Shown in pieces: positions 1 through 64,000 of a DNA stretch of 64,000 bases; the first letter of the stretch is position 1, and every line of letters starts with the position of its first letter. This DNA is from Marinobacter shengliensis (GTDB taxonomy: Bacteria; Pseudomonadota; Gammaproteobacteria; Pseudomonadales; Oleiphilaceae), in the NCBI RefSeq assembly GCF_003007715.1, contig NZ_PXNO01000027.1:1054001-1118000 (forward strand), given 5' to 3'. The notes under the pieces were generated by a model. That model did not search any database. It had not been told where the DNA came from and saw nothing but the letters and a program-made list of their open reading frames with translations. The position numbers and the translations under genes are program-made.

Positions 1-1
1 C

Positions 2-766
2 GTATGCGCCGTCCCACTGGTATTCGGGTTCATCATTCCGGGCGCCACCCTTGGCTACTACGCCTGGGAATACTTTGATGAAAGCTGGAACCCGAACTTC
101 ATTCGCAACACCTTTAACAGCCTGTTCCTGTCTGGTACCGCAGCGCTGACCACCCTGCTGATTGGTGTTACCCTCGCCTACAGCCGCCGGCTGCACAATA
201 CCCGGGGCATGCAGGTGCTGATGCGCCTTTCCAGCCTGGGTTACGCCATGCCCGGCGCGGTGCTTGCGGTTGGGGTCATTATTCCTTTGGCCGGTTTCGA
301 CAACTGGTTCGATGGCCTGATGCGGGATTACTTTGGCTTCAGCACCGGCCTGCTGCTGAGCGGCACTGCGTTTGCCCTGGTGTTTGCCTACACGGTTCGC
401 TTTTTGGCGGTTTCCGCTGGCAGTGTGGAAAGCGCCCTGCAAAAAATCACACCCAGCATGGACATGGCCTCGCGCTCACTGGGCCACACACCCGGTAAAA
501 CCCTGGTGAAGGTGCACCTGCCCATGCTCAGGGGCACCCTGGTGACAGCGGCCCTGGTGGTGTTTGTAGACTGCATGAAGGAACTGCCCGCCACCCTGAT
601 ACTGCGTCCATTCAACTACGAAACCCTGGCCACCTACGTGTACCAGTTTGCTTCCGATGAGCAGCTGTACCACAGTGCACTGCCCTCCCTGATCATCGTG
701 CTGGCGGGCATCATTCCGATCATTCTGATGAGCCGGTCAATTTCCAACTCCAGAACCATGACCTGA
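2..766 (+). CDS. Iron-type ABC transporter permease (3' part)
   Basis: The frame is open from base 2, so the gene begins outside the window; 254 C-terminal residues are visible. They contain about six hydrophobic helices and the cytoplasmic loop around SLGHTPGKTLVKVHLP that couples ABC permeases to their ATPase. Layout and sequence resemble the second half of the fused two-module FbpB/SfuB ferric-iron permeases (about 540 residues, 12 helices). It would form the inner-membrane channel for iron or a related ion. A strong terminator follows 30 bases after the stop. The substrate is inferred from family resemblance, because the partner binding protein and ATPase are not in view. Confidence 0.85.
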   Translation, partial: VCAVPLVFGFIIPGATLGYYAWEYFDESWNPNFIRNTFNSLFLSGTAALTTLLIGVTLAYSRRLHNTRGMQVLMRLSSLGYAMPGAVLAVGVIIPLAGFDNWFDGLMRDYFGFSTGLLLSGTAFALVFAYTVRFLAVSAGSVESALQKITPSMDMASRSLGHTPGKTLVKVHLPMLRGTLVTAALVVFVDCMKELPATLILRPFNYETLATYVYQFASDEQLYHSALPSLIIVLAGIIPIILMSRSISNSRTMT

Positions 767-795
767 TTTCCGCTGACTCAGAACCTGGCCCATAA

Positions 796-830
796 ACAGA
801 AAGGCCCGGCAAATTGCCGGGCCTTTCTGT
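796..830. terminator. Bidirectional terminator
   Basis: A 17-bp perfect stem with a one-base loop, GC-rich at its core (GGCCCGGC) and flanked by A and T runs on both sides. It lies between the permease (+) and the acyl-CoA synthetase (-), which converge, so it can serve both. Confidence 0.85.
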
Positions 831-853
831 TTTCTGCGTTGTGCCTACTGCGA

Positions 854-2521
854 TTACTGCCAGATGACCGGCTGCTTCTTCGCGTACCAGCTATCCACTT
901 TCTCCTGGTAGGCGTCTTCAACCACGTTACGCTTGAGCTTCAGCGTCGGGGTCAGGAAGCTGTTCTCGATGGACCACTCATCGCTGACCACAGTAATGAA
1001 CGCCAGTTGCTCGTGGGGATCAACGGTTTTGTTCACGTCTTTGATCAGCTGAGTGAAGCTCTCTTCAATTTCCTTGCGGAAGCTTTCATCGGCCATCTTC
1101 GGGCGAATCTCCTCACCCAGCAGCACCAGGGCATGGGGCTGGGTCTGGTTGGCACCAGACACACACACCATTTCAATGGCGTCATGGGACATCAGACGAT
1201 TCTCAATCGGCGCAGGGGCAATGTACTTGCCCTTGCTGGTCTTGAAGATCTCCTTGATGCGGCCCGTCAGCTTCAGGCGGCCCATCTCATCGATCTCGCC
1301 CTTGTCGCCGGTCTTCAGGAAGCCATCCTCGGTAAAGGTTTCCTTGGTTTTCTCTTCGTCCTTGTAGTAACCCATCATGGTGGCCGGGCTCTTCACCAAC
1401 ACTTCGCCCTGCTCGCTGATTTTCACCTCAACACCCGGCAGCGCCTCGCCCACGTAACCGGTACGGGTACGGCCCGGCTTGTTCATGTGCGAATAGGCAA
1501 AGTTCTCAGACATGCCGTAGCCTTCCAGCAGCTCCAGGCCCAGGTTGCGGTACCAGTCCAGCACATCGTTGGACAGCGGCGCGGAGCCGGAGCCAGCCAG
1601 CTTGACCTTGTCCAGGCCAAGGCCTTTGAGGACTTTCTTCTTGATCAGCTTGTTGACCAGCGGAATCTTCAGCAACCGCTCGAGCTTCTGCTTGGGCACC
1701 TTCTGCAGCACACCGTGCTGGAACTTCACCCACAGGCGCGGCACAGACAGGAACAGCGTCGGCTGCGCCCGCTGCAAATCCTGGACAAAGGTATCCAAAG
1801 ACTCGGCAAAGTACAGATGGAAACCGGCATACAAGGAACCCAGCTCTACAAAGGTGCGCTCAAATACGTGGGCCAGAGGCAGGTAAGACAGCATCCGCTC
1901 CTCAGGGCCAACGCCCAGAGTCTGGATACCGCCTGCAGCAGCGAAGGCCATGTTCTGGAAGCTGAGCATCACGCCTTTCGGGCGGCCGGTACTGCCAGAG
2001 GTGTACACGATGGTTGCCAGCTCTTCCGGCTCACGGTGCACCTGACCTTCCAGCGGCGGATACTTGGCCACGATGTCGTCCCAGGTCTCGAAATCGTTGG
2101 GCGGGCTAAGAGGGTAGGAAATGCAACGCACGGAATCCGGAACGCCCGGCTTCATGCTGTCCCAGTCGTCCAGCTTGCCCACAAACAGAACCTCGCATTC
2201 GGCGTGGTTCAGGATGTAGTTGACGGTATCCGCATTCAGGGTCGGGTACAGGGGTACGGAAATATGGCCAGCCAACCAGATCGCCCAGTCGGTCATGATC
2301 CATTGCGCGCAGTTTTTAGAAATTAGGCCAATGCGGCTCTTTTCCGGCAGGTTAAGGGACTTCAGGTAAGACGCCATCCTGCGGGCTTCATCAATTGCCC
2401 GGCCCCAGGTGTATTCAACCACCTTGCCGTTGCCAATTGGCTGAGTCATGTAAGGGGAATCAGCTTTCGTGGCTTCCCAGTGGTACAGCATATCGAGGGG
2501 AAGTTTGTTTGTTGTGTCCAT
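854..2521 (-). CDS. AMP-binding long-chain acyl-CoA synthetase
   Basis: The 555-residue product belongs to the ANL superfamily: it adenylates a fatty acid and transfers it to CoA. The AMP-binding signature YTSGSTGRPKG lies near residue 172; further on come the EGYGMSE motif and the GFLKTGDKGEID hinge region with the adenylate-contacting aspartate. The mid-region AHVFERTF and the lysine-rich C-terminus resemble the long-chain/bubblegum type rather than short FadD proteins. The length is slightly below the usual 590-650. It stands alone with a 250-base AT-rich promoter region upstream. It probably feeds fatty acids to beta-oxidation or lipid storage; the chain-length preference cannot be read from sequence. 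Confidence 0.88.
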   Translation of the reverse strand: MDTTNKLPLDMLYHWEATKADSPYMTQPIGNGKVVEYTWGRAIDEARRMASYLKSLNLPEKSRIGLISKNCAQWIMTDWAIWLAGHISVPLYPTLNADTVNYILNHAECEVLFVGKLDDWDSMKPGVPDSVRCISYPLSPPNDFETWDDIVAKYPPLEGQVHREPEELATIVYTSGSTGRPKGVMLSFQNMAFAAAGGIQTLGVGPEERMLSYLPLAHVFERTFVELGSLYAGFHLYFAESLDTFVQDLQRAQPTLFLSVPRLWVKFQHGVLQKVPKQKLERLLKIPLVNKLIKKKVLKGLGLDKVKLAGSGSAPLSNDVLDWYRNLGLELLEGYGMSENFAYSHMNKPGRTRTGYVGEALPGVEVKISEQGEVLVKSPATMMGYYKDEEKTKETFTEDGFLKTGDKGEIDEMGRLKLTGRIKEIFKTSKGKYIAPAPIENRLMSHDAIEMVCVSGANQTQPHALVLLGEEIRPKMADESFRKEIEESFTQLIKDVNKTVDPHEQLAFITVVSDEWSIENSFLTPTLKLKRNVVEDAYQEKVDSWYAKKQPVIWQ

Positions 2522-2773
2522 GGACCTTCCTAGTTTGTCTTTATAGTTGGGGGGTATCGTATTATTAGACTTTCGTAGCCTATTTCAACACACCCCTGCA
2601 CGTCAAAACGTGACCAAACCAAAATATCTGCATTTCAGACAAATGCGCAATAGCAACTGATAAAGTATCGCCCATCCCTACCCCGAAACCTATATCCCTG
2701 TGGTAAACTTGCGCACTTTCATTTTTCCGCCCCGGCAAACGGGGACATCAGTCACTGACTCGGAGATGGGCAT

Positions 2774-3748
2774 ATGGCCAAGAAGACCTTGCGCACCCTG
2801 ATCGGCGCTTCGCTGCTGGCAGCAGCAAGCCTGGTTCAGGCTGAAGAAACCCGTGTAGTTGCCATCACGCAGATTGTTGAGCACCCGGCACTGGATGCCG
2901 CTCATGAAGGCATCAAAGATGAACTGGCCGAACGCGGCTACCGCGTGGGTGAAAACCTACGCCTGATGCACGAAAGCGCCCAGGGCAACTCAGCGATTGC
3001 CTCCCAGATTGCCCGCAAGTTTGTGGGTGAAAGCCCGGACGTGATTGTTGCCATCGCTACCCCGTCTGCCCAGACAGTAGCAGCCGCAGCCCGCAACATT
3101 CCGGTTGTGTTCTCCGCAGTGACAGACCCAGTAGCGGCCAAACTGGTCCAGAGCCTTGAGGCTCCGGGCGCCAATATCACTGGCGTAAGCGACATGCTGC
3201 CTATTGAGAAGCATTTGGACATGCTCCAGCGCATCATGCCGGATGCCAAGCGCATCGGCACCGTTTACAACCCCGGTGAAGCGAATGCCGCCGCCCTGAT
3301 CGATCTGCTCGACGAGCGCCTGGCGGCCCGCGACATGCAGCTGGTTAAAGGTGCTGCCACCAAGACCTCTGAAGTACTGGGTGCGGCCCGGTCACTGGTT
3401 GGCAAGGTAGATGCCATCTACCTGACCACCGACAATACCGTGATCAGTGCTGCCGAAGCGGTGATTTCCGTTGGCGAGCGGTCCAAGATTCCGGTATTCG
3501 CGGCAGACACCGCCACTGTCGAGCGTGGCGCGGTTGCCGCTCTTGGGTTCAACTACTACAACCACGGCCGCCAGACCGGCGCCATGGTTGTGCGCATTCT
3601 GGAAGGTGCCGGCACCGCCGACATGCCCGTTGAAACCATGGAAGAGCTGGACCTTTACGTAAACCCGGCCGCCGGTGAGCGCATGGGTATTACCCTGTCC
3701 GAAGACCTCATCCAGGACGCAAAAGAAGTCGTCAAAAGCGACAAGTAA
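2774..3748 (+). CDS. ABC transporter substrate-binding protein (PF04392 family)
   Basis: The 324-residue periplasmic protein starts with a clear signal peptide (LRTLIGASLLAAASLVQA, cleavage near residue 23). The rest reads as a two-lobed Leu/Ile/Val-type binding protein: VVAITQIVEHPALDA, IATPSAQTVAAAARNIPVVFSAVTDPVAA and the later GAVAALGFNYYNHGRQTG are typical of the PF04392 (TrpX-like) family. It is the first gene of a three-gene uptake operon with the permease and ATPase that follow. The start ATG at 2774 fits the signal peptide. Relatives have been linked to tryptophan or other amino-acid and aromatic ligands, so the substrate is left open. Confidence 0.88.
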   Translation: MAKKTLRTLIGASLLAAASLVQAEETRVVAITQIVEHPALDAAHEGIKDELAERGYRVGENLRLMHESAQGNSAIASQIARKFVGESPDVIVAIATPSAQTVAAAARNIPVVFSAVTDPVAAKLVQSLEAPGANITGVSDMLPIEKHLDMLQRIMPDAKRIGTVYNPGEANAAALIDLLDERLAARDMQLVKGAATKTSEVLGAARSLVGKVDAIYLTTDNTVISAAEAVISVGERSKIPVFAADTATVERGAVAALGFNYYNHGRQTGAMVVRILEGAGTADMPVETMEELDLYVNPAAGERMGITLSEDLIQDAKEVVKSDK

Positions 3749-3760
3749 CGCCTGACCAAC

Positions 3761-3794
3761 ACGGGCGGACCCCACAAGGGCCCGCCCGTTTTCT
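3761..3794 (+). terminator. Hairpin within the operon, possible attenuator
   Basis: ACGGGCGG pairs with CCGCCCGT and is followed by TTTTCTTT, a usable intrinsic terminator. It falls in the 66-base gap between the binding-protein gene and the permease gene of the same operon, where partial termination would give more binding protein than membrane parts. Confidence 0.6.
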
Positions 3795-3814
3795 TTCACG
3801 GTGATTAACTACCC

Positions 3815-4717
3815 ATGCTCAGTGAAATCGCATTCTACGGTGCTCTTGAAACCGGCCTGATCTACGGCCTGGTTGCCTTTGGTATTTACCTCTCTTTCCG
3901 TGTTCTCGACTTCCCCGACCTGACAGTGGACGGCAGCTTCCCCCTGGGTGCCGCCGTAGCCGCCGTTCTGATCCTGGAAGGCTGGAACCCGTGGGTCGCC
4001 ACCGGCTTCGCCGCGCTGGCAGGCATGGCGGCAGGTGCTGTAACAGCCATCCTGAACGTCAAACTCAACATCCTGAACCTGCTAGCCTCAATCCTGACCA
4101 TGATTGCGCTGTACTCGGTAAACCTGCGCATCATGGGCCGGCCGAATATCGCGTTGTTGTCAGAAGAAACGGTGCTGACGCCCTGGTATTCCCTCGGCCT
4201 GGAGTTCCACCAGGTACCGGTGATTCTGTTCCTGATCGTCGTGGCGGTATCCCTGGTGCTGTTGTGGCGCTTCATGAAATCGGAAACTGGCCTGGCCATG
4301 CGAGCCACCGGCTCCAACGCCCGCATGGCGCGGGCACAGGGCATTGCCACCGGCGGTATGATTATCCTCGGTGTAGCCCTGTCTAACGGCCTGGTTGGCT
4401 TGGCCGGCGCCCTGTTCGCCCAGAGCCAGGGGGCGGCCGACGTCACCATGGGTGTGGGCGTGATTGTTATCGGCCTGGCCTCCCTCATTGGCGGCGAGGC
4501 GGTACTCACTCCGTCTACCGTTATGCGTGCCCTGCTGGCCTGCGTGATCGGCGCCATCATCTACCGCCTGGCCATTGCCTTCGCACTGAATGCAGACGTA
4601 CTTGGCCTGCAGGCCCAGGATCTGAACCTGATTACTGCGGTACTGGTTACCCTGGCGATTGTTCTGCCCGGCGTTCGCACCAATCTCACTAACCGCTTCA
4701 GCCGCAAAAAAGCCTGA
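3815..4717 (+). CDS. ABC transporter permease (PF04392-linked uptake system)
   Basis: A 300-residue inner-membrane protein with about eight to nine hydrophobic segments across its length. The motifs YGLVAFGIYLSFRVLDFPDLTVDGSFPLGAA and MRATGSNARMARAQGI are hallmarks of the branched-chain-type permeases that work with PF04392 binding proteins. It is the second gene of the operon, followed after only 9 bases by the ATPase. It forms the translocation channel as a homodimer by family analogy. The basic C-terminus (NRFSRKKA) is cytoplasmic. Confidence 0.88.
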   Translation: MLSEIAFYGALETGLIYGLVAFGIYLSFRVLDFPDLTVDGSFPLGAAVAAVLILEGWNPWVATGFAALAGMAAGAVTAILNVKLNILNLLASILTMIALYSVNLRIMGRPNIALLSEETVLTPWYSLGLEFHQVPVILFLIVVAVSLVLLWRFMKSETGLAMRATGSNARMARAQGIATGGMIILGVALSNGLVGLAGALFAQSQGAADVTMGVGVIVIGLASLIGGEAVLTPSTVMRALLACVIGAIIYRLAIAFALNADVLGLQAQDLNLITAVLVTLAIVLPGVRTNLTNRFSRKKA

Positions 4718-4726
4718 GGAGGCACT

Positions 4727-5521
4727 ATGATCAGCGCAACCGATCTACGGCTTACCTTCGGCAAGGGTACGCCACTGGAAAACCCGGCACTGCGGGGTAT
4801 GAGCCTGACCGTTAACCAGGGTGAGTTTGTGACCGTTATCGGCAGTAACGGGGCCGGCAAATCCACCTTCCTGAACGCCCTCTCGGGCGAGGTGATGGTG
4901 GACAGCGGCCAGATTATTGTCGACAACCAGGACGTTACCCGCCTGCCCACCCACAAACGGGCTTCGCGCGTGGCACGGGTATTCCAGGACCCCCTGGCCG
5001 GCACCTGTGAGAACCTCTCCATCGAGGAAAACCTGGCACTGGCCATCAAGCGCGGCCAGCGCCGTGGCCTTACCACAGCGGTAAAAAGCAAATACCTGCC
5101 GCAGTTCCGGGACAGCCTGGCCACCCTGAAACTGGGCCTGGAAAACCGCCTTGGCGACAAGATGGGCCTGCTCTCCGGTGGTCAGCGCCAGGCTGTCAGC
5201 CTGCTGATGGCCAGCCTGACGCCTTCCAGCATCCTGTTGCTGGACGAGCACACCGCTGCCCTGGACCCGAAAACCGCCAACTTTGTTCTGGAGCTCACGC
5301 AAAAGATCATTGAAGAACAGAAACTGACCGCCCTGATGGTCACACACAGCATGAAGCAAGCGCTGGAAGTGGGCAGCCGCACAGTCATGCTGCACCAGGG
5401 CCAGGTGGTGTTCGACATTGCCGGTAAAGACCGGGAAGGACTGGAAGTGAAAGACCTGCTCGGCCTGTTCGAGAAACAGCGCGGGCTGGAAGTGGACGAC
5501 GACAGCCTGTTACTGGGCTAA
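4727..5521 (+). CDS. ABC transporter ATP-binding protein
   Basis: The 264-residue ATPase energises the uptake system encoded by the two preceding genes. The Walker A motif GSNGAGKST is at residues 39-47, the signature LSGGQRQ near 149, and Walker B ILLLDEHTAALD follows with histidine in the place usually held by proline, as in LivF-like members attached to PF04392 systems. The switch histidine is in VTHSMKQ. A ribosome binding site (GAGGAGGC region) lies in the 9-base gap after the permease. The operon ends at a strong terminator right after this gene. Confidence 0.88.
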   Translation: MISATDLRLTFGKGTPLENPALRGMSLTVNQGEFVTVIGSNGAGKSTFLNALSGEVMVDSGQIIVDNQDVTRLPTHKRASRVARVFQDPLAGTCENLSIEENLALAIKRGQRRGLTTAVKSKYLPQFRDSLATLKLGLENRLGDKMGLLSGGQRQAVSLLMASLTPSSILLLDEHTAALDPKTANFVLELTQKIIEEQKLTALMVTHSMKQALEVGSRTVMLHQGQVVFDIAGKDREGLEVKDLLGLFEKQRGLEVDDDSLLLG

Positions 5522-5532
5522 GCCATTTCCGC

Positions 5533-5570
5533 AATAGAAAACGGGGCCACGAAGGCCCCGTTTTTCTATT
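5533..5570. terminator. Bidirectional terminator
   Basis: A long palindrome centred on the GGGGCC / GGCCCC core, extended by A and T runs on both sides, between the ATPase gene (+) and the DUF6160-like gene (-), which converge. Confidence 0.85.
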
Positions 5571-5585
5571 ACACAGTTAAAGCCG

Positions 5586-6395
5586 TTAGTGGCCGTAAAT
5601 GCGCATCGAGGTATTGGTAATCGCCAGGTCGTCCAGCATGACCGACCCAATCGACGTGCCACCAATCAACACACCACCAATGCTCAGGTCAGCCCGGAAG
5701 CTGTCCATCTCAATGGCCAGAACCTCCGTGCCAGCGGCATTGGCACCCTTGAAAATATCCAGATCGACATTAGCGAACAGCCGCAAGGGCTGAGGGGCCT
5801 GCAGGTCATAATCCGCTCCGGTGAGCCGGAGATCCCGGATGCCCATGGCCAGGAACGGAATATCAAAGTCCATGTCATCAATGGCGAAATCCGTTAACAG
5901 CCTCAGGGTATCCGTGGCGGTATCCACCCGGATGGTGCCAGAGCCAATCAGCATGTCCATCTGGAAGTTATCCATAATGGTGGTGCTGCCATCGGTGCCG
6001 GTCAGGTCCCAGGCCCCGGTGGTGATGCGCATATCCACAGCCCCGAAGGTCATCGGGAGAATGTTGATAATGGCATCGCCGTCATTGGCAATGTCGATAT
6101 TGATCCGAACGTTGTCCAGCTTGTCGCTGGGCGCGGCTCCGGTCAGGTTAAAGCCCAGTTCCGGGAACAGGTCAATACGGTTGGTACCACCCACAGAGAT
6201 ATCGTTAATCACCAACGATCCCTCATCCGTGTAGATAAACCGATCAATATTCAGCCGGGTTTCCAGCTCAATAGTGACACCCGCCTGACCGGTGATGTTA
6301 CCCATCGAGATTTCATCCAACGGCTGGAACGCCATGGCGGCAGGGGCTGCCCCCGCAACACACAGCGCAAGCATGGTAGGTTTCAGGCCTTTCAT
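5586..6395 (-). CDS. Exported DUF6160-like protein
   Basis: I place the start at the methionine of MKGLKPTML (base 6395), which gives 269 residues with a signal peptide ending at AMA. Directly after it comes FQPLDEISMGNITGQAGVTIELE, the N-terminal signature I associate with DUF6160 exported proteins related to the Acinetobacter Fil pilus-associated set. The remainder is an Asp/Ile-rich beta-repeat-like sequence with no cysteines, consistent with a secreted or outer-membrane beta-helical protein. An upstream in-frame ATG at 6476 would add a basic stretch before the signal peptide and is less likely. The molecular function is unknown, and the gene stands alone. Confidence 0.75.
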   Translation of the reverse strand: MKGLKPTMLALCVAGAAPAAMAFQPLDEISMGNITGQAGVTIELETRLNIDRFIYTDEGSLVINDISVGGTNRIDLFPELGFNLTGAAPSDKLDNVRINIDIANDGDAIINILPMTFGAVDMRITTGAWDLTGTDGSTTIMDNFQMDMLIGSGTIRVDTATDTLRLLTDFAIDDMDFDIPFLAMGIRDLRLTGADYDLQAPQPLRLFANVDLDIFKGANAAGTEVLAIEMDSFRADLSIGGVLIGGTSIGSVMLDDLAITNTSMRIYGH

Positions 6396-6969
6396 TGTTC
6401 TTTTCCTTTTATAGTAGTTATCACTTCCTGTGGGCCACTGCGGTGTTACGACGCCACCCTCATACTCTACCGACACGTCGCATCTCGATACGTGCAGACA
6501 TCACAAAAACTTGCACATCACAACAATTTTCACTGAACGCTTTTTAACCACAACATCTAGTGATTCCCCCGAAACCGCGCTGAACGCCCACACAGCAGGG
6601 ATTTTGCGCGTTGCAAGTATTCTTCCATTGATTTTCTTTGCACTCAAAGCTCATTCAATAGTTGCTCTCTTATTCACAGACCACTATATCCTGTTATACT
6701 TCAGGAACAAGAAGCCCATATATAGGGCAAATAACAACCACACAGCCCGCCACGCGGGCGCCGGGAAAGCCGGCAAAAGCAACTCCGACAGCAAGATAAA
6801 GGCAATCCACCGGCTCTGAACAGGCGGCACCTTCCGCCAGGCAAATACCACATCTAGTGTTTTTGACCAAAAAACAGGCCGGCAGTAAGAACGCAACACC
6901 ATTAAAAAAGGGGCATGGCGCCGGGGACGGCACCATCAAAACGAGACATACTGGAAACCGAGGGTGGCA
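6396..6969. promoter_or_regulatory. 574-base intergenic region upstream of nrdJa
   Basis: No convincing coding sequence. The stretch holds divergent promoters for the DUF6160-like gene (-) and nrdJa (+). Three places loosely resemble NrdR boxes (consensus ACACWATATATWGTGT): TAGTGA half-site at 6558-6563, CACTATAT at 6682-6689 and TAGTGT at 6855-6860. Each matches only 10-12 of 16 positions and their spacing is not the usual three helical turns, so they are candidates only. I looked for a cobalamin riboswitch, expected before some B12-dependent reductases, and found no B12 box. Confidence 0.35.
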
Positions 6970-9108
6970 ATGAACGCTAAGGCACAGGCAGTGATCACAA
7001 CGATTCCCATGCAGGAAGCGTCGCTTGATATCTGGCACAGCAAGTACCAGCTGAAGACCAAGACAGGCGAAGCGGTCGACAAAGACATCAACGCAACCTA
7101 CGAGCGCGTTGCCAAGGCCTTGTCGGAAGTGGAGAACAAGAATGTACGCAACAAGTACATGAAGGAGTTTCTCTGGGCCCTGCAGAACGGTGCCATTCCG
7201 GCTGGCCGGATCACCTCCAACGCCGGTGCGGAAGCCCACAAGCCTGCCACCTCCACCATCAACTGCACGGTATCCGGCAGTATTCAGGATTCCATGAACG
7301 ACATCCTGGAGAAAAACCACGAAGCGGGCCTTACCCTCAAGGCCGGTTGTGGTATCGGTTATGAGTTCTCAACCCTGCGCCCCCGCGGTGCCTACGTCGC
7401 CGGCGCCGGCGCCACCACTTCCGGCCCGCTGTCGTTCATGGATATCTTCGACCGCATGTGCTTCACCGTGTCTTCTGCCGGTGGCCGCCGCGGTGCCCAG
7501 ATGGCCACCTTCGATGTACACCACCCCGACGTCATCGAATTCATCCAGGCCAAGCGTGAAGACGGCCGCCTGCGCCAGTTCAATTTGTCTCTGCTGATCA
7601 CCGAAGACTTCATCGAAGCCGTACGCAACGGCGACGACTGGCACCTCTCCTTCCCCGTCACCAAGAAGGAAGTGGAAGACGAAGGCCTGGACCTGAACAA
7701 CGCCGAGCAGTTCCTGTACCGCGATTTCCCGGTTCAGGACGGCTACGTGGTAAACGAAGAAGGCAAGGTTGCCTGCCGCATCTACAAGACGGTGAAAGCC
7801 CAGTTCATCTGGGACACCATCATGACCAGCACCTACGACTACGCCGAGCCAGGCTTCATCCTGATCGACAAAGTTAACCAGATGAACAACAACTGGTTCT
7901 GCGAAGACATCCGCGCCACCAACCCCTGTGGTGAACAGCCCCTGCCCCCATACGGCAGCTGCCTGCTGGGCTCCGTGAACCTGACCAAGTTTGTGGACTA
8001 CCCGTTCACCGACAAAGCCAGCTTCAACTACGAGAAATACCGCAAGGTAGTGGGCATCTTCACCCGCATGCTGGATAACGTGGTGGAAATCAACGGCCTG
8101 CCGCTGGCCGAGCAGCGCCATGAAATCACCTACAAGCGCCGCCACGGCATGGGCATCCTGGGCCTGGGTTCTACCCTCGCCATGCTGCGCATGCCCTACG
8201 GCTCTGACGATTCCGTGCAGTTCACCGAAGACGTGGTACGGGAAATGGCCGTGGAAGGCTGGCGCCAGTCTCTGGCCCTGGCTGAGGAGAAAGGCCCGGC
8301 GCCCATCATGGAGGACGAGTTTGAAATCACCCCCAAGATGATGAGCAAGTGCCCGGACCTGGCCAAAGACGGCTACAAAGTGGGCGACATCCTCAAAGGC
8401 AAGCTGCTGCACGCCAAGTACAGCCGCTACATGCAGCAGATTGGCCACGTTGAGCCGGAACTGGTGAAAAAGCTGGCCGAGAAAGGTGGCCGTTTTACCC
8501 ACCACACATCCATCGCGCCTACTGGCACCATCAGCCTGTCGCTGGCCAACAACGCCAGTAACGGCATTGAGCCAAGCTTCTCGCACCATTACGCCCGGAA
8601 CATCATCCGTGAAGGCCGTAAAACCAAAGAGAAAGTGGACGTATTCAGCTTCGAGCTGCTGGCCTACCGCCATCTGGTCAATCCCGGCGCTATGCCCTTC
8701 TCCGAAGACGAAGACAAAAAGCTGCCCAGTTACTTCACCACCTCCGATGATGTAACCCCCACGCAGCACGTGGATATTCAGGCAGCGGCACAGAAATGGG
8801 TAGATTCCTCCATTTCCAAAACAGCCAACGTGCCCACAGACTTCGCGTACCAGGACTTCAAAGGCATTTACCTGTACGCCTACGACAAGGGCCTGAAAGG
8901 GTGCACCACCTTCCGCTTCAACCCGGAAGCCTTCCAGGGCGTACTGGTTAAAGAGAAAGACCTCGAAAACACGCTGTACGAGTTCACCCTGGATGATGGC
9001 AGCAAAGTGACCCTCAAGGGCAACGAACAGGTAGAGTACGACGGCGAAACCCACACCGCCGCCAACCTGTTTGATGCGCTTAAAGAAGGCACTTACGGTA
9101 AATATTGA
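6970..9108 (+). CDS. nrdJ: B12-dependent class II ribonucleotide reductase, large part
   Basis: The product reduces ribonucleotides to deoxyribonucleotides using adenosylcobalamin, independently of oxygen. It has 712 residues from ATG 6970; a GTG two codons earlier is possible, but the GAGGG ribosome site fits ATG better. Catalytic features are visible: the first redox cysteine in STINCTVSGS (C99), the radical-site motif NPCGEQPLPPYGSC (C320, E322), and the nucleotide-binding AGCGIGYEFSTLRPRG. The C-terminal cysteine tail is missing here and is supplied by the next gene, which matches the split nrdJa/nrdJb arrangement known from Pseudomonas aeruginosa. The genes are 30 bases apart and clearly co-transcribed. 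Confidence 0.93.
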   Translation: MNAKAQAVITTIPMQEASLDIWHSKYQLKTKTGEAVDKDINATYERVAKALSEVENKNVRNKYMKEFLWALQNGAIPAGRITSNAGAEAHKPATSTINCTVSGSIQDSMNDILEKNHEAGLTLKAGCGIGYEFSTLRPRGAYVAGAGATTSGPLSFMDIFDRMCFTVSSAGGRRGAQMATFDVHHPDVIEFIQAKREDGRLRQFNLSLLITEDFIEAVRNGDDWHLSFPVTKKEVEDEGLDLNNAEQFLYRDFPVQDGYVVNEEGKVACRIYKTVKAQFIWDTIMTSTYDYAEPGFILIDKVNQMNNNWFCEDIRATNPCGEQPLPPYGSCLLGSVNLTKFVDYPFTDKASFNYEKYRKVVGIFTRMLDNVVEINGLPLAEQRHEITYKRRHGMGILGLGSTLAMLRMPYGSDDSVQFTEDVVREMAVEGWRQSLALAEEKGPAPIMEDEFEITPKMMSKCPDLAKDGYKVGDILKGKLLHAKYSRYMQQIGHVEPELVKKLAEKGGRFTHHTSIAPTGTISLSLANNASNGIEPSFSHHYARNIIREGRKTKEKVDVFSFELLAYRHLVNPGAMPFSEDEDKKLPSYFTTSDDVTPTQHVDIQAAAQKWVDSSISKTANVPTDFAYQDFKGIYLYAYDKGLKGCTTFRFNPEAFQGVLVKEKDLENTLYEFTLDDGSKVTLKGNEQVEYDGETHTAANLFDALKEGTYGKY

Positions 9109-9138
9109 TCCCGGAAACCGACAGACAGGACAACGAAC

Positions 9139-9837
9139 ATGACAGTGAAAATCAGCAACAAGATTGTCGGCTACCGAGTCAAGAAAGCCGACACCGAAAC
9201 CCCGAACGAGCACCAGGCACCGGTGATAGCTGAAACCAAGCCGGTAGAGATGAACGAAAACATCGAACGGCCGGATTTCTTGCTGGGCACCACCTACAAG
9301 ATCAAACCGCCGGTGGCCGAGCATGCGATGTACATTACCATCAATGACATCCTGCTGAACGAAGACACCGACCACGAAAGCCGGCAGCCGTACGAAGTGT
9401 TCATCAACTCCAAATCCATGGAACACTTCCAGTGGGTTATCGCCCTCACCCGCGTAATCTCTGCGGTATTCCGCAAAGGCGGCGACGTAACCTTCCTGGT
9501 GGAAGAGCTGCGCAGCGTGTACGACCCCAACGGCGGCTACTTCAAGAAAGGCGGTGTGTTCATGCCCTCACTGGTTGCCGAAATCGGCGCCGTGATCGAG
9601 AAGCACCTGAAGGCCATTGGCCTGCTGGAAAGCGACGAGCTGAGTGAAACCACCAAGCGCATCCTCGCCGAGAAACGCGCCGAGTTTGAAGCCAGCCAAA
9701 ACAAAGCCACCAACGACGACAGTGGCAGCGACTACCCCGCCAACGCCACCATGTGCGGCAAGTGCAACACCAAAGCGGTGATTGTGATGGACGGGTGCGC
9801 TACCTGCCTGTCTTGCGGCGACAGCAAGTGCGGTTGA
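9139..9837 (+). CDS. Class II ribonucleotide reductase, C-terminal subunit NrdJb
   Basis: The 232-residue protein completes the split reductase. Its central part (DILLNEDTDHESRQPYEVFINSKSMEHFQWVIALTRVISAVFRKGGD) matches the TSCPD-type domain of class II reductases. The last 30 residues are cysteine-rich, beginning with MCGKC near residue 205 and ending CATCLSCGDSKCG, and should act as the swinging dithiol arm that re-reduces the active site of NrdJa. An ATG start with a nearby ribosome site 30 bases after nrdJa places it in the same transcript. An intrinsic terminator follows within 25 bases, and the accessory island begins just beyond. Confidence 0.9.
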   Translation: MTVKISNKIVGYRVKKADTETPNEHQAPVIAETKPVEMNENIERPDFLLGTTYKIKPPVAEHAMYITINDILLNEDTDHESRQPYEVFINSKSMEHFQWVIALTRVISAVFRKGGDVTFLVEELRSVYDPNGGYFKKGGVFMPSLVAEIGAVIEKHLKAIGLLESDELSETTKRILAEKRAEFEASQNKATNDDSGSDYPANATMCGKCNTKAVIVMDGCATCLSCGDSKCG

Positions 9838-9859
9838 GGTGATTGACCACTGAGTGACG

Positions 9860-9895
9860 AAAAGGCCTGGTTGCGGAAGCTGCCGGGCCTTTTTG
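9860..9895 (+). terminator. Terminator of nrdJab
   Basis: AAAAGGCC pairs with GGCCTTTT, extended by T-G and two G-C pairs, closing a 14-base loop and running into a T tract. It marks the end of the core region before the island. Confidence 0.8.
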
Positions 9896-9899
9896 TTGG

Positions 9900-10132
9900 T
9901 GGCAATGTTTGTGGTGCGTCGTTAGTCGTGAGAATGCGGCTGCGTTGATATTACTAAGTGGGATCTGGCTTGTTTGTTATTTGGGTTTGTAGTTACATGA
10001 TCTTTTAGGTTTTTTTGGCATCGATGGCCCGTAAGGTTGTTTTATCGATGCGTGATAATGAAGCAGTTCAATAATCGCAATAATTAAGGCTGCGGTCTAA
10101 TACGCTGTTACATCTAAAGGGAGATCGTACGA
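9900..10132. other. Left boundary of the accessory island, no gene
   Basis: No coding sequence is visible. The base composition falls compared with nrdJab, with T-rich runs. A GTTACAT box at 10107-10113, 20 bases before the first island gene, resembles a mutated attC/attI right box (GTTRRRY), but I see no complementary left arm. A promoter for the first gene must lie here or further upstream. Confidence 0.35.
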
Positions 10133-10453
10133 ATGGCATGGTATTGGTGGGTATTATTGGTGGTGGTTGGGTTTTTCGTGTTGGGTTACTACCAAGAAAA
10201 AATGAGAAGAGAGCGCCTTATGGAGAAGTATGGCGATGCTGAGCTTGTTGATCGGCTGATGAAGAAAATGTTTTGGCAAGGTCAGTCCGAAGAGCAGCTC
10301 ATGGATTCGCTGGGAAAGCCAGTAGATATTGACCAGAAGGTGCTAAAAACCAAAACTAAAGAAGTATGGAAGTACAACAAAACAGGAAAAGGCCGATATT
10401 CACTGAGAGTTACCCTGGAGAATGGCGAGGTCATTGGCTGGGATCAAAAATAA
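10133..10453 (+). CDS. Small membrane-anchored SmpA/OmlA-like protein
   Basis: The 106 residues consist of an N-terminal transmembrane helix (WYWWVLLVVVGFFVLGYY), a charged linker, and a C-terminal domain with the pattern MFWQGQSEEQLMDSLGKPVDIDQKV followed by KEVWKYN and a final GEVIGWDQK. This resembles the small alpha-beta fold of SmpA/OmlA/BamE-like proteins, where a GxP turn is followed by a W-Y strand. The ribosome site GGGAGAT is 7 bases before the ATG. The stop codon touches the TAAC box of an attC-like site, as in a gene cassette. Function unknown; probably an inner-membrane protein facing the cytoplasm or periplasm. Confidence 0.7.
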   Translation: MAWYWWVLLVVVGFFVLGYYQEKMRRERLMEKYGDAELVDRLMKKMFWQGQSEEQLMDSLGKPVDIDQKVLKTKTKEVWKYNKTGKGRYSLRVTLENGEVIGWDQK

Positions 10454-10495
10454 TATAACCAGGCTAGGCACGGCGACGCCTTTTTCGTTGCGGCT
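10453..10495 (+). repeat. Left half of a split attC-like site
   Basis: The box ATATAAC overlaps the stop region of the preceding gene and is followed by cAGGCT. The sequence TATAACnAGGCT is the exact complement of AGCCTnGTTATA at 10989-11000, so the two segments form the outer arms of one recombination site. Bases 10458-10495 also recur at 12824-12861 with 34 of 38 identical. The relic of an insertion sequence lies between the two halves. Confidence 0.55.
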
Positions 10496-10808
10496 GGGTA
10501 TCGCTGACAACATCTACCAGTCTGGCGACATTGTCACCGCCGACCGACCAGTGTCGTTCACCACGGAGAACAAGCGCCTGCCGAACTACACGGACTGGAT
10601 GAAGCACCGGGTCGACAGCCAACAGGGCAAAGAGATATACAGCCACCGAATGTCGGTGGTGGAGCCGGTGTTCGGCAACATCGGCACGAACAAACGGCTG
10701 AATCGCTTCAGCTTGCGAGGCAAGAAGAAGGTGCAAGGCCAGTGGCAGCTATACTGCCTCGTACACAACATTGAGAAGTTGGCGAATTACGGGCGGATGG
10801 TGGCGTAG
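10496..10808 (+). pseudogene. IS1182-like transposase remnant (C-terminal fragment)
   Basis: The translated end of this stretch reads NIYQSGDIVTADRPVSF, then NYTDWMKHRVDSQQGKEIYS, HRMSVVEPVFGNIGTNKRLN and RFSLRGKKKVQGQWQLYCLV, ending at GRMVA. This is the C-terminal DDE-domain portion of IS1182-family transposases (YSxRxxxVEPVFxNI...KRLxRFxLRG is their hallmark). Only about 100 of some 450-500 residues remain, with no intact start and no recognisable terminal repeats, so it is inactive. A frame is nominally open from 10422, but that start lies inside the previous gene. The relic is inserted inside an attC-like site. Confidence 0.75.
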
Positions 10809-10978
10809 TGCTGAGATCGGAAATCCCGGACGAGCACCTGTTGGAAACCAGCAATGCCAGCGCCAAGAGCCCCAAAAAGCCGAAGCGAATAGCTGAACAT
10901 CGAAATCACGGGAATCGGCCAGTTGATGGCCGCGATAAAAATTACAGGAATCAGGTGTTGGGAACGGCTCGAAATCGG
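10809..10978. other. Non-coding remainder of the inserted segment
   Basis: A stretch with no convincing gene between the transposase relic and the right half of the split attC-like site. Probably decayed insertion-sequence or cassette DNA. Confidence 0.4.
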
Positions 10979-11001
10979 TTTTTTCTACAGCCTCGTTATA
11001 A
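10979..11001 (+). repeat. Right half of the split attC-like site
   Basis: TTTTTTCTACAGCCTCGTTA (10979-10998) continues as GTTATAA. The same 20 bases occur exactly at 14041-14060, where they continue as GTTAGGC, a perfect attC right box (GTTRRRY). The next start codon is 33 bases downstream, as usual behind attC sites. Confidence 0.55.
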
Positions 11002-11034
11002 CAAAGCCGGAACTTAGGCTACGGAGAATCGGAA

Positions 11035-11850
11035 ATGAGGTGGTTTTTATCAGGCACTGCTGCAGTACTTTTAGTCGTTATTTCGGCGCTTTCCTATTTT
11101 GCCTATACTGCACAGCCAAGCTCCCAGTTTTTAACTGTCTTTCAGGTACTTGCCCCCAGCCTTGCAACAATATTAACGGCTGTCGTTGCTCTGATGATTT
11201 ACGCATCTCAACAAGCAACTCAGCGACTCTGGCTTGATGCAAAGCAGGAGGATGAGAAGGCGAGACTTGCCTCAACCATTTACAAAGAGATCAAGTCAGC
11301 TGAAAACGCCATAGAAAAAATAAGGGCGAAGAATGTCGAGAAGATTCAGCAGTATGGGCCAAACAGCTTTTCATTGATCAATGAAACAGCACCTCCAATT
11401 CTTCCATATGAATCATGGACAAAAAACAAACACCTATTTGTTGGAGCGTTATCTTCGGAGCATTTCGATACGATCGATCAGTCATTTGAGGCTGCTATTC
11501 AAGCTGAAGACTGCCGAGCCTGGGCTTTAGACCTCTTTCGGTATCAAGCACAAGAAAAAGCAAGAGCCAGGGTTGACGCGGTAAATTCGTTAACTAAAGA
11601 CCTAGTTGTCGAACGGCTGAGAGCTTCCAAAGGTTATCCTACCGTACCAGGTATTCTTGACGACGGGATTGACAATATTAAGGCCGCTTGCGAGAAAGAA
11701 TTCTACCGTTTGACCGGTTTACCGAGTGAGATCTTTGTTCCAAAAGAACTGTTTGATCGTGCAGAGCAGGCCCTCGAATCATTTAAACCTATTATCAATA
11801 CGCCTGCTGGACAGGCACTCAAACAGCTTTGTCGGATCTATTCGGCATAA
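11035..11850 (+). CDS. Membrane protein of unknown function
   Basis: A 271-residue protein that I do not recognise. Two hydrophobic helices (about residues 4-24 and 36-57) form an N-terminal hairpin, followed by a long mostly helical cytoplasmic part rich in Lys/Glu (KQEDEKARLASTIYKEIKSAENAIEKIRAKNVEKI). This two-helix plus cytoplasmic-coil layout is common in cassette-borne proteins. The ATG at 11035 follows a GGAGAATCGGAA ribosome site. Its stop TAA lies inside the GCATAAC box of the next attC-like site. Base composition is richer in A and T than nrdJab. Confidence 0.65.
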   Translation: MRWFLSGTAAVLLVVISALSYFAYTAQPSSQFLTVFQVLAPSLATILTAVVALMIYASQQATQRLWLDAKQEDEKARLASTIYKEIKSAENAIEKIRAKNVEKIQQYGPNSFSLINETAPPILPYESWTKNKHLFVGALSSEHFDTIDQSFEAAIQAEDCRAWALDLFRYQAQEKARARVDAVNSLTKDLVVERLRASKGYPTVPGILDDGIDNIKAACEKEFYRLTGLPSEIFVPKELFDRAEQALESFKPIINTPAGQALKQLCRIYSA

Positions 11851-11922
11851 CCACACAGAGACGCCCTTTCCATTGCGCCTTCGGCTCCATTGCAAGGAGC
11901 GCCCATGTTCCGAACGTTAAAT
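11845..11922 (+). repeat. attC-like recombination site
   Basis: 78 bases from GCATAAC (which contains the previous stop codon) to the consensus right box GTTAAAT at 11916-11922. The inner part can fold: GACGCCCTTTCCATTGCGCC pairs imperfectly with the segment ending GCAAGGAGCGCCC. A GTG start with ribosome site GGAGC follows only 13 bases after the right box. These three facts together are the usual geometry of an integron cassette junction. Confidence 0.55.
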
Positions 11923-11934
11923 GGAGCAATAATA

Positions 11935-12309
11935 GTGAAACCTCCACCAGTTGTGATTTTTTCGATGTTACTATTCGGCCTTCTCGCAATATTGGGGGTA
12001 GTGTCTGCAGTGAAATTGTTGCCTCTGGGCATCGGCGAGTTTGTTGCTGGTTCCAGCATTCCAGTAATTTTCGCCGTTTGCTTCTTTGGAGTTTTATTAA
12101 GAAAGGGGTGGGTAAGGATCTTTGGGGCTGCCACTATCTCACTTAATGCCCTCATTACGGCTTTTGTAACAGGATATTTTTCGAGCGATATAACTCTGCA
12201 TACCGCAATGGTAGTTGCAGCACTAGTTCTGCTTGAACTCTTGTGGGCATGCTGGTTTGGTATGGGAAATGCGTCGAAAGATTACTTTCATGGCGGTGTA
12301 AATGTTTAA
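11935..12309 (+). CDS. Small four-helix membrane protein, unknown
   Basis: I choose the GTG at 11935, preceded by GGAGCAATA; an earlier ATG at 11905 would lie inside the attC-like site. The product is 124 residues with about four transmembrane segments (VIFSMLLFGLLAILGVVSAV, FVAGSSIPVIFAVCFFGVLL, IFGAATISLNALITAFVTGYF, TAMVVAALVLLELLWACWF). No charged signature or known motif is present and I do not recognise a family. The stop codon TAA sits inside the next TAAC box, the mark of a cassette gene. Confidence 0.65.
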   Translation: MKPPPVVIFSMLLFGLLAILGVVSAVKLLPLGIGEFVAGSSIPVIFAVCFFGVLLRKGWVRIFGAATISLNALITAFVTGYFSSDITLHTAMVVAALVLLELLWACWFGMGNASKDYFHGGVNV

Positions 12310-12379
12310 CATAGTGTTTTACGCCGCCCCGTCATTTTGCTTCTCAAAAGGCGCGAATTTTTTAAAGTGAAAATTAGAT
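12304..12379 (+). repeat. attC-like recombination site
   Basis: Begins with GTTTAAC, a perfect RYYYAAC left box holding the upstream stop codon, and ends with ATTAGAT, one base off GTTRRRY, 6 bases before the next ATG. The inner stem ACGCCGCC / GGCGCG supports folding. The changed first base of the right box could make the site inactive. Confidence 0.5.
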
Positions 12380-12385
12380 TAAAGC

Positions 12386-12784
12386 ATGAACATTAAGAAT
12401 TTATTTATAGTTGGATTTGTATTATTAATTTCATCGTGTGCAAGTCGTCCAGATTTGCAAGAGCTTACAGGTGAATGGAAAGTTTGGGCCACTGAAGACG
12501 AAAGATTTGTTGGGTTATATTGCTTCCAAAATGGCCAGTACACTATTAGCTTCGCTGGACATTCAATGACTCATGATGTCAATACATTCAAAAAATTATC
12601 AAGTAAAGAATATATATTTGATTATGACGTTAAGAGCAGGAATATTAAGAAAAAAATAACGCTATCTGAAGGAAAAAATAAATTAGTGGAAACTATTGTC
12701 TCTATAGACTCAAAAACCGTTGATCCAGACTCGCCGTATGCTGCCACGACTACGGGCGTATTTCTGAATAAAAGTTGTGGATAA
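12386..12784 (+). CDS. Putative lipoprotein, unknown function
   Basis: The 132-residue product begins MNIKNLFIVGFVLLISSCAS, a short signal peptide with a lipobox-like LISSC, so it is probably lipid-anchored after Cys18. The mature part (LTGEWKVWATEDERFVGLYCFQNGQYTISF) looks like a small beta-rich domain. I recognise no family. The gene is strikingly AT-rich compared with the core genes and uses AT-ending codons, a sign of recent foreign origin. It lies between two attC-like sites, with the start 6 bases after one and the stop inside the other. Confidence 0.65.
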   Translation: MNIKNLFIVGFVLLISSCASRPDLQELTGEWKVWATEDERFVGLYCFQNGQYTISFAGHSMTHDVNTFKKLSSKEYIFDYDVKSRNIKKKITLSEGKNKLVETIVSIDSKTVDPDSPYAATTTGVFLNKSCG

Positions 12785-12918
12785 CGAATGTCTCGAACAA
12801 TCGTCAGCTCCTTCAAGGTTTTTACCAGGCCTGGTACGGCGACGGCTTTTTCGTTGCGGCTTCGCCTCCACCACAAAGCCGCGCGTGTTGAGCGGCGTTA
12901 AAACTACATGGGTTAAAT
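12779..12918 (+). repeat. attC-like recombination site (long)
   Basis: Left arm TAACgaATGT (12782-12791) mirrors right arm ACATggGTTA (12907-12916); the pairing continues inward through AAC...GCTC on the left and its partner GAGC...GTT on the right. The right box GTTAAAT (12912-12918) is consensus and abuts the next ATG. A central hairpin GCGGCTT / AAAGCCGC fits the usual attC tip. At 140 bases it is near the upper end for attC sites. It contains the 38-base repeat shared with 10458-10495. Confidence 0.6.
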
Positions 12919-13971
12919 ATGGCAAGTTTTCCGAAAATAGTTGACCGTGGAATTCATAGGTTGGTAACGAATACCCTTTCATTCGGCAAGTTGGTGCCTT
13001 CCAACCATGATATGGCACTTTATCGCAGGCCCAACGAAACTTATAAAGTAGTTGATTTACTGGAAAGAGAGTTGAGCCTCGACTTAGATGATGATCTGAT
13101 AAAAAAGATAGATTCTATAGTTTCGAAGCCTATAGTGTTAAGGTTTAGTTCTGATAGTAATTCAGCGGAAGATTTTTTTTGGGGAAATAAAGCTACTAAC
13201 AACCTTGTCCTAAAAAAAGTTTTATCGGCATTGGCATTTGGAGAACTTGAGTTTTGGGAGCGCGACTTGCCTCAAAACTCCCACGAGGAAAGGCTTACAG
13301 GGCATATTTTAAGTAAGATTTTCTCCTCAGTTCGCTTCTGTTCAGAATCCATTTCTGATTACTCAAAAGAAGTTTTCAAAAATGAGCTACCTATAGAGGT
13401 TTCCTATCACGATTTGTCGAAAAACAACAGAGAAAAAGTAACTGGCAGTGATTTTGGAGTTATATTACACACAAATTTTCCCGATCAAGAAGAATCAGTA
13501 ATGGGAGTGGCAATTCAAGCCAAGAAGCTGAAAGATAATTTATCATACCTGCCGATTGCTCAGGCAGATGCACAACTAAAGTTTGCTGGGACTGACGGGG
13601 CTTATTGTTGTTTTTACGATGTGGCTGATACGGGAGAGCGTCTTCCTCCCGCTGTTTTACGGAGCGAACCAATTGTTGGCCAATGTGAAAAAACTAAAAA
13701 CGACTATAAAGTGCAAAGAGAAATGGTGTCATCCTCAGGGTTGCCTTTGTCTTTGTTTCTTATATGGGTTCTAGAGGGCAAGTGCCCTTCCAAAAAGTTT
13801 GACAATATTAGGCAAGCTGCCAACTTTATGGTTACCGGTGAGGAAAGTGTTGAAAATTACCCAGGGCCGTCGAGAGTGCTCACTATTTCAATAGGAGGGA
13901 TGAGCTTTCGGCAAGAGTTGGATGATCTGAAGAATCTTTTTACAACTCGTGAGACAGGAAGTCCAGACTAA
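12919..13971 (+). CDS. Probable PD-(D/E)XK-fold nuclease, possible defence gene
   Basis: A 350-residue protein. The segment TGSDFGVILHTNF followed some 10 residues later by GVAIQAKK has the pattern GxDxG ... (V/I)QxK of Mrr-like PD-(D/E)XK nucleases, with D178, Q200 and K202 as the candidate metal and catalytic residues. A preceding helix carries E-E-R-L-T-G-H-I-L, often the first acidic position. No specificity or methylase domain is seen. The ATG directly abuts an attC right box and the stop falls in the next left box, so it is a cassette gene. AT-rich codon use supports acquisition. Nuclease activity and any anti-phage role are inference. Confidence 0.55.
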   Translation: MASFPKIVDRGIHRLVTNTLSFGKLVPSNHDMALYRRPNETYKVVDLLERELSLDLDDDLIKKIDSIVSKPIVLRFSSDSNSAEDFFWGNKATNNLVLKKVLSALAFGELEFWERDLPQNSHEERLTGHILSKIFSSVRFCSESISDYSKEVFKNELPIEVSYHDLSKNNREKVTGSDFGVILHTNFPDQEESVMGVAIQAKKLKDNLSYLPIAQADAQLKFAGTDGAYCCFYDVADTGERLPPAVLRSEPIVGQCEKTKNDYKVQREMVSSSGLPLSLFLIWVLEGKCPSKKFDNIRQAANFMVTGEESVENYPGPSRVLTISIGGMSFRQELDDLKNLFTTRETGSPD

Positions 13972-14063
13972 ACAATTTTTAAAAATGCATTACCGGGACC
14001 GTGGACTTCCCCGCTGCACCCTCGTAAAAAGGGGCGAGTTTTTTTTCTACAGCCTCGTTAGGC
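13967..14063 (+). repeat. attC-like recombination site
   Basis: From ACTAAAC, holding the upstream stop codon, to the perfect right box GTTAGGC at 14057-14063. The right part shares 20 exact bases with the split site at 10979-10998. Left-right complementarity of the outer arms is weak, so the left boundary is uncertain: its true partner may be the repeat at 12824-12861, whose outer bases match better. Confidence 0.5.
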
Positions 14064-14114
14064 AAAGACATTCAGAACCCGCCAACAGCCTGCAACCCGA
14101 GGAAAATTGGAAAC

Positions 14115-14690
14115 ATGGAAATACAATGTAAATGTGGAAAATTCCGGGCCAAACTCAGAGCCTTCCCCAACAACACACCGGGGCGCTTGGTTTGTTATTG
14201 CGATGATTGCCAGTCTTATCTGCATCACCTCAAACGTGATGATCTACTTGACGCCAATGGTGGCACAGAGGTAATTCCCGCATATCCCGCTGACGTTAAA
14301 ATTCTCAGCGGATTGGAGCACTTAAAATGCACGCGGTTGTCGCCTAACGGAATATTTCGCTTTTCCACTTCGTGCTGCAATACGCCCATTGTCAATACCC
14401 ATCCCAAAGAGCCGTGGGCGGGTTTTCTGCGCTGCGTGTACACTGCCGGAGTCGATCAAACGCTGGGGCCAGTTCGCAGTCGCATCATGGGTCGCTACGC
14501 AAAAGGAACACCGCCCGCTGGCACACCCGAAAAATTCAACTTGCGAGCGTTTGTAACCGTAATGCCGTTCATGCTTAAAGGTAAATTGCTCAAAAAATCC
14601 AAGCCATCTCCATTCTTTGCTGAGGATGGCGTAACCCCTATCGTCGACCCTCATATACTGAGTAAAGCGGAACGGAAGGCATCACTCTAA
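14115..14690 (+). CDS. DUF6151 / GFA-like zinc-binding protein
   Basis: The 191-residue protein opens with QCKCGKFRA, then VCYCDDCQSYLHHL and later FRFSTSCCNTPIVNTH, giving the C-x-C ... C-x2-C ... C-C arrangement of GFA (glutathione-dependent formaldehyde-activating enzyme)-like Mss4 folds. I believe this variant is DUF6151. Such proteins bind zinc, and their substrate is usually unknown. A ribosome site GAGGA lies 14 bases before ATG 14115, about 50 bases behind an attC-like right box. Its stop is followed by a minus-strand gene pair without a recognisable attC site. Confidence 0.75.
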   Translation: MEIQCKCGKFRAKLRAFPNNTPGRLVCYCDDCQSYLHHLKRDDLLDANGGTEVIPAYPADVKILSGLEHLKCTRLSPNGIFRFSTSCCNTPIVNTHPKEPWAGFLRCVYTAGVDQTLGPVRSRIMGRYAKGTPPAGTPEKFNLRAFVTVMPFMLKGKLLKKSKPSPFFAEDGVTPIVDPHILSKAERKASL

Positions 14691-14734
14691 TAATGGCCCT
14701 CTCTATCAGCCTAGTTGTCCAGCTGAAAGCCCCT

Positions 14735-15040
14735 CTAATTCCCAATCATCGGCGCAGACCACCATACTGGCTGAACCAATATTATAGGCATCAGGGCCAA
14801 AGCGATGCCCCAAAACACCACAGCCTTTGCCCTCCCCCGCTGATAGCAATATGACGCAGCCCATAACAATGCACTGACAACCAAAACAATCAGGTACAAA
14901 AATACTGCGTAAACCCCGACACCCTCCCCAGCAACAATGAACCGGCTGAAGATATAAAAGATCCACGCTTGCACGGTCGTAATCAGCAGTAACGCCGCCG
15001 GATACAGAGCTTTGCGCAGCATCAATATAATCATTACCAT
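14735..15040 (-). CDS. Small membrane protein, unknown
   Basis: The 101 residues form three to four hydrophobic helices (ALYPAALLLITTVQAWIFYIFSRF, VGVYAVFLYLIVLVVSALLWAASYC, AKAVVFWGIALALMPIILVQPVWW) separated by short basic loops such as YQRGRAK. I recognise no family. Its ATG overlaps the stop codon of the 50-codon gene upstream by 7 bases (ATGGTAATG arrangement), which argues that both are real and translated together. The pair is the only clear minus-strand unit in the 15-kb island. Confidence 0.6.
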   Translation of the reverse strand: MVMIILMLRKALYPAALLLITTVQAWIFYIFSRFIVAGEGVGVYAVFLYLIVLVVSALLWAASYCYQRGRAKAVVFWGIALALMPIILVQPVWWSAPMIGN

Positions 15041-15186
15041 ACTCCCAATTGGTAGAACTCCTCGGCTAGTTTGCGCCGTCGCTCATTTCCATCTCCAGAG
15101 GGATCAGCGTAATAGAAATGTCCTTCTGAATCCGGCATCTGGCTCGCAAGTAACGGCAATACCATGAAAAGCTCGATTGCGCCCAT
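15034..15186 (-). CDS. 50-residue protein, upstream partner of the membrane protein
   Basis: This short frame begins at ATG 15186 and encodes 50 residues: a hydrophobic start (MGAIELFMVLPLLASQ), then SEGHFYYADPSGDGNERRRK and LAEEFYQLGVW. The composition is protein-like, and its stop TAA lies within the start region of the next gene, indicating translational coupling. It is preceded by an in-frame stop, so the start could equally be a remnant of a longer gene cut at this point. No family is recognised. It lies within 50 bases of a truncated acetyltransferase on the other strand, so a recombination junction is near. Confidence 0.5.
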   Translation of the reverse strand: MGAIELFMVLPLLASQMPDSEGHFYYADPSGDGNERRRKLAEEFYQLGVW

Positions 15187-15231
15187 TCCGGCATAAATTG
15201 GGTCTCAAAGCTCTCCCATCAAGACATTCCG

Positions 15232-15705
15232 GTGCTCACCACAATGCTCAGTGATCCGGAAGTCATGAAGTTTTCCGTTCGTGGAGTTTGCGACGAAGAA
15301 GCTACCCGAAAGTTCGTTGATCGGTGCCTTGAGTGTTACGCCTCTCATGGAATCGGGCCATGGGCTCTGTATGAGAAAGAATCTGGCGAATTTATCGGCT
15401 TCTGTGGCGTTGGGCCGGAATTGGTTGGCGAGGTTGAAGAACTCAATCTGGGTTATCGCCTGGCGCGCAGGTTCTGGCATCATGGGTATGCGACAGAGGC
15501 TGTCAAAGGTGTTCTCCGGTATGCTTTCCAGCAAAAACACTGTGAGTCGGTCATTGTTATTATCGAGCCGGAGCATACAGCCTCCGTTAGGGTAACGGAG
15601 AAGGTTGGGTTCGGAGACTACGCGCTTCAAGAGTTTCATAACCGACTGGTGCGGGTGTATCGAATGACATGCGAAGATTGGGCATTGCACAACAAATTGT
15701 TGTAG
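15232..15705 (+). CDS. GNAT acetyltransferase, probably 5'-truncated
   Basis: The 157-residue product matches the RimJ/RimL-like GNAT family: LSDPEVMKFSVRGVCDEEATRKFVDRCL, the acetyl-CoA strand FIGFCGVGPE, NLGYRLARRFWHHGYATEAV with the pyrophosphate loop, and the closing EKVGFGDYA. The normal first strand (RLxLRPW) is missing: the frame opens at a stop just upstream (15193-15195) and only QDIP precedes the GTG codon. The gene therefore looks cut at about base 15200 and restarted at GTG 15232, with no good ribosome site. Activity is doubtful but the acetyl-CoA site remains. Confidence 0.7.
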   Translation: MLTTMLSDPEVMKFSVRGVCDEEATRKFVDRCLECYASHGIGPWALYEKESGEFIGFCGVGPELVGEVEELNLGYRLARRFWHHGYATEAVKGVLRYAFQQKHCESVIVIIEPEHTASVRVTEKVGFGDYALQEFHNRLVRVYRMTCEDWALHNKLL

Positions 15706-15765
15706 TGCGCCCATTACCACTGGTTTTGGGAGATAAGGACATCCGTAAACATTGCAGGAGGCATC

Positions 15766-16152
15766 GTGATAGTCATCTATGGAACCAAAGAACATCTTAA
15801 TCCGATCAAGGCTCAGCTCTCCGAGGTTATTCACGGATGTATGCAGTCCGTACTCGGTATGCCGGAAGACAAGCGGGCTCATCGTTTAATCCCCATGGAA
15901 CCCGAGGACTTTTATTACCCCAGGGGCCGGACGCCCGCCTACACGGCCATCGAGATTAATATGATGCAGGGCCGAACGCCCGAGACCCAGAAAGCTCTGA
16001 TCAAGGAGCTCTTCAGCAAGATTGAGTCCGTGATTGGCATCTCACCCGTGGATGTTGAGATCACGATCAAGGAACAACCGCCCCACTGTTGGGGCTTTCG
16101 GGGCATGACTGGAGACGAGGTGCGTGACCTTAAGTACTCGGTTAATGTGTAA
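15766..16152 (+). CDS. Tautomerase-family protein
   Basis: A 128-residue protein starting at GTG 15766 behind an AGGAGG site 4 bases away. IYGTKEHLNPIKAQLSEVIHGCMQSVLGMPEDKRAHRLIPMEPEDFYYP and IEINMMQGRTPETQKALIKELFSKI match the Tautomerase_2 (PF14552) family, trimeric relatives of 4-oxalocrotonate tautomerase. The catalytic N-terminal proline of classical tautomerases is absent (residue 2 is Ile), which relatives of this subgroup seem to share. The substrate is unknown. The stop codon TAA lies in a GTGTAAC box of a possible attC site. Confidence 0.8.
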   Translation: MIVIYGTKEHLNPIKAQLSEVIHGCMQSVLGMPEDKRAHRLIPMEPEDFYYPRGRTPAYTAIEINMMQGRTPETQKALIKELFSKIESVIGISPVDVEITIKEQPPHCWGFRGMTGDEVRDLKYSVNV

Positions 16153-16240
16153 CAATGTTGTCAACGTGAAGTCATTGCTAGTAAGGCTTCACCGCCAGTA
16201 GTGGCGCGTATTGACAGGCGAAAATGGAACTGCGTTGATT
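16147..16240 (+). repeat. Possible degenerate attC site
   Basis: GTGTAAC (including the upstream stop) to GTTGATT, 94 bases, with a central perfect hairpin CGCCA-gtag-TGGCG at 16193-16206. Outer arms share AACnnnGTT on both sides. Both boxes deviate from consensus, so this is the weakest of the series. Confidence 0.35.
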
Positions 16241-16284
16241 TTACTTATCGGAGTTTCGTCAGCCAATTTAACGGAGAGGACTGC

Positions 16285-17010
16285 ATGACAAGGATCAGTT
16301 TAATAATCGGTATGACCTTTACCTTCCTGCAAGGTTTTGGTTTAGCTGTATCAGCTGAAGAAAACATCAAAGCTATGCCAATAATTATGGCTATAAAAGA
16401 AACCGAGTCCACAGAGAATAAGATGGCTCGGCTAGGAAGAATTGATAATCTAGTGGAGAAATACAAATTAAACCTAAATGAAAAGTACATTTATACTGGT
16501 GAAGGCTTAGCTGGCAGTCTTCATAATCTTGGAGTGGTATATAAAATATCGGACAACGGATCTTCGAGCAATGTCATACAACTAAATTTTCGAAACGGCT
16601 TCGGCAGAAAAAAAGTCGTAGCCAATTCTAAGTTGATACCCGAGGCCAGCTTATCCAGAAATGATTACAATCAAAGAATTGCATCTCGTGTAATACTGAA
16701 AGACGAGCCAGGATCTAAGGCCAGGAAATACTATAAAGATTGGTATGATGAATATTTTTCCTTGAGAGCTACTCTAGCTAAAAAGGTCTTGGATACGGGC
16801 AGGTGTGATACGGTTGTCAGCGCAGATATGTACCTAGTCAATGGAAATTCCTTCACAGCGTTTTGCGGTAATGGTTTTCATTATAGCCAGAACGAAAACC
16901 AAATAAGGAATGATAAACCGTTAGATAGCGAGGTAGTATATTGGACGGCAACAGGGATCACTGTGCCTGATCAAGAACCCCATCCAAATCCAGACTTATA
17001 CACCCAATAA
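16285..17010 (+). CDS. Secreted protein of unknown function
   Basis: Start at ATG 16285 behind GGAGAGG; 241 residues. The N-terminus (MTRISLIIGMTFTFLQGFGLAVSAEE) is a signal peptide with cleavage after VSA, so the product is periplasmic or secreted. The mature part is mixed alpha-beta with two cysteines (GRCDTVV and TAFCGNG) that could form a disulphide. I recognise no family. Codon use is AT-rich compared with flanking core genes. The gene lies 18 bases before the beta-lactamase gene and on the same strand. Confidence 0.6.
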   Translation: MTRISLIIGMTFTFLQGFGLAVSAEENIKAMPIIMAIKETESTENKMARLGRIDNLVEKYKLNLNEKYIYTGEGLAGSLHNLGVVYKISDNGSSSNVIQLNFRNGFGRKKVVANSKLIPEASLSRNDYNQRIASRVILKDEPGSKARKYYKDWYDEYFSLRATLAKKVLDTGRCDTVVSADMYLVNGNSFTAFCGNGFHYSQNENQIRNDKPLDSEVVYWTATGITVPDQEPHPNPDLYTQ

Positions 17011-17049
17011 ACTGGGCGCGCATAGCCTATGATGAAGGTTGAACCGTTG

Positions 17050-17931
17050 ATGAAATTTCATACGCTTATCGCGGCTACTTTACTTACCTTGTTCACCTCA
17101 GTTGCCGCTGCTGACCAACATAACTCCCTGATTAAGACTGTCGAGAAAGTCGCTGACGACCTGGAGGCCCGTGTTGGCTTTGCTGCTTGCGACCTGGAGT
17201 CGGGCCAGAGGTGGGAATATCACGCTGATCAGCGGTTTGCGATGTCCAGCACGTTTAAAACCCTGGCTTGTGCCGCCCTGCTCCATCGGGTCGATGCGGG
17301 ACAGGAGAACCTCGCCAAAAAAGTGAATGTTTCAGAATCCGACCTTGTGACCTACTCTCCCATCACAGAGAAGCACGCTGGTGGTGAGGCAATGACCCTT
17401 TCAGATCTTTGCGAAGCTACACTGACAACGAGCGATAATACGGCCGCAAATCTGGTTTTACGAGAATTGGGCGGGCCAGAAGCAGTAACCTCGTTTGCGA
17501 GGCATTTGGGAGACGATGTAACGCGTCTCGACCGGTGGGAAACGGAACTGAATGAAGCGTTACCAGGCGATAACCGAGATACCACAACGCCAAATGCGAT
17601 GGTCAGGAATCTTCAAACCTTGCTGTTGGGTGACGCCTTATCCGAACCGTCCAGAGAGCAACTGCGTGATTGGCTCAAGGGCAACCAGGTTGCGGACGGG
17701 CTTTTTCGGGCTGCTGTACCAGAGGGCTGGACTGTCGCAGATCGAACCGGGGCGGGAGGTTTCGGGTCGAGGTCTATTACGGCCGTCATCTGGCCACCTG
17801 AGCGCCAACCTATCATTGTGGCGCTGTATCTGACTCAGACGGAGGCTTCCTTCGAAGAGCGGAATGCGGCAATTGCTGAGATAGGTAAAGCAATCGTGTT
17901 GACGGTGCCGTTTGCCCCCAGCCGCCGCTGA
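17050..17931 (+). CDS. Class A beta-lactamase, RTG (carbenicillinase) subgroup
   Basis: A serine beta-lactamase secreted to the periplasm. All class A elements are present, numbered from an alternative ATG at 17029: catalytic S74-T-F-K77, S135-D-N137, the omega-loop R169-W-E171-T-E-L-N (E171 corresponds to Ambler E166), and R239-T-G241 in place of the usual KTG, followed by AGGFGSRS. The RTG triad is the mark of the CARB/PSE/RTG carbenicillinases, so penicillins including carbenicillin are the expected substrates. The ATG at 17050 begins a good signal peptide (KFHTLIAATLLTLFTSVAAA). No repressor gene is adjacent. It lies in the accessory island, although I see no attC site directly after it. 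Confidence 0.9.
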   Translation: MKFHTLIAATLLTLFTSVAAADQHNSLIKTVEKVADDLEARVGFAACDLESGQRWEYHADQRFAMSSTFKTLACAALLHRVDAGQENLAKKVNVSESDLVTYSPITEKHAGGEAMTLSDLCEATLTTSDNTAANLVLRELGGPEAVTSFARHLGDDVTRLDRWETELNEALPGDNRDTTTPNAMVRNLQTLLLGDALSEPSREQLRDWLKGNQVADGLFRAAVPEGWTVADRTGAGGFGSRSITAVIWPPERQPIIVALYLTQTEASFEERNAAIAEIGKAIVLTVPFAPSRR

Positions 17932-18033
17932 GGGTTCATCTATGGAGCTAAGTAAGCGGGCTTGATAGAATTTTCGTGACATTGGAATAATGCCAAAGAG
18001 TCATCCGCGAACCCGCAACAGGAAAAGGAATTC

Positions 18034-18492
18034 ATGGCAACAGATTGGAAATTGGTTCGTAGGCTCTAAAATTCTGCGCTTGATGCCTGCGAAGCTTTGG
18101 ATCACCTAGAAATTACGGATGATGAACGAAGCACCGCTGTTCGAGCTGCCAACGGACAGACCGCCGGCACGGTATGGGACGCTTTACAGAGCGCGCATAT
18201 CTTCCCAGAAAACGTTCGGTATATGGTTATTCGGGGCCGAGGGCAGTTAGGCGACTCCGCCCCATTTGTTCAACCGGTCAGCCGCGTTCTCCAACAAACG
18301 GGATTGCTGGCAGCTGAACTCGTTGGTTCGCAGCAGCTGCAAATACCAATAAAGGGTATCGACCCATACTCACCAGAAAGAGAACAATCCCTGGAATCGG
18401 TAATCGAGAACCTTGCAACATGGTACGAGAGCCATCTGGTGCCTAATGTAGAAAAAGCGCTGGCCAATGCGCGTGGTAGCGGGCGCTCATAG
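18034..18492 (+). pseudogene. Gene interrupted by an in-frame stop at codon 12
   Basis: ATG 18034 behind a GGAAAAGGA site opens MATDWKLVRRL, then TAA at 18067-18069, after which the same frame continues NSALDACEALDHLEITDDERS through to GRS at 18492 without another stop. Reading past the stop gives about 152 residues of protein-like sequence (TVWDALQSAHIFPENVRYMVIRGRGQLG). The good ribosome site belongs to the short 11-codon piece, so the rest is probably untranslated unless it restarts at TTG 18097. I recognise no family. One base change would restore the gene. Confidence 0.6.
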
Positions 18493-18583
18493 TGGGCGGC
18501 GGTCTAACTAACTGTCTTTCATGGGCATTCATGCCTGAGTCGCGGAAGACCGCAGACGGATACCAAAAGGGAACATCCTGCCC

Positions 18584-19468
18584 GTGTCAGCGCCCTTAGT
18601 CAGCATCATCACCCCCACCTTCAACCGGGAGCTAACCATCACACAGGCTGTCGAGTCTGTGTTGGCCCAGTCTTATCCCCATTGGGAGCTGATCATCATC
18701 GATGATGGCTCCCGGGATAGCACCCGTGAAAAGCTGGTCAGCTACCTGGATGATCGTCGTATTCAGTACCATTTTCAGGAGAATCAGGGCCAGAGCCTTG
18801 CCCGGAATCTGGCGCTTCAGTACGCCCAGGGAGAGCTAATATGTTTTCTCGATTCTGATGACCTGTGGGTGCCCGATAAGCTGGAACGGCAAGTGGCGCT
18901 GATGGAGGCTCACCCGGAGGTGGACGTGCTTCACAGTGATGAAATCATGATCGATGAACAGGGCCGCGAGTTGTCCCGCAAGAATATGCGCCGGTACTCC
19001 GGGCGGATTGCCCGGCAGATGCTGGTGGACAACAGCGTGAGCATCAACACGGTCATGGCGCGGCGGGAATGTTTCGATACCATGGGCGGGTTTTCCGGCC
19101 GTTACGGCGTTGCCGACGATTACGACATCTGGCTGCGTTTTTCGGCCCGGTTTACGTTCCTCTATGTGCCCGAGTATTGGGGCTATTACCGGGTGATGGC
19201 AGATCAGATTTCCAGCGACAAACAACGACGCTTTGCAGCGAACGAGTCGATTATTCGGGATTTTATTGAGGAACACGGGAACGCGCTTCAACCCCGGGAG
19301 ATCCACTGGGGCCTGGCCCGCTTCTATTGCCGCAAAGCCCGTTATTTTGCGTCGGCGGGGAAAACGGCCATCGCCTGGGGCGCAATTGCCCAGGCCCTGC
19401 GATATGCTCCGCTGGACTCGGTAGTATGGCGCGCTGTTTATCGAGTGATAGTCCCCCGCCATGGGTGA
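18584..19468 (+). CDS. Family 2 glycosyltransferase
   Basis: The 294-residue protein starts at GTG 18584. SIITPTFNRELTITQAVESVLAQSYPHWELIIIDDGSRDST and ICFLDSDDLW are the nucleotide-sugar binding and DxD-type metal motifs of GT-A, GT2-family enzymes; GVADDYDIWLRFS supplies the acceptor-side acidic motif. No membrane helices are seen, so it acts in the cytoplasm, probably on surface polysaccharide or a glycosylated protein. There is no polysaccharide cluster around it, so the acceptor is unknown. The GC-rich codon use is more like core genes than the AT-rich cassette genes before it. Confidence 0.85.
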   Translation: MSAPLVSIITPTFNRELTITQAVESVLAQSYPHWELIIIDDGSRDSTREKLVSYLDDRRIQYHFQENQGQSLARNLALQYAQGELICFLDSDDLWVPDKLERQVALMEAHPEVDVLHSDEIMIDEQGRELSRKNMRRYSGRIARQMLVDNSVSINTVMARRECFDTMGGFSGRYGVADDYDIWLRFSARFTFLYVPEYWGYYRVMADQISSDKQRRFAANESIIRDFIEEHGNALQPREIHWGLARFYCRKARYFASAGKTAIAWGAIAQALRYAPLDSVVWRAVYRVIVPRHG

Positions 19469-19525
19469 TACAGGATTGACATTGGTAGCCTCTCAGATTG
19501 GCTTTCATCAAAAAAAGGAATGACC

Positions 19526-20062
19526 ATGAAATGCCCCAAATGCAGAACCACTGACCTGAAACCCACCAAAATTGAGGATGGCCTCCCTGTTATGGGCTGT
19601 CCAGGCTGTGACGGCGCCTCTCTGTCACTGCTCTACTACCGCGACTGGGCGGAAAGAAATGAGCCCGTCGATCAGAGCGATAGCTTTGATGCGGATGTAA
19701 CCGTCGAGAACGATGCTAAAACCGCCCTATCCTGCCCCAAGTGCAGCAAGCTGATGACCAAGTACTCGGTATCCAGCGAGCACAAGAACCGTATTGATCT
19801 TTGCGGTTTCTGTGATGAGGCCTGGCTGGATGGCAGTGAATGGACATTGCTCAAATCCCTCGAACTGGCACACAAACTTCCCAAGGTCTTTACCGACCAA
19901 TGGCAGCGGAAAGTGCGGGATGAAAAAATGGAGAGCAAAAAAGTCGACCGCTTGAAAAGGCTGGTTGGGGAAAGCGATACCGCAAAGGCCGTCGAGATCA
20001 GAGATTGGCTGAAGAACCACGATCGAAAGGTGGCTATTGTTCAGTTTATTGGCTCGGAATAA
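19526..20062 (+). CDS. Zinc-finger (zf-TFIIB-like) protein
   Basis: I choose ATG 19526 because AAGGA lies 7 bases before it; an ATG two codons earlier is possible. The 178 residues contain two zinc ribbons: CPKCRTTDLKP ... GCPGCDG at the N-terminus and CPKCSKLMTKY ... IDLCGFCDEAWLDGSEW in the middle, the latter ending in the LDxGEW-like turn typical of zf-TFIIB domain proteins. The C-terminal third is a charged helix. Such small proteins are widespread and poorly studied. Confidence 0.75.
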   Translation: MKCPKCRTTDLKPTKIEDGLPVMGCPGCDGASLSLLYYRDWAERNEPVDQSDSFDADVTVENDAKTALSCPKCSKLMTKYSVSSEHKNRIDLCGFCDEAWLDGSEWTLLKSLELAHKLPKVFTDQWQRKVRDEKMESKKVDRLKRLVGESDTAKAVEIRDWLKNHDRKVAIVQFIGSE

Positions 20063-20082
20063 CGGAGCGTGGTGAGGAACTG

Positions 20083-20469
20083 ATGAAAAAACGGGTAAGT
20101 TCGGGCTCCCCCTTGGAAGAACCCATTGGTTTTTCCAGAGCCTGCAGAATTGGGAACATGATTTCTGTATCAGGTACAGCACCAATAGAAAATGGTGAAA
20201 CGACCTGTATCGGGGACGTTTATGGCCAGACCAAGTATTGCCTGGAACTGTCTATTCAGGCTATTGAGGAAGCTGGTGGGAGTCCCGCCGATATAATAAG
20301 AACTCGCATTATGCTTACGGATATAGCTCGCTGGGAAGAAGCTGCAAAAGCACATGGTGAGCTATTATCTGTGATCAAGCCCGCCTGCACCTTTGTTGAA
20401 GTAAGTCGGTTCATCAACCCCGACTGGCTTGTGGAGACAGAGATTGATTGTGTCTTGGGGCAAGTGTAA
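20083..20469 (+). CDS. RidA-family (YjgF/YER057c) protein
   Basis: The 128-residue product starts at ATG 20083 with GAGGA in front. SRACRIGNMISVSGTAPIENGETTCIGDVYGQTKYCLELSIQAIEEAGGSPADIIRTRIMLTDIARWEEAAKAHGELL is the classic RidA fold, a trimeric enamine/imine deaminase or relative; the arginine in IIRTRIMLTD corresponds to the substrate-binding arginine region, and the final ETEIDCVLG carries a glutamate. It is close to the upstream zinc-finger gene (20-base gap) but functionally unrelated. It may limit reactive enamine damage; substrate unknown. Confidence 0.85.
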   Translation: MKKRVSSGSPLEEPIGFSRACRIGNMISVSGTAPIENGETTCIGDVYGQTKYCLELSIQAIEEAGGSPADIIRTRIMLTDIARWEEAAKAHGELLSVIKPACTFVEVSRFINPDWLVETEIDCVLGQV

Positions 20470-20534
20470 TAAACGCTCTGCAGTCTCGGTGGGCGAAATA
20501 GCAGGTGCTTCACAAACATAACGGGAGAAGCAAT

Positions 20535-21533
20535 GTGACCACCCTAGCGACAATCGAGCAGTCTATACGGCGTAACTTACCGATCTTGTTCGGCAACAGA
20601 GAACCAGCAGACGATGACGCTTTTCTGAAGAGGTTCGACTCGCTCACCGAATACGCTGCTACTGTGTCCGAGCCCTTCCTTAGGCCAGAAACGACACGTT
20701 ATCAGTCCATTTTGCTTTACGTGTCTCTCATCTTTGTTTCAATTGGCCTTTTCGGAATCGGCCAGATCACCTTTGGCGAAACTCTACTTTTCGTAGATCG
20801 AAGGTTGTTATTCGTCTACACAGTTTTCATAGCGGCAGTGGCTGTTATTTTCCTCACAAAAGCTTACGTGGACTATCAGCGTGCAGATTTCAGCCGTAAT
20901 AAAAATTTTAGAGCAATAGCAGAGATACGGGATGTTCTAAACATCTCGTCGCTGAGGAAAAACGTTCAGTATTATTTCTGGGAGGAAATCTCAAATACCA
21001 TCGGGCGCGCATATGAGCCTTTTCATGATGCCATGTCGAAAACCCTGGACCAGACACCTGATGTCGTTCCAACATCCACCAATTTGTTCACTGTTGATCT
21101 AAAAGAACTCCGTAAAATTCCGGAACTAACAGCCACGATTGAAGCGAACGAGAAATGCCTTGCAGAGCTTTCAGATGAGTTAGCCAAGGACGTAGCCAAA
21201 TTTGAGGAAAAGGCTGAGAAAATCTTGAAAGCACGAGAAGCTGCAGGACATGGCGATCAGTATCGGGTGTTGTCAGATAGTTCGTTTGAGCGCGTAAACA
21301 AGGCATTCGATGAATGCCTTGGCAGCTGGTTCGACTTACGAAACAGGCTGCAGGACGAGAATCTATCTGTCATCTTCGATGAAGCAACGAATAGCTCCCA
21401 ACACAAAAGGGCGGAGGCTGTACTACGGCTGCTAGTAAGAATACAGAGGATACGGCGTATTTATGTGGGCCTCGAAGTCTTTGCTCCATTGGTGTTTGCA
21501 GCAATTGCTATCTTTTACGTATGGTCGCAGTGA
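20535..21533 (+). CDS. Membrane protein with long cytoplasmic helical domain, unknown
   Basis: GTG 20535 follows GGGAGAAG and begins MTTLATIEQSIRRNL; an earlier TTG at 20505 is less likely. The 332 residues carry two adjacent transmembrane helices (about 60-80 and 88-108) and one at the very C-terminus (FAPLVFAAIAIFYVWS). Between them is a roughly 200-residue, Lys/Glu-rich helical region (DELAKDVAKFEEKAEKILKAREAA) likely to form a coiled coil. I recognise no family. The gene stands alone on the + strand like its neighbours. Confidence 0.65.
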   Translation: MTTLATIEQSIRRNLPILFGNREPADDDAFLKRFDSLTEYAATVSEPFLRPETTRYQSILLYVSLIFVSIGLFGIGQITFGETLLFVDRRLLFVYTVFIAAVAVIFLTKAYVDYQRADFSRNKNFRAIAEIRDVLNISSLRKNVQYYFWEEISNTIGRAYEPFHDAMSKTLDQTPDVVPTSTNLFTVDLKELRKIPELTATIEANEKCLAELSDELAKDVAKFEEKAEKILKAREAAGHGDQYRVLSDSSFERVNKAFDECLGSWFDLRNRLQDENLSVIFDEATNSSQHKRAEAVLRLLVRIQRIRRIYVGLEVFAPLVFAAIAIFYVWSQ

Positions 21534-21624
21534 GTGTGACGCCAAACAGAGATTTCCTGTTACCCAACGCTGATTGCTGAACGTGAAGCCAAGTACTGAA
21601 CATCAAAAAAGAGGGACCTTACAC

Positions 21625-22308
21625 ATGCAAGACACCAAACCAGCATTGCCACCAATTGTCTCGAATGAGGAATGGGAAACCGCCCTCCGCCAGTTACTGG
21701 TTAAAGAAAAAGAGGCCACCAGAGCAAGGGATGCCTTGAGCGCTGAACGCCGAAGACTGCCCATGGTTAAGGTAAAGAATGATTACCTGTTCCAGGGCGA
21801 AGAAGGCAGTGTGTCTTTTCTTGACCTGTTCGGCGGGCGCCGCCAGCTCATTGTTTATCATTTTATGTTCGCCCCCGACTGGAAGGCCGGTTGCGACGGA
21901 TGCTCCTGGCTCGCCGACGCCATGACTCACCCTGCCCATCTGCATGCCCGCGATACGTCGCTTGTGATGGTGTCACGCGCACCTTACGAGAAGCTTGCGC
22001 AGTACAAAAAGCGTATGGGCTGGTCGATGCCCTGGTACTCGTCTTTCGAAAGTAGCTTCAACTATGATTTTGGCGTAACGACAGCTGACGGAGAAAGGCA
22101 CGGCGCAAGCGTATTCCTTCGTGACGGGAGTGATGTCTACCGCACCTACTTTACGGGTGCCCGTGGCGTCGAGTACCTGGGTAGCCTCTGGACGTATCTG
22201 GATTTGACTCCGTATGGTCGCCAGGAAACCTGGGAGGATTCGCCGGAAGGTTGGCCACAGACAAAGCCGTATGTGTGGAATCGCCGACACGATGAATATG
22301 ACTTGTGA
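21625..22308 (+). CDS. DUF899 thioredoxin-like protein
   Basis: ATG 21625 follows GAGGGA; 227 residues. SFLDLFGGRRQLIVYHFMFAPDWKAGCDGCSWLADAM is the DUF899 signature, a thioredoxin-fold family with a C-x2-C(SW) motif, and YDFGVTTADGERHGASVFLRDGSDVYRTYFTGARGVEYL completes the core. Members are soluble and assumed to be redox proteins, without a defined substrate. The length is normal for the family. No partner gene is adjacent; the next gene starts 34 bases later. Confidence 0.85.
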   Translation: MQDTKPALPPIVSNEEWETALRQLLVKEKEATRARDALSAERRRLPMVKVKNDYLFQGEEGSVSFLDLFGGRRQLIVYHFMFAPDWKAGCDGCSWLADAMTHPAHLHARDTSLVMVSRAPYEKLAQYKKRMGWSMPWYSSFESSFNYDFGVTTADGERHGASVFLRDGSDVYRTYFTGARGVEYLGSLWTYLDLTPYGRQETWEDSPEGWPQTKPYVWNRRHDEYDL

Positions 22309-22342
22309 GGTTGTGCGGCAAACAGGATACCGGTGTCAGGTA

Positions 22343-22720
22343 ATGGCCATAATGACATTGATCGTTTTTATCCTGGGGGCTCTACCTGCCATTGGATTGG
22401 CCGAGACTGAACAGCACTTTTACTTGTGTTCGTCGTTCGTGGAAACCTCTGCAGTTGGTGAACAGACAGCTCTCGGTTGGCCGGTTGACATCAAATTGAC
22501 AGCGGTTGGATCCCGAAGTTTTGAGTCATACACGGACGCCAATGTCGGAACCATTCTCCGCATTATGGTTGGCAGTCGTGAGTTTGCGAGGGCAACAATA
22601 AGGGCGCCAATTTCAACGGGAAGTATTCAACGGGCATTCGAATCCCGGGATGAAGCTTTAGCTTGGCAAGTAACATTGGCCGGCAAACTTCCCGAAGCCC
22701 CATGCGGTGTACGGAGCTGA
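22343..22720 (+). CDS. Small exported protein, unknown
   Basis: Start at ATG 22343, giving 125 residues with a signal peptide (MAIMTLIVFILGALPAIGLAET). The mature part contains two cysteines (FYLCSS and APCGVRS) near its ends that may form a disulphide, and a basic middle (IMVGSREFARATIRAP). The ribosome site is weak (CAGG). No family recognised. It is probably periplasmic. Confidence 0.5.
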   Translation: MAIMTLIVFILGALPAIGLAETEQHFYLCSSFVETSAVGEQTALGWPVDIKLTAVGSRSFESYTDANVGTILRIMVGSREFARATIRAPISTGSIQRAFESRDEALAWQVTLAGKLPEAPCGVRS

Positions 22721-22852
22721 AAAAGAGGTGCCATAAGCCTTCATTAAAACGGGTAGCATTACCTGAGATCATCGCTAGTGTCGAAAATCTTCAATACCGA
22801 TCCCGGGCCATTTATTACCGTGTAACTCCACAACAATTGGAGGACATGGATC

Positions 22853-23314
22853 ATGACGGCACGCGCGAACTACATCGGCCTTGCGCCGAAAGCCATGCAG
22901 ATTCTGATGAATCAGGAAGCGTATTTGAGGGAGCAGTTCCGGGCGTCAGACACCCTCAGCACGGCTGTTTGGGAGCTGGTAAAGCTAAGGGTGTCGCAAA
23001 TCAATCAGTGCGCCTTCTGCATCGACATGCATAGCAAAGATGCCAAGGCGCAGGGTGAAACCCCGGAGCGAATGTTGGGCTTGAGCGCCTGGCATGACAT
23101 GCCTTTCTATTCTCCCACAGAGCGAGCTGCGCTTGATTGGGCGGAGCATCTTACCTTTGGCAGGCCGGTAGACAACCAGAAATATCAGGATGTAGTGAAA
23201 GCTTTGGGTGAGCAGGCTCTGGTGGATTTGACCATCGCGGTTAACGCCATCAACAGTTGGAACCGGATTGCCAAAACGTTCAAGCCAGAGGTAGGCAGCT
23301 ATAAACCACGATAG
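22853..23314 (+). CDS. AhpD-like carboxymuconolactone decarboxylase family protein
   Basis: The 153 residues fit the AhpD-like alkylhydroperoxidase group: LAPKAMQILMNQEAYLREQF, VWELVKLRVSQINQCAFCIDMHSKDA with the redox pair C53-x2-C56 and nearby His, and WAEHLTFG. The start ATG 22853 has GGAGG 11 bases upstream. Such proteins act as peroxidases or redox partners, sometimes beside AraC regulators or sigma factors; here an AraC-type gene lies immediately downstream, but it appears damaged. Cytoplasmic; substrate unknown. Confidence 0.85.
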   Translation: MTARANYIGLAPKAMQILMNQEAYLREQFRASDTLSTAVWELVKLRVSQINQCAFCIDMHSKDAKAQGETPERMLGLSAWHDMPFYSPTERAALDWAEHLTFGRPVDNQKYQDVVKALGEQALVDLTIAVNAINSWNRIAKTFKPEVGSYKPR

Positions 23315-23363
23315 CCGTTCCAGACCAGCGTTCGATTTTCAGCTGTCCTGCCCGTCAGGACAG

Positions 23364-23774
23364 TTGTCGGCGGTTGTGCAAGGGATTTGGTCCGCGTCAG
23401 TATCCGAACAGGAAAACGAGCCGGTCGTGAAGTTGCTGCAACGATGGCTGAGCAGGCATTTCCGTCTCACAAAGAGCATCCCCAGGCCGCTGAAGCAGGC
23501 CCTGGAAAGCTTCAACGAAAACGCAACACCGGGGGTGCTTAACGAACAAATCAGCGTCAGCCAGCGGCATGTGGAGCGGCTTTTCAAACACTGGATGGAA
23601 ATGACACCCAAGCAGTACCAGCGCATCCTGCGGGTGAAACGAGCCATCGACTACATCCGCGAGCACAGCCGGGCAAACCTGGCAGAGGTTGCCCATCAGT
23701 TCGGCTTTAGTGATCAAGCTCACATGACGAGGGAGTTCCGTGCCATTGCGCGCATTACGCCCGGGAAGGTGTGA
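23364..23774 (+). CDS. AraC-family regulator, apparently shortened
   Basis: The C-terminal part (SVSQRHVERLFKHWMEMTPKQYQRILRVKRAIDYIREHSRANLAEVAHQFGFSDQAHMTREFRAIARITPGKV) is a complete pair of AraC helix-turn-helix motifs. The N-terminal sensor is only about 60 residues. The frame stays open upstream and reads FDFQLSCPSGQLSAVVQGIWSASV, like the very start of a DUF6597 sensor domain, and then jumps to SEQENEPVVKLLQRWLSRHF, like its end, suggesting an internal deletion of about 100 residues. The start (TTG 23364) is weak. DNA binding may remain but ligand sensing is probably lost. Confidence 0.65.
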   Translation: MSAVVQGIWSASVSEQENEPVVKLLQRWLSRHFRLTKSIPRPLKQALESFNENATPGVLNEQISVSQRHVERLFKHWMEMTPKQYQRILRVKRAIDYIREHSRANLAEVAHQFGFSDQAHMTREFRAIARITPGKV

Positions 23775-23864
23775 GGTATAGCTAAGAGACCAGGCGACCT
23801 TGAGTTGGGATTCAAAACAGAATAACTTGGGTGTTTCTGGGTAATCACCATATGGAGTTCAATC

Positions 23865-24359
23865 ATGCAAAGGATCGCGTCATCCGTCTTCACTCTACTT
23901 GGCCTTACCGCACTGGGACTGGTTCCCGGATTTACACATGCCGGCGGCCCAGCTCCCGAACACTTCCTAGATAGCAGTTCGATGATTTTGGAGATTCGCT
24001 ATTGCGAATGCCAGGCGACAGAGCCCGATGGCAGCCCTTCGGAACTGCGCACGGAATTTCTGGAACGTTCTCACCTCTTGCGGGTAGGTCTTGCCGATGA
24101 AGGCCGGGGGTACGCGTCTTCACCGGAACTGACGATTGGCTTCAAGTTAACGCCACTGCCGGAATCCCCTGGCGCTTTCGCCTTCAACTTTGCCGGCCGT
24201 TATGCGGCAGGAAATCGGAGCAGCACCGGTAGCGGAGAAGTGTTGCTAAGCGCCGACCAGTGGATCAATCTCTTCGGCTCAAACCGTGAAGGTGGGCACG
24301 GCACGCAGTTCAGTGATGTTGCGGTGAGATTGGTCGAGGCGAATACTTCGATAAATTAG
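23865..24359 (+). CDS. Secreted protein of unknown function
   Basis: ATG 23865 opens a 164-residue protein with a clear signal peptide (RIASSVFTLLGLTALGLVPGFTHAGG). The mature part begins with an acidic stretch (EHFLDSSSMILEIRYCECQATEPDGSPSELRTEF) with two cysteines and continues as alternating polar-hydrophobic strands, suggesting a small beta-sandwich. I recognise no family. The gene is alone, on the + strand, with GC content closer to the core. Confidence 0.6.
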   Translation: MQRIASSVFTLLGLTALGLVPGFTHAGGPAPEHFLDSSSMILEIRYCECQATEPDGSPSELRTEFLERSHLLRVGLADEGRGYASSPELTIGFKLTPLPESPGAFAFNFAGRYAAGNRSSTGSGEVLLSADQWINLFGSNREGGHGTQFSDVAVRLVEANTSIN

Positions 24360-24513
24360 GTGGCATGCCTTTGGTAAAGTTCGCCACACAAGTTGGAAAG
24401 GGAATTTTCAATGATGTAGAGGTTTGTACTGTTCACAATATTATCGCTCTTTTCCATTCGCTCCGTTTAGCAACCTGCAATTGCCGGTTTCGTATACATC
24501 AGGGATAGATACT

Positions 24514-24957
24514 ATGAAAACTCAAATTCTACGTGGTCTTTCTTTAGCCACATGTGTAATCGGCGGAATCCTCTCGGTTTCAACGTTTGTCGGGCTTCCA
24601 GACACCCTTCCGGAGTTCGCCGCCGGGCTCATCATGATGGTCGTGGGTTATGGTAGCTTCAGATGGGTTTCCAACACCCGCTCTCATACTGAACAGCCAA
24701 CCGCCAAACCGTCTGCCATCCTTCGCTTTGTTGGGTTGCTGTTTATTATTGTCGGCAGTTTGCTTTTACTACGCGGGATGTTTGGCGTTTTGAGTTCTGC
24801 GTTTCTGTTGGTGCAAGGAGGGCTAGATCAGGAGGGTGTGATCATCCTGCTGAAGGTTCTCGTAATTGGCGCAGTTCCGGGCTTATTGCTTGTCTTCGCT
24901 GGTCGCAAACTTCGTATGGCGGGCTTGGGACATTTGGCTTTAGCCAGCCAGAATTAG
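24514..24957 (+). CDS. Four-helix membrane protein, unknown
   Basis: ATG 24514 gives 147 residues; an in-frame ATG 90 bases upstream lacks a ribosome site. Four hydrophobic helices are visible: LATCVIGGILSVSTFVG, EFAAGLIMMVVGYGSF, FVGLLFIIVGSLLLLRGMFGVL and VIILLKVLVIGAVPGLLLVFAG. No family motif is present. It is the last gene of the accessory island; the flanking 24360-24513 contains nothing recognisable. Confidence 0.6.
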   Translation: MKTQILRGLSLATCVIGGILSVSTFVGLPDTLPEFAAGLIMMVVGYGSFRWVSNTRSHTEQPTAKPSAILRFVGLLFIIVGSLLLLRGMFGVLSSAFLLVQGGLDQEGVIILLKVLVIGAVPGLLLVFAGRKLRMAGLGHLALASQN

Positions 24958-25113
24958 GTTCCAAACAGCAAGAGCAGGCGGAGGATGACGAATCCTCCGA
25001 GTTCACCGTCGGATCAGCAGTGTGTGAATGTGAGCTCGTTCGAGCTTCCTGGCGTATGGTGGTTATGAGTTGGAGAAGTTTATTCTGACACGACCATCAA
25101 TATCGGGAACTCT

Positions 25114-26112
25114 ATGCATCGGTTTTTCAGCTGGAATTTCGCACTTTTACTCCTTTTCGTACCTATGCTGTCCCAAGCACAGCCCACAGATTGGCAAGCC
25201 GAGGTCGAGCAAGAAGCCGCACAACTTGACCGCCTGCACACCCTGATTGTTGCCCACAAGGGTGAAGAAATTCTGGCACTGGATTTACGGGGCCAGGGCC
25301 TGGATACACCCGTCAACATCAAGTCTTTGTCTAAAACGGTGTTGGCTGCGCTGGTGGGTATGGGCATCAAAAACGATGTACTCGAGGGAACCAATCAGCC
25401 TGTGGTAGAAACTCTGGGCAACCGGGTACCTGCATCGGCTACCGAGGGTATTGAGCGCATTACCCTCGGGCACCTGCTGTCTTTACAGGCAGGTTTACAG
25501 CGTACCTCTGGGGCTAACTATGGGCCCTGGGTGGCCAGTAACAACTGGGTAAGCCATGTGCTCACCCGGCCGTTCGTGGATGAGCCAGGCGGGCGCATGC
25601 TGTATTCCTCAGGCAGCAGCCACCTGCTCTCTGCAGCTTTAACAGAAAGTGCTGGCCGCAGTACCCTTTCCCTGGCTCGGGAGTGGCTGGGGAAACCTCT
25701 GGACATAGATATCCCGCCGTGGGACCAAGACCCGCAAGGGGTTTATTTTGGCGGTAACAACATGCTGCTCTCACCTCGTGATTTGGTAAAAGTCGGCGAG
25801 CTGTATCGCAATAACGGGCGTGTGGGAGACCAACAATTGCTCCCGGAGAACTGGGTAAATGAATCCTGGAACGGTCGCGGCGAATCCGCTTACACTGATG
25901 ATCCCTATGGCTACGGCTGGTTCCTGCGACCCATGGCGGGTGAGATGGGGTATTACGGGCGCGGTTTTGGCGGCCAGGTGCTCTATGTAGTGCCGACCCT
26001 GGAACTGACGGTGGTAATGACCTCAGACCCTACCCCACCTTCGCCGGGTTCCCGTTACCTGCGCCAACAGTTTCAATTAATTGAAGACCACATTATTCCG
26101 GCACTGCCCTAG
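25114..26112 (+). CDS. Serine hydrolase of the class C beta-lactamase-like family
   Basis: The 332-residue exported protein has a signal peptide (FFSWNFALLLLFVPMLSQAQP) and the penicillin-binding fold. The nucleophile motif S-L-S-K (about residues 71-74, NIKSLSKTVLA), the second motif YSSGSSHLLS with its tyrosine, and a late GRGFGGQ in place of KTG match the PF00144 esterase/peptidase group (EstB/AmpH-like) rather than true AmpC enzymes. It is expected in the periplasm, acting on an ester or peptide. The next gene starts 3 bases after its stop, so the two share a transcript. Confidence 0.85.
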   Translation: MHRFFSWNFALLLLFVPMLSQAQPTDWQAEVEQEAAQLDRLHTLIVAHKGEEILALDLRGQGLDTPVNIKSLSKTVLAALVGMGIKNDVLEGTNQPVVETLGNRVPASATEGIERITLGHLLSLQAGLQRTSGANYGPWVASNNWVSHVLTRPFVDEPGGRMLYSSGSSHLLSAALTESAGRSTLSLAREWLGKPLDIDIPPWDQDPQGVYFGGNNMLLSPRDLVKVGELYRNNGRVGDQQLLPENWVNESWNGRGESAYTDDPYGYGWFLRPMAGEMGYYGRGFGGQVLYVVPTLELTVVMTSDPTPPSPGSRYLRQQFQLIEDHIIPALP

Positions 26113-26115
26113 CGA

Positions 26116-27024
26116 ATGACCATACCCATTGTCCATCACCCGGATTACAGCTTTCCTTTCCCGCAGAAGCACCGCTTCCCCATGGAAAAGTTCGGGCTTC
26201 TGGCGGAATATATGCGTTCCACGGGGCTGCTCACACGCAGCAACAGCTTCCGCCCTGCCCCTTGCCGCCAGGGCTGGCTGACCCAAACCCATTGCCCGGA
26301 TTACCTTGCCCGTTTTGCGCAAGGCCGGCTGACGGCGCGGGAGCAACGGCAAGTGAACCTGCCGTGGAGCACCGGCCTGGTGCGGCGTACATTTCTGGCG
26401 CCCTCCGGTACAGTGCTTGCCGCGCAGCTTGCCTTACAGCACGGCATTGCCTGCCATCTTGCTGGCGGCACCCATCACGCCCATTTCGATTACGCCTCCG
26501 GGTTCTGCATCCTCAATGACCTGGCGATTGCTGCCAACGTGCTGCTTGGGCAAGAAGGCATCAACAGGGTGCTGGTCTTCGATTTGGATGTGCACCAGGG
26601 GGATGGCACCGCAGCCCTGCTCGCCAACACACCAGGGGCATTCACCTGTTCCATCCACTGCGAACGTAATTTCCCCTTTGAAAAACAAATGAGTGATCTG
26701 GACGTGGCGCTGCCCGATGGCATGGGTGATGAAGACTATCTGACGGTTGTTCACGAAACCCTAAAACAGGCGTTGGCGCTGTCCAAGCCAGACATCGTGC
26801 TCTACGACGCCGGTGTGGATGTGTACGAGGGCGATCCCCTTGGCAAGCTCAACATATCGGAGCAAGGTATTCGTCAGCGGGACCGGCTTGTGCTGGGGGA
26901 ACTCAAGCGCCGGGGTATTCCCGTGGCTACGGTGATTGGTGGTGGCTATGATGACAACCGGGCCAACCTCGCAAGACGGCACGGGATTGTGGTGGAGGAA
27001 GCCTGCAAACAAGGTACAAGCTGA
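26116..27024 (+). CDS. Histone-deacetylase-superfamily hydrolase
   Basis: The 302-residue zinc hydrolase begins 3 bases after the serine hydrolase gene. Key elements are present: the charge-relay pair in GGTHHAHFDYASGFCILNDLAIAA, the zinc motif VLVFDLDVHQGDG (Asp and His ligands), and the third ligand and tyrosine region LYDAGVDVYEGDPLGKL ... VIGGGYDD. It resembles the bacterial short HDAC-like enzymes used for acetylpolyamine or small-molecule deacetylation. Length is typical. The substrate is unknown. Confidence 0.87.
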   Translation: MTIPIVHHPDYSFPFPQKHRFPMEKFGLLAEYMRSTGLLTRSNSFRPAPCRQGWLTQTHCPDYLARFAQGRLTAREQRQVNLPWSTGLVRRTFLAPSGTVLAAQLALQHGIACHLAGGTHHAHFDYASGFCILNDLAIAANVLLGQEGINRVLVFDLDVHQGDGTAALLANTPGAFTCSIHCERNFPFEKQMSDLDVALPDGMGDEDYLTVVHETLKQALALSKPDIVLYDAGVDVYEGDPLGKLNISEQGIRQRDRLVLGELKRRGIPVATVIGGGYDDNRANLARRHGIVVEEACKQGTS

Positions 27025-27059
27025 AACTTTTATTCGTGGTTTAAAGCATGTCATTGTGC

Positions 27060-27869
27060 TCATCCGATCTGCACAAAACTTTGGTGAGGTTGACCGCTTG
27101 CGGAATCAAATGTTCCGGCAGCCATCTGTTGGAGGTTTTCTCCACTTACTCGATTACGTAAAAGTTCGATATCCAGCAGTTCCACGTGCCGACCACAGAT
27201 ACGAATCGCATTCTCTTTCTGGAGTCGGGTCAGAATCCTGCTAACGGTTTCCAAAGCAAGCCCAAGATAGTTCGCAATATCCGTTCTTGCCATACCAAGC
27301 CTGAATTGATTCTCTATCAAATGCCGCTTGCGATGTCTGTTGGAGATGTCTAGCAGGAATCCCACTACTCGCTCCTCTGCGGTGCTGTAGCTCAGCCATC
27401 GGGTCATCCTTTCGACGTTATTGAGTTCTCGCGAGAAGCTTTTTAATAACCACTGCTGCATCGAGGGTAATCGGCAACTAAGTTCCTGAAGTTTCTCAAA
27501 GTTCAGCCGGCAGATCGTGGACCTTTCCATGGCGGTTGCCGTGCAGCCATAGGTGCCATTCACAACGCCTTCGAGCCCGAACATTTCGCTCGGCAGATAG
27601 AAACCCAAAACCTTTTCATCACCCCTGCGATTTACGTGAACAGTCTTCACCGAACCACTCTTCACAATGAAAAAGGAGGTAAACGGCGACCACTGACTGA
27701 AAATAGTGGCTTTCGAGTTATAGGTAATTTGCTGACGAGCAGCGACCTCGATTCGCGCAAGTTGCTCGAACGTACTTTGGCCGGGCAAACACAAATGGCC
27801 GAGCTGGCAATTTAAGCAGGATCGGGGCGTATTCAGCGCTCCGATCCAATAACTTGCCTGTTGGTTCAT
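27060..27869 (-). CDS. FNR/Anr-type oxygen-sensing transcription regulator
   Basis: The 269 residues include all four cysteines needed for a 4Fe-4S cluster: C18-x2-C21-x5-C27 (SCLNCQLGHLC) and C120 (TICRLNFEKL), aligned with FNR C20, C23, C29 and C122. The cyclic-nucleotide-like beta barrel follows (FFIVKSGSVKTVHVNRRGDEKVLGFYLPSEMFGLEG), and the helix-turn-helix LETVSRILTRLQ has the E..SR contact residues that read TTGAT. It should therefore sense low oxygen and bind TTGATnnnnATCAA. It overlaps the end of the CBS gene by 4 bases (ATGA), so both are transcribed from the promoter with the FNR box at 28402-28415. Confidence 0.9.
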   Translation of the reverse strand: MNQQASYWIGALNTPRSCLNCQLGHLCLPGQSTFEQLARIEVAARQQITYNSKATIFSQWSPFTSFFIVKSGSVKTVHVNRRGDEKVLGFYLPSEMFGLEGVVNGTYGCTATAMERSTICRLNFEKLQELSCRLPSMQQWLLKSFSRELNNVERMTRWLSYSTAEERVVGFLLDISNRHRKRHLIENQFRLGMARTDIANYLGLALETVSRILTRLQKENAIRICGRHVELLDIELLRNRVSGENLQQMAAGTFDSASGQPHQSFVQIG

Positions 27870-28342
27870 GCTGTGGCCTGCAGTAGATTCGGCTTACAAA
27901 TTTTCTGATACGTTGTTAGCAGATCGTCTGCAGAAATGGTGGACTTCTTGCGCTGGCCGCTCTGGCCGTATGTGTGCTCTACCACATCCTTCAGGCCGAT
28001 CATGCCAGTCACATGCATTCCCTCATCCACAACCGGTATGCGTCGAATTCTGGATTCGCCCATAAGCTCAAGAGCTTGGTGCACCTCATCATCAGGACGG
28101 CAGTAGTGGCAGGATTTCCCGGCGATCACATCCTGCACTGAGATTTCCCACAAGGGTTTGTGTTTCAAGGCTGCTGCCATGGCTATGTCGCGGTCGGTAA
28201 TCATTCCGGCGAGCTTGCGATTCTGATCCACCACTGGCATGGCGCCAATGTCTTCATTCCACATTTGGGTCGCTATATCGTCGAGCGTACTGTTAGAGGC
28301 GCAGCTTTTGACGCCTTTATGCATTATGTCCCTGACCATCAT
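27866..28342 (-). CDS. Two-CBS-domain protein
   Basis: The 158 residues form two CBS domains: MVRDIMHKGVKSCASNSTLDDIATQMWNEDIGAMPVVDQNRKLAGMITDRDIAMAAAL and then VIAGKSCHYCRPDDEVHQALELMGESRIRRIPVVDEGMHVTGMIGLKDVVEH. Such pairs bind adenine nucleotides and often regulate a partner. No enzymatic domain is attached. The gene is translationally coupled to the FNR-type regulator downstream, and its promoter carries an FNR box, so it is likely induced at low oxygen. Confidence 0.87.
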   Translation of the reverse strand: MMVRDIMHKGVKSCASNSTLDDIATQMWNEDIGAMPVVDQNRKLAGMITDRDIAMAAALKHKPLWEISVQDVIAGKSCHYCRPDDEVHQALELMGESRIRRIPVVDEGMHVTGMIGLKDVVEHTYGQSGQRKKSTISADDLLTTYQKICKPNLLQATA

Positions 28343-28401
28343 GACGGCATCCTCCCCGACCCCTTCCGATCAAAAATTAACCAATATTGAGCATACTTTT
28401 T

Positions 28402-28415
28402 CTGATACAGATCAA
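28402..28415 (-). promoter_or_regulatory. FNR/Anr box before the CBS-regulator operon
   Basis: CTGAT-ACAG-ATCAA, one mismatch from TTGATnnnnATCAA. A plausible -10 (TAATTT, minus strand, 28379-28374) would put the transcription start near 28367, making the box centre -41.5, the position used by FNR for class II activation. This suggests the operon activates itself under oxygen limitation. Confidence 0.65.
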
Positions 28416-28470
28416 ATTTCAAAATTGTTTGTCATGTTTTCCTGATCACGATTTTTCATAGCTACAGCCA

Positions 28471-28884
28471 TTAGCTGTATGCGTGGTTATAAAACTTGCA
28501 GACATATCGTGTGAATTCCGCGTTACTCATGGCCTGCACCGATTTGCATTCCCGCACCCTTAGTCCAGGGTGGTGCTCCCGAAGGTAGTTCTGGAACTCT
28601 TTCTTGGCTTGCCCGGGCCCCACCAGTACAACATCGGAACTCGATTTGATCCTCCTTATAATCCGGTCAAAATACTTCTCCATTCCCCCCTCAAATCGCC
28701 GTTTGCGGTGATCCTCCGCTACAACGTCTTGATGCGAGAATGGTGACACCTGCCGATGCCCTCCCGAAGTTTTTGAAGGATGTTCCTCTTCACATTCGAT
28801 GATTGTCAGGTCTACGTGATCATTGTTCAGTATCACGGTGATGGCTTTTCTGTAATCCATCCAAATGCCGGCTTGCGTAGTCAT
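28471..28884 (-). CDS. eRF1-domain-3-like / host-attachment-family small protein
   Basis: The 137 residues (QAGIWMDYRKAITVIL ... FEGGMEKYFDRIIRRIKSSSDVVLVGPGQAKKEFQNYLREHHPGLRVRECKSVQAMSNAEF) match the small bacterial proteins with an eRF1 domain-3-like fold, sometimes annotated as host attachment or translational-machinery proteins. The VVLVGPGQAKKEF loop is the best-conserved part. Soluble and cytoplasmic. Related proteins in other proteobacteria appear in low-oxygen or stress regulons; an FNR box lies upstream here. The molecular role is not established. Confidence 0.7.
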   Translation of the reverse strand: MTTQAGIWMDYRKAITVILNNDHVDLTIIECEEEHPSKTSGGHRQVSPFSHQDVVAEDHRKRRFEGGMEKYFDRIIRRIKSSSDVVLVGPGQAKKEFQNYLREHHPGLRVRECKSVQAMSNAEFTRYVCKFYNHAYS

Positions 28885-29201
28885 AAATGCCCCCTGTCGA
28901 GTTGAAAGCAGATGCTCTACTGAAAAGAATACAGGACGGAGTTTCCCTGACTTGATCTAACTCAAACCACAGCGCTCCGAGCGACAAGCGCTCACGTTGC
29001 GACATCCATTACTTATCCGAATTAAGCTAATTGAACAAAAACCATCATAATTTTAATAATAATTATTAGTATTTTATTTAAACAAATTCAGAAATTTTAA
29101 AAGATAAATAAAATTACAATTCTTTCAACAATCAAGTTGAATATTTGCCTATGCTTGATTTTCGTAATTACATTTATTTAGCTGCAGCGGAGAGAAATTA
29201 A
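28885..29201. promoter_or_regulatory. Divergent promoter region, AT-rich
   Basis: 317 bases without a gene between the eRF1-like gene (-) and the chemoreceptor (+). The left part holds the FNR box described separately. From about 29030 to 29200 the sequence is extremely A/T-rich (ATAATTTTAATAATAATTAT and similar runs), unlike the rest of the window, and presumably carries the chemoreceptor promoter and possible nucleoid-protein sites. Confidence 0.5.
28952..28965 (-). promoter_or_regulatory. FNR/Anr box before the eRF1-like gene
   Basis: TTGAT-CTAA-CTCAA, one mismatch from consensus. A minus-strand -10 hexamer TATTCT lies at 28931-28926, giving a start near 28919 and placing the box centre about -40, again the class II activation position. 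The gene start is 68 bases downstream of the box edge. Confidence 0.65.
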
Positions 29202-31199
29202 GTGAAAGATTTTTTTATCAATCTATCAATAAGGTGGAAGCTAACTGTAGGATTTGGGTTACTTCTTGCGTTGATTTCAGCTCTATCCGGAGTGAGCATC
29301 TATTCACTCGAATATCTAATAAAGGAAAACGAGAAAGTTGAATCCGTCTCAGCAATTGACGACTACCTATCTCAAGCGCGCTTCAATGAGAAAAATTTTC
29401 TGATACGAGCCGATCAAAAGTACATCGATGACGCTAAATTAGCGATAAACAAAGGCCTCGAATCCGCACGTAACAATTATGAAACATCGCAATCAGCGAG
29501 CCGACGATCACAGCTAGAAGAGGTGATCACAAGTATTCAAAACTATGAAAGGGATCTAGACGGGACGGTCGAGCAAATTCAGGAGCGGGAGACCGTTCAA
29601 CAGCAGATGGAGCAGTCAGCGCGACTGGCAGTCTCGGAACTGCGCAACCTTGAGACGCAACTGCGCCGCGCTGCGAATCGTCAGATCGATTTGTCCGGAG
29701 ACAGAGATCTCATCAATGCTTCTCAGGCGGCCGAACGTGCAAGCGCGCTCGCGTTTGAAATACTTGAAGCTCGGAACGATGAGAAAAACTACCTATTAAC
29801 GCAGAACAACGATTACGTGAATACCGTCATCTCGAGAATCGATGCTGTGGAAGACGAATTGGGGGCACTCTCTGGCGAAGTTCTAGGAGCGGCCAGTGAT
29901 CAGATCACAAGCGTCGAGACAGTGCTGGTTAACTACCGAGAGCAGTTACAGCGGTTGGTACGGAACACTGAACGTATGAACTCAAGTGAGGCACAAATGA
30001 CTCTCAACGCCCGCCGCACAACCGATGCCGCAATGAACGTATATGTGGAACAGCAGCAAGCGATGGTTGACAGGGAAAAACAGGTTGTGAATCAGCTAAT
30101 TGTAGCCACCATAGTCGCCTTCATTTTGGGCATCGTTTCGATGTTGGTTATCACTCGGGTTATCGTGAAGCCCCTGGATCAGGTCGTAAGCGCAGCAAAT
30201 CGGGTTGCAGAAGGTGATCTAACCACTGACCTCACAACTCACCGACGCGACGAGATCGGTAAAGTAATGAAGGCTATGCAAGCCATGACCGTCAATCTCC
30301 GACGCATTGTGCAAGAATTGGCAGACGGGATTGCGCAGATTGCGAGCGCCTCTGAGGAGCTTTCAGCCGTTACCGAACAAACCAGTGCTGGTGCAGCGCA
30401 ACAACGTGATGAGACAGATCAAGCCGCGACGGCAATGCAGGAAATGACAGCAACCGTCCAGGATGTTGCGAGAAACGCGGAATCAGCTGCAGATTCCGCG
30501 GGAATGGCGGATCGGCATGCCAGAGAAGGATTTGAGGTAGTTCGGGATACTGTCCGCAAAATCGAAGCTCTTTCGGATGAAGTCGAGGAAAGTGCACGAG
30601 ACATCAACAAATTGAGAGCAGAGAGCGCCAACATTGGAACTGTACTTGATGTCATAAAGAGCATCGCGGAGCAGACCAACTTACTTGCTCTTAACGCTGC
30701 CATAGAGGCTGCCCGTGCAGGTGAGCAAGGCCGAGGCTTTGCTGTTGTAGCAGATGAGGTTAGAAGCCTTGCACAACGAACTCAAGATTCAACGGTTGAA
30801 ATAGAGACGCTTGTGAATTCGCTGCAGAACGGCGCTGAAAACGCTGTCACCAGCATGACGAGAAATAGCGAAAGCGCGGAAGCCACGGTAACTGCAGCAA
30901 GGGTCGCAGGTGAAGCCCTCAAAACGATTAATGATGCGGTATCGAACATCCAGGAAATGAACCAACAGATCGCAACTGCTGTTGAGGAACAAACGTCTGT
31001 TGCAGAGGGCATCAGCGAAGGAATGGTCACCATTCGTGAGGTAACTGATCAATCGGCTACCGCGACTAATCAGATCTCGGCTTCGAGCAACGAATTGGCA
31101 AAGTTGGGTGGGGATCTGCAACGCCTTGTTGATCGTTTTAAGATTGGGGCACGACAGAGCGAACAGATAAAGGCAGGAGCTTTGGAACAGGCCTATTAG
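29202..31199 (+). CDS. Methyl-accepting chemotaxis protein
   Basis: GTG 29202 with GGAGAGA in front; 665 residues. Order of parts: transmembrane helix at about 14-34, a long helical periplasmic sensor of some 250 residues ([22 protein letters not shown] and a second similar [22 protein letters not shown]) that looks like a helical bimodular (HBM) domain, a second transmembrane helix near 297-319, a HAMP domain ([25 protein letters not shown]), and a signalling domain with the invariant tip [32 protein letters not shown]. The duplicated NEKN(F/Y)L motif supports the HBM call, a domain that binds organic acids in known cases. It controls flagellar behaviour via CheA; the ligand is unknown. Confidence 0.9.
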
Positions 31200-31297
31200 C
31201 AAGGGCTGGATTTTCCTGCGGTTGTCGGTATGCTGACTGGAGTAGCGGGTTTATGGATTATTAACCCGTGCTCCACACAGGTACACACTGAGTCATC

Positions 31298-31783
31298 ATG
31301 AGCACAATCACGTCGATCACTATTCGCAAGTACCGTATTCAGGATTTGAGCCCGGTAGTTCGCCTGTTTACCGATTCCGTGCATGAACTCACGGCCGGCG
31401 CCTATGACGAAACCCAGCGGTTTGCCTGGGCCTCCCGTACGCCGCACCTGGATACCTGGCGGCAAAGGCTGGAGTCACTGGAAACCCTGGTGGCGGAAGA
31501 AGGCCAGGACCTGGCCGGGTTTATCTCCTACGATGACGACGGCACCATTGATCTGGTGTTTACTGCCCCTAACTATGCCCGTCGTGGCATTGCCTCCACG
31601 CTGTATCATGAGGCGGAACAGCAACTGATTGCCAAAGGCGCAAAAGAGTTGAAAACCGAAGCCAGCGTAGTGGCCAAGCCCTTCTTTGAACGCCACGGTT
31701 TTGAGGTGGTGGATGAACAGCGGGTGACGGTTCGCGGGGCTCAGTTCCTGCGCTACAACATGCGCAAGGACCTAACGGCATGA
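31298..31783 (+). CDS. GNAT-family N-acetyltransferase
   Basis: 161 residues from ATG 31298. The domain is complete: ITIRKYRIQDLSPVVRLFTDSVHELTAGAYDETQRFAWA at the front, the AGFISYDDDGTIDLVFTAPNYARRGIASTLYHEAEQQLIAKGAKEL core with the acetyl-CoA loop (RRGIAS), and AKPFFERHGFEVVDEQRVTVRGAQFLRYNMRK at the end. It resembles the small YafP-type acetyltransferases. The substrate is unknown. It is alone and converges with the next gene over a short hairpin. Confidence 0.87.
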   Translation: MSTITSITIRKYRIQDLSPVVRLFTDSVHELTAGAYDETQRFAWASRTPHLDTWRQRLESLETLVAEEGQDLAGFISYDDDGTIDLVFTAPNYARRGIASTLYHEAEQQLIAKGAKELKTEASVVAKPFFERHGFEVVDEQRVTVRGAQFLRYNMRKDLTA

Positions 31784-31789
31784 TCAGAC

Positions 31790-31810
31790 GGGCAGCCATT
31801 GCGGCTGCCC
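31790..31810. terminator. Bidirectional hairpin between convergent genes
   Basis: GGGCAGCC-attgc-GGCTGCCC, a perfect 8-bp stem between the acetyltransferase (+) and the di-iron protein gene (-). No long T run, so termination strength is uncertain. Confidence 0.5.
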
Positions 31811-31835
31811 CCTCAACGAATGCAAATGGTGCTGT

Positions 31836-32714
31836 TCAGCCTTGAAGTGAGGCCGGCAACCAACGCTTCTTGGCCTTCTCCACCAGATCCCGGGCATCGT
31901 TGTCCCAGGGGTGGAAGTTCGGGCTGTAATACTTCAGGTAGGACGGAATCAGTTTGCGGAAGACCCCCGGTTTGCCCCACATGTAGTTCAGGCCTTTGGC
32001 CCAGGATTTCAGGTTGCCCAGCTGGCCATCGGCTTTCATCAGTTGGATCAGGTGAATGCTGCTGAACAACGGAAACATCACGCTGACAAACATCATTTCC
32101 GTTACGCGAATGAACTCACTGCCGCCCACGCTTTTATAGACATCAAATGCCACGGCTTTATGTTCGGATTCCTCAATGGCGTGCCAGGCCCAGACCGGTG
32201 CGATGCGGGGGTCCATCTCTTCAAGGGCATCGTATTTCAGCAGGAATTCTTCGGCCATCAGGGCGGTAAAATGCTCTACTGCCACTGTGTGGGCCAGCTG
32301 TCTCTCCGGTGTGAAGCGCTTACGCATCCAGTTCATAAACCACTGGACTTCCCGCTCCAACCGGCTGAGGTTAACCCCCCGCTCTTCGAGGAAGCCGTTC
32401 ATCATTTTATGCTCTTTCGAGTGGTGAGCTTCCTGGCCGATGAACGCGCGAATCGCTTTTTTCAGTTCAGGGTCGGTAATCTGGTTCTGGTAGTGGCGAA
32501 CGGTATCAATGAAGAATCTCTCTCCCGGCGGGAAGCTGGCAGACAACGCCGCCAGCAAAAGGGTTTTTGCCGGGTCGTTGTCCCACCAGTACCTTGGCAG
32601 GTCTTCCGGAAACTCGAAATCCGGGCTGCGCACTTCCGGTAGAAATCCAGGGGGCGTTGCGGTCCGGTAAGCTGCATTGCTGGTTTTCTTGATCTGTGAC
32701 ACTGGCGCGTTCAT
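31836..32714 (-). CDS. Ferritin-like di-iron protein (PF10118 'metal-dependent hydrolase')
   Basis: The 292 residues match the PF10118 family, annotated only as a predicted metal-dependent hydrolase. The sequence shows a full ferritin-like di-iron set: E65 (FPPGERFFIDTVRHY), E95-x2-H98 (GQEAHHSKEH), E147 (TVAVEHFTALMAEEF) and E182-x2-H185 (WHAIEESEHKA), each on a predicted helix. This E / ExxH / E / ExxH pattern is that of di-iron oxygenases, including aldehyde-deformylating oxygenase. Hydrophobic stretches late in the protein (MMFVSVMFPLFSSIHLI) suggest membrane contact or a lipid pocket. A GGGAGAG ribosome site precedes the ATG. It lies 126 bases downstream of the acyl-ACP-reductase-like gene on the same strand. 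Confidence 0.8.
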   Translation of the reverse strand: MNAPVSQIKKTSNAAYRTATPPGFLPEVRSPDFEFPEDLPRYWWDNDPAKTLLLAALSASFPPGERFFIDTVRHYQNQITDPELKKAIRAFIGQEAHHSKEHKMMNGFLEERGVNLSRLEREVQWFMNWMRKRFTPERQLAHTVAVEHFTALMAEEFLLKYDALEEMDPRIAPVWAWHAIEESEHKAVAFDVYKSVGGSEFIRVTEMMFVSVMFPLFSSIHLIQLMKADGQLGNLKSWAKGLNYMWGKPGVFRKLIPSYLKYYSPNFHPWDNDARDLVEKAKKRWLPASLQG

Positions 32715-32840
32715 GGCAGAACTCTCCCGAAGCCATTTGTTTATTGCGTAGTCAACAGGCTACGCTGCTCCGGGAGTGGGCGGCAGGTGTTTGTGGGCCA
32801 AAATCCTCCGTTACCCGCACACTTCAGGCCTTTGCCTGGT

Positions 32841-34901
32841 TCAGGCCGGTTCGGTGGCGTGGGCGGCCAAGGTGCGCACTCTCTCGAAATCTTCCTCGGT
32901 AAACACCCCGTTAACGCCGGATACAGCCGCCAGCTCCATGCCGTGTTTCAGGCCCAGTTTGTATATTTCCCGCACCTTTTCCCATTCAATGTTCCGGCCC
33001 AGGGTGAAATTCTCGAACCTTGCCTCGAGCGCCAGCACGATGGTTTCTGCCAGGCAGGCATAGGCAATGCCCTTGGGCAGGCCGATATCTTTCATTTTCA
33101 CGATGCCAGGCAGTTTGATCTCTCCAGATTCAATCACCAGCACATCGGGCCGCTTGGCCACGTCTTCCGCCGGGATATCCAGGGGCCTGGCCACGTCTGT
33201 GATCACGCAACCGGGTTTCACCTGCATGATGTCCAGAATACGTTTACCGGCGCCGGAGGTGGCAGTGACCACCATGTCCATATCACCCAGGTCACGGTTG
33301 GTGGTGGCGGCCACATGCACGATGGCGCCCGGGGTTTCCTGTTCGATGCTTTCTTTAAGGGATAACAACTTGGCGGCCTCCGGTGCCACCAGGTAGATTT
33401 CATCCACGGCCTTGGCCAACAACCGGGCGCAGACCGAGCCGATAGCGCCAGTGGCGCCGACAACCATGGCCTTGCCGGCCATCTTCCCGCTCTTGCCAAT
33501 GCTGACACGGCCAATCCTCTTAGCCGCATCGTGGGCCGCCCAAAGTGCGCCCGAGGCGCTGTAGCTGTTGCCAGTGGTGATGGGCAGCGGTGCCCGCTTG
33601 GCCACGGTGATCCCCGCATCACCCACTACCTTGGTGAACGCCCCCAGCCCCATGATCTGGGCGCCCAGCTTTTTCGCCAGATTCGCCGCCGCCAGCAATC
33701 GGCTGTAGGTGAATTCCGGGTCGTGGGCCATGATTTCCCTGGGTGTGCCACCTACGGTGATCAGCCAGCCTTCCACCTCATCGCCGGTGGGCGACTGGAT
33801 GCCCGAAACCTTGGAGTAAACAAACGGAGGCGTGTAGGCAATGGCCTTCTCCACAAGGTTCATCACCGCCGGTGGCGACACGCTCGCTACCCAATCCAGG
33901 GGCGGGGTTTTGGTCAGGTATTGCTGAGACAACGGGTGAATCACAAAGGCAAAGCGGTTGATCCGACGGTAGCCGTTCGGGTACAGGATGCGGGGCTCTA
34001 CCCCCAACTGTTCAATCACGTCCAGGAAATCGTCCGCACCCAGTTGCTCCGGTGTGCGAGACAGAGCCGCACTGATCATCGCCTCCATCACGTTGACCCC
34101 CACCGGGCGGCCTTCCAGCCAGGGGCTGTAATCCACCACCATGGCCACGCGCCGGGAGCGGAACCAGTCCAGGGCGGATGTGGTGACCCTGGAGGTAATC
34201 ACAGTTTTGCCATCCAGTTCCTTCTCGGAAAACACTTCAAGATCACCCATAGCACCGACGATCACATGGCAGTCTTTTACCGCCTCATGCAATGAGCCGC
34301 TGATCAGCTTCTCCCCCATGCGGTAGAGGGGGCTTCGGTGCAATCGTTCTATAACCCTGACGGCGTTGGGGCTGAACATCACCGGGGCCGTGAGCTTGGT
34401 ATAGGCTTCGAGCTGGTTCAGCGAATTGAGTAGCCGGGGAACGCCAAAGTCCAGGTATGGATCGGCGAAGAACAGGTTGTCGGTATGCTCAGACAAGGCC
34501 CTGGCAATGCGGAATCCGGCCTGGCCATTGAGGAACAACACCCGGGCGTTATCGAAAAAGTGGCCCAGCTCCGTCTGGGTATGGCGAACCGCCCACTCCT
34601 GGAGGATGCCCCGCAAGCCCACCCCGGTGGTGATCGGTTTGTCTGGTACACAGGCTTCCAGCCTGGCGGTATCCGGGTGTTCAAGCTGCTCACGGCCCAC
34701 CTGGTAGTGGTAGTGGTCGTGCATCATGCTCAGGCCGATGGCATCAGCCTGCGCGCGAATCGAATCGAGAACAGCCTCGGCCCGATCGAGATTGCCATCG
34801 GTGCCCACTCGCACCACACGAAACGTATGGCCCAGAAATTCGGTTTCCAGCTCATAGTCGTACTCAGACGATCCCTGGCTGACGCTGACGACGGTTTTCA
34901 T
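32841..34901 (-). CDS. Two-part protein with C-terminal acyl-ACP-reductase-like domain
   Basis: A 686-residue protein. From about residue 340 on it aligns by eye with cyanobacterial long-chain acyl-ACP reductase (AAR): LGAFTKVVGDAGITVAKRAP and TTGNSYSASGALWAAHDAA, the NADPH fold G482-A-T-G-A-I-G488, and YACLAETIVLALEARFENFTLGRN with C616 at the place of the catalytic cysteine of AAR. Cyanobacterial AAR is only about 340 residues, so the N-terminal 340 residues (start VVSVSQGSSEYDYELETEFLG) are an extra domain I do not recognise. It would reduce a fatty acyl thioester to an aldehyde if the activity is conserved. The next gene downstream is a ferritin-like di-iron protein. Confidence 0.75.
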   Translation of the reverse strand: MKTVVSVSQGSSEYDYELETEFLGHTFRVVRVGTDGNLDRAEAVLDSIRAQADAIGLSMMHDHYHYQVGREQLEHPDTARLEACVPDKPITTGVGLRGILQEWAVRHTQTELGHFFDNARVLFLNGQAGFRIARALSEHTDNLFFADPYLDFGVPRLLNSLNQLEAYTKLTAPVMFSPNAVRVIERLHRSPLYRMGEKLISGSLHEAVKDCHVIVGAMGDLEVFSEKELDGKTVITSRVTTSALDWFRSRRVAMVVDYSPWLEGRPVGVNVMEAMISAALSRTPEQLGADDFLDVIEQLGVEPRILYPNGYRRINRFAFVIHPLSQQYLTKTPPLDWVASVSPPAVMNLVEKAIAYTPPFVYSKVSGIQSPTGDEVEGWLITVGGTPREIMAHDPEFTYSRLLAAANLAKKLGAQIMGLGAFTKVVGDAGITVAKRAPLPITTGNSYSASGALWAAHDAAKRIGRVSIGKSGKMAGKAMVVGATGAIGSVCARLLAKAVDEIYLVAPEAAKLLSLKESIEQETPGAIVHVAATTNRDLGDMDMVVTATSGAGKRILDIMQVKPGCVITDVARPLDIPAEDVAKRPDVLVIESGEIKLPGIVKMKDIGLPKGIAYACLAETIVLALEARFENFTLGRNIEWEKVREIYKLGLKHGMELAAVSGVNGVFTEEDFERVRTLAAHATEPA

Positions 34902-35048
34902 GGCGGGCTCCAGTATGATCTTGTTATACCTTAAGTCTAGAACCTGCGATGCGTTCCCGCCTTAGCCCAGATCAAATAACAGCCGGGCTTTTTGAGACTA
35001 CACTGAATACATCTCGACCACTGCAGAATCAGCAACCAAGGAGGAGCC

Positions 35049-36068
35049 ATGAGCGTTAAACAGGAGCTATTAGCCACCATTGCCGACCTGGTCCAGCCGG
35101 GCAAAGGTATTCTCGCGGCAGATGAGAGCGCCCCAACCATTGCCAAGCGGTTCAAGGCGGTGGGCGTTGAATCCACGGAAGCCACCCGGCGCGAATACCG
35201 CAGCATCATCTTTTCCACGCCAAAGCTTGGAGCGCACGTAAGCGGCGTTATTCTGTACGAGGAAACGCTGGAGCAACTGAGCCTGGACGATGTTGCCATC
35301 CCCAAGCTGCTGGCCAGCCGGGGCATTGTTCCTGGCATAAAGGTGGACCAGGGCAAAGGCCCGCTGGTAAACGCCCCGGGCGATGAAATCACCTACGGGC
35401 TGGATGGCCTTGGCACGCGCCTGGAGCACTACAAATCCATGGGCGCGCGCTTTGCCAAGTGGCGGGATGTGTTCCATATCTCCGACACCCTGCCCTCGTT
35501 CCAGGCGATCAAATCCAATGCCGAGGTGCTGGCCCGTTACGCCGCCGTATGCCAGTCCATGGGCATAGTGCCGATTGTGGAACCCGAGGTTCTGATAGAT
35601 GGCAACCACAGCATCGAACGCGCGGCAGAAGTCAGTGAAGATGTGCTGCTGGAAGTGTTCAAGGCACTGCACCGCCACCGGGTGGACCTGGAAACCATGG
35701 TGCTGAAACCCAGTATGGTGACACCGGGCAAAGAAACGGGCAAAGCCAGCCCGGAACAGGTTGCCGAAGCCACCCTGAGCGTGTTCCGGCGGGTGGTGCC
35801 GGCGGCTGTACCGGGCATATTCTTCCTGTCCGGTGGCCAAACCCCGGAGGAATCCACCGAAAACCTGAACGCCCTGAACAGCATGGGTTACCACCCCTGG
35901 GAACTCAGTTTTTCCTACGGCCGTGCCCTGCAGGAGCCAGCGCAGAAAGCCTGGGCCGGTATGCTGGACAATGCCGACAAAGCCCAGGCGGCCCTGAAAA
36001 AACGGGCCAGGCTTAATGGCCTGGCCCGTTCCGGCAGTTACTCTCCAGAGCTGGAGAGCTCTGACTAA
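35049..36068 (+). CDS. Class I fructose-bisphosphate aldolase
   Basis: The 339-residue product has GKGILAADESAPTIAKRFKAVGVESTEATRREYRSIIFSTP, IVEPEVLIDG, TMVLKPSMVTPG with the Schiff-base lysine in VLKPSM, and VPGIFFLSGGQTPEE, all diagnostic of the eukaryotic-type class I aldolase found in many bacteria. It cleaves fructose 1,6-bisphosphate in glycolysis and runs the reverse reaction in gluconeogenesis. GGAGG precedes the ATG. The final codons include a palindrome (GGCCAGGC-ttaat-GGCCTGGCC) that may form a hairpin inside the coding end. It converges with the following gene at a 6-base gap. Confidence 0.92.
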   Translation: MSVKQELLATIADLVQPGKGILAADESAPTIAKRFKAVGVESTEATRREYRSIIFSTPKLGAHVSGVILYEETLEQLSLDDVAIPKLLASRGIVPGIKVDQGKGPLVNAPGDEITYGLDGLGTRLEHYKSMGARFAKWRDVFHISDTLPSFQAIKSNAEVLARYAAVCQSMGIVPIVEPEVLIDGNHSIERAAEVSEDVLLEVFKALHRHRVDLETMVLKPSMVTPGKETGKASPEQVAEATLSVFRRVVPAAVPGIFFLSGGQTPEESTENLNALNSMGYHPWELSFSYGRALQEPAQKAWAGMLDNADKAQAALKKRARLNGLARSGSYSPELESSD

Positions 36069-36074
36069 AGCGCT

Positions 36075-37058
36075 TCAGTTACAGCCGCTGATGCAACCGG
36101 CCGCTCCATTGAATGCCATGGTGCGTCCACTGAGGGGCACATGTACGGCCGCAGACACCAGTTCGGTGAACCGGGCCGTGCGTGAGCCGGCTACCACCTT
36201 GCCGTTCTCGGTAGCGGCTTCATTGGCGTGCGAGGCGATCACCGCAGCCGGGCTGATCAGGTCGTTGATCACATAGGCCGCTTCCGTGGGCCCGGTGGTA
36301 AAGGTATCACCAATGTTAATAACCACCAGCTGCGCGCCGTAGTGCTCCTTCACTACCAGCTTCTGCTCTGCAGTAATGCCCGTGTCGCCAGATAAATATA
36401 CGACGAGCCCGTTAGAGAATGTCAGCACATAGCCAGTTGGTGGCCCAACACTGGCACTGACAGCGGCAGCGGCCAGGTAATCCGCCAGCGGGCCGGTCAG
36501 AAACGACGGCGAAACACCGTTGCTGTGTACGGCCGGAACGGTGGTAATGGAGACGCCACCAACGTCCCGACTCCCGCCAAAACGAACCAGAAGTGACTTA
36601 CCGGGATCACCGCCGCCTTCCTTCAGCTTAGCGGCGAAGAACGCGGGCATCTCGCTGCCAGTGACGATGGTTGAATTCTTTTTCAAGGCGATATCAACGG
36701 TATTGGACTGGGGCAAGCTGGAAACCGAGGTCTCCGGATTGCCACAGCTCCCCTGATTGGTTTTGTCAATTCGCTGGTCGCCCACGTGGTCCCCGTGCAT
36801 GTGGGACACCAGGATAACGTCGATATTACCCAGGCGTGGGTCGTCCGGGCCGGCGACAGTGCGGCCGGCATCGTACAGAATGCGGGTGCCGTTCGGGTCT
36901 TCAAAGATCAGTGCGCGATCGCGGCTGCAGAATTCACCATCGTGGCTGCCCAGTGGGGTAACTTTGACCACAGCGTCGTCGGCCTGGGCTGAAGCGGTCA
37001 AAGCCAACCCCGCCGCCACTACCAGGCCAAGGGGCCAATGGCGTTTCTTGGTTTTCAT
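36075..37058 (-). CDS. Secreted metallo-beta-lactamase-fold hydrolase
   Basis: 327 residues with a signal peptide (WPLGLVVAAGLALTASAQADD). The zinc motif appears as VSHMHGDHVGD (HxHxDH), followed by VPAVHSNGVSP and the later YLSGDTGIT and ASHAN, giving the metal ligands of the MBL fold. Two cysteine-containing ends (EFCSRD and CISGC) may add disulphides. It is exported, so it probably hydrolyses an environmental lactone, phosphate ester or similar. It does not look like an antibiotic-resistance B1-B3 enzyme. It has its own promoter region upstream. Confidence 0.85.
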   Translation of the reverse strand: MKTKKRHWPLGLVVAAGLALTASAQADDAVVKVTPLGSHDGEFCSRDRALIFEDPNGTRILYDAGRTVAGPDDPRLGNIDVILVSHMHGDHVGDQRIDKTNQGSCGNPETSVSSLPQSNTVDIALKKNSTIVTGSEMPAFFAAKLKEGGGDPGKSLLVRFGGSRDVGGVSITTVPAVHSNGVSPSFLTGPLADYLAAAAVSASVGPPTGYVLTFSNGLVVYLSGDTGITAEQKLVVKEHYGAQLVVINIGDTFTTGPTEAAYVINDLISPAAVIASHANEAATENGKVVAGSRTARFTELVSAAVHVPLSGRTMAFNGAAGCISGCN

Positions 37059-37153
37059 CGTGCCATCCCTCTCGTTTATCGGAACCGAAAAGATTTACGA
37101 CAACTACACCGGTTCGTACCAGTGTAGTCGAGAGCGAAGGCACAAGGGGGGAG

Positions 37154-38131
37154 TCAGGCAGCGTTGGTGCTATGGGTCGGTAAATCATCCGGCTTGCCCA
37201 GGCAAGCCAGCATGGGGGCAACGTCCCGAATTTTGCGGGCCTGGGGCCATAGGGCCTCGGCTTCGGCAAAGCCCTGGCGCAGGTAGTTAAGCCACTGTTT
37301 GATGCGACCGGTCACGTATTTGTCTTCCAGGCGGGTTTGCAGGGCTGCCGCATATTCACGCACCAGGGCAACTGCTTCCGGCCAGGTCATGGGTTCTATG
37401 GAGTCACCCTGCTGCGAGGCTTTGATCTGCGCCGCCAGGTCTGGCCGGGCAATCAGGCCACGGCCAATCATCACGTCATCGCAGCCAGAGACTTTGCGGC
37501 AGCGCCAGTAGTCTTCCACTGTCCAGATTTCGCCGTTGGCGATGACGTGGCTTTGGACCGCTTCGCGCACTTTGGCAATCTCTTCCCAGTAGGCGGGCGG
37601 TTTGTAGCCATCCACTTTACTGCGGGCGTGGATCACGATCTCCGATGCCCCGGCGGCTTCCAGTGCCTGGCCACAGGCCACACCCATGGAGCGGTCGTCG
37701 TAGCCCAGGCGCATCTTGGCGGTTACAGGAATATTGGCAGGCACTGCTTTGCGCACGGCCGCGGTGATGTCATACATCAACTCTGGCTCCCGCATCAGCA
37801 CGCAACCACCTTTGTGCTTGTTCACGGTTTTGGCGGGGCAGCCAAAATTGATATCCACCTGCCCTGCTCCCAGTTCAGCGGCCTTGGCTCCGTGGCGGCC
37901 CATCATTTCGGCGTTTGAACCCAGCAACTGCACGGCGACGGGCGTGCCCACTTCGGTCAGCGCGTTATTGTGAAGTTCCGGGGCGTACTTGTAGAAAATC
38001 CGGGGCGGCAGCATGCCGTGGGTCACGCGAATAAATTCCGTCACGCACCGGTCAATCCCGCCCACTTTGGTCAGGGTTTCACGGATGGGTGCGTCGACCA
38101 GCCCTTCCATCGGGGCAAGGATGATTCGCAT
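37154..38131 (-). CDS. dusC: tRNA-dihydrouridine synthase C
   Basis: I place the start at MRIILAPMEGLVDAPIRETL (38131), as family members begin with this strand; the frame is open 10 codons further. The 325 residues show the Dus elements: VDINFGCPAKTVNKHKGGCVLM with the catalytic cysteine, VTAKMRLGYDD, and VIANGEIWTVEDYWRCRKVSGCDDVMIGRGLI with the FMN-binding loop. DusC reduces uridine 16 in the tRNA D-loop using FMN and NADPH. The gene stands alone, and a strong hairpin lies between it and katG. Confidence 0.9.
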   Translation of the reverse strand: MRIILAPMEGLVDAPIRETLTKVGGIDRCVTEFIRVTHGMLPPRIFYKYAPELHNNALTEVGTPVAVQLLGSNAEMMGRHGAKAAELGAGQVDINFGCPAKTVNKHKGGCVLMREPELMYDITAAVRKAVPANIPVTAKMRLGYDDRSMGVACGQALEAAGASEIVIHARSKVDGYKPPAYWEEIAKVREAVQSHVIANGEIWTVEDYWRCRKVSGCDDVMIGRGLIARPDLAAQIKASQQGDSIEPMTWPEAVALVREYAAALQTRLEDKYVTGRIKQWLNYLRQGFAEAEALWPQARKIRDVAPMLACLGKPDDLPTHSTNAA

Positions 38132-38219
38132 GAAAGCTCCAGATACTGAGAAAAAGATCAATGACGGCTGATCAAAAATCAGGCGGAGCGGATTGTAAGG
38201 AATTCGGGGGCAAATAGGT

Positions 38220-38250
38220 AGCCGGGCATCCCGAAACAGGATGCCCGGCT
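38220..38250. terminator. Terminator-like hairpin downstream of katG
   Basis: A perfect 12-bp stem AGCCGGGCATCC / GGATGCCCGGCT with a 7-base loop, 12 bases after the katG stop (minus strand). Confidence 0.65.
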
Positions 38251-38262
38251 GGTTACTGCAGC

Positions 38263-40821
<2,559 letters not shown>

Positions 40822-41040
40822 TTACAGGCGCTCGATAGCGGCAAACTTGCCCTGATCGTCAAACAGGATGCGGAAACTGCCCTGAATGCCATCTTTGAGG
40901 AAAAAACGGGAAAGGATACGGGCCGGGAAACGAACAGAGCGTCCGTCCCGGGCCGTGGTGCGAACATCGGTGGCAACGCCCTGATAGAGTTTGATCCACT
41001 CATCAGGGCTGATGCTGATGTCCACAATAATCTGCTGCAT
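40822..41040 (-). CDS. DUF2835 protein
   Basis: A 72-residue protein: QQIIVDISISPDEWIKLYQGVATDVRTTARDGRSVRFPARILSRFFLKDGIQGSFRILFDDQGKFAAIERL. The pattern of a short beta-rich domain with DISxxEWxxYYxGxAxxVxxxxxDGRxxxFPAxxLxxFxxxxGIxGxF identifies DUF2835 (PF11197), found mainly in gammaproteobacteria. Function unknown. It lies 13 bases after htpG on the same strand and is likely co-transcribed with it. Confidence 0.8.
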   Translation of the reverse strand: MQQIIVDISISPDEWIKLYQGVATDVRTTARDGRSVRFPARILSRFFLKDGIQGSFRILFDDQGKFAAIERL

Positions 41041-41053
41041 GGTCAGTGCCGGC

Positions 41054-42946
41054 TCAGTTAGCCAGCTCCAGCAGCAGACGGTTCAGGCGGCTGACATAGG
41101 CGCCGGGGTCTTTCAGTTGCTCGCCACTGGCCAGGGTGGCCTGGTCGAACAACACCGCAGACAACTCGCCAAAGCGCTCATCTTTGGCTTCCTGCTCCAG
41201 GCGTTGTACCAGCGGATGGTCCACATTGATTTCAAAGATCGGTTTGCTGTCTGGCACTTTCTGGCCAGCCGCTTCCATGATCTTCTTCATCTGGGCTCCC
41301 ATATCGAACTGGCCAGTGACCAGACAGGCGGGTGAATCCGTCAGGCGATTGGTTACCCGAACCTCCTGCACGCGGTCTTCCAGCGCTTTCTGGATGCGCT
41401 CGATCAGATCCTTGTGCTCCTTGGCGGCTTCTTCCTGGTGCTTCTTGTCTTCCTCGGTTTCCACTTCACCGAGATCCAGATCACCACGGGCCACATCCTG
41501 GAACTGCTTGCTGTCGTACTCGTTGAGGTAACCCATCATCCACTCGTCAATACGGTCAGACAGGATCAGAACCTCAATACCTTTCTTGCGGAACACTTCC
41601 AGGTGCGGGCTGCTCTTGGCCGCCATGAAGTTGTCAGCGGTGATGTAATAGATCTTGCTCTGGCCTTCCTTCATCCGGGCGATGTAGTCATCCAGGGAAA
41701 CGTTCTGGGTAGACTCGCCGGTATGGGTGGAGGAAAAACGCAACAGGCCGGCAATTTTCTCGCGGTTGCTGAAGTCTTCTGCCGGCCCCTCTTTCAGAAC
41801 GGTGCCAAACTCGTCCCAGAAGCCCTGGTATTCGCCGCTGTCTTTCTTGGCCAGCTTGGACAGCATATCCAGTACCCGCTTGGTCAAGGCGGTGCGGATG
41901 CTTTCTACGGTACTGTCGTTCTGCAGAATCTCCCGGGACACGTTCAGGGACAGATCGTTGGAATCAATCACACCCTTGGTGAAGCGCAGGTACAACGGCA
42001 GGAACTGCTCGGCATCGTCCATGATGAACACGCGCTGAACGTACAGCTTCAGGCCACGGGGTGCCTCCCGGTTGTACAGATCAAACGGCGCGCGCTTGGG
42101 GATATACAGCAGGCTGGTGTAGTCCAGCTTGCCTTCCACTTTGTTGTGGGACCAGGTCAGCGGGTCTTCGAAGTCGTGGCCGATGTGCTTGTAGAATTCT
42201 TTGTACTCTTCGTCCTTGATCTCGTTACGGGGCAAGGTCCACAGGGCGGTGGCGTCGTTGACGGTTTCCTCTTCGCCCTTCTTGTCTTCTTCCTCTGACT
42301 CGGCCTTCATTACGACTGGGAAGGAGATGTGGTCGGAGTACTTCTTGACCAGGCTGCGCAGCTTCCAGCCATCGGCGAATTCCTTGGCGTCGGATTTCAG
42401 GTGCAGAACAATCTCGGTTCCACGCTGCTCACGGGTCACCGGCTCGATGGTGAACTCGCCATCGCCCTTGGATTCCCAGTGCACACCTTCTTCTGCCGGT
42501 GCGCCGGCACGGCGTGTGAATACGTCAACTTTGTCGGCAACAATAAAGGCGGAGTAAAAGCCCACGCCGAACTGGCCGATCAGCTTGCTGTCTTTCTTCT
42601 CGTCACCAGACAGTTGCTTGAGGAATTCGGCGGTGCCAGAACGGGCGATGGTGCCGAGGTTGGAGATAACGTCGTCACGGGTCATGCCGATGCCGTTGTC
42701 GGCGAGGGTAATGGTGCCGGCGTCTTTGTCGTAATCCAGGCGGATTTTGAGGTCGGAGTCGCCTTCGTAGAGTTTGTCGTCTTTCAGGGCAGCGAAGCGC
42801 AGTTTGTCTTCGGCGTCTGAGGCGTTTGAGATAAGCTCACGAAGGAAGATTTCCTTGTTCGAGTACAGGGAGTGGATCATCAGGTGAAGCAGTTGCTTCA
42901 CTTCGGTCTGGAATCCCAGGGTCTCTTTGTTTGTTTCTACCGTCAT
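41054..42946 (-). CDS. htpG: Molecular chaperone HtpG (Hsp90)
   Basis: 630 residues from ATG 42946 ([22 protein letters not shown]). All Hsp90 elements are visible: the ATP-lid motifs [15 protein letters not shown] and [11 protein letters not shown] in the N-terminal domain, the middle-domain stretch [12 protein letters not shown] with the catalytic arginine region [11 protein letters not shown], and the C-terminal dimerisation part. The frame stays open upstream, but that part encodes a repeat element and is not coding. It helps fold stressed proteins in the cytoplasm. A nested-hairpin repeat starts 45 bases before the start codon. Confidence 0.95.
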
Positions 42947-42991
42947 GGCTGTGTTTTTCTCCTGCTCGGGTTTTAACTTTTGTGGAGCGGC

Positions 42992-43094
42992 CTGGGCCGG
43001 TAGGTTCTTCCAAAACACGCTGTGAATACGTCCATGTACGCTCTGCTCCGCCATCCATGGCTCCGCAAGGTTTTGGAAGAACCTACCGGCCCAG
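42992..43094. repeat. Intergenic inverted-repeat element A
   Basis: Two perfect 25-base arms (42992-43016 and 43070-43094; arm ends CTGGGCC ... CAAAAC) enclose 53 bases. The inner part contains ACGTCCATGTACGCTCTGC followed by CCATCCATGGC. The same inner wording appears in element C, and the edges match element B. It lies in the htpG leader or promoter zone. Confidence 0.7.
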
Positions 43095-43142
43095 CCCACC
43101 CGACTTTTGAGTTAGGCCAGTGAAAGCACGATGTCTGGGCGA

Positions 43143-43329
43143 GCGGGTGGGGATGGCTTTCCGGAACCGTGCGGAGCCATGGGTGAAGAGCGAAAGCTCT
43201 TCACGGGCTGGCCAAGGACGGCCAGCCCAGGACCCGCAGTGCGCCGCAGGAGCAATAAGCCCTGCGGGGCGGAGCCCGAGCCGCACAGGGACGTCTCGAG
43301 GCGTGTTTCGGAAAGCCATCCCCACCCGC
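43143..43329. repeat. Intergenic inverted-repeat element B
   Basis: Perfect 21-base arms (43143-43163 and 43309-43329; GCGGGTGGGG ... GCTTTCCG) enclose 145 bases that contain further hairpins: GAAGAGC-gaaa-GCTCTTC (43184-43201 region) and GGGCTGGCC / GGCCAGCCC. Read on the minus strand its interior (AAACACGCCTCGAGACGTCC, then TGTGCGGCTC and GCTCCGCC) parallels element A, so B is a relative in the opposite orientation. Confidence 0.65.
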
Positions 43330-43408
43330 TTGCCTGCACCAATGCTGAAATTTCTTGAACCAGAGATGGGGGGTCAGCCGGGGCATTTCAACCCCAGTCA
43401 AAACCAAT

Positions 43409-43843
43409 TCAGTCTTCGAGGAGGAAGTGCGCGCGGGCCGTGGCGATGGGTTGGGAACGGGACTTTTGCCAGGCCGAGATCATCACATTGGCAACCCGGT
43501 TGCCCTGGCGGGTCAGGCGGCATTCGGCGTAGGTTTCCCGGTTAAGGCCCGCGCGCAGGTAGTCCAGGGAAAAGTCGACAATTCTCGGCATCCGCAAGGT
43601 ATCTTGAGACATGATCAGGTAGATCGCTGCCGACATTTCCATGAAGCCACCAATCACCCCACCGTGAATCGCCGGCAAAATCGGATTGCCCAGGTTCTCT
43701 TCTTTCTTTGGCAACCGGAAAATCAGGTCGTCTCCAAAGCGGTCGCATTGCAAGCCAATCCAGGTGGCGTAGGGAATGCTCTCCAGCATGCGGGAGAAGT
43801 CGCCGGTTTGCTGGGTGTATTTGAGGATTTCCGGGTCGGTCAT
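43409..43843 (-). CDS. PaaI-like hotdog thioesterase (second of pair)
   Basis: The 144 residues include PILPAIHGGVIGGFMEMSAAIYLI, the hotdog helix with its HGGVxGGxxE motif, and IVDFSLDYLRAGLNRETYAECRLTRQGNRVANVMISAWQ. It is a soluble homotetramer-type acyl-CoA thioesterase relative. Its start overlaps the stop of the preceding thioesterase gene by 4 bases (ATGA), so the two are translationally coupled. The two products are only distantly alike. The substrate is unknown, probably an acyl-CoA. Confidence 0.85.
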   Translation of the reverse strand: MTDPEILKYTQQTGDFSRMLESIPYATWIGLQCDRFGDDLIFRLPKKEENLGNPILPAIHGGVIGGFMEMSAAIYLIMSQDTLRMPRIVDFSLDYLRAGLNRETYAECRLTRQGNRVANVMISAWQKSRSQPIATARAHFLLED

Positions 43844-44310
43844 TCCTCGCCTCCGGTGATCAGGTCTCGATAGGTTTTCGGGGTAGCTTCTTTGCCGATT
43901 CTCATGAACGTGCCAACACAGTTGGCGATGGTTTCACCGCCTTCCTGATAGGCCTCGCAGCGGGTAAAGATGATGTTCTTGGTGATCTTGTAGGTCTCGG
44001 CCCGGGCGTAGACAGGTTTGTGGGGTTCGGCCGGGCGCATGTAGTCCACCCGCAAATCCAGGGTCGGGCAAAGCTCGAAGTCTTCAAGGGCACAGATCAT
44101 GACTGACCCGGAGGCGGTGTCCATAAGAGTGGTAATGGCACCACCGTGGATAACACCGGTGTCCGGGTTACCAATGATCTTGTCGCTGTAGGGCAGTTCC
44201 ATGACCAGATAGCCCTCGCCCGCTTCCTTCGCACTCAGGCCCAGTTCACGGGCCTGGTTGAGGGTGTTCACAAACCGGTTTACCCGGTTGATTCGGGTTT
44301 CATCATTCAT
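43840..44310 (-). CDS. PaaI-like hotdog thioesterase (first of pair)
   Basis: 156 residues with GNPDTGVIHGGAITTLMDTASGSVMICAL, the classic HGGxxxxLxD motif of the PaaI/4HBT group where the aspartate is catalytic, and TLDLRVDYMRPAEPHKPVYARAETYKITKNIIFTRCEAYQEG. It is the first gene of a coupled pair and lies 18 bases after the DUF599 gene on the same strand, suggesting a three-gene operon. Acyl-CoA hydrolysis is expected. Confidence 0.87.
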   Translation of the reverse strand: MNDETRINRVNRFVNTLNQARELGLSAKEAGEGYLVMELPYSDKIIGNPDTGVIHGGAITTLMDTASGSVMICALEDFELCPTLDLRVDYMRPAEPHKPVYARAETYKITKNIIFTRCEAYQEGGETIANCVGTFMRIGKEATPKTYRDLITGGEE

Positions 44311-44328
44311 TCAGGAATGTCCTGCAAT

Positions 44329-45069
44329 TCAGCTTTTCGGAGTGGTTTCTGCAGCCTGTTTACCGGGTACGGGTTCTTCGAACACTTTCCCGGCACGCAG
44401 GGCAACCAACGCATCAGACTGGAATTCCCGACGGTAAAGTACGACAACCACCAGGGTAGAAGCCGATATAAACACCAGGGGATGGATAAACCAGGCCACC
44501 ACGGCCAGGGCGTAATAGTAGGACCGCAACCCGAGGTTAAACGCGTCCCCTGCCAGGTTGCAGATGTTGCCGGCACTGCGGGCAAAGGCCTCCCGGGCGG
44601 CGGGGCTGGTTTTGGTGTCGTCCGGTAGGGGCGCGCTGCCTATCATCACCGCCACAAAGTTGTACATGCGCATAGACCAAGTGAACTTGAAGAAGGCATA
44701 CACGAACACCACCAGCAACACTACCAACCGCAGCTCCCAGATTTCCCGGGTCGGTACGGCGCTGAAAGGCATGGTGGCGAACACTTCCATGGCCTCACGG
44801 GTGTAGCCGAGTGCAGTGATGATACCAGCCAGAATCAGCAGGCAGCTGGATGCGAAGAAGGCGCCGTTGCGCTCAAGATTACCGACCACGGAAGCGTCCG
44901 ATATCCGGTTCTCCCGCTTGAGCATTACCCGCATCCAGTCTTCACGGTACATATCCAGCGTGTTTGAGAGGCAGGCGCGAGTACTTGCCCGATTTCGGGA
45001 ATACCAGGTGTAGCCTACCCAGCACACCAGAAACCAGAACAAAGCAATGAGTTCCAGGTAATAGCCCAT
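44329..45069 (-). CDS. DUF599 inner-membrane protein
   Basis: The start is set at MGYYLELIALFWFLVCWVGYTWYS (45069); 246 residues. Four to five hydrophobic helices alternate with conserved polar parts (CLSNTLDMYREDWMRVMLKRENRISDASVVGNLERNGAFFASSCLLILAG and FKFTWSMRMYNFVAVMIGSAP), typical of DUF599. The N-terminal tyrosine-tryptophan-rich helix is also typical. Function unknown. It heads the operon with the two thioesterases. Confidence 0.83.
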   Translation of the reverse strand: MGYYLELIALFWFLVCWVGYTWYSRNRASTRACLSNTLDMYREDWMRVMLKRENRISDASVVGNLERNGAFFASSCLLILAGIITALGYTREAMEVFATMPFSAVPTREIWELRLVVLLVVFVYAFFKFTWSMRMYNFVAVMIGSAPLPDDTKTSPAAREAFARSAGNICNLAGDAFNLGLRSYYYALAVVAWFIHPLVFISASTLVVVVLYRREFQSDALVALRAGKVFEEPVPGKQAAETTPKS

Positions 45070-45256
45070 GCGTGGTTGTCGATCCGTTGTAACGTATATG
45101 GCAGAGAGGTTGCGTGACAATGATACGCGAAGGTGCATGAACCGGCCACAACCCGGGTGGTCTGACACTAAAACACCGGTCGTACTGTGCTATATAATGA
45201 ATCACTCAAATCAACAATTGCGCGTCCACGGAACCGGTCGCCCAAAGGAGTCGGAT

Positions 45257-46534
45257 GTGAACCCCGGACAAATTCTGAGACTGACGTTACTCTCGGTGAT
45301 GTTTCTTGCCATTGCGGGCTGCGCCGTAAACCCGGTCACCGGCAAAAAGCAGCTGTCTTTGATCCCTGAAAGCCAGGAATTGGCGCTCGGGGCCGAGCAC
45401 TACACCCCAACCCAGCAAACCCAGGGTGGGCAGTTTTATCTGGACCCGGAATTGACAGTCTATGTTCGCGAGGTCGGCATGAAGCTGGCTCGGGTTAGCG
45501 ATCGCCCCGATTTGCCGTACGAGTTTGTGGTACTCAATAGCAGCGTGCCCAATGCCTGGGCTTTGCCTGGGGGCAAGATCGCCATCAACCGGGGCCTGCT
45601 GGTCAAGTTTGAGGATGAAGCCCAGTTAGCCGCTGTGATGGGGCATGAGATTGTCCACGCTGCGGCGCGGCACAGCGTGCAACGCATGCAACAGGGCATG
45701 CTGATCAGCGCTGGCGTCGCCGGCCTTGGTTTTGCGTTGTCTGATAACGAGTGGGCCGGGCTGATTGTGGGCGGCGCGGCCGTGGGCGCCCAGCTGGCTC
45801 TGGCACAGTACAGCCAGGGTGATGAGCTGGAATCCGACCACTACGGCATTCGTTACATGAAAGCCGCCGGTTACGACCCTCAGGCAGCAGTTGAGCTGCA
45901 AGAGCTGTTTCTGGAATTATCCCAGGGCCGGCAGACCAGTTGGCTGGACGGCATGTTCGCCACCCACCCGCCTTCAGCCAGGCGGGTTCGGGAGAACCAG
46001 GCCCTGGCCTCAGAGCTGGGAACCGGTGGCTTCCGGGGCCGCGACATTTACCAACGGCGCGTTGCCCTGCTGAAAGAACTCCAACCCGCCTATGACGCCC
46101 ACGACAAAGCCATGGAACTGGCATCCAAAGGCGATATGAAAGCCGCCCTTGATTCCATCAACAAGGCAATCGAGCAGGAACCGCGCGAGGCCATGTTCTT
46201 CGCCCTCAGGGGGCGGATCTACAAAGAACAGAAGCAAACAGAGAAAGCCCAGGCGGATTTCGACAAGGCGGTGTCGCTGTACCCGGAGATGTTCCAGTAC
46301 CAGCTATACAACGGCCTGAACTCACTGGCCATGAATAATCTGGACAAAGCCCGTGGGCACCTTGAGCGGGCCAATCAGGTGGTGCCTACCTCCATTGCCT
46401 ATCTGCGGCTTGGCGATATTGCCAGCCGTCAGAACCGTCGGAATGACGCCATTGGCCATTACTCGAAAGCCGCCGAAGCCGGCGGCGATGTGGGCGAGGA
46501 AGCCAAAAGAAAACTAGCCGATCTGTCCCAATAG
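45257..46534 (+). CDS. M48 zinc metalloprotease lipoprotein with TPR repeats (BepA-like)
   Basis: I choose GTG 45257, behind AAAGGAG, giving 425 residues with a lipoprotein signal (LTLLSVMFLAIAGC). The peptidase domain carries MGHEIVHAAARHSVQ (HExxH) and the downstream glutamate in GDELESDHYGIRYMKAAGYDP, the third zinc ligand. The last 150 residues form tetratricopeptide repeats (MELASKGDMKAALDSINKAIEQEPREAMFFALRGRIYKEQKQ and so on). This is the BepA/YfgC arrangement: a periplasmic protease and chaperone for outer-membrane protein assembly, here probably anchored to a membrane by lipid. Confidence 0.9.
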   Translation: MNPGQILRLTLLSVMFLAIAGCAVNPVTGKKQLSLIPESQELALGAEHYTPTQQTQGGQFYLDPELTVYVREVGMKLARVSDRPDLPYEFVVLNSSVPNAWALPGGKIAINRGLLVKFEDEAQLAAVMGHEIVHAAARHSVQRMQQGMLISAGVAGLGFALSDNEWAGLIVGGAAVGAQLALAQYSQGDELESDHYGIRYMKAAGYDPQAAVELQELFLELSQGRQTSWLDGMFATHPPSARRVRENQALASELGTGGFRGRDIYQRRVALLKELQPAYDAHDKAMELASKGDMKAALDSINKAIEQEPREAMFFALRGRIYKEQKQTEKAQADFDKAVSLYPEMFQYQLYNGLNSLAMNNLDKARGHLERANQVVPTSIAYLRLGDIASRQNRRNDAIGHYSKAAEAGGDVGEEAKRKLADLSQ

Positions 46535-46552
46535 CAAACACGTGGCGGGGAT

Positions 46553-46586
46553 AAAAACCGGGGGCTTAACGCTCCCGGTTTTTTTA
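46553..46586 (+). terminator. Terminator of the M48 gene
   Basis: AACCGGGgg / cCCGGTT stem with an A run before and seven T after, 18 bases behind the stop codon. Confidence 0.8.
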
Positions 46587-46686
46587 TGGCTAAAGCATTT
46601 GCCACGTTGACGCAAAAAAGCCGTCACAGATTGCATTGACATTTAGAGCAATAACTCTAAAAATCAGTCAAACAAACAACAATCGG

Positions 46687-47241
46687 ATGGCGATCATGCT
46701 CGTAAAGCGACTTCAACCGATGATTTCCCACGCAAGGCGGTCCTATGTGGAACTGATGTTCCAGGTAATGGGCCGGGCCCTGCAGGCAATCAGCGAAGTA
46801 GACGAACAAACCCGAAACGAAACTCGAGCCCTGCCCGAAGGATTTCTGTTCGAGATGCAGGTGATGCCCAATGGCCCCAAGCTGATCGTTGAGCACACCG
46901 GAGATGGCAAACTGCATTTCCACGGCGACAGTGCTCCCCGGCCGGTGGACCTTTCCATTCAGTTCAAGCATATGGCCCATGCGTTCCTGGTACTGTCCTT
47001 CCAGGAAAAGACCTCGGTGGCCTTTGCCAACGACCGCATGCTGGTAGATGGAGATGTCAGTTACGCCGTGCGTATGACCCGTGTGCTCAACCGCCTGGAG
47101 TCGTTCATCCTACCGAAGCTGGTCGCGCAGCGAGCGGTCAAGGAATACCCGGCCAACCTGCATCTGCCTGAAAAACTGATCAGCGGTGCCCGCATCTACC
47201 TGAAAGTCGCCACCAACTTTGTCGAGACAGTGAGAGCATAA
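46687..47241 (+). CDS. SCP2-like sterol/lipid-carrier domain protein
   Basis: 184 residues from ATG 46687 (or ATG 46696). FLFEMQVMPNGPKLIVEHTGDGKLHFHGDSAPRPVDLSIQFKHMAHAFLVLSFQEKTSVAFANDRMLVDGDVSYAVRMTRVLNRLESFILP has the rhythm of SCP2/UbiJ-like lipid-binding domains, where strands end in a D-G-D turn and a C-terminal helix closes a hydrophobic tunnel. The next gene begins at the last base of this stop (TAATG), so the protein is made together with the iron alcohol dehydrogenase and may present a hydrophobic substrate to it. That link is inference. Confidence 0.65.
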   Translation: MAIMLVKRLQPMISHARRSYVELMFQVMGRALQAISEVDEQTRNETRALPEGFLFEMQVMPNGPKLIVEHTGDGKLHFHGDSAPRPVDLSIQFKHMAHAFLVLSFQEKTSVAFANDRMLVDGDVSYAVRMTRVLNRLESFILPKLVAQRAVKEYPANLHLPEKLISGARIYLKVATNFVETVRA

Positions 47242-48428
47242 TGACCAACAAATACTACGAGTTCTTCTGCCCGGTAAAAGTGATTGCCGGCAAAGCTGCC
47301 CTGGAACACATTCCGTTTGAATTGACCGGCCTGGCCGCCAAGCGCCCGATGATTGTTACCGATAAGGGTGTTCGGGCGGCAGGCCTGCTTGACCCTGTGA
47401 TTGCCGCTTGCGAAGAAAGCGGACTGGAAATCGTCTCTATTTATGACGACGTCCCCCCGGATTCTTCTACAACGGTTGTTCGCGATATCGCCACGGTTTA
47501 CCGCAAGGAAAAGTGTGATTCCATTATTGCCGTGGGCGGCGGTTCCGCCATTGATACCGGCAAAGCCGTGAACATTCTGGTCTCCGAAGGTGGCGACGAC
47601 ATCGCCAAGTACAGTGGCGCAGGTATTCTGAAGCATCCCCTGAAGCCGTTCTTCGTGGTACCAACCACAGCCGGAACGGGCTCTGAAGTCACATCCGTTG
47701 CCGTGATTACCGATGAGAAAAAAGGCGTGAAGCTGCCGTTCACCTCATCGTTCCTGTTGCCGAATGCGGCGATCATCGACCCACGGATGACGCTGACCCT
47801 GCCTCCCCATATCACCGCCGCAACCGCCATGGATGCCATGACTCACGCGGTCGAAGCGTTTACCTGCATGGCCAAGAATCCGCTGAGCGATGCCTACGCC
47901 ACGGCTGCCATCAAAAAGGTGAGCCAGTCACTTCTGTCGGTGATGGACAACCCCAAAGACGAGAACGGGCGGCTTGAACTGGCCCAGGCCTCTACCATGG
48001 CCGGCATTGCCTTCTCCAACTCCATGGTTGGGCTTGTACACTCCCTGGGCCACGCAACCGGCGCGATCTGCCACCTGCCCCATGGCCTGTGCATGAGCCT
48101 GTACCTGCCGTATGTACTCGAATTCAATATTGAAAGCATCCGTGAACCCCTGGGCGAACTGCTTCTCTATCTGGAAGGCCCGGAAGTTTACTCGGCAACC
48201 CCTGCAGCCCGCCGTGCCGAGGCGAGCATTTCCGCCATCCGCAAGCTCAGGGACGCACTGCACAAGCGCTGTGAGCTGCCCCGTACCCTGAAAGAAACCG
48301 GCAAGGTGCTCGAGAGTCAGTTGGAGGCCATCGCCGAGATGGCGCTGGACGACGGCTCTATCATGTTCAACCCGCGGGAGGTCACCAAGGAAGACGCCCT
48401 TTCTGTGCTGCGGCGCGCCTGGGCCTGA
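47241..48428 (+). CDS. Iron-containing alcohol dehydrogenase
   Basis: A 395-residue protein of the group III alcohol dehydrogenases. The nucleotide-binding AVGGGSAIDTGKAVNIL and VVPTTAGTGSEVTSVAVITDE, and the metal-binding region AMTHAVEAFTCMAKNPLSDAYA ... MVGLVHSLGHATGAICHLPHGLCMSLYLPYVLEFN (Asp/His ligands), are complete. It is coupled to the upstream SCP2-like gene by a TAATG overlap. It oxidises an alcohol or reduces an aldehyde with NAD(P); given the lipid-binding partner, a long-chain substrate is possible. A GGCTGACCCATC hairpin follows. Confidence 0.9.
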   Translation: MTNKYYEFFCPVKVIAGKAALEHIPFELTGLAAKRPMIVTDKGVRAAGLLDPVIAACEESGLEIVSIYDDVPPDSSTTVVRDIATVYRKEKCDSIIAVGGGSAIDTGKAVNILVSEGGDDIAKYSGAGILKHPLKPFFVVPTTAGTGSEVTSVAVITDEKKGVKLPFTSSFLLPNAAIIDPRMTLTLPPHITAATAMDAMTHAVEAFTCMAKNPLSDAYATAAIKKVSQSLLSVMDNPKDENGRLELAQASTMAGIAFSNSMVGLVHSLGHATGAICHLPHGLCMSLYLPYVLEFNIESIREPLGELLLYLEGPEVYSATPAARRAEASISAIRKLRDALHKRCELPRTLKETGKVLESQLEAIAEMALDDGSIMFNPREVTKEDALSVLRRAWA

Positions 48429-48601
48429 TCTCAGAATTGGCTGGGCTGACCCATCGTTTGATGGGTTAGCCTAAAGTCAGATTCACAATGATTGATTTAT
48501 AGGAGGAAGTCGTTACTATTTAGCAACGTTCTGGCAGGGAGTTGGCCGGTTAAGTTTGATCTATGTACCGCAGTGGCCTGCAACAACCTGAGTTTCTTTA
48601 A

Positions 48602-49381
48602 ATGAAAGATCTATTGTCCAGAGCATCGCTTTTTTCACGACGTAGCCTTGGCATTCTGACGGCGAGCCTGTGCCTGTCCATGGCGGCACACAGTGGCGAA
48701 GACCAATCCGGGACCTTCCGTTTCAACATTTCCCCCAACGGCTACCCCCCATACCTGATTGTGGATGGAGAAAAGCCCTCCGGCATCATGTGGGACGTGG
48801 TCGCGCTGATAGTGCCGCGCCTCGGTTACGATCTGGAGTTCATGAAAATTCCAAGAAAGCGGGTCGACCAGATGCTGGCCGACGGTTTCCTGGACGGCAC
48901 CCCCCGTGCCATCGAATGGACGGAAAAGCCCGAGCAGTTTCTGTTCACCAACCCGGTTGTCCATGTAGAAGAAGTGTTCTTCTTCGCAAACGGTGCCGAA
49001 TTTGAGTACAACCACCCGAGCGACCTGTTCGGAAAAACCGTGGTTACTCACCTGGGCTACATGTACCCTGCTCTTGATTCCTACTTCGAAAGTGAACAGA
49101 TTCGACGTTTTGACGTCTCCCGTGATCGAGATATGTTCCGATTTCTGCTGCACGGCGAGCGGTTTGATACGGCCCTGGCTGACCGCCTTGTCGGCCAATG
49201 GATTCTGAAAACCGAAGGCATGGCGGAACATTTCAGCAGCTCAGAGGCTGCCATCAGCCAGTACGGTTTCCGGATTATGGTGCGCCCGGAGTGGACGGAG
49301 TTTGTGCAGGCCTTCAACGAGGAACTGCAGAGGATTCGCGAGAACGGCGAGCTACAGGCCATTCTCGCGAACTATCGCTGA
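48602..49381 (+). CDS. Periplasmic solute-binding protein (SBP family 3)
   Basis: The 259-residue exported protein has a signal peptide (LGILTASLCLSMAAHSG). The mature sequence (FRFNISPNGYPPYLIVDGEKPSGIMWDVVALIVPRLGYDLEFMKIPRKRVDQMLADGFLDGTPRAIEWTEKPEQFLFTNPVV) is the family 3 amino-acid-type binding fold. No permease or ATPase gene is adjacent, so it may be an orphan receptor protein or serve a distant system. It converges with the FtsX-type permease gene with a 4-base gap. Confidence 0.85.
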   Translation: MKDLLSRASLFSRRSLGILTASLCLSMAAHSGEDQSGTFRFNISPNGYPPYLIVDGEKPSGIMWDVVALIVPRLGYDLEFMKIPRKRVDQMLADGFLDGTPRAIEWTEKPEQFLFTNPVVHVEEVFFFANGAEFEYNHPSDLFGKTVVTHLGYMYPALDSYFESEQIRRFDVSRDRDMFRFLLHGERFDTALADRLVGQWILKTEGMAEHFSSSEAAISQYGFRIMVRPEWTEFVQAFNEELQRIRENGELQAILANYR

Positions 49382-49385
49382 CAGC

Positions 49386-51872
49386 TTATTCCAGCCGTCT
49401 CAACAGCAGCATGGGCGAAACACTGAGAACCGGGCGCAATTGCCAGCGCCCGAACAACGCCAGCAGCGCCGCACTGATGAAAGGAATGGGCAGCATCACC
49501 TGCCAGTGCCAACGGAAAGTACCCTCAAACATTCTGACCTGAAGCGCATAAACCGCTGCCTCTGCCGCCAACACCCCCATAATACCCGCGACGAACCCCA
49601 GCAAGGCGAATTCGAGCATGGTGCTGCGAGCAAGCAGCGACTGCTGGCCACCCAGAGTACGCAGTAAAGCGCCCTCCCGTTGACGATCCCTAAGCGTGGC
49701 ACTAACCACCGCTGCCATGACCACCAGGGCCGCCGCCAGGATCAGCGCAAGAATGGCTTCAATGGCCTGGGTAACCTGGCGCACAATCTGCTGGATACGC
49801 TCGATGATATGATCGATCTCCAGAACCGAGACGGTCGGGAACCGGCGTGAAAACTCATTGAGCGCCACTTTGTTACCCTCATCCAGATGGAAACTGGTAA
49901 TCCAGGTACCGGGCATATCCGTCAGGCCACCGCCGGGCGGGAAGGCCATGTAGAAGTTGGGCTTCATGCTGTCCCATTGCACAGTACGAATACTGGTGAC
50001 CGGTTCTGTCACCGTTTCCGAACCAATGGTGAAGGTCAGGCGATCCCCCATGACCAGCCCCATGCGTTCCGCCAGCTCTGCCTCAACCGACACGCCAATG
50101 GTGTCGCCGGGGGCAAACCACTCGCCGGCAACAATCTCATTATCTTCAGGCAGTTCTGCCATCCAGGTCAGGTTCAGTTCACGGTTCAGGGCACCAATGC
50201 GTTCATCCTTGCTCACGGCCTCCAGAACCGGCTGATCATTCAGTTCCGTCAAGCGCCCGCGCACCATGGGATAGACCGTATCCAATGGGGCGTCACGCTC
50301 TGCCCAGAAGGCTTCCACTTCGTCCACCGCATCCGGTGCGATGTTAATCAGGAAGTGATTGGGGGCATTATCCGGTAACTGGGCCTGCCAGTCGTCGAGC
50401 AAAGAAGTGCGCACCAGGATCAGCGTGGCCGCCAGCATCAATGTCATGGCAAACACCGCCATTTGCGCCATGCTGGCCTGTCGATGCCGGTACAGGCCCA
50501 CCAGGGCCAGGCGCCAGGCGTTGCCGCCGCCCCGTACACGGCGCAGAACCGCCACCATCAGGCCCCCGACCAGCGCCAACACCGCCAACAGGAGTGCCAG
50601 GCCGCCCAACAAGGCGAATACCAGTGCAACCTCGCCAGCGTATAACCAGACCAGACCGAACACGGCCAGAATCGCAATCGCAATATCGGGGATCGCGTCT
50701 CGCCCACTTTCCCCGGGCTGAGCCCTTAGAACCCGCATGGCAGCCACATTACGCAGCCGGCGAATGGGCGGATAGGCAAACGCAAACAGGGAAACCAGGG
50801 CCGTGAGCAAAGCCGGCAGCAGGGCCGAAGGCGCCAGATGGAAGTCGACCGGCTGCTCCAGCACGTCACTCAACAGGCGAACCAGAATCCAGAACAGCGG
50901 CAGCGCCACCAGCAGGCCACCAATCACACCGGCGATACCCCACAGCGCCAACCGGCGCAGGTAAAGGCCGCCAATTCCCCGGCTCGACAGCCCCAGGGTT
51001 TTAAGAAGTGCCACGGTATCTCTCTGAGACAAGGCGTACTGACGGCTGGCAACCGCCACAGCCACAGCCGCCAGCAGAACCGCCAGGCTGCCACCGAGCA
51101 ACAGGAAACGTTCAGCACGCTCCAGGGATCGGGAGAAGGTCTCGCCATCGCGCACACTTTCCCACTCATGGCTCGGTTCCAGGCGCGGCTCCAGCCATTG
51201 ATAGTAGTCGTCAAGCAGGTTGTCAGGCCCGGCAAACAGATACACATATTCAGCGCGGCTGCCTTCCTGTATCACGCCGGTGCCGGGCACGTCGTCCACA
51301 TGAATCATCACGCGGGGTGCCAGGGAAGATAGCCGGAAACCGCCATCTGGCTCCCGTATCAGCAGGCTGGTGATCTCCAGTTCAAGATTGCCCACCTCGA
51401 GCGTTTCACCGATTTCCAGCTCCAACAATCGAAGCAACCGGGGGTTAACCCAGATTTCGCCCCGCCCGGGGCCGGCCCCTACGGTTTGGCGCGGCGCATC
51501 AGAGCCTGGCTGGATTTCGATCTCGCCACGCAAGGGGTATTCGTCGCTCACGGCCTTGACCGAAACGAGCTGGAACCCACCTTCACCAAATACCATGGTG
51601 GAGAATTCAATCAGCTGGCCGGTTTCCAGGCCTCGCTCACGGGCTTCGTCAATCCATTCAGCCGGCACTGGCCGCCCATTTTCCGCTTCAAGCTGGCGAT
51701 CCGCCGCCAGAAAAGAGCTGGCCGAAGACACCAGGGTTCGCTGCAACTGGTTGGCGAACAGGGCAATGGTGGCCACCGTGGCCACGGCAATCACCAGGGC
51801 GACCAGTACAACCCGCACGTCACGCTCGCGCCAGTCCCGGCGCACCGACATCAGTTTTTTTGCAGCCGCCAT
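49386..51872 (-). CDS. FtsX-like ABC permease (YbbP-like)
   Basis: 828 residues with ten hydrophobic segments arranged as an N-terminal helix, a large periplasmic domain, three helices (LLLGGSLAVLLAAVAVAVASRQ onward), a central group, a second large periplasmic domain and three final helices, the layout of YbbP/LolE-type MacB-like permeases with duplicated FtsX domains. It overlaps the ATPase gene upstream by one base. With TesA next door the set matches the conserved ybbA-ybbP-tesA module, thought to handle lipids or lipid-modified substrates in the inner membrane. Confidence 0.87.
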   Translation of the reverse strand: MAAAKKLMSVRRDWRERDVRVVLVALVIAVATVATIALFANQLQRTLVSSASSFLAADRQLEAENGRPVPAEWIDEARERGLETGQLIEFSTMVFGEGGFQLVSVKAVSDEYPLRGEIEIQPGSDAPRQTVGAGPGRGEIWVNPRLLRLLELEIGETLEVGNLELEITSLLIREPDGGFRLSSLAPRVMIHVDDVPGTGVIQEGSRAEYVYLFAGPDNLLDDYYQWLEPRLEPSHEWESVRDGETFSRSLERAERFLLLGGSLAVLLAAVAVAVASRQYALSQRDTVALLKTLGLSSRGIGGLYLRRLALWGIAGVIGGLLVALPLFWILVRLLSDVLEQPVDFHLAPSALLPALLTALVSLFAFAYPPIRRLRNVAAMRVLRAQPGESGRDAIPDIAIAILAVFGLVWLYAGEVALVFALLGGLALLLAVLALVGGLMVAVLRRVRGGGNAWRLALVGLYRHRQASMAQMAVFAMTLMLAATLILVRTSLLDDWQAQLPDNAPNHFLINIAPDAVDEVEAFWAERDAPLDTVYPMVRGRLTELNDQPVLEAVSKDERIGALNRELNLTWMAELPEDNEIVAGEWFAPGDTIGVSVEAELAERMGLVMGDRLTFTIGSETVTEPVTSIRTVQWDSMKPNFYMAFPPGGGLTDMPGTWITSFHLDEGNKVALNEFSRRFPTVSVLEIDHIIERIQQIVRQVTQAIEAILALILAAALVVMAAVVSATLRDRQREGALLRTLGGQQSLLARSTMLEFALLGFVAGIMGVLAAEAAVYALQVRMFEGTFRWHWQVMLPIPFISAALLALFGRWQLRPVLSVSPMLLLRRLE

Positions 51873-52600
51873 CAGTCAGCCAACTCCCGGGCCGCTTCCG
51901 GCTCTGTCAGTACACCGGCTTCAATCTGCAATTGCCGGCCACATCGGGCTGCCAGGTGTTCATCGTGGGTGACCATGACCAAGGTGGTGCCTTGTTCCCG
52001 GTTCAGGTCCATCAACAGATCCGACACTGCCTGCCCGGTACGGTTATCCAGGTTGCCGGTAGGCTCATCGGCAAACAGGATAACCGGGTCGGAAGCGAAA
52101 GCCCGGGCGATGGCTACCCGCTGCTGCTCACCACCAGACAACTGCCGTGGGGTATGGCTCAGGCGCTCGCCCAGCCCTACCCGCTCAAGCAACTCTTTGG
52201 CCCGCGCTTCCGGCGATTCCATTCCAGCCAGTTCAAGGGGCAGCATTACGTTCTCCAGCGCGCTCAGCGCCGGCAACAGCTGGAATGACTGGAACACGAA
52301 GCCAACCCGGCTCGCCCGGAGCTGTGCTCGCTGGTCTTCCGTCAGGCTGCTGATTTCAGCACCGTCCAGCTCTACTTTCCCTTCGGTCGGTGTGTCCAGC
52401 CCGGCGAGCAATCCCAGCAAGGTGGTTTTTCCGGAACCGGAGCGGCCAACAATGGCTACGGACTCTCCCCGATTGATTTCCAGACTGACCCCCTGCAAGA
52501 TCGTCAACGTATCAGTTTCCAGGCTCACCCGGTGGGTAAGGTCGGTCACCCGTAACATGGGGTTTGTGGCGGCTAGCTTGGGGTCCGTCATCTGGTTCAC
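51872..52600 (-). CDS. ABC ATPase YbbA/LolD-like
   Basis: 242 residues: Walker A GRSGSGKTT, signature LSGGEQQRVAIARA, Walker B VILFADEPTGNLD, and the switch histidine in VMVTHDEHLA. It is of the LolD/MacB/YbbA type that pairs with FtsX permeases. It overlaps the permease gene by one base. An ATG at 52600 with a promoter shared divergently with tesA (60-base gap) completes the unit. Confidence 0.9.
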   Translation of the reverse strand: MNQMTDPKLAATNPMLRVTDLTHRVSLETDTLTILQGVSLEINRGESVAIVGRSGSGKTTLLGLLAGLDTPTEGKVELDGAEISSLTEDQRAQLRASRVGFVFQSFQLLPALSALENVMLPLELAGMESPEARAKELLERVGLGERLSHTPRQLSGGEQQRVAIARAFASDPVILFADEPTGNLDNRTGQAVSDLLMDLNREQGTTLVMVTHDEHLAARCGRQLQIEAGVLTEPEAARELAD

Positions 52601-52660
52601 GGTGGCTCCGTTGTCTGGTGCTGTGTTTTATTGAATCTGTAAAGGGTATACGAATTTACT

Positions 52661-53320
52661 ATGCATACGGTATCGGCGTTGGTCAGATCATTTACACTCG
52701 CGGCACTGATGTTACTGTCACTCTCCGCCCTGGCCAGCCAGAACACACTGCTGGTGGTCGGCGACAGCCTCAGCGCTGCCTATGGTGTGCCGTCCGAAAC
52801 AGCCTGGGTACAACTGCTAAGGGACAGGCTTGATGAACAGGGCCTGAACTGGAATGTTGTGAACGCCAGCATCAGCGGCGAAACCACCGATGGCGGCCTG
52901 CGGCGGCTGCCGGAACTGCTTCAGAAAAACCAGCCAGACGTCGTGATCATCGAGCTTGGCGGGAACGACGGCCTGCGCGGCTTTCCACCGAATGTGATTG
53001 AATCCAACCTCGCCGACATGATCGAGCAAGTGCGGGATGTCGGTGCCATTCCGGTGCTGGTGGGCATGCAAATTCCACCGAACTATGGCCAGCGTTATAC
53101 CCGCCTGTTTGCGGACATCTTCCCGAACCTGTCTGACCGCTACGACACGCCTCTGGTTCCCTTTTTTCTTGAGGGCATCTACAACGAGGATGGGCTAATG
53201 CAGGAGGACGGCATTCACCCCACCGAGGCTGCCCAGCCGGTACTGCTGGACAATCTATGGCCTCAACTGGAGCCGTTGATCCTGGACAGGAACCCCAGCG
53301 CCCTGCGCTCAGACCAGTAG
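52661..53320 (+). CDS. tesA: Arylesterase / lysophospholipase (TesA-like)
   Basis: 219 residues with a signal peptide (LVRSFTLAALMLLSLSALASQ). It is a GDSL hydrolase: VVGDSLSAAYG holds the catalytic serine, then ASISGETTDGGL (oxyanion glycine), ELGGNDGLRG (oxyanion asparagine) and DGIHPTEAA with the Asp-His pair. It is periplasmic and cleaves esters or thioesters, as TesA/EstA do. It is divergent from the ybbA-like gene, the usual partner. Its last 58 bases overlap the end of the opposing YheT-like gene. Confidence 0.92.
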   Translation: MHTVSALVRSFTLAALMLLSLSALASQNTLLVVGDSLSAAYGVPSETAWVQLLRDRLDEQGLNWNVVNASISGETTDGGLRRLPELLQKNQPDVVIIELGGNDGLRGFPPNVIESNLADMIEQVRDVGAIPVLVGMQIPPNYGQRYTRLFADIFPNLSDRYDTPLVPFFLEGIYNEDGLMQEDGIHPTEAAQPVLLDNLWPQLEPLILDRNPSALRSDQ

Positions 53321-54237
53321 TAACCGTCACGGGCCAGCTCGACAAATCCCACATGCCCGCCCCACTTTGGCGCCTCGACGGTAACGTAGGCGCCGAGGAC
53401 CTTACGACCTTCCGGGAAACACCTGGCTGACAGGAAGGGATCGTCCGCCGCATTGACCATCAACGCCGGTACCCGTATGTCCTTCAACCAAAACAGCGCC
53501 GAGCAGCTGGCCCAGTAGTCCTGGGCATCCCGGAAGCCATGCAAGGGTGCGGTGTAGCGGTTATCAAATTGGTGGAAGTTGCGGATGGTCTCAAACCCGG
53601 TCACGTCAATCAGGTCCGGAAACCGACGGGCCTTTTCCTGCATTTTGCCGTGCAGATCCCTCAGAAAGCGCTGCATGTAGATCCTGCGACTGGGCAGGGC
53701 CAGCATATCCGCGCTACCAGCCAGGTCTGCGGGCACTGAATAGGCAACGGCACCGCTGATGCGACTGTCAACACGCTCGCCCTGCTCGCCGAGGTATAGC
53801 AGGGTGAGGTTGCCGCCCATGCTGAAGCCAGACAGGAACAGGTTGCTGTAGTGGCCTTCCAGCGCGTGGGACACCACCGTATGCAGGTCTTCCGTGGCTC
53901 CGCTGTGATAGAACCGTGGCTGGCGATTCATCACCCCGCCGCAGGATCGGAAGTTCCAGGCCAGCACATCCCAGCCATCCGCCATTAACGCCCGCGCCAG
54001 CCCGAGCACATAGGGGCGCCGGCTGTGGCCTTCCAGACCATGGGACACAATGGCCAGGCGGTCACTGCCCTGACGGTACCAGTCCAGGTGCAGTTCGTCG
54101 TTATCCGGCGTGGCCAGAACGGCGGTTTCCGGCTGTGGCATGGCCACGTTTCGAAACAGCGTTGGCCACACAGACTGGATGTGCCCGTTACGTAACCAGA
54201 CCGGTGGGCGGTAGCCCGAATGACTGCACTTGTGCAA
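53263..54237 (-). CDS. YheT-like alpha/beta hydrolase
   Basis: I place the start at TTG 54237, preceded by AAAGGTC; the frame runs on into the tRNA-Asn gene, so the longer reading is not credible. The 324 residues contain YRPPVWLRNGHIQSVWPTLF, VSHGLEGHSRRPY, NFRSCGG, the nucleophile elbow FLSGFSMGGNLTL, and the histidine region WGGHVGFVE, typical of the YheT/PF00561 esterase group. Substrate unknown. The 3' end overlaps tesA by 58 bases in opposite direction, an unusually long convergent overlap. Confidence 0.85.
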   Translation of the reverse strand: MHKCSHSGYRPPVWLRNGHIQSVWPTLFRNVAMPQPETAVLATPDNDELHLDWYRQGSDRLAIVSHGLEGHSRRPYVLGLARALMADGWDVLAWNFRSCGGVMNRQPRFYHSGATEDLHTVVSHALEGHYSNLFLSGFSMGGNLTLLYLGEQGERVDSRISGAVAYSVPADLAGSADMLALPSRRIYMQRFLRDLHGKMQEKARRFPDLIDVTGFETIRNFHQFDNRYTAPLHGFRDAQDYWASCSALFWLKDIRVPALMVNAADDPFLSARCFPEGRKVLGAYVTVEAPKWGGHVGFVELARDGYYWSERRALGFLSRINGSS

Positions 54238-54309
54238 ATTTTGACCTTTCTTTTCAGGGGGTTGACGAACTCTATTAAAGAACTTAATATGCCCGCCACT
54301 TGATGCTGT

Positions 54310-54385
54310 TCCCCGATAGCTCAGTTGGTAGAGCAACGGACTGTTAATCCGTTTGTCCCTGGTTCGAGCCCAGGTCGGGGAGCCA
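54310..54385 (+). tRNA. tRNA-Asn (anticodon GTT)
   Basis: A 76-base cloverleaf: acceptor TCCCCGA / TCGGGGA, D-arm with AGCTCAGTTGGTAGAGC, anticodon stem closing the loop CTGTTAATC (anticodon GTT), T-arm CCTGGTTCGAGCCCAGG, and an encoded CCA end. It resembles E. coli tRNA-Asn in the anticodon arm. Confidence 0.97.
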
Positions 54386-54393
54386 CTTATTCC

Positions 54394-54428
54394 GAAAAAG
54401 CCGCTGATTCAACATCAGCGGCTTTTTC
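54394..54428. terminator. Terminator between tRNA-Asn and aminopeptidase
   Basis: A perfect 15-bp stem GAAAAAGCCGCTGAT / ATCAGCGGCTTTTTC with a 5-base loop and A/T runs on both sides; it can stop both the tRNA transcript and the opposing aminopeptidase transcript. Confidence 0.88.
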
Positions 54429-54437
54429 ATTTCTACC

Positions 54438-55727
54438 TCAGAAAACCTCTTCCCGCTGCATAAATTCCTTCAGAACCTGATACAGGGTATAGCCATCCTG
54501 ACTACCGATCATTTCACGGATGGAATGCATGGCGAACTGCGGCACACCGATATCCAGAGTGGTCACACCCAGATTACCGGCGGTCAGCGGCCCGATGGTG
54601 CTGCCACAGCCCATGTCGCTGCGTACCACAAAGGTCTGGTGCGGCAGGCCAAGCTCGTCACTGATGTGTCGATACAAAGCTGCTGAACGGCTGTTGGTAG
54701 CATAGCGTTGGTTGTGGTTCACCTTGATGACCGGCCCCTGGTTCAGGATCGGGCCGTGGTTTTCATCGTGTTTGTCCATGAAATTGGGATGCACACCGTG
54801 GGCGTTATCCGCGGAAATCATCATGGAGCGGGCAATCGCCCTGCCCTTGCCTGCGCCACACCAGCGCTCCAGAACGGCTCCCAGGAACGGCCCCTGGGCA
54901 CCTTCCGCCGACATGCTACCCACTTCTTCGTGGTCATTGCACACCAGAAGCGCGGCTTCATCACCAGAAGTGTTCAACAGGGACTGCAGGCCAATGTAAC
55001 AACTGAGCAGGTTATCGAGACGGGCCGACGCCAGAAACTCCTGACGCAAACCAACGAAAGACGCGCCCTGGGCATCGTAGAAACTCAGTTCATAGCCCAA
55101 CACTTTACGAATCTTCAGGCCGGATTCACTGATCAACTGCTCACGCAGCAAGTCAGCAAATGACGTTGTATCGGTTTCCGGCAGTTGCATAACCACCGGA
55201 GGCAGGTCTGTCTGGGCATTCACTGAACGATTGCTGTTGGCTTCGCGGTCCAGGTGAATGGCCAGGCTGGGAATAATTGCCACCGGCTTACGGAAGTCCA
55301 CCAGGGTGTCCCGGACCTTACCGTCCTCGTCCAGAACCGTAACCCGGCCGGCCAACGACAGATCCCGGTCAAACCACGGGTTCAGCAACACGCCGCCGTA
55401 CACTTCCACACCCAACTGGAAAAAGCCCTTGCGGCGGATTTCGGGGTTTGGCTTTACCTTCAGGCAGGGGCTGTCGGTATGGGCACCCACCATCCGGATG
55501 CCGGAAGTCACTACGTCATTTTTACCGGTGCGGAGGGCAATGATGGAGGAGCCATTGCGAATGGCGTAAAAGCCCCGGCCCTGCTCCAGCGCCCACTCTT
55601 CCCGCTCATCCAGCTGCTGAAAACCGGCGTCATCAAGCCGGGATTTCATGGTGCTTACTGCATGCCACGGTGTTGGAGAGGCATTCAGAAATTCAATCAA
55701 GTCATTATTAAATTCAGTGTGTTCCAT
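54438..55727 (-). CDS. apeB: M18 family aminopeptidase
   Basis: 429 residues from the ATG of [24 protein letters not shown] at 55727. Zinc-ligand motifs of the M18 family are present: [14 protein letters not shown] (His and Asp), [18 protein letters not shown] (Asp, Glu), [13 protein letters not shown] and the final [12 protein letters not shown] (His). It removes N-terminal amino acids, with preference for acidic residues in some relatives, as a large cytoplasmic oligomer. The longer frame up to 55868 overlaps the next gene and lacks the family start. Confidence 0.9.
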
Positions 55728-55842
55728 GATCTTCCTGATTGCATGATAATGGCGGCTACAGTATGGCACGAAGCCGGCCCCGCTCCTACCAGGCTGCCGG
55801 TTAGTCCCTATACGCACCCAATGATCAACGCCGGAGCCCACT

Positions 55843-56328
55843 GTGTCGATACCCCGATTCCTGGACATCGAATACTGTCAGACTGACGACGCCCTGTTCC
55901 CCGTCGCCATGGCCTGGTCGCTGGCCGACGGCCAGATGAAAACCGTGGTTATTGCCCCGGAGGAAGCCTGGCTGCCAGATGACGGCGACCTGGGGGACTT
56001 TGACCTGCTGTACCTAGAAGAACAGGGCGTGCCACTGCTCGAACTGGTTCAAGAACTCCATCAGGACCTGCCAGACCAGACCGTCTACGTGGATGGCATG
56101 GACCCGGATGAAATCCTGATCGACCTGATTTTCAGTGCCGTCAGCCAGGACGCCCCTTTCGAGATTGCCCCAATTTCCGAACTGATTACCGGCATCGACA
56201 GCGACGCCCTTGAAGACCGCCGTCGCCAGCTGATGTTTGACGAAGGCCTGGAACCACAACTCCCGGAGAATGGCGTTTACGCCCTATTGATGCTCGCGCA
56301 GGAGGAAGGCCTTCTGGCTGACCTGTAA
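55843..56328 (+). CDS. Conserved-looking protein, possibly DEDD-exonuclease-like
   Basis: 161 acidic residues from GTG 55843. [28 protein letters not shown] at the start has the D-x-E pattern and spacing seen in the first motif of DEDD 3'-5' exonucleases, and [16 protein letters not shown] could be the second motif, but the later histidine motif is not evident. I do not recognise a definite family. It diverges from apeB. Nuclease activity is therefore only a suggestion. Confidence 0.55.
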
Positions 56329-56433
56329 GCGGGCCGGCTGACACGGGGAAGTGTGACCGGCGTCTGCGTAACAAAGCGTTACACAAGGCAGAATCTGGCG
56401 TCAGCAACGTTACTGACAGGAAGCCGGATAATA

Positions 56434-57039
56434 ATGAATAAGGTCGCACTACGTTTCCTCAGCTCCAGCCTGATGGCTATCAGCCTCGCCCCATTGGCGG
56501 CACAGGCACAAGACACTCCTCGTTCTGACAAGCACTACGTTGGCCTACTGGTGACCGCTCTGGAGCACCGCTCTATCGGCCAGCGCACCAAGGAGGATGC
56601 CTGGGGCCAAGCCGGTACGCTGGTGATCGGTGGTCACCTGAACGACCTGATTCACGCCGAGATCCGTCTGGGTGGCGGCTTCAACGATGCCGATGTATCC
56701 GGTGGCGACCTGACCCTGGCTGTCGATTACTTCGCCAGCTGGTACATGGGCCTGCACTACCCGATTACCGATTATGCCAACGTGTATGCGCAGGCCGGTT
56801 TTACCCACGTAAAAGGCGAGGCAACCCTGCCCAACCGTGAGGAAAGCTACAACGCGCAGTTCCGGGATATCGAGGGCGATTACCCGGACAGCAGTTTCAG
56901 CATCAGCTGGCTGGCCGGGGTGGACTTCGAGGTGTTGAGCAACACCTTTCTGGTGTTTGAGGGTGGGCGGTTGTTCAAAGACACTGGCAGTAGTGCCAAT
57001 ACGTTCCAGTTTTCTACGGGGCTGCGTTACGAGTTTTGA
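56434..57039 (+). CDS. Outer-membrane beta-barrel protein
   Basis: 201 residues from ATG 56434 with a signal peptide (ALRFLSSSLMAISLAPLAAQAQ). The mature part alternates strands such as YVGLLVTALEHRSIGQ, AEIRLGGGFNDADVSGGDLTLAVDYFASWYMGLHY and YANVYAQAGFTHVKGE, and ends in LRYEF with the terminal phenylalanine that outer-membrane assembly recognises. It looks like an eight-stranded OmpW/OmpA-type or porin-family (PF13505) barrel. Function unknown. Confidence 0.8.
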   Translation: MNKVALRFLSSSLMAISLAPLAAQAQDTPRSDKHYVGLLVTALEHRSIGQRTKEDAWGQAGTLVIGGHLNDLIHAEIRLGGGFNDADVSGGDLTLAVDYFASWYMGLHYPITDYANVYAQAGFTHVKGEATLPNREESYNAQFRDIEGDYPDSSFSISWLAGVDFEVLSNTFLVFEGGRLFKDTGSSANTFQFSTGLRYEF

Positions 57040-57069
57040 GTGTGCTGCTTTCTTCGGTGCTGGTTAAGA

Positions 57070-57244
57070 GGGCCGGATATCCTTTCCTGGAAACGCTACG
57101 AGCCCCCGCAAGCGGGTCCAGCCAGCAATCATAGATTGCTGTCGTTCGGCTGCGCATGAAGCTTCGCTTCATAAACACTTGCCTCACCCATGTGCGCTTA
57201 GCTCCGGCCATCCATGGCCTCCGAGATTCCAGGAAAGAAGGCCC
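57070..57244. repeat. Intergenic inverted-repeat element C
   Basis: Outer arms GGGCC / GGCCC and an 11-base perfect arm CTTTCCTGGAA / TTCCAGGAAAG (57082-57092 and 57227-57237). Inside are smaller hairpins: CCCGC-aa-GCGGG, AGCAATC-ata-GATTGCT, and TGAAGC-ttc-GCTTCA-like. The right inner part CCCATGTGCGCTTAGCTCCG then CCATCCATGGCC is nearly the same as in element A (43031-43066). It lies between two convergent genes. Confidence 0.65.
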
Positions 57245-57265
57245 CACCTGCCTCTTCCCCCGATA

Positions 57266-59440
57266 TCAGACGCGGTGCTGAATATGCCAGCAGCGGTGAA
57301 TCTTCTGATTTCTCTGGAAGTCTTTATCCAGCGTACTGGCGGTCACTTCCTTCACTTCGAATTCTGCCGCCAGGTCTTCGTCCAGTTTAAACTTCCGAAA
57401 GTTGTTGGAGAATATCAACAGGCCGTCACTGGATAACCGCTCCATACACTGACGAACCATGGTGCCGTGATCCCGCTGGATATCGAGAACACCAGCCATT
57501 CTCGCTGAGTTGGAGAACGTGGGCGGGTCCATGAAGATCAGGTCGAAGGTCTGGTTGGCGGTTTTGCGGTCCGCCAGCCAGGACAGGCAATCCGCCTGCT
57601 CTACCACGTGCTTGCGCGGGTCGGCGCCGTTCAGGGCGAGGTTGTCCTGGGCCCAGCTCACGTAGGTTTTCGACATATCCAGGCTCAGGGACCGGCTGGC
57701 GCCGCCAACGGCTGCGTGTACCGTGGCTGCACCGGTGTAACAGAACAGGTTCAGGAAGCGTTTGCCACGGGCGTGCTGCTGAATCCAGCGGCGCACCGGG
57801 CGGTGATCCAGGAACAGGCCGGTGTCGAGGTAGTCTTTCAGGTTTACCTTCAGGGTGCAGCCGTGTTCGTGCACGTTGAAGTATTCGCCGGTTGCGGCCT
57901 GTTTCTCATACTGTTTGGTGCCGGTTTGACGCTGGCGTTGTTTACACACCAGATTCTCGGGGGAAACGTCCAGCACTTCCGGTATGACCGCCAGAGCCTC
58001 GGCCAGACGTTCCCGGGCGGCTTTTTCATCGATAGACTTCGGGGCCAGGTACTCCTGCACGTGCACCCTGCCATCGTATAGGTCGATGGCCAACGCGTAT
58101 TCAGGCATATCGGCATCGTAAAGCCGGTAGCAGCTGACATTCTGCTTCCGCGCCCACTGGCCGATGGTTTTCAGGTTCTTCTTCAGGCGATTGCGTAGCA
58201 TGTCTGCCCGCTCGGGGTTGGCGATGCGTGGCATAACCTGCCCGGGCGCAGCCGGGTCTCGCGGTGTTCGGGCGTTTTCAGGCTGCACCTCGAACAACAA
58301 CAGCTGCGCTGGCAACTTGCCATTAAACAATTTGTATTGCTTGAAGCTTCGCAGGCCAATGGATTTACCGAATTCCGGTGCACCGGTGAACACGGCCAGG
58401 CGCCAGCCCGGCAGTTCACGCAAGACGGTTTCACCGAGGGTTTGATAAAGCGCGGCCAGCTCTTTGCGCTCGCTCAGGCGTTCACCATAGGGAGGATTGG
58501 TCAGCACCAGGCCCTTATCCGCCCAGTCCGGCTGCCGCTCAAACGCCGATACCGGCCGGGGCTCTACGCTTACGATGTTGTCCAGACCAGCCCGGCGCAG
58601 GTTGTTGCGGGCCGTGTCGATCACCCGGTCGTCCTGATCGAAACCGGCAAACGCCGGTATGCGCTTGTTTTTGCCTTCATGTGCGCGGCGCTCGACTTCC
58701 TGGCGCAATGCCAGCCAAAGTTCCGGCTGATGGCCTGGCCATTTTTCAAAACCAAAACGCTCAATCTTCCGGCCCGGCGCAATGTCCAGCGCCATCAATG
58801 CTGCTTCAATCACCAGAGTTCCGGAACCACACATGGGATCAACAAAGTCGCCGCCGGCGTCTGCAATTTCCGGCCAACCGGCCCGCAGCAGCAACGCGGC
58901 CGCGAGGTTTTCCTTCAACGGCGCAAGGCCCTGTTCAGTGCGGTATCCCCGCATGTGCAGGCTATGCCCGCTAAGGTCCAGCCCAACCGACAGCCGCCCT
59001 CGGTTCAAACGGGCAGAGATGGTGACATCCGGATCTTTTGGTGCGACCGAGGGCCGCGGCAGGCCTGCGCCCCGAATGCTGTCTACGATACCGTCTTTGA
59101 CTTTCTGGGCACCGAACTGTGTGTTCCGAATTTCTTCGTTCTGCCCCAGGAAAGTCACTCGAAAGCTGCCGTTGACGGGAATGTGCGATTGCCAGTCCAG
59201 AGACACCACGCCCTCATAAAGTTCGTCAGCACTACGGGCATCCATCTCGGCAATGTGCAGGATGACCCGGTTGGCCAGCCGGGACCACAAACAGGCGCGA
59301 TATCCGGCTTCCAGCTCCCCTTCTACCCAGACGCCCGCCGGCGCGTTGCGCACTTGAGCCAGGCCAAAGCTTTCCAGCTCATCGGCCAGGAGATACTCAA
59401 CACCCTTGGGGCAGGTTACGAAAAAGACATGCTTGGACAA
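57266..59440 (-). CDS. rlmL: 23S rRNA methyltransferase RlmKL (G2069/G2445)
   Basis: A fused two-enzyme protein of about 724 residues. TTG at 59440 is the likely start because AGGAG lies 6 bases upstream; another TTG two codons earlier is possible. The N-terminal half has a THUMP domain and a methyltransferase ending in VLTNPPYGERLSERKELAALYQTLG (RlmL); the C-terminal half is a RlmI-like SAM domain with FLNLFCYTGAATVHAAVGGA and LIFMDPPTFSNSARM (RlmK). It methylates G2445 and m7G2069 of 23S rRNA. Neighbouring rmf and pyrD form the usual group. Confidence 0.93.
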   Translation of the reverse strand: MSKHVFFVTCPKGVEYLLADELESFGLAQVRNAPAGVWVEGELEAGYRACLWSRLANRVILHIAEMDARSADELYEGVVSLDWQSHIPVNGSFRVTFLGQNEEIRNTQFGAQKVKDGIVDSIRGAGLPRPSVAPKDPDVTISARLNRGRLSVGLDLSGHSLHMRGYRTEQGLAPLKENLAAALLLRAGWPEIADAGGDFVDPMCGSGTLVIEAALMALDIAPGRKIERFGFEKWPGHQPELWLALRQEVERRAHEGKNKRIPAFAGFDQDDRVIDTARNNLRRAGLDNIVSVEPRPVSAFERQPDWADKGLVLTNPPYGERLSERKELAALYQTLGETVLRELPGWRLAVFTGAPEFGKSIGLRSFKQYKLFNGKLPAQLLLFEVQPENARTPRDPAAPGQVMPRIANPERADMLRNRLKKNLKTIGQWARKQNVSCYRLYDADMPEYALAIDLYDGRVHVQEYLAPKSIDEKAARERLAEALAVIPEVLDVSPENLVCKQRQRQTGTKQYEKQAATGEYFNVHEHGCTLKVNLKDYLDTGLFLDHRPVRRWIQQHARGKRFLNLFCYTGAATVHAAVGGASRSLSLDMSKTYVSWAQDNLALNGADPRKHVVEQADCLSWLADRKTANQTFDLIFMDPPTFSNSARMAGVLDIQRDHGTMVRQCMERLSSDGLLIFSNNFRKFKLDEDLAAEFEVKEVTASTLDKDFQRNQKIHRCWHIQHRV

Positions 59441-59765
59441 AATCAACTCCTGGTTTTCTGGATAGAGCCGGTAAGCCGCCGGAATAGCAGCAAAACCCGA
59501 ATCCGGGCCGTCATCGTTATTTCACAAACCTATAAGAAAAGCTTCATATAGATGAAATAAATAGTGTACATCCGCGCAAGGTTCGTCTTACCTTGTAGTT
59601 GACGCGTCGTTCTGGAAGCCAACATAACCGTGCTTCCGTTAACAGGATCCTGACTGCTCTGGCCGGAACTGGCAATAGTGGGTTATCCCGGACGGGTGCC
59701 TTCTTTACCATGGCCACGGCAGATGTGTACACGCTTGTTCTGTTAATCCATCAGTGAGGAACGGC

Positions 59766-59978
59766 ATGAAAAGACAGAAGAGAGACATGTACGCTCGTGC
59801 ATTCAAGCGGGGTTATCTCGCTGGCGTGTCCGGCAAATCCAAAGACAGCTGCCCGTTAGACCAAGCAGAGGTACGCCAGGAATGGCTGAACGGGTGGCGA
59901 GAAGGCCGCACAGATAACTGGGAGGGCATGACCGGCGTCTCCGGCATCCACAAGCTTGCCAACGTAACCGCAACATGA
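59766..59978 (+). CDS. rmf: Ribosome modulation factor
   Basis: The 70 residues (KRQKRDMYARAFKRGYLAGVSGKSKDSCP and LNGWREGRTDNWEGMTG) match RMF throughout, the small basic protein that pairs 70S ribosomes into inactive 100S dimers in stationary phase. ATG 59766 follows GAGGA. The gene sits between rlmKL and pyrD as in Pseudomonas. A GC hairpin (60064-60082) follows about 85 bases later. Confidence 0.95.
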   Translation: MKRQKRDMYARAFKRGYLAGVSGKSKDSCPLDQAEVRQEWLNGWREGRTDNWEGMTGVSGIHKLANVTAT

Positions 59979-60063
59979 CCGCAGTGTTGGCATACCCCGT
60001 TTAACCTGATCTCTTTTAGTTGTAGCTACACCACAATCTGACGCAGTAACCAGAGCAACCAAA

Positions 60064-60139
60064 ACGGGGCCTCCCGCCCCGTACCATGCGAAGAAGCGCT
60101 ACGGGGTTCGTTCCCCGCAAGGGCCCGCTCAGCGGGCCC
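60064..60139. terminator. Two hairpins between rmf and pyrD
   Basis: ACGGGGC-ctccc-GCCCCGT at 60064-60082 and GGGCCCGCT-c-AGCGGGCCC at 60121-60139. They separate convergent rmf and pyrD. A CGCTACG followed by CCCCGCAAG between them faintly recalls element C. Confidence 0.6.
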
Positions 60140-60157
60140 ACCTTCTTTCTGGCCTCA

Positions 60158-61183
60158 CTACTTATGCTGTTCTTTCCTGATCGCTTCTACTGCTTCGTTA
60201 ATCAAAGCTGGGCCTTTGTAAATAAAGCCGGTGTAGATTTGCACCAGTTTCGCCCCTGCCCGGATTTTCTCGGCCGCACTCTCGCCATCAGTGATACCGC
60301 CAACGCCAATAATCGGGATTCTGTCCCCCAACTCGGCGTACAACCCCTGAATAACCCGTAAAGACGCCTCGCGCACCGGTGCACCGCTCAAACCGCCAGC
60401 TTCCTGCTCGTGCTTGTGTCCTTGAACCGCTTCCCGGCTGATAGTGGTGTTTGTGGCAATCACACCATCCAGGCCCGCCTCGAGTAATGCCCCGGCGACA
60501 AAGCGAATGCCTGCATCATCCATATCCGGGGCAATCTTCACAGCCACCGGTACATAACGACCAATAATTTTCTCGCAGATCGCCTGTTCGTCTTTGATCG
60601 CGTGCAATAGCTGTTTCAACGAGTCGCCGAACTGCAGATCACGCAGCCCCGGGGTATTTGGCGACGACACGTTTACCGTGATGTAGTCGGCATGGGGGTA
60701 AACTGCGGCGATACCCTTACGGTAGTCCTGTTCGGACTGCTCGTTCGGGGTATCTTTGTTCTTACCCACGTTAATGCCCAGGATACCGCGATAACGACGC
60801 TTCTCAACATTGCGCACCAGATGACCAAGGCCTTCATTATTGAAGCCCATGCGGTTGATGATGGCCTGGTGTTCGGGCAGGCGGAACATCCGCGGCTTGG
60901 GGTTGCCCGGCTGTGCCAGGGGTGTGACGGTGCCCACTTCAATGAACCCAAAACCCAGAGCTCCCAAGGCATCCAGGTGGTCAGCATTTTTGTCCAGGCC
61001 CGCGGCCAGGCCTACCGGATTGGGGAACTCCAGCCCCATGATATTAATCGGGCACGGCTCCGGGCGCCTCGAAACAACATTGAGAATACCGGTTTTGTAG
61101 GCCAGGTCCAGGCCACTGAGGGCGACATTATGGGCCTGTTCCGGGGGCAGCCGGAAAAGTAAATTACGTAGAATGCTGTACAT
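60158..61183 (-). CDS. pyrD: Dihydroorotate dehydrogenase (class 2)
   Basis: 341 residues from the ATG of MYSILRNLLFRLPPEQAHN at 61183. The membrane-associating N-terminal helices, the FMN-binding LEFPNPVGLAAGLDKNADHLDALGALGFGFIEVGTVTP, and ITVNVSSPNTPGLRDLQFG with the catalytic serine identify the class 2 (quinone-linked) enzyme. It converts dihydroorotate to orotate in pyrimidine synthesis at the inner membrane. Longer readings upstream have no ribosome site. Confidence 0.95.
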   Translation of the reverse strand: MYSILRNLLFRLPPEQAHNVALSGLDLAYKTGILNVVSRRPEPCPINIMGLEFPNPVGLAAGLDKNADHLDALGALGFGFIEVGTVTPLAQPGNPKPRMFRLPEHQAIINRMGFNNEGLGHLVRNVEKRRYRGILGINVGKNKDTPNEQSEQDYRKGIAAVYPHADYITVNVSSPNTPGLRDLQFGDSLKQLLHAIKDEQAICEKIIGRYVPVAVKIAPDMDDAGIRFVAGALLEAGLDGVIATNTTISREAVQGHKHEQEAGGLSGAPVREASLRVIQGLYAELGDRIPIIGVGGITDGESAAEKIRAGAKLVQIYTGFIYKGPALINEAVEAIRKEQHK

Positions 61184-61586
61184 CTTTGAGCTCCTTGCCG
61201 AGGGGTGGCCGGAGTATACCGGAAGTTTTCCACACCATCCTCCCGAACCTTCAATACAACGTAAAAGCCCATGCCTCAGCGGTTGGCGAGGCTTTTCCAC
61301 GGAATCTGTGGATAACTCTGTTGAAAATGCCGGGGCAAGCGTCTCGACCCCTTGATAACTGCGCCAGCCTACAAATTGATCATTTTTTAACCAGTTAAAT
61401 TTTAACTAAAAATCAATAACTTAAAAAGACAAAATAACCATTTGACGACTTTAGTTACAAAGTGGTAGCGGGTAACGACTTTGTCATCATGTGCATAAAT
61501 CGACCTGCGTTTCCCGATTAATTCTCCCCAAATTTCCCATTCCTGCCGCTATACTGGCTACCAACAGAATGATCGGAGCCTGAGCC
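61184..61586. promoter_or_regulatory. 403-base intergenic region between pyrD and the CDF gene
   Basis: No gene. The middle part (61375-61500) is AT-rich and carries the divergent promoters. It includes an inverted repeat ACAAAGT-N14-ACTTTGT at about 61457-61484 and a TTAACCAGTTAA palindrome near 61387-61398; either could be an operator, but I know of no matching regulator. Confidence 0.4.
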
Positions 61587-62750
61587 ATGGATCAGCCCCC
61601 AAAGGCCCAACTACGGACTGACAAGGACTTGCAACAGGAAAAACATGCCGCCTCCCGTGTCACCATCATTGGCATGATCCTGGATGCAGTCCTTGGTGTG
61701 ATAAAGATTATCGGCGGCACTCTTTTTCATTCCCACGCTCTGGTGGTGGATGGCATCCACTCATTTACCGACGTTGTCTCAGACTGGGTTGTGCTTGCCG
61801 TGATGCGGCTGTCACGTAAAGGCCCGGATGATGACCACCCCTATGGACATCAGCGCATCGAGACGCTAGGCACACTCCTGCTCGGGAGCATACTGATCGC
61901 CGTGGGCGCTGCCCTGGCCTGGGAGAACATTCTGCGCCTGATCTCCGGCGAGGATCTCGCGGTACCGGGCTGGCCGGTTCTGGTTGCTGCGGGTGTATCG
62001 GTCGCCTCCAAAGAGTGGATCTACCGTTATACCCGCCATGTGGGCATGAAAATTCGATCTGACCTGCTGATCGCCAACGCCTGGCACAGCCGCACCGACG
62101 CGTTTTCCTCGGTGGTGGTTCTGGTTGCCACTGCCGGTGCAATGACCGGATACGTTTGGCTGGATACAGTCGCAGCCGTGATCATCTCCGGCATCATTAT
62201 CCACATCGGCTGGAAGTTCACTTGGGATAGCGTTAAGGAGCTCGTCGATACCGGACTGTCTGCGGAAGATACCCGGGTATTGCGCGCCATTGCAATGGAC
62301 ACGGACGGCGTGCGCAATGTTCACGAGCTGCGCAGTCGACGTATGGGGCACGACATTTTATTGGATGTCCACCTGGTTGTCCGGCCTGAGATAAGCGTAT
62401 CTGAGGGACATCAGATCGGCATGAAGGTGGTTTCCGGCATGCGGGACGCCATCGATAATATCCGGGACATCAACTTTCATATCGATGCCGAGAACGACGA
62501 ACACACACTGCATCAGACCGACCCACATTTACCCAGCCGCGAGGATATCCGTCACCTGCTGTCGCAGCAGCTCGGTGAGCTGCCACCACACAGCCGGCTG
62601 AGACTGCATTACCTCAAAAACCGGGTTCATATCGAAGTCTTCCTGGACGAACAGCATCCCGCACCCGCGTTGACCACCGAAAGCGTCCGGGAGGTGCTGT
62701 CACCCTATCCCTGGTTTGGTTCAGTCCGGGTTTGGGTGTCTGCAAGCTGA
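61587..62750 (+). CDS. CDF-family divalent metal cation exporter
   Basis: The 387-residue protein has six transmembrane helices in the first 210 residues with the paired metal motifs HALVVDGIHSFTDVVSD and AWHSRTDAFSSVVV (HxxxD in helices 2 and 5), the mark of cation-diffusion facilitators, and a cytoplasmic C-terminal domain (DILLDVHLVVRPEISVSEGHQIGMKV). The histidine-rich loop after helix 4 is absent, more like FieF/MamB-type proteins than ZitB. It exports zinc, iron or similar ions by proton exchange. The C-terminal part is longer than usual, with a second ferredoxin-like unit at the end. Confidence 0.88.
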   Translation: MDQPPKAQLRTDKDLQQEKHAASRVTIIGMILDAVLGVIKIIGGTLFHSHALVVDGIHSFTDVVSDWVVLAVMRLSRKGPDDDHPYGHQRIETLGTLLLGSILIAVGAALAWENILRLISGEDLAVPGWPVLVAAGVSVASKEWIYRYTRHVGMKIRSDLLIANAWHSRTDAFSSVVVLVATAGAMTGYVWLDTVAAVIISGIIIHIGWKFTWDSVKELVDTGLSAEDTRVLRAIAMDTDGVRNVHELRSRRMGHDILLDVHLVVRPEISVSEGHQIGMKVVSGMRDAIDNIRDINFHIDAENDEHTLHQTDPHLPSREDIRHLLSQQLGELPPHSRLRLHYLKNRVHIEVFLDEQHPAPALTTESVREVLSPYPWFGSVRVWVSAS

Positions 62751-62753
62751 TCA

Positions 62754-62774
62754 GGCGCCGGCATTACCGGCGCC
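62754..62774. terminator. Hairpin between convergent genes
   Basis: GGCGCCGG-catta-CCGGCGCC, 8 bp, followed by TTTT on the + strand. It overlaps the final codons of the RimK-like gene on the minus strand and probably ends the CDF transcript. Confidence 0.6.
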
Positions 62775-64000
62775 GGTTTTCTTCCATACGGGACAGTAAC
62801 TCCTGCATCACCAGGGTATAAAGCTCGCCACCCAGGAACTTATCTTCCACACCGGAATCGATGCTGGGGTTGTCGTTTACTTCAATCACGGCTACCCGGT
62901 TCCCCGCCTGTTTGATGTCGACACCATAGAGACCGTTGCCAATCAATCGGGTGGAATTAAGGGCAGCCTGAATCACATTCCGGGGCACTTCATAGGTCGG
63001 CATGGTCTCAAAACCGCCGCTTTCCACCGCGGCGCCACCGTGTTGGTAGATCTGCCAGTGCCCTTTCACCATCATGTATTTGCACGCATAAATTGCCCGC
63101 CCGCCCAATACACCAATGCGCCAGTCGTACTCGGTGTAGAAATACTCCTGGGCCAACACCAGCGCCGATTGTTTGAATAACTCCTTAAGGCCAGCCCGCA
63201 GCTCTTTCTCATCCTTGGCTTTGGCCACGCCCCTTGAGAAGGCCCCGTCCGGAATCTTGATAACAACCGGAAAACCCAGTTCGCTGACCACCTGATCAAC
63301 CGCATCTTTCTGATCTTTGGACAGGATCAGTGTTTTTGGGGTTGGCACCTTGTTGTTCTTCAGCAGGTCCGCCAGGAACACCTTGTTGGTACACCGTAGT
63401 ATCGAGACCGGGTCATCGATGACCACCATGCCTTCCGCCTCTGCCTTGCGGGCAAACCGGTAGGTGTGGTGATCAATCGCGGTGGTTTCCCGAATGAACA
63501 GGCCATCGTATTCCGGCAACCGCATGTAATCCCGGCGGGTAATCCGCTCCACGTTAATGCCCAGCTTGCGCCCTGCCCGCTCGAACCGCTTCAGGGCAGC
63601 TTCGTCACTCGGGGGCATTTCCTCTTCCGGGTTCACCAGCATGGCCAGGTCAAAACGATAGCGCCGGCGCGTTCTCGGCTTACGCCAGATCATGCTGCTG
63701 AAACGATCCAGCGCTGCCGCAAACACATCCTGCTCGCGCTCATCCAGATCCGCCGGGGCTGCCGGCTTCATGGATTCGATCTGCCACTGCTTGCGGTGGC
63801 GGAAAACCACTTCCAGAATCGGGCAGGGAAAACGCTCAAACAAGGCCCGGGCTACCGGCTTGAGATCCACATGCTCAGCCTGGCCAAAATAGGTTCGAAT
63901 GCGCACTTCATGGGTGGCGTCCCGCTCATCGGTGGCCGGGTCAATTTCCCGGGCTTCCTGCTCCAGCCACTGAATGACGCTGTGATCCAGCTCCTCCAGT
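62764..64000 (-). CDS. RimK-family ATP-grasp ligase (5' part outside window)
   Basis: The frame is open to the window edge; a GTG at 63906 is not the real start because the codons upstream (LDHSVIQWLEQEAREIDPATDERDATHEVRIR) continue as good protein. About 410 residues are visible. The ATP-grasp part shows DDPVSILRCTNKVFLADLLKNNKVPTPKT, FPVVIKIPDGAFSRGVAKA, LVLAQEYFYTEYDWRIGVLGGRAIYACKYMMVKGHWQIY and VAVIEVNDNPSIDSGVEDK (metal-binding glutamate and asparagine). It would form an amide or peptide bond, like RimK or glutathione-type ligases. The preceding half has an unknown domain seen in this long RimK subfamily. Confidence 0.88.
   Translation of the reverse strand, partial: LEELDHSVIQWLEQEAREIDPATDERDATHEVRIRTYFGQAEHVDLKPVARALFERFPCPILEVVFRHRKQWQIESMKPAAPADLDEREQDVFAAALDRFSSMIWRKPRTRRRYRFDLAMLVNPEEEMPPSDEAALKRFERAGRKLGINVERITRRDYMRLPEYDGLFIRETTAIDHHTYRFARKAEAEGMVVIDDPVSILRCTNKVFLADLLKNNKVPTPKTLILSKDQKDAVDQVVSELGFPVVIKIPDGAFSRGVAKAKDEKELRAGLKELFKQSALVLAQEYFYTEYDWRIGVLGGRAIYACKYMMVKGHWQIYQHGGAAVESGGFETMPTYEVPRNVIQAALNSTRLIGNGLYGVDIKQAGNRVAVIEVNDNPSIDSGVEDKFLGGELYTLVMQELLSRMEENRRR

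Follow-up and report, generated by a model that had tools for sequence, protein, structure and literature searches.

The 686-aa protein encoded beside a PF10118 gene in Marinobacter shengliensis probably belongs to the AAR/PigE superfamily as an NAD(P)H-dependent thioester reductase and carries an additional, unassigned N-terminal half, most likely acting in fatty or storage-lipid metabolism with no ADO-type formation of alkanes, the PF10118 protein being a separate di-iron oxygenase candidate. Its fold, cofactor loop, conserved cysteine and full-length conservation are observed; the reductase assignment is likely, and the direction of the reaction, the cofactor, the acyl carrier and the chain length are inferred. 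AAR/PigE-type reductases are a known kind of enzyme and the fused form is a new variation on it. Our literature search, conducted mostly without subscription journals, found no paper on the fused AAR-like family; the term PF10118 turned up in one listed paper. If the assignment is correct, a large and vaguely labelled family would consist of fused thioester reductases, candidate makers of fatty aldehydes in bacteria that produce wax esters or are associated with hydrocarbons.

On the model of AAR, the acyl group of acyl-ACP or acyl-CoA would be transferred to C616, and hydride supplied by the NAD(P)H in the GATGAIG loop would free it as an aldehyde, which could then be reduced to the alcohol or enter other aldehyde-using steps; the PF10118 protein would adjoin the reductase through a lineage-specific gene order. 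Acyl-CoA need not be a substrate, since an excerpt of PMC9594044 describes no product from C12-CoA for the PtTamH domain, a relative.

An AAR/PigE-type module in a fused protein

Within the window, the whole 64,000-nucleotide stretch analysed here, the ORF list agrees with the first-pass annotation in placing the AAR-like gene (32841..34901, 686 aa, also identified by NCBIfam and PDB matches) and the PF10118 gene (31836..32714, 292 aa) on the minus strand, separated by 126 bases (32715-32840). The C-terminal module of the larger protein spans residues 317-686 (32844..33953, minus strand) and contains the AAR fold (structural match over residues 316-674). The AAR equivalog model TIGR04058 matches within residues 316-679 with 74.7 bits (E 8.1e-21), not reaching its curated cut-off of 449.7, and the PigE model NF053554 matches residues 316-679 with 168 bits (E 3.2e-49), from which a COG5322-type reductase domain is judged to be present. 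The same order was obtained against PDB chains, using either the single protein (PigE 4ppm 1e-24, AAR 6jzq 4e-12) or the family profile (PigE 5.9e-31, AAR 2e-15). Judged by these comparisons, the similarity of the C-terminal half to AAR and PigE is more than chance.

The residues expected of such an enzyme are strongly conserved. In a set made of the window protein and mostly near relatives (53-93% identity), T442-N445, G482-G485, I487, G488 and C616 are invariant in 80 of 80 sequences, and residue 486 is alanine in 72 and serine in the eight others. The cofactor loop GATGAIG occupies codons 482-488 (33438..33458, minus strand), its function being taken from the AAR literature, and the cysteine codon 616 (33054..33056, minus strand; position counted by hand) lies opposite C294 of AAR in the HMMER alignment. 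The loop, the TTGN segment at 442-445 and C616 had all been pointed out in the first-pass annotation, which also proposed that the C-terminal half is AAR-like along its length; TIGR04058, the PDB chains and the structural match bear this out, and the cysteine, whose conservation had been proposed as a check, is present in all 80 homologues. That annotation missed PigE as the nearer match, the N-terminal half and the link of a PF10118 paralogue to wax esters.

The protein shares with AAR (TIGR04058; PDB 6jzq/6jzu) the fold, the GATG-x-IG loop and the position of the catalytic cysteine. It differs from it by its length, AAR being a stand-alone protein of about 340 aa and the extra N-terminal half being common to the full-length relatives, by its score far below the equivalog cut-off and by the lack of ADO in the genomes of its family. 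PigE/TamH/KecF (NF053554; 4ppm), for which thioester reduction has been reported in the case of PigE, provide the best sequence match of those tested and have the cysteine in common with it; in contrast, they are fused to a class III aminotransferase, whereas no aminotransferase family matches the 686-aa protein at E up to 1, and the PigE loop aligns as VGYPGSI in place of GATGAIG. A weaker similarity (E 3e-4) was found to the Carmabin TAD domain (9e4s/9e50/9e56), of NRPS type by its molecule name.

The N-terminal half (residues 1-316; 33954..34901, minus strand) is a conserved alpha/beta region, mostly modelled with high confidence and retained in full-length relatives of 53-93% identity, and matches no Pfam family at E up to 1 and no PDB sequence at E up to 10. 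Perhaps it derives from the AAR module by duplication and decay. The two halves align by hhalign with E 0.055, their PxTTG motifs in register, and by BLASTP with E 0.003 in a search of one sequence; the order of predicted secondary structures is alike by eye, as it may be for any Rossmann-like domain. However, this weak self-similarity did not pass the controls, because 4 of 100 column-permuted alignments scored equally high, as did 5 of 37 other families against the C-terminal half (0/37 against the N-terminal half), and an internal duplication was therefore rejected as an established feature. We consider only tentatively, and as rather unlikely, a broader proposal in which the N-terminal half of the proteobacterial fused reductases would be a degenerate second AAR copy, keeping PxTTG and having lost the glycine-rich loop and the cysteine, that assists the active half as an integral partner or as a surface on which the carrier docks. 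These enzymes would then form a non-cyanobacterial AAR branch, lacking ADO, whose fatty aldehydes go into the storage lipids of Marinobacter and its relatives.

Of the 7999 candidates in a protein search, 6444 scored as relatives; among the best 120 listed, the closest are M. nauticus proteins, 90% identical, and database names include "dehydrogenase", "predicted amino acid dehydrogenase" and "serine carboxypeptidase". The AAR-like gene was found in 2 of 274 genomes of the class draw, one of them its own, and in 5 of 299 of the phylum draw, two as partial matches only, and is thus rare outside its family. The family draw gave matches in 70/101 genomes, reduced to 66 genomes with 73 AAR-like genes once four with only PigE-type partial matches were left out. 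The loci examined in named genomes are the best 80 of 529, of which 55 belong to Marinobacter and others to Halospina, Halovibrio, Ketobacter, Hahella, Haliea and Rhodoferax records; full-length conservation extends from Marinobacter to betaproteobacterial MAGs. Seven genomes each harbour two AAR-like paralogues, whose identity to the window protein is about 63-65% for one and 54-56% for the other, and in one MAG (L101, 10001-12056) the gene is split into ORFs of 217 and 503 aa.

The PF10118 neighbour and the proposed pair

The 292-aa protein is a full-length member of PF10118 (Metal_hydrol), with 304.4 bits against a gathering cut-off of 33.2 (E 9e-91). The complete ferritin-like di-iron ligand set noticed in the first reading is confirmed across 228 PF10118 proteins, the window protein and 227 among the matches listed: E65, E182 and H185 are present in 228/228, and E95, H98 and E147 in 227/228. 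Structure prediction gives a di-iron fold whose nearest neighbours are R2, R2lox and AurF/CmlI, all weak; ADO is not among the matches listed, which does not speak against an ADO fold. The "hydrolase" label of PF10118 looks unfounded, and this "metal-dependent hydrolase" would be better described as a separate di-iron oxygenase candidate for aliphatic substrates. In two Mycolicibacterium plasmids (L153, 7965-15582; L155, 5989-12639), PF10118 lies beside SDR, flavin oxidoreductase and alpha/beta hydrolase genes, one neighbour in L155 being annotated as a second ferritin-like protein.

The first-pass annotation had proposed that the two genes form an AAR/ADO-type pair, the reductase making a fatty aldehyde, as AAR does in cyanobacteria, and the di-iron protein converting it by alkane formation, oxidation or detoxification. 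The common strand, the short gap with no terminator-like site on the minus strand and the di-iron fold fit such a pair, as does the retention of the adjacency in the clade of the window: the six species of the tree with the genes close together form one clade (6/6 tips, support 0.997), and the two genes recur in L067 and L068 at a distance of about 0.7 kb, although the clade is broken once these loci are added. The wider distribution nevertheless makes the pair very unlikely. Of the 66 genomes with the AAR-like gene, five have a PF10118 gene no more than 10 kb away from it, PF10118 being counted among the matches listed. In the 80 named loci, some of which are incomplete, PF10118 is within this distance of the AAR-like gene in eight, all from Marinobacter, and in 0/25 from other genera, even though these loci are those of the nearest relatives and the sample thus favours adjacency. 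Close orthologues of the window's PF10118 protein (identity of 74% or more) are encoded in 18 genomes, namely 12/66 of those that have the AAR-like gene and 6/35 of those that lack it (Fisher p = 1), so presence of one gene is not associated with that of the other. Either gene also occurs alone at the same locus, as revealed by a synteny comparison of 18 chosen loci: L133, L137 and L138 have the order htpG-katG-dusC-(fba)-PF10118-gnat, the AAR-like gene being absent there and genome-wide, and L055 and L058 have fba-AAR-like-gnat without PF10118 in between. The fba gene, for a class I fructose-bisphosphate aldolase (its syntenic counterpart in L133 matches PF00274), is the divergent neighbour in the window (35049..36068, plus strand). 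Finally, the ligand set that PF10118 has in common with ADO (PF11266) is generic to ferritin-like di-iron proteins, PF11266 does not match the 292-aa protein at E up to 1, and it is found in 0/101 family genomes, while the Synechococcus positive control was detected.

With neither a conserved neighbourhood nor co-occurrence nor PF11266, the AAR/ADO pair was rejected, which removes a tempting but unsupported alkane-pathway annotation. A lack of neighbourhood association across genomes, as observed here, had itself been named in the first-pass annotation as grounds for refutation. The PF10118 gene is apparently there independently, so the two genes do not look like an alkane-making pair, and their adjacency is incidental, or reflects no more than a recent association within one lineage. 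In the few species where the genes adjoin, the two proteins may still act jointly on aldehydes.

That the PF10118 gene has an upstream element of its own also speaks against the pair. This TTGGCC element (32782..32801, minus strand) is kept, with further positions, before PF10118 both at seven loci where an AAR-like gene lies upstream and at three where none does. Its pattern occurs once in the window, where none is expected. In the six other genomes tested with one mismatch allowed, a related element is found at PF10118 in four, and the single matches in the remaining two lie elsewhere. Of the 18 PF10118 genes checked, 10 have TTGGCC within 250 bases upstream; its absence from the three paralogues and from five unlinked orthologues counts against reading it as the gene's own promoter. 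The gap itself has no sigma-70-like site, and visual inspection of 34902-35048, the stretch preceding the AAR-like gene, shows no TTGGCC-type element. In L134, L135, L136, L067 and L068, PF10118 is preceded by TTGGCCAC-N3-TGA-YAAG, then TTGTCC, and the TTGGCCAC-type element suggests a dedicated regulator. By clustering, an AraC-type gene adjoins PF10118 in L134, L135, L139 and L140, checked with Pfam in L135 only. The minus-strand RNA of the window at 32700-32845 folds better than its shuffles (z -2.54; 2/200 as good), and the hairpin would place the PF10118 Shine-Dalgarno region in a stem.

Storage-lipid context and alternative functions

Among the 62 same-genus genomes, the AAR-like gene is carried by 45, every one with at least four WS/DGAT genes, and neither the AAR-like gene nor a PF10118 match is found in the seven genomes with two or fewer, a pattern resembling the loss of a storage-lipid set. 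Tests of the association with WS/DGAT number gave Mann-Whitney p 7e-8 and Fisher p 4e-5, shared ancestry uncorrected. The link to storage lipids is loose, however, since 10 of the 17 genomes without the AAR-like gene retain 3-5 WS/DGAT genes, and wax-ester synthesis itself thus does not require the gene. The storage-lipid reading is also weakened by three genomes that carry the AAR-like gene but have no PF10118 match at 1e-10, and a listed WS/DGAT gene lies close to the AAR-like one in a single genome (8.6 kb). The own genome encodes two long PF07993 proteins (open frames of 521 and 672 aa), presumably the known alcohol-forming reductases of Marinobacter, which could make the alcohols; the AAR-like enzyme would therefore be an additional acyl reductase.

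Two other functions were weighed against reduction of fatty acyl thioesters. In vivo the enzyme could run in reverse, as an acylating aldehyde dehydrogenase returning fatty aldehydes from alkane or alcohol oxidation to acyl-CoA. The cysteine and the cofactor site of AAR serve its reaction in either direction, and several of the host genera degrade hydrocarbons, the titles of the relatives naming Marinobacter, Ketobacter and Hahella; but the characterised relatives of known direction reduce thioesters, and no alkane-oxidation gene appears among those conserved neighbours that were annotated (part of them), which makes this direction improbable. The enzyme could also be dedicated to a special acyl chain, reducing its thioester as PigE, TamH and KecF do for secondary metabolites, and not act on bulk fatty acyl groups; this would agree with the sequence being nearer to PigE than to AAR and with the biosynthetic role of the PigE/KecF/TamH domains. 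It seems to us just as improbable, as the protein has no aminotransferase and no biosynthetic cluster is found, the non-Marinobacter loci sharing small lineage-specific sets of neighbours in at most six loci. Fatty acyl reduction in a storage-lipid setting remains our preferred reading.

PF10118 and WS/DGAT genes lie at most 6 kb apart in 38 family-draw genomes, and at L129 (G000:C21:86907-91241) the gene for a WS/DGAT wax-ester synthase is grouped with those for a PF10118 paralogue and an AraC-type regulator.
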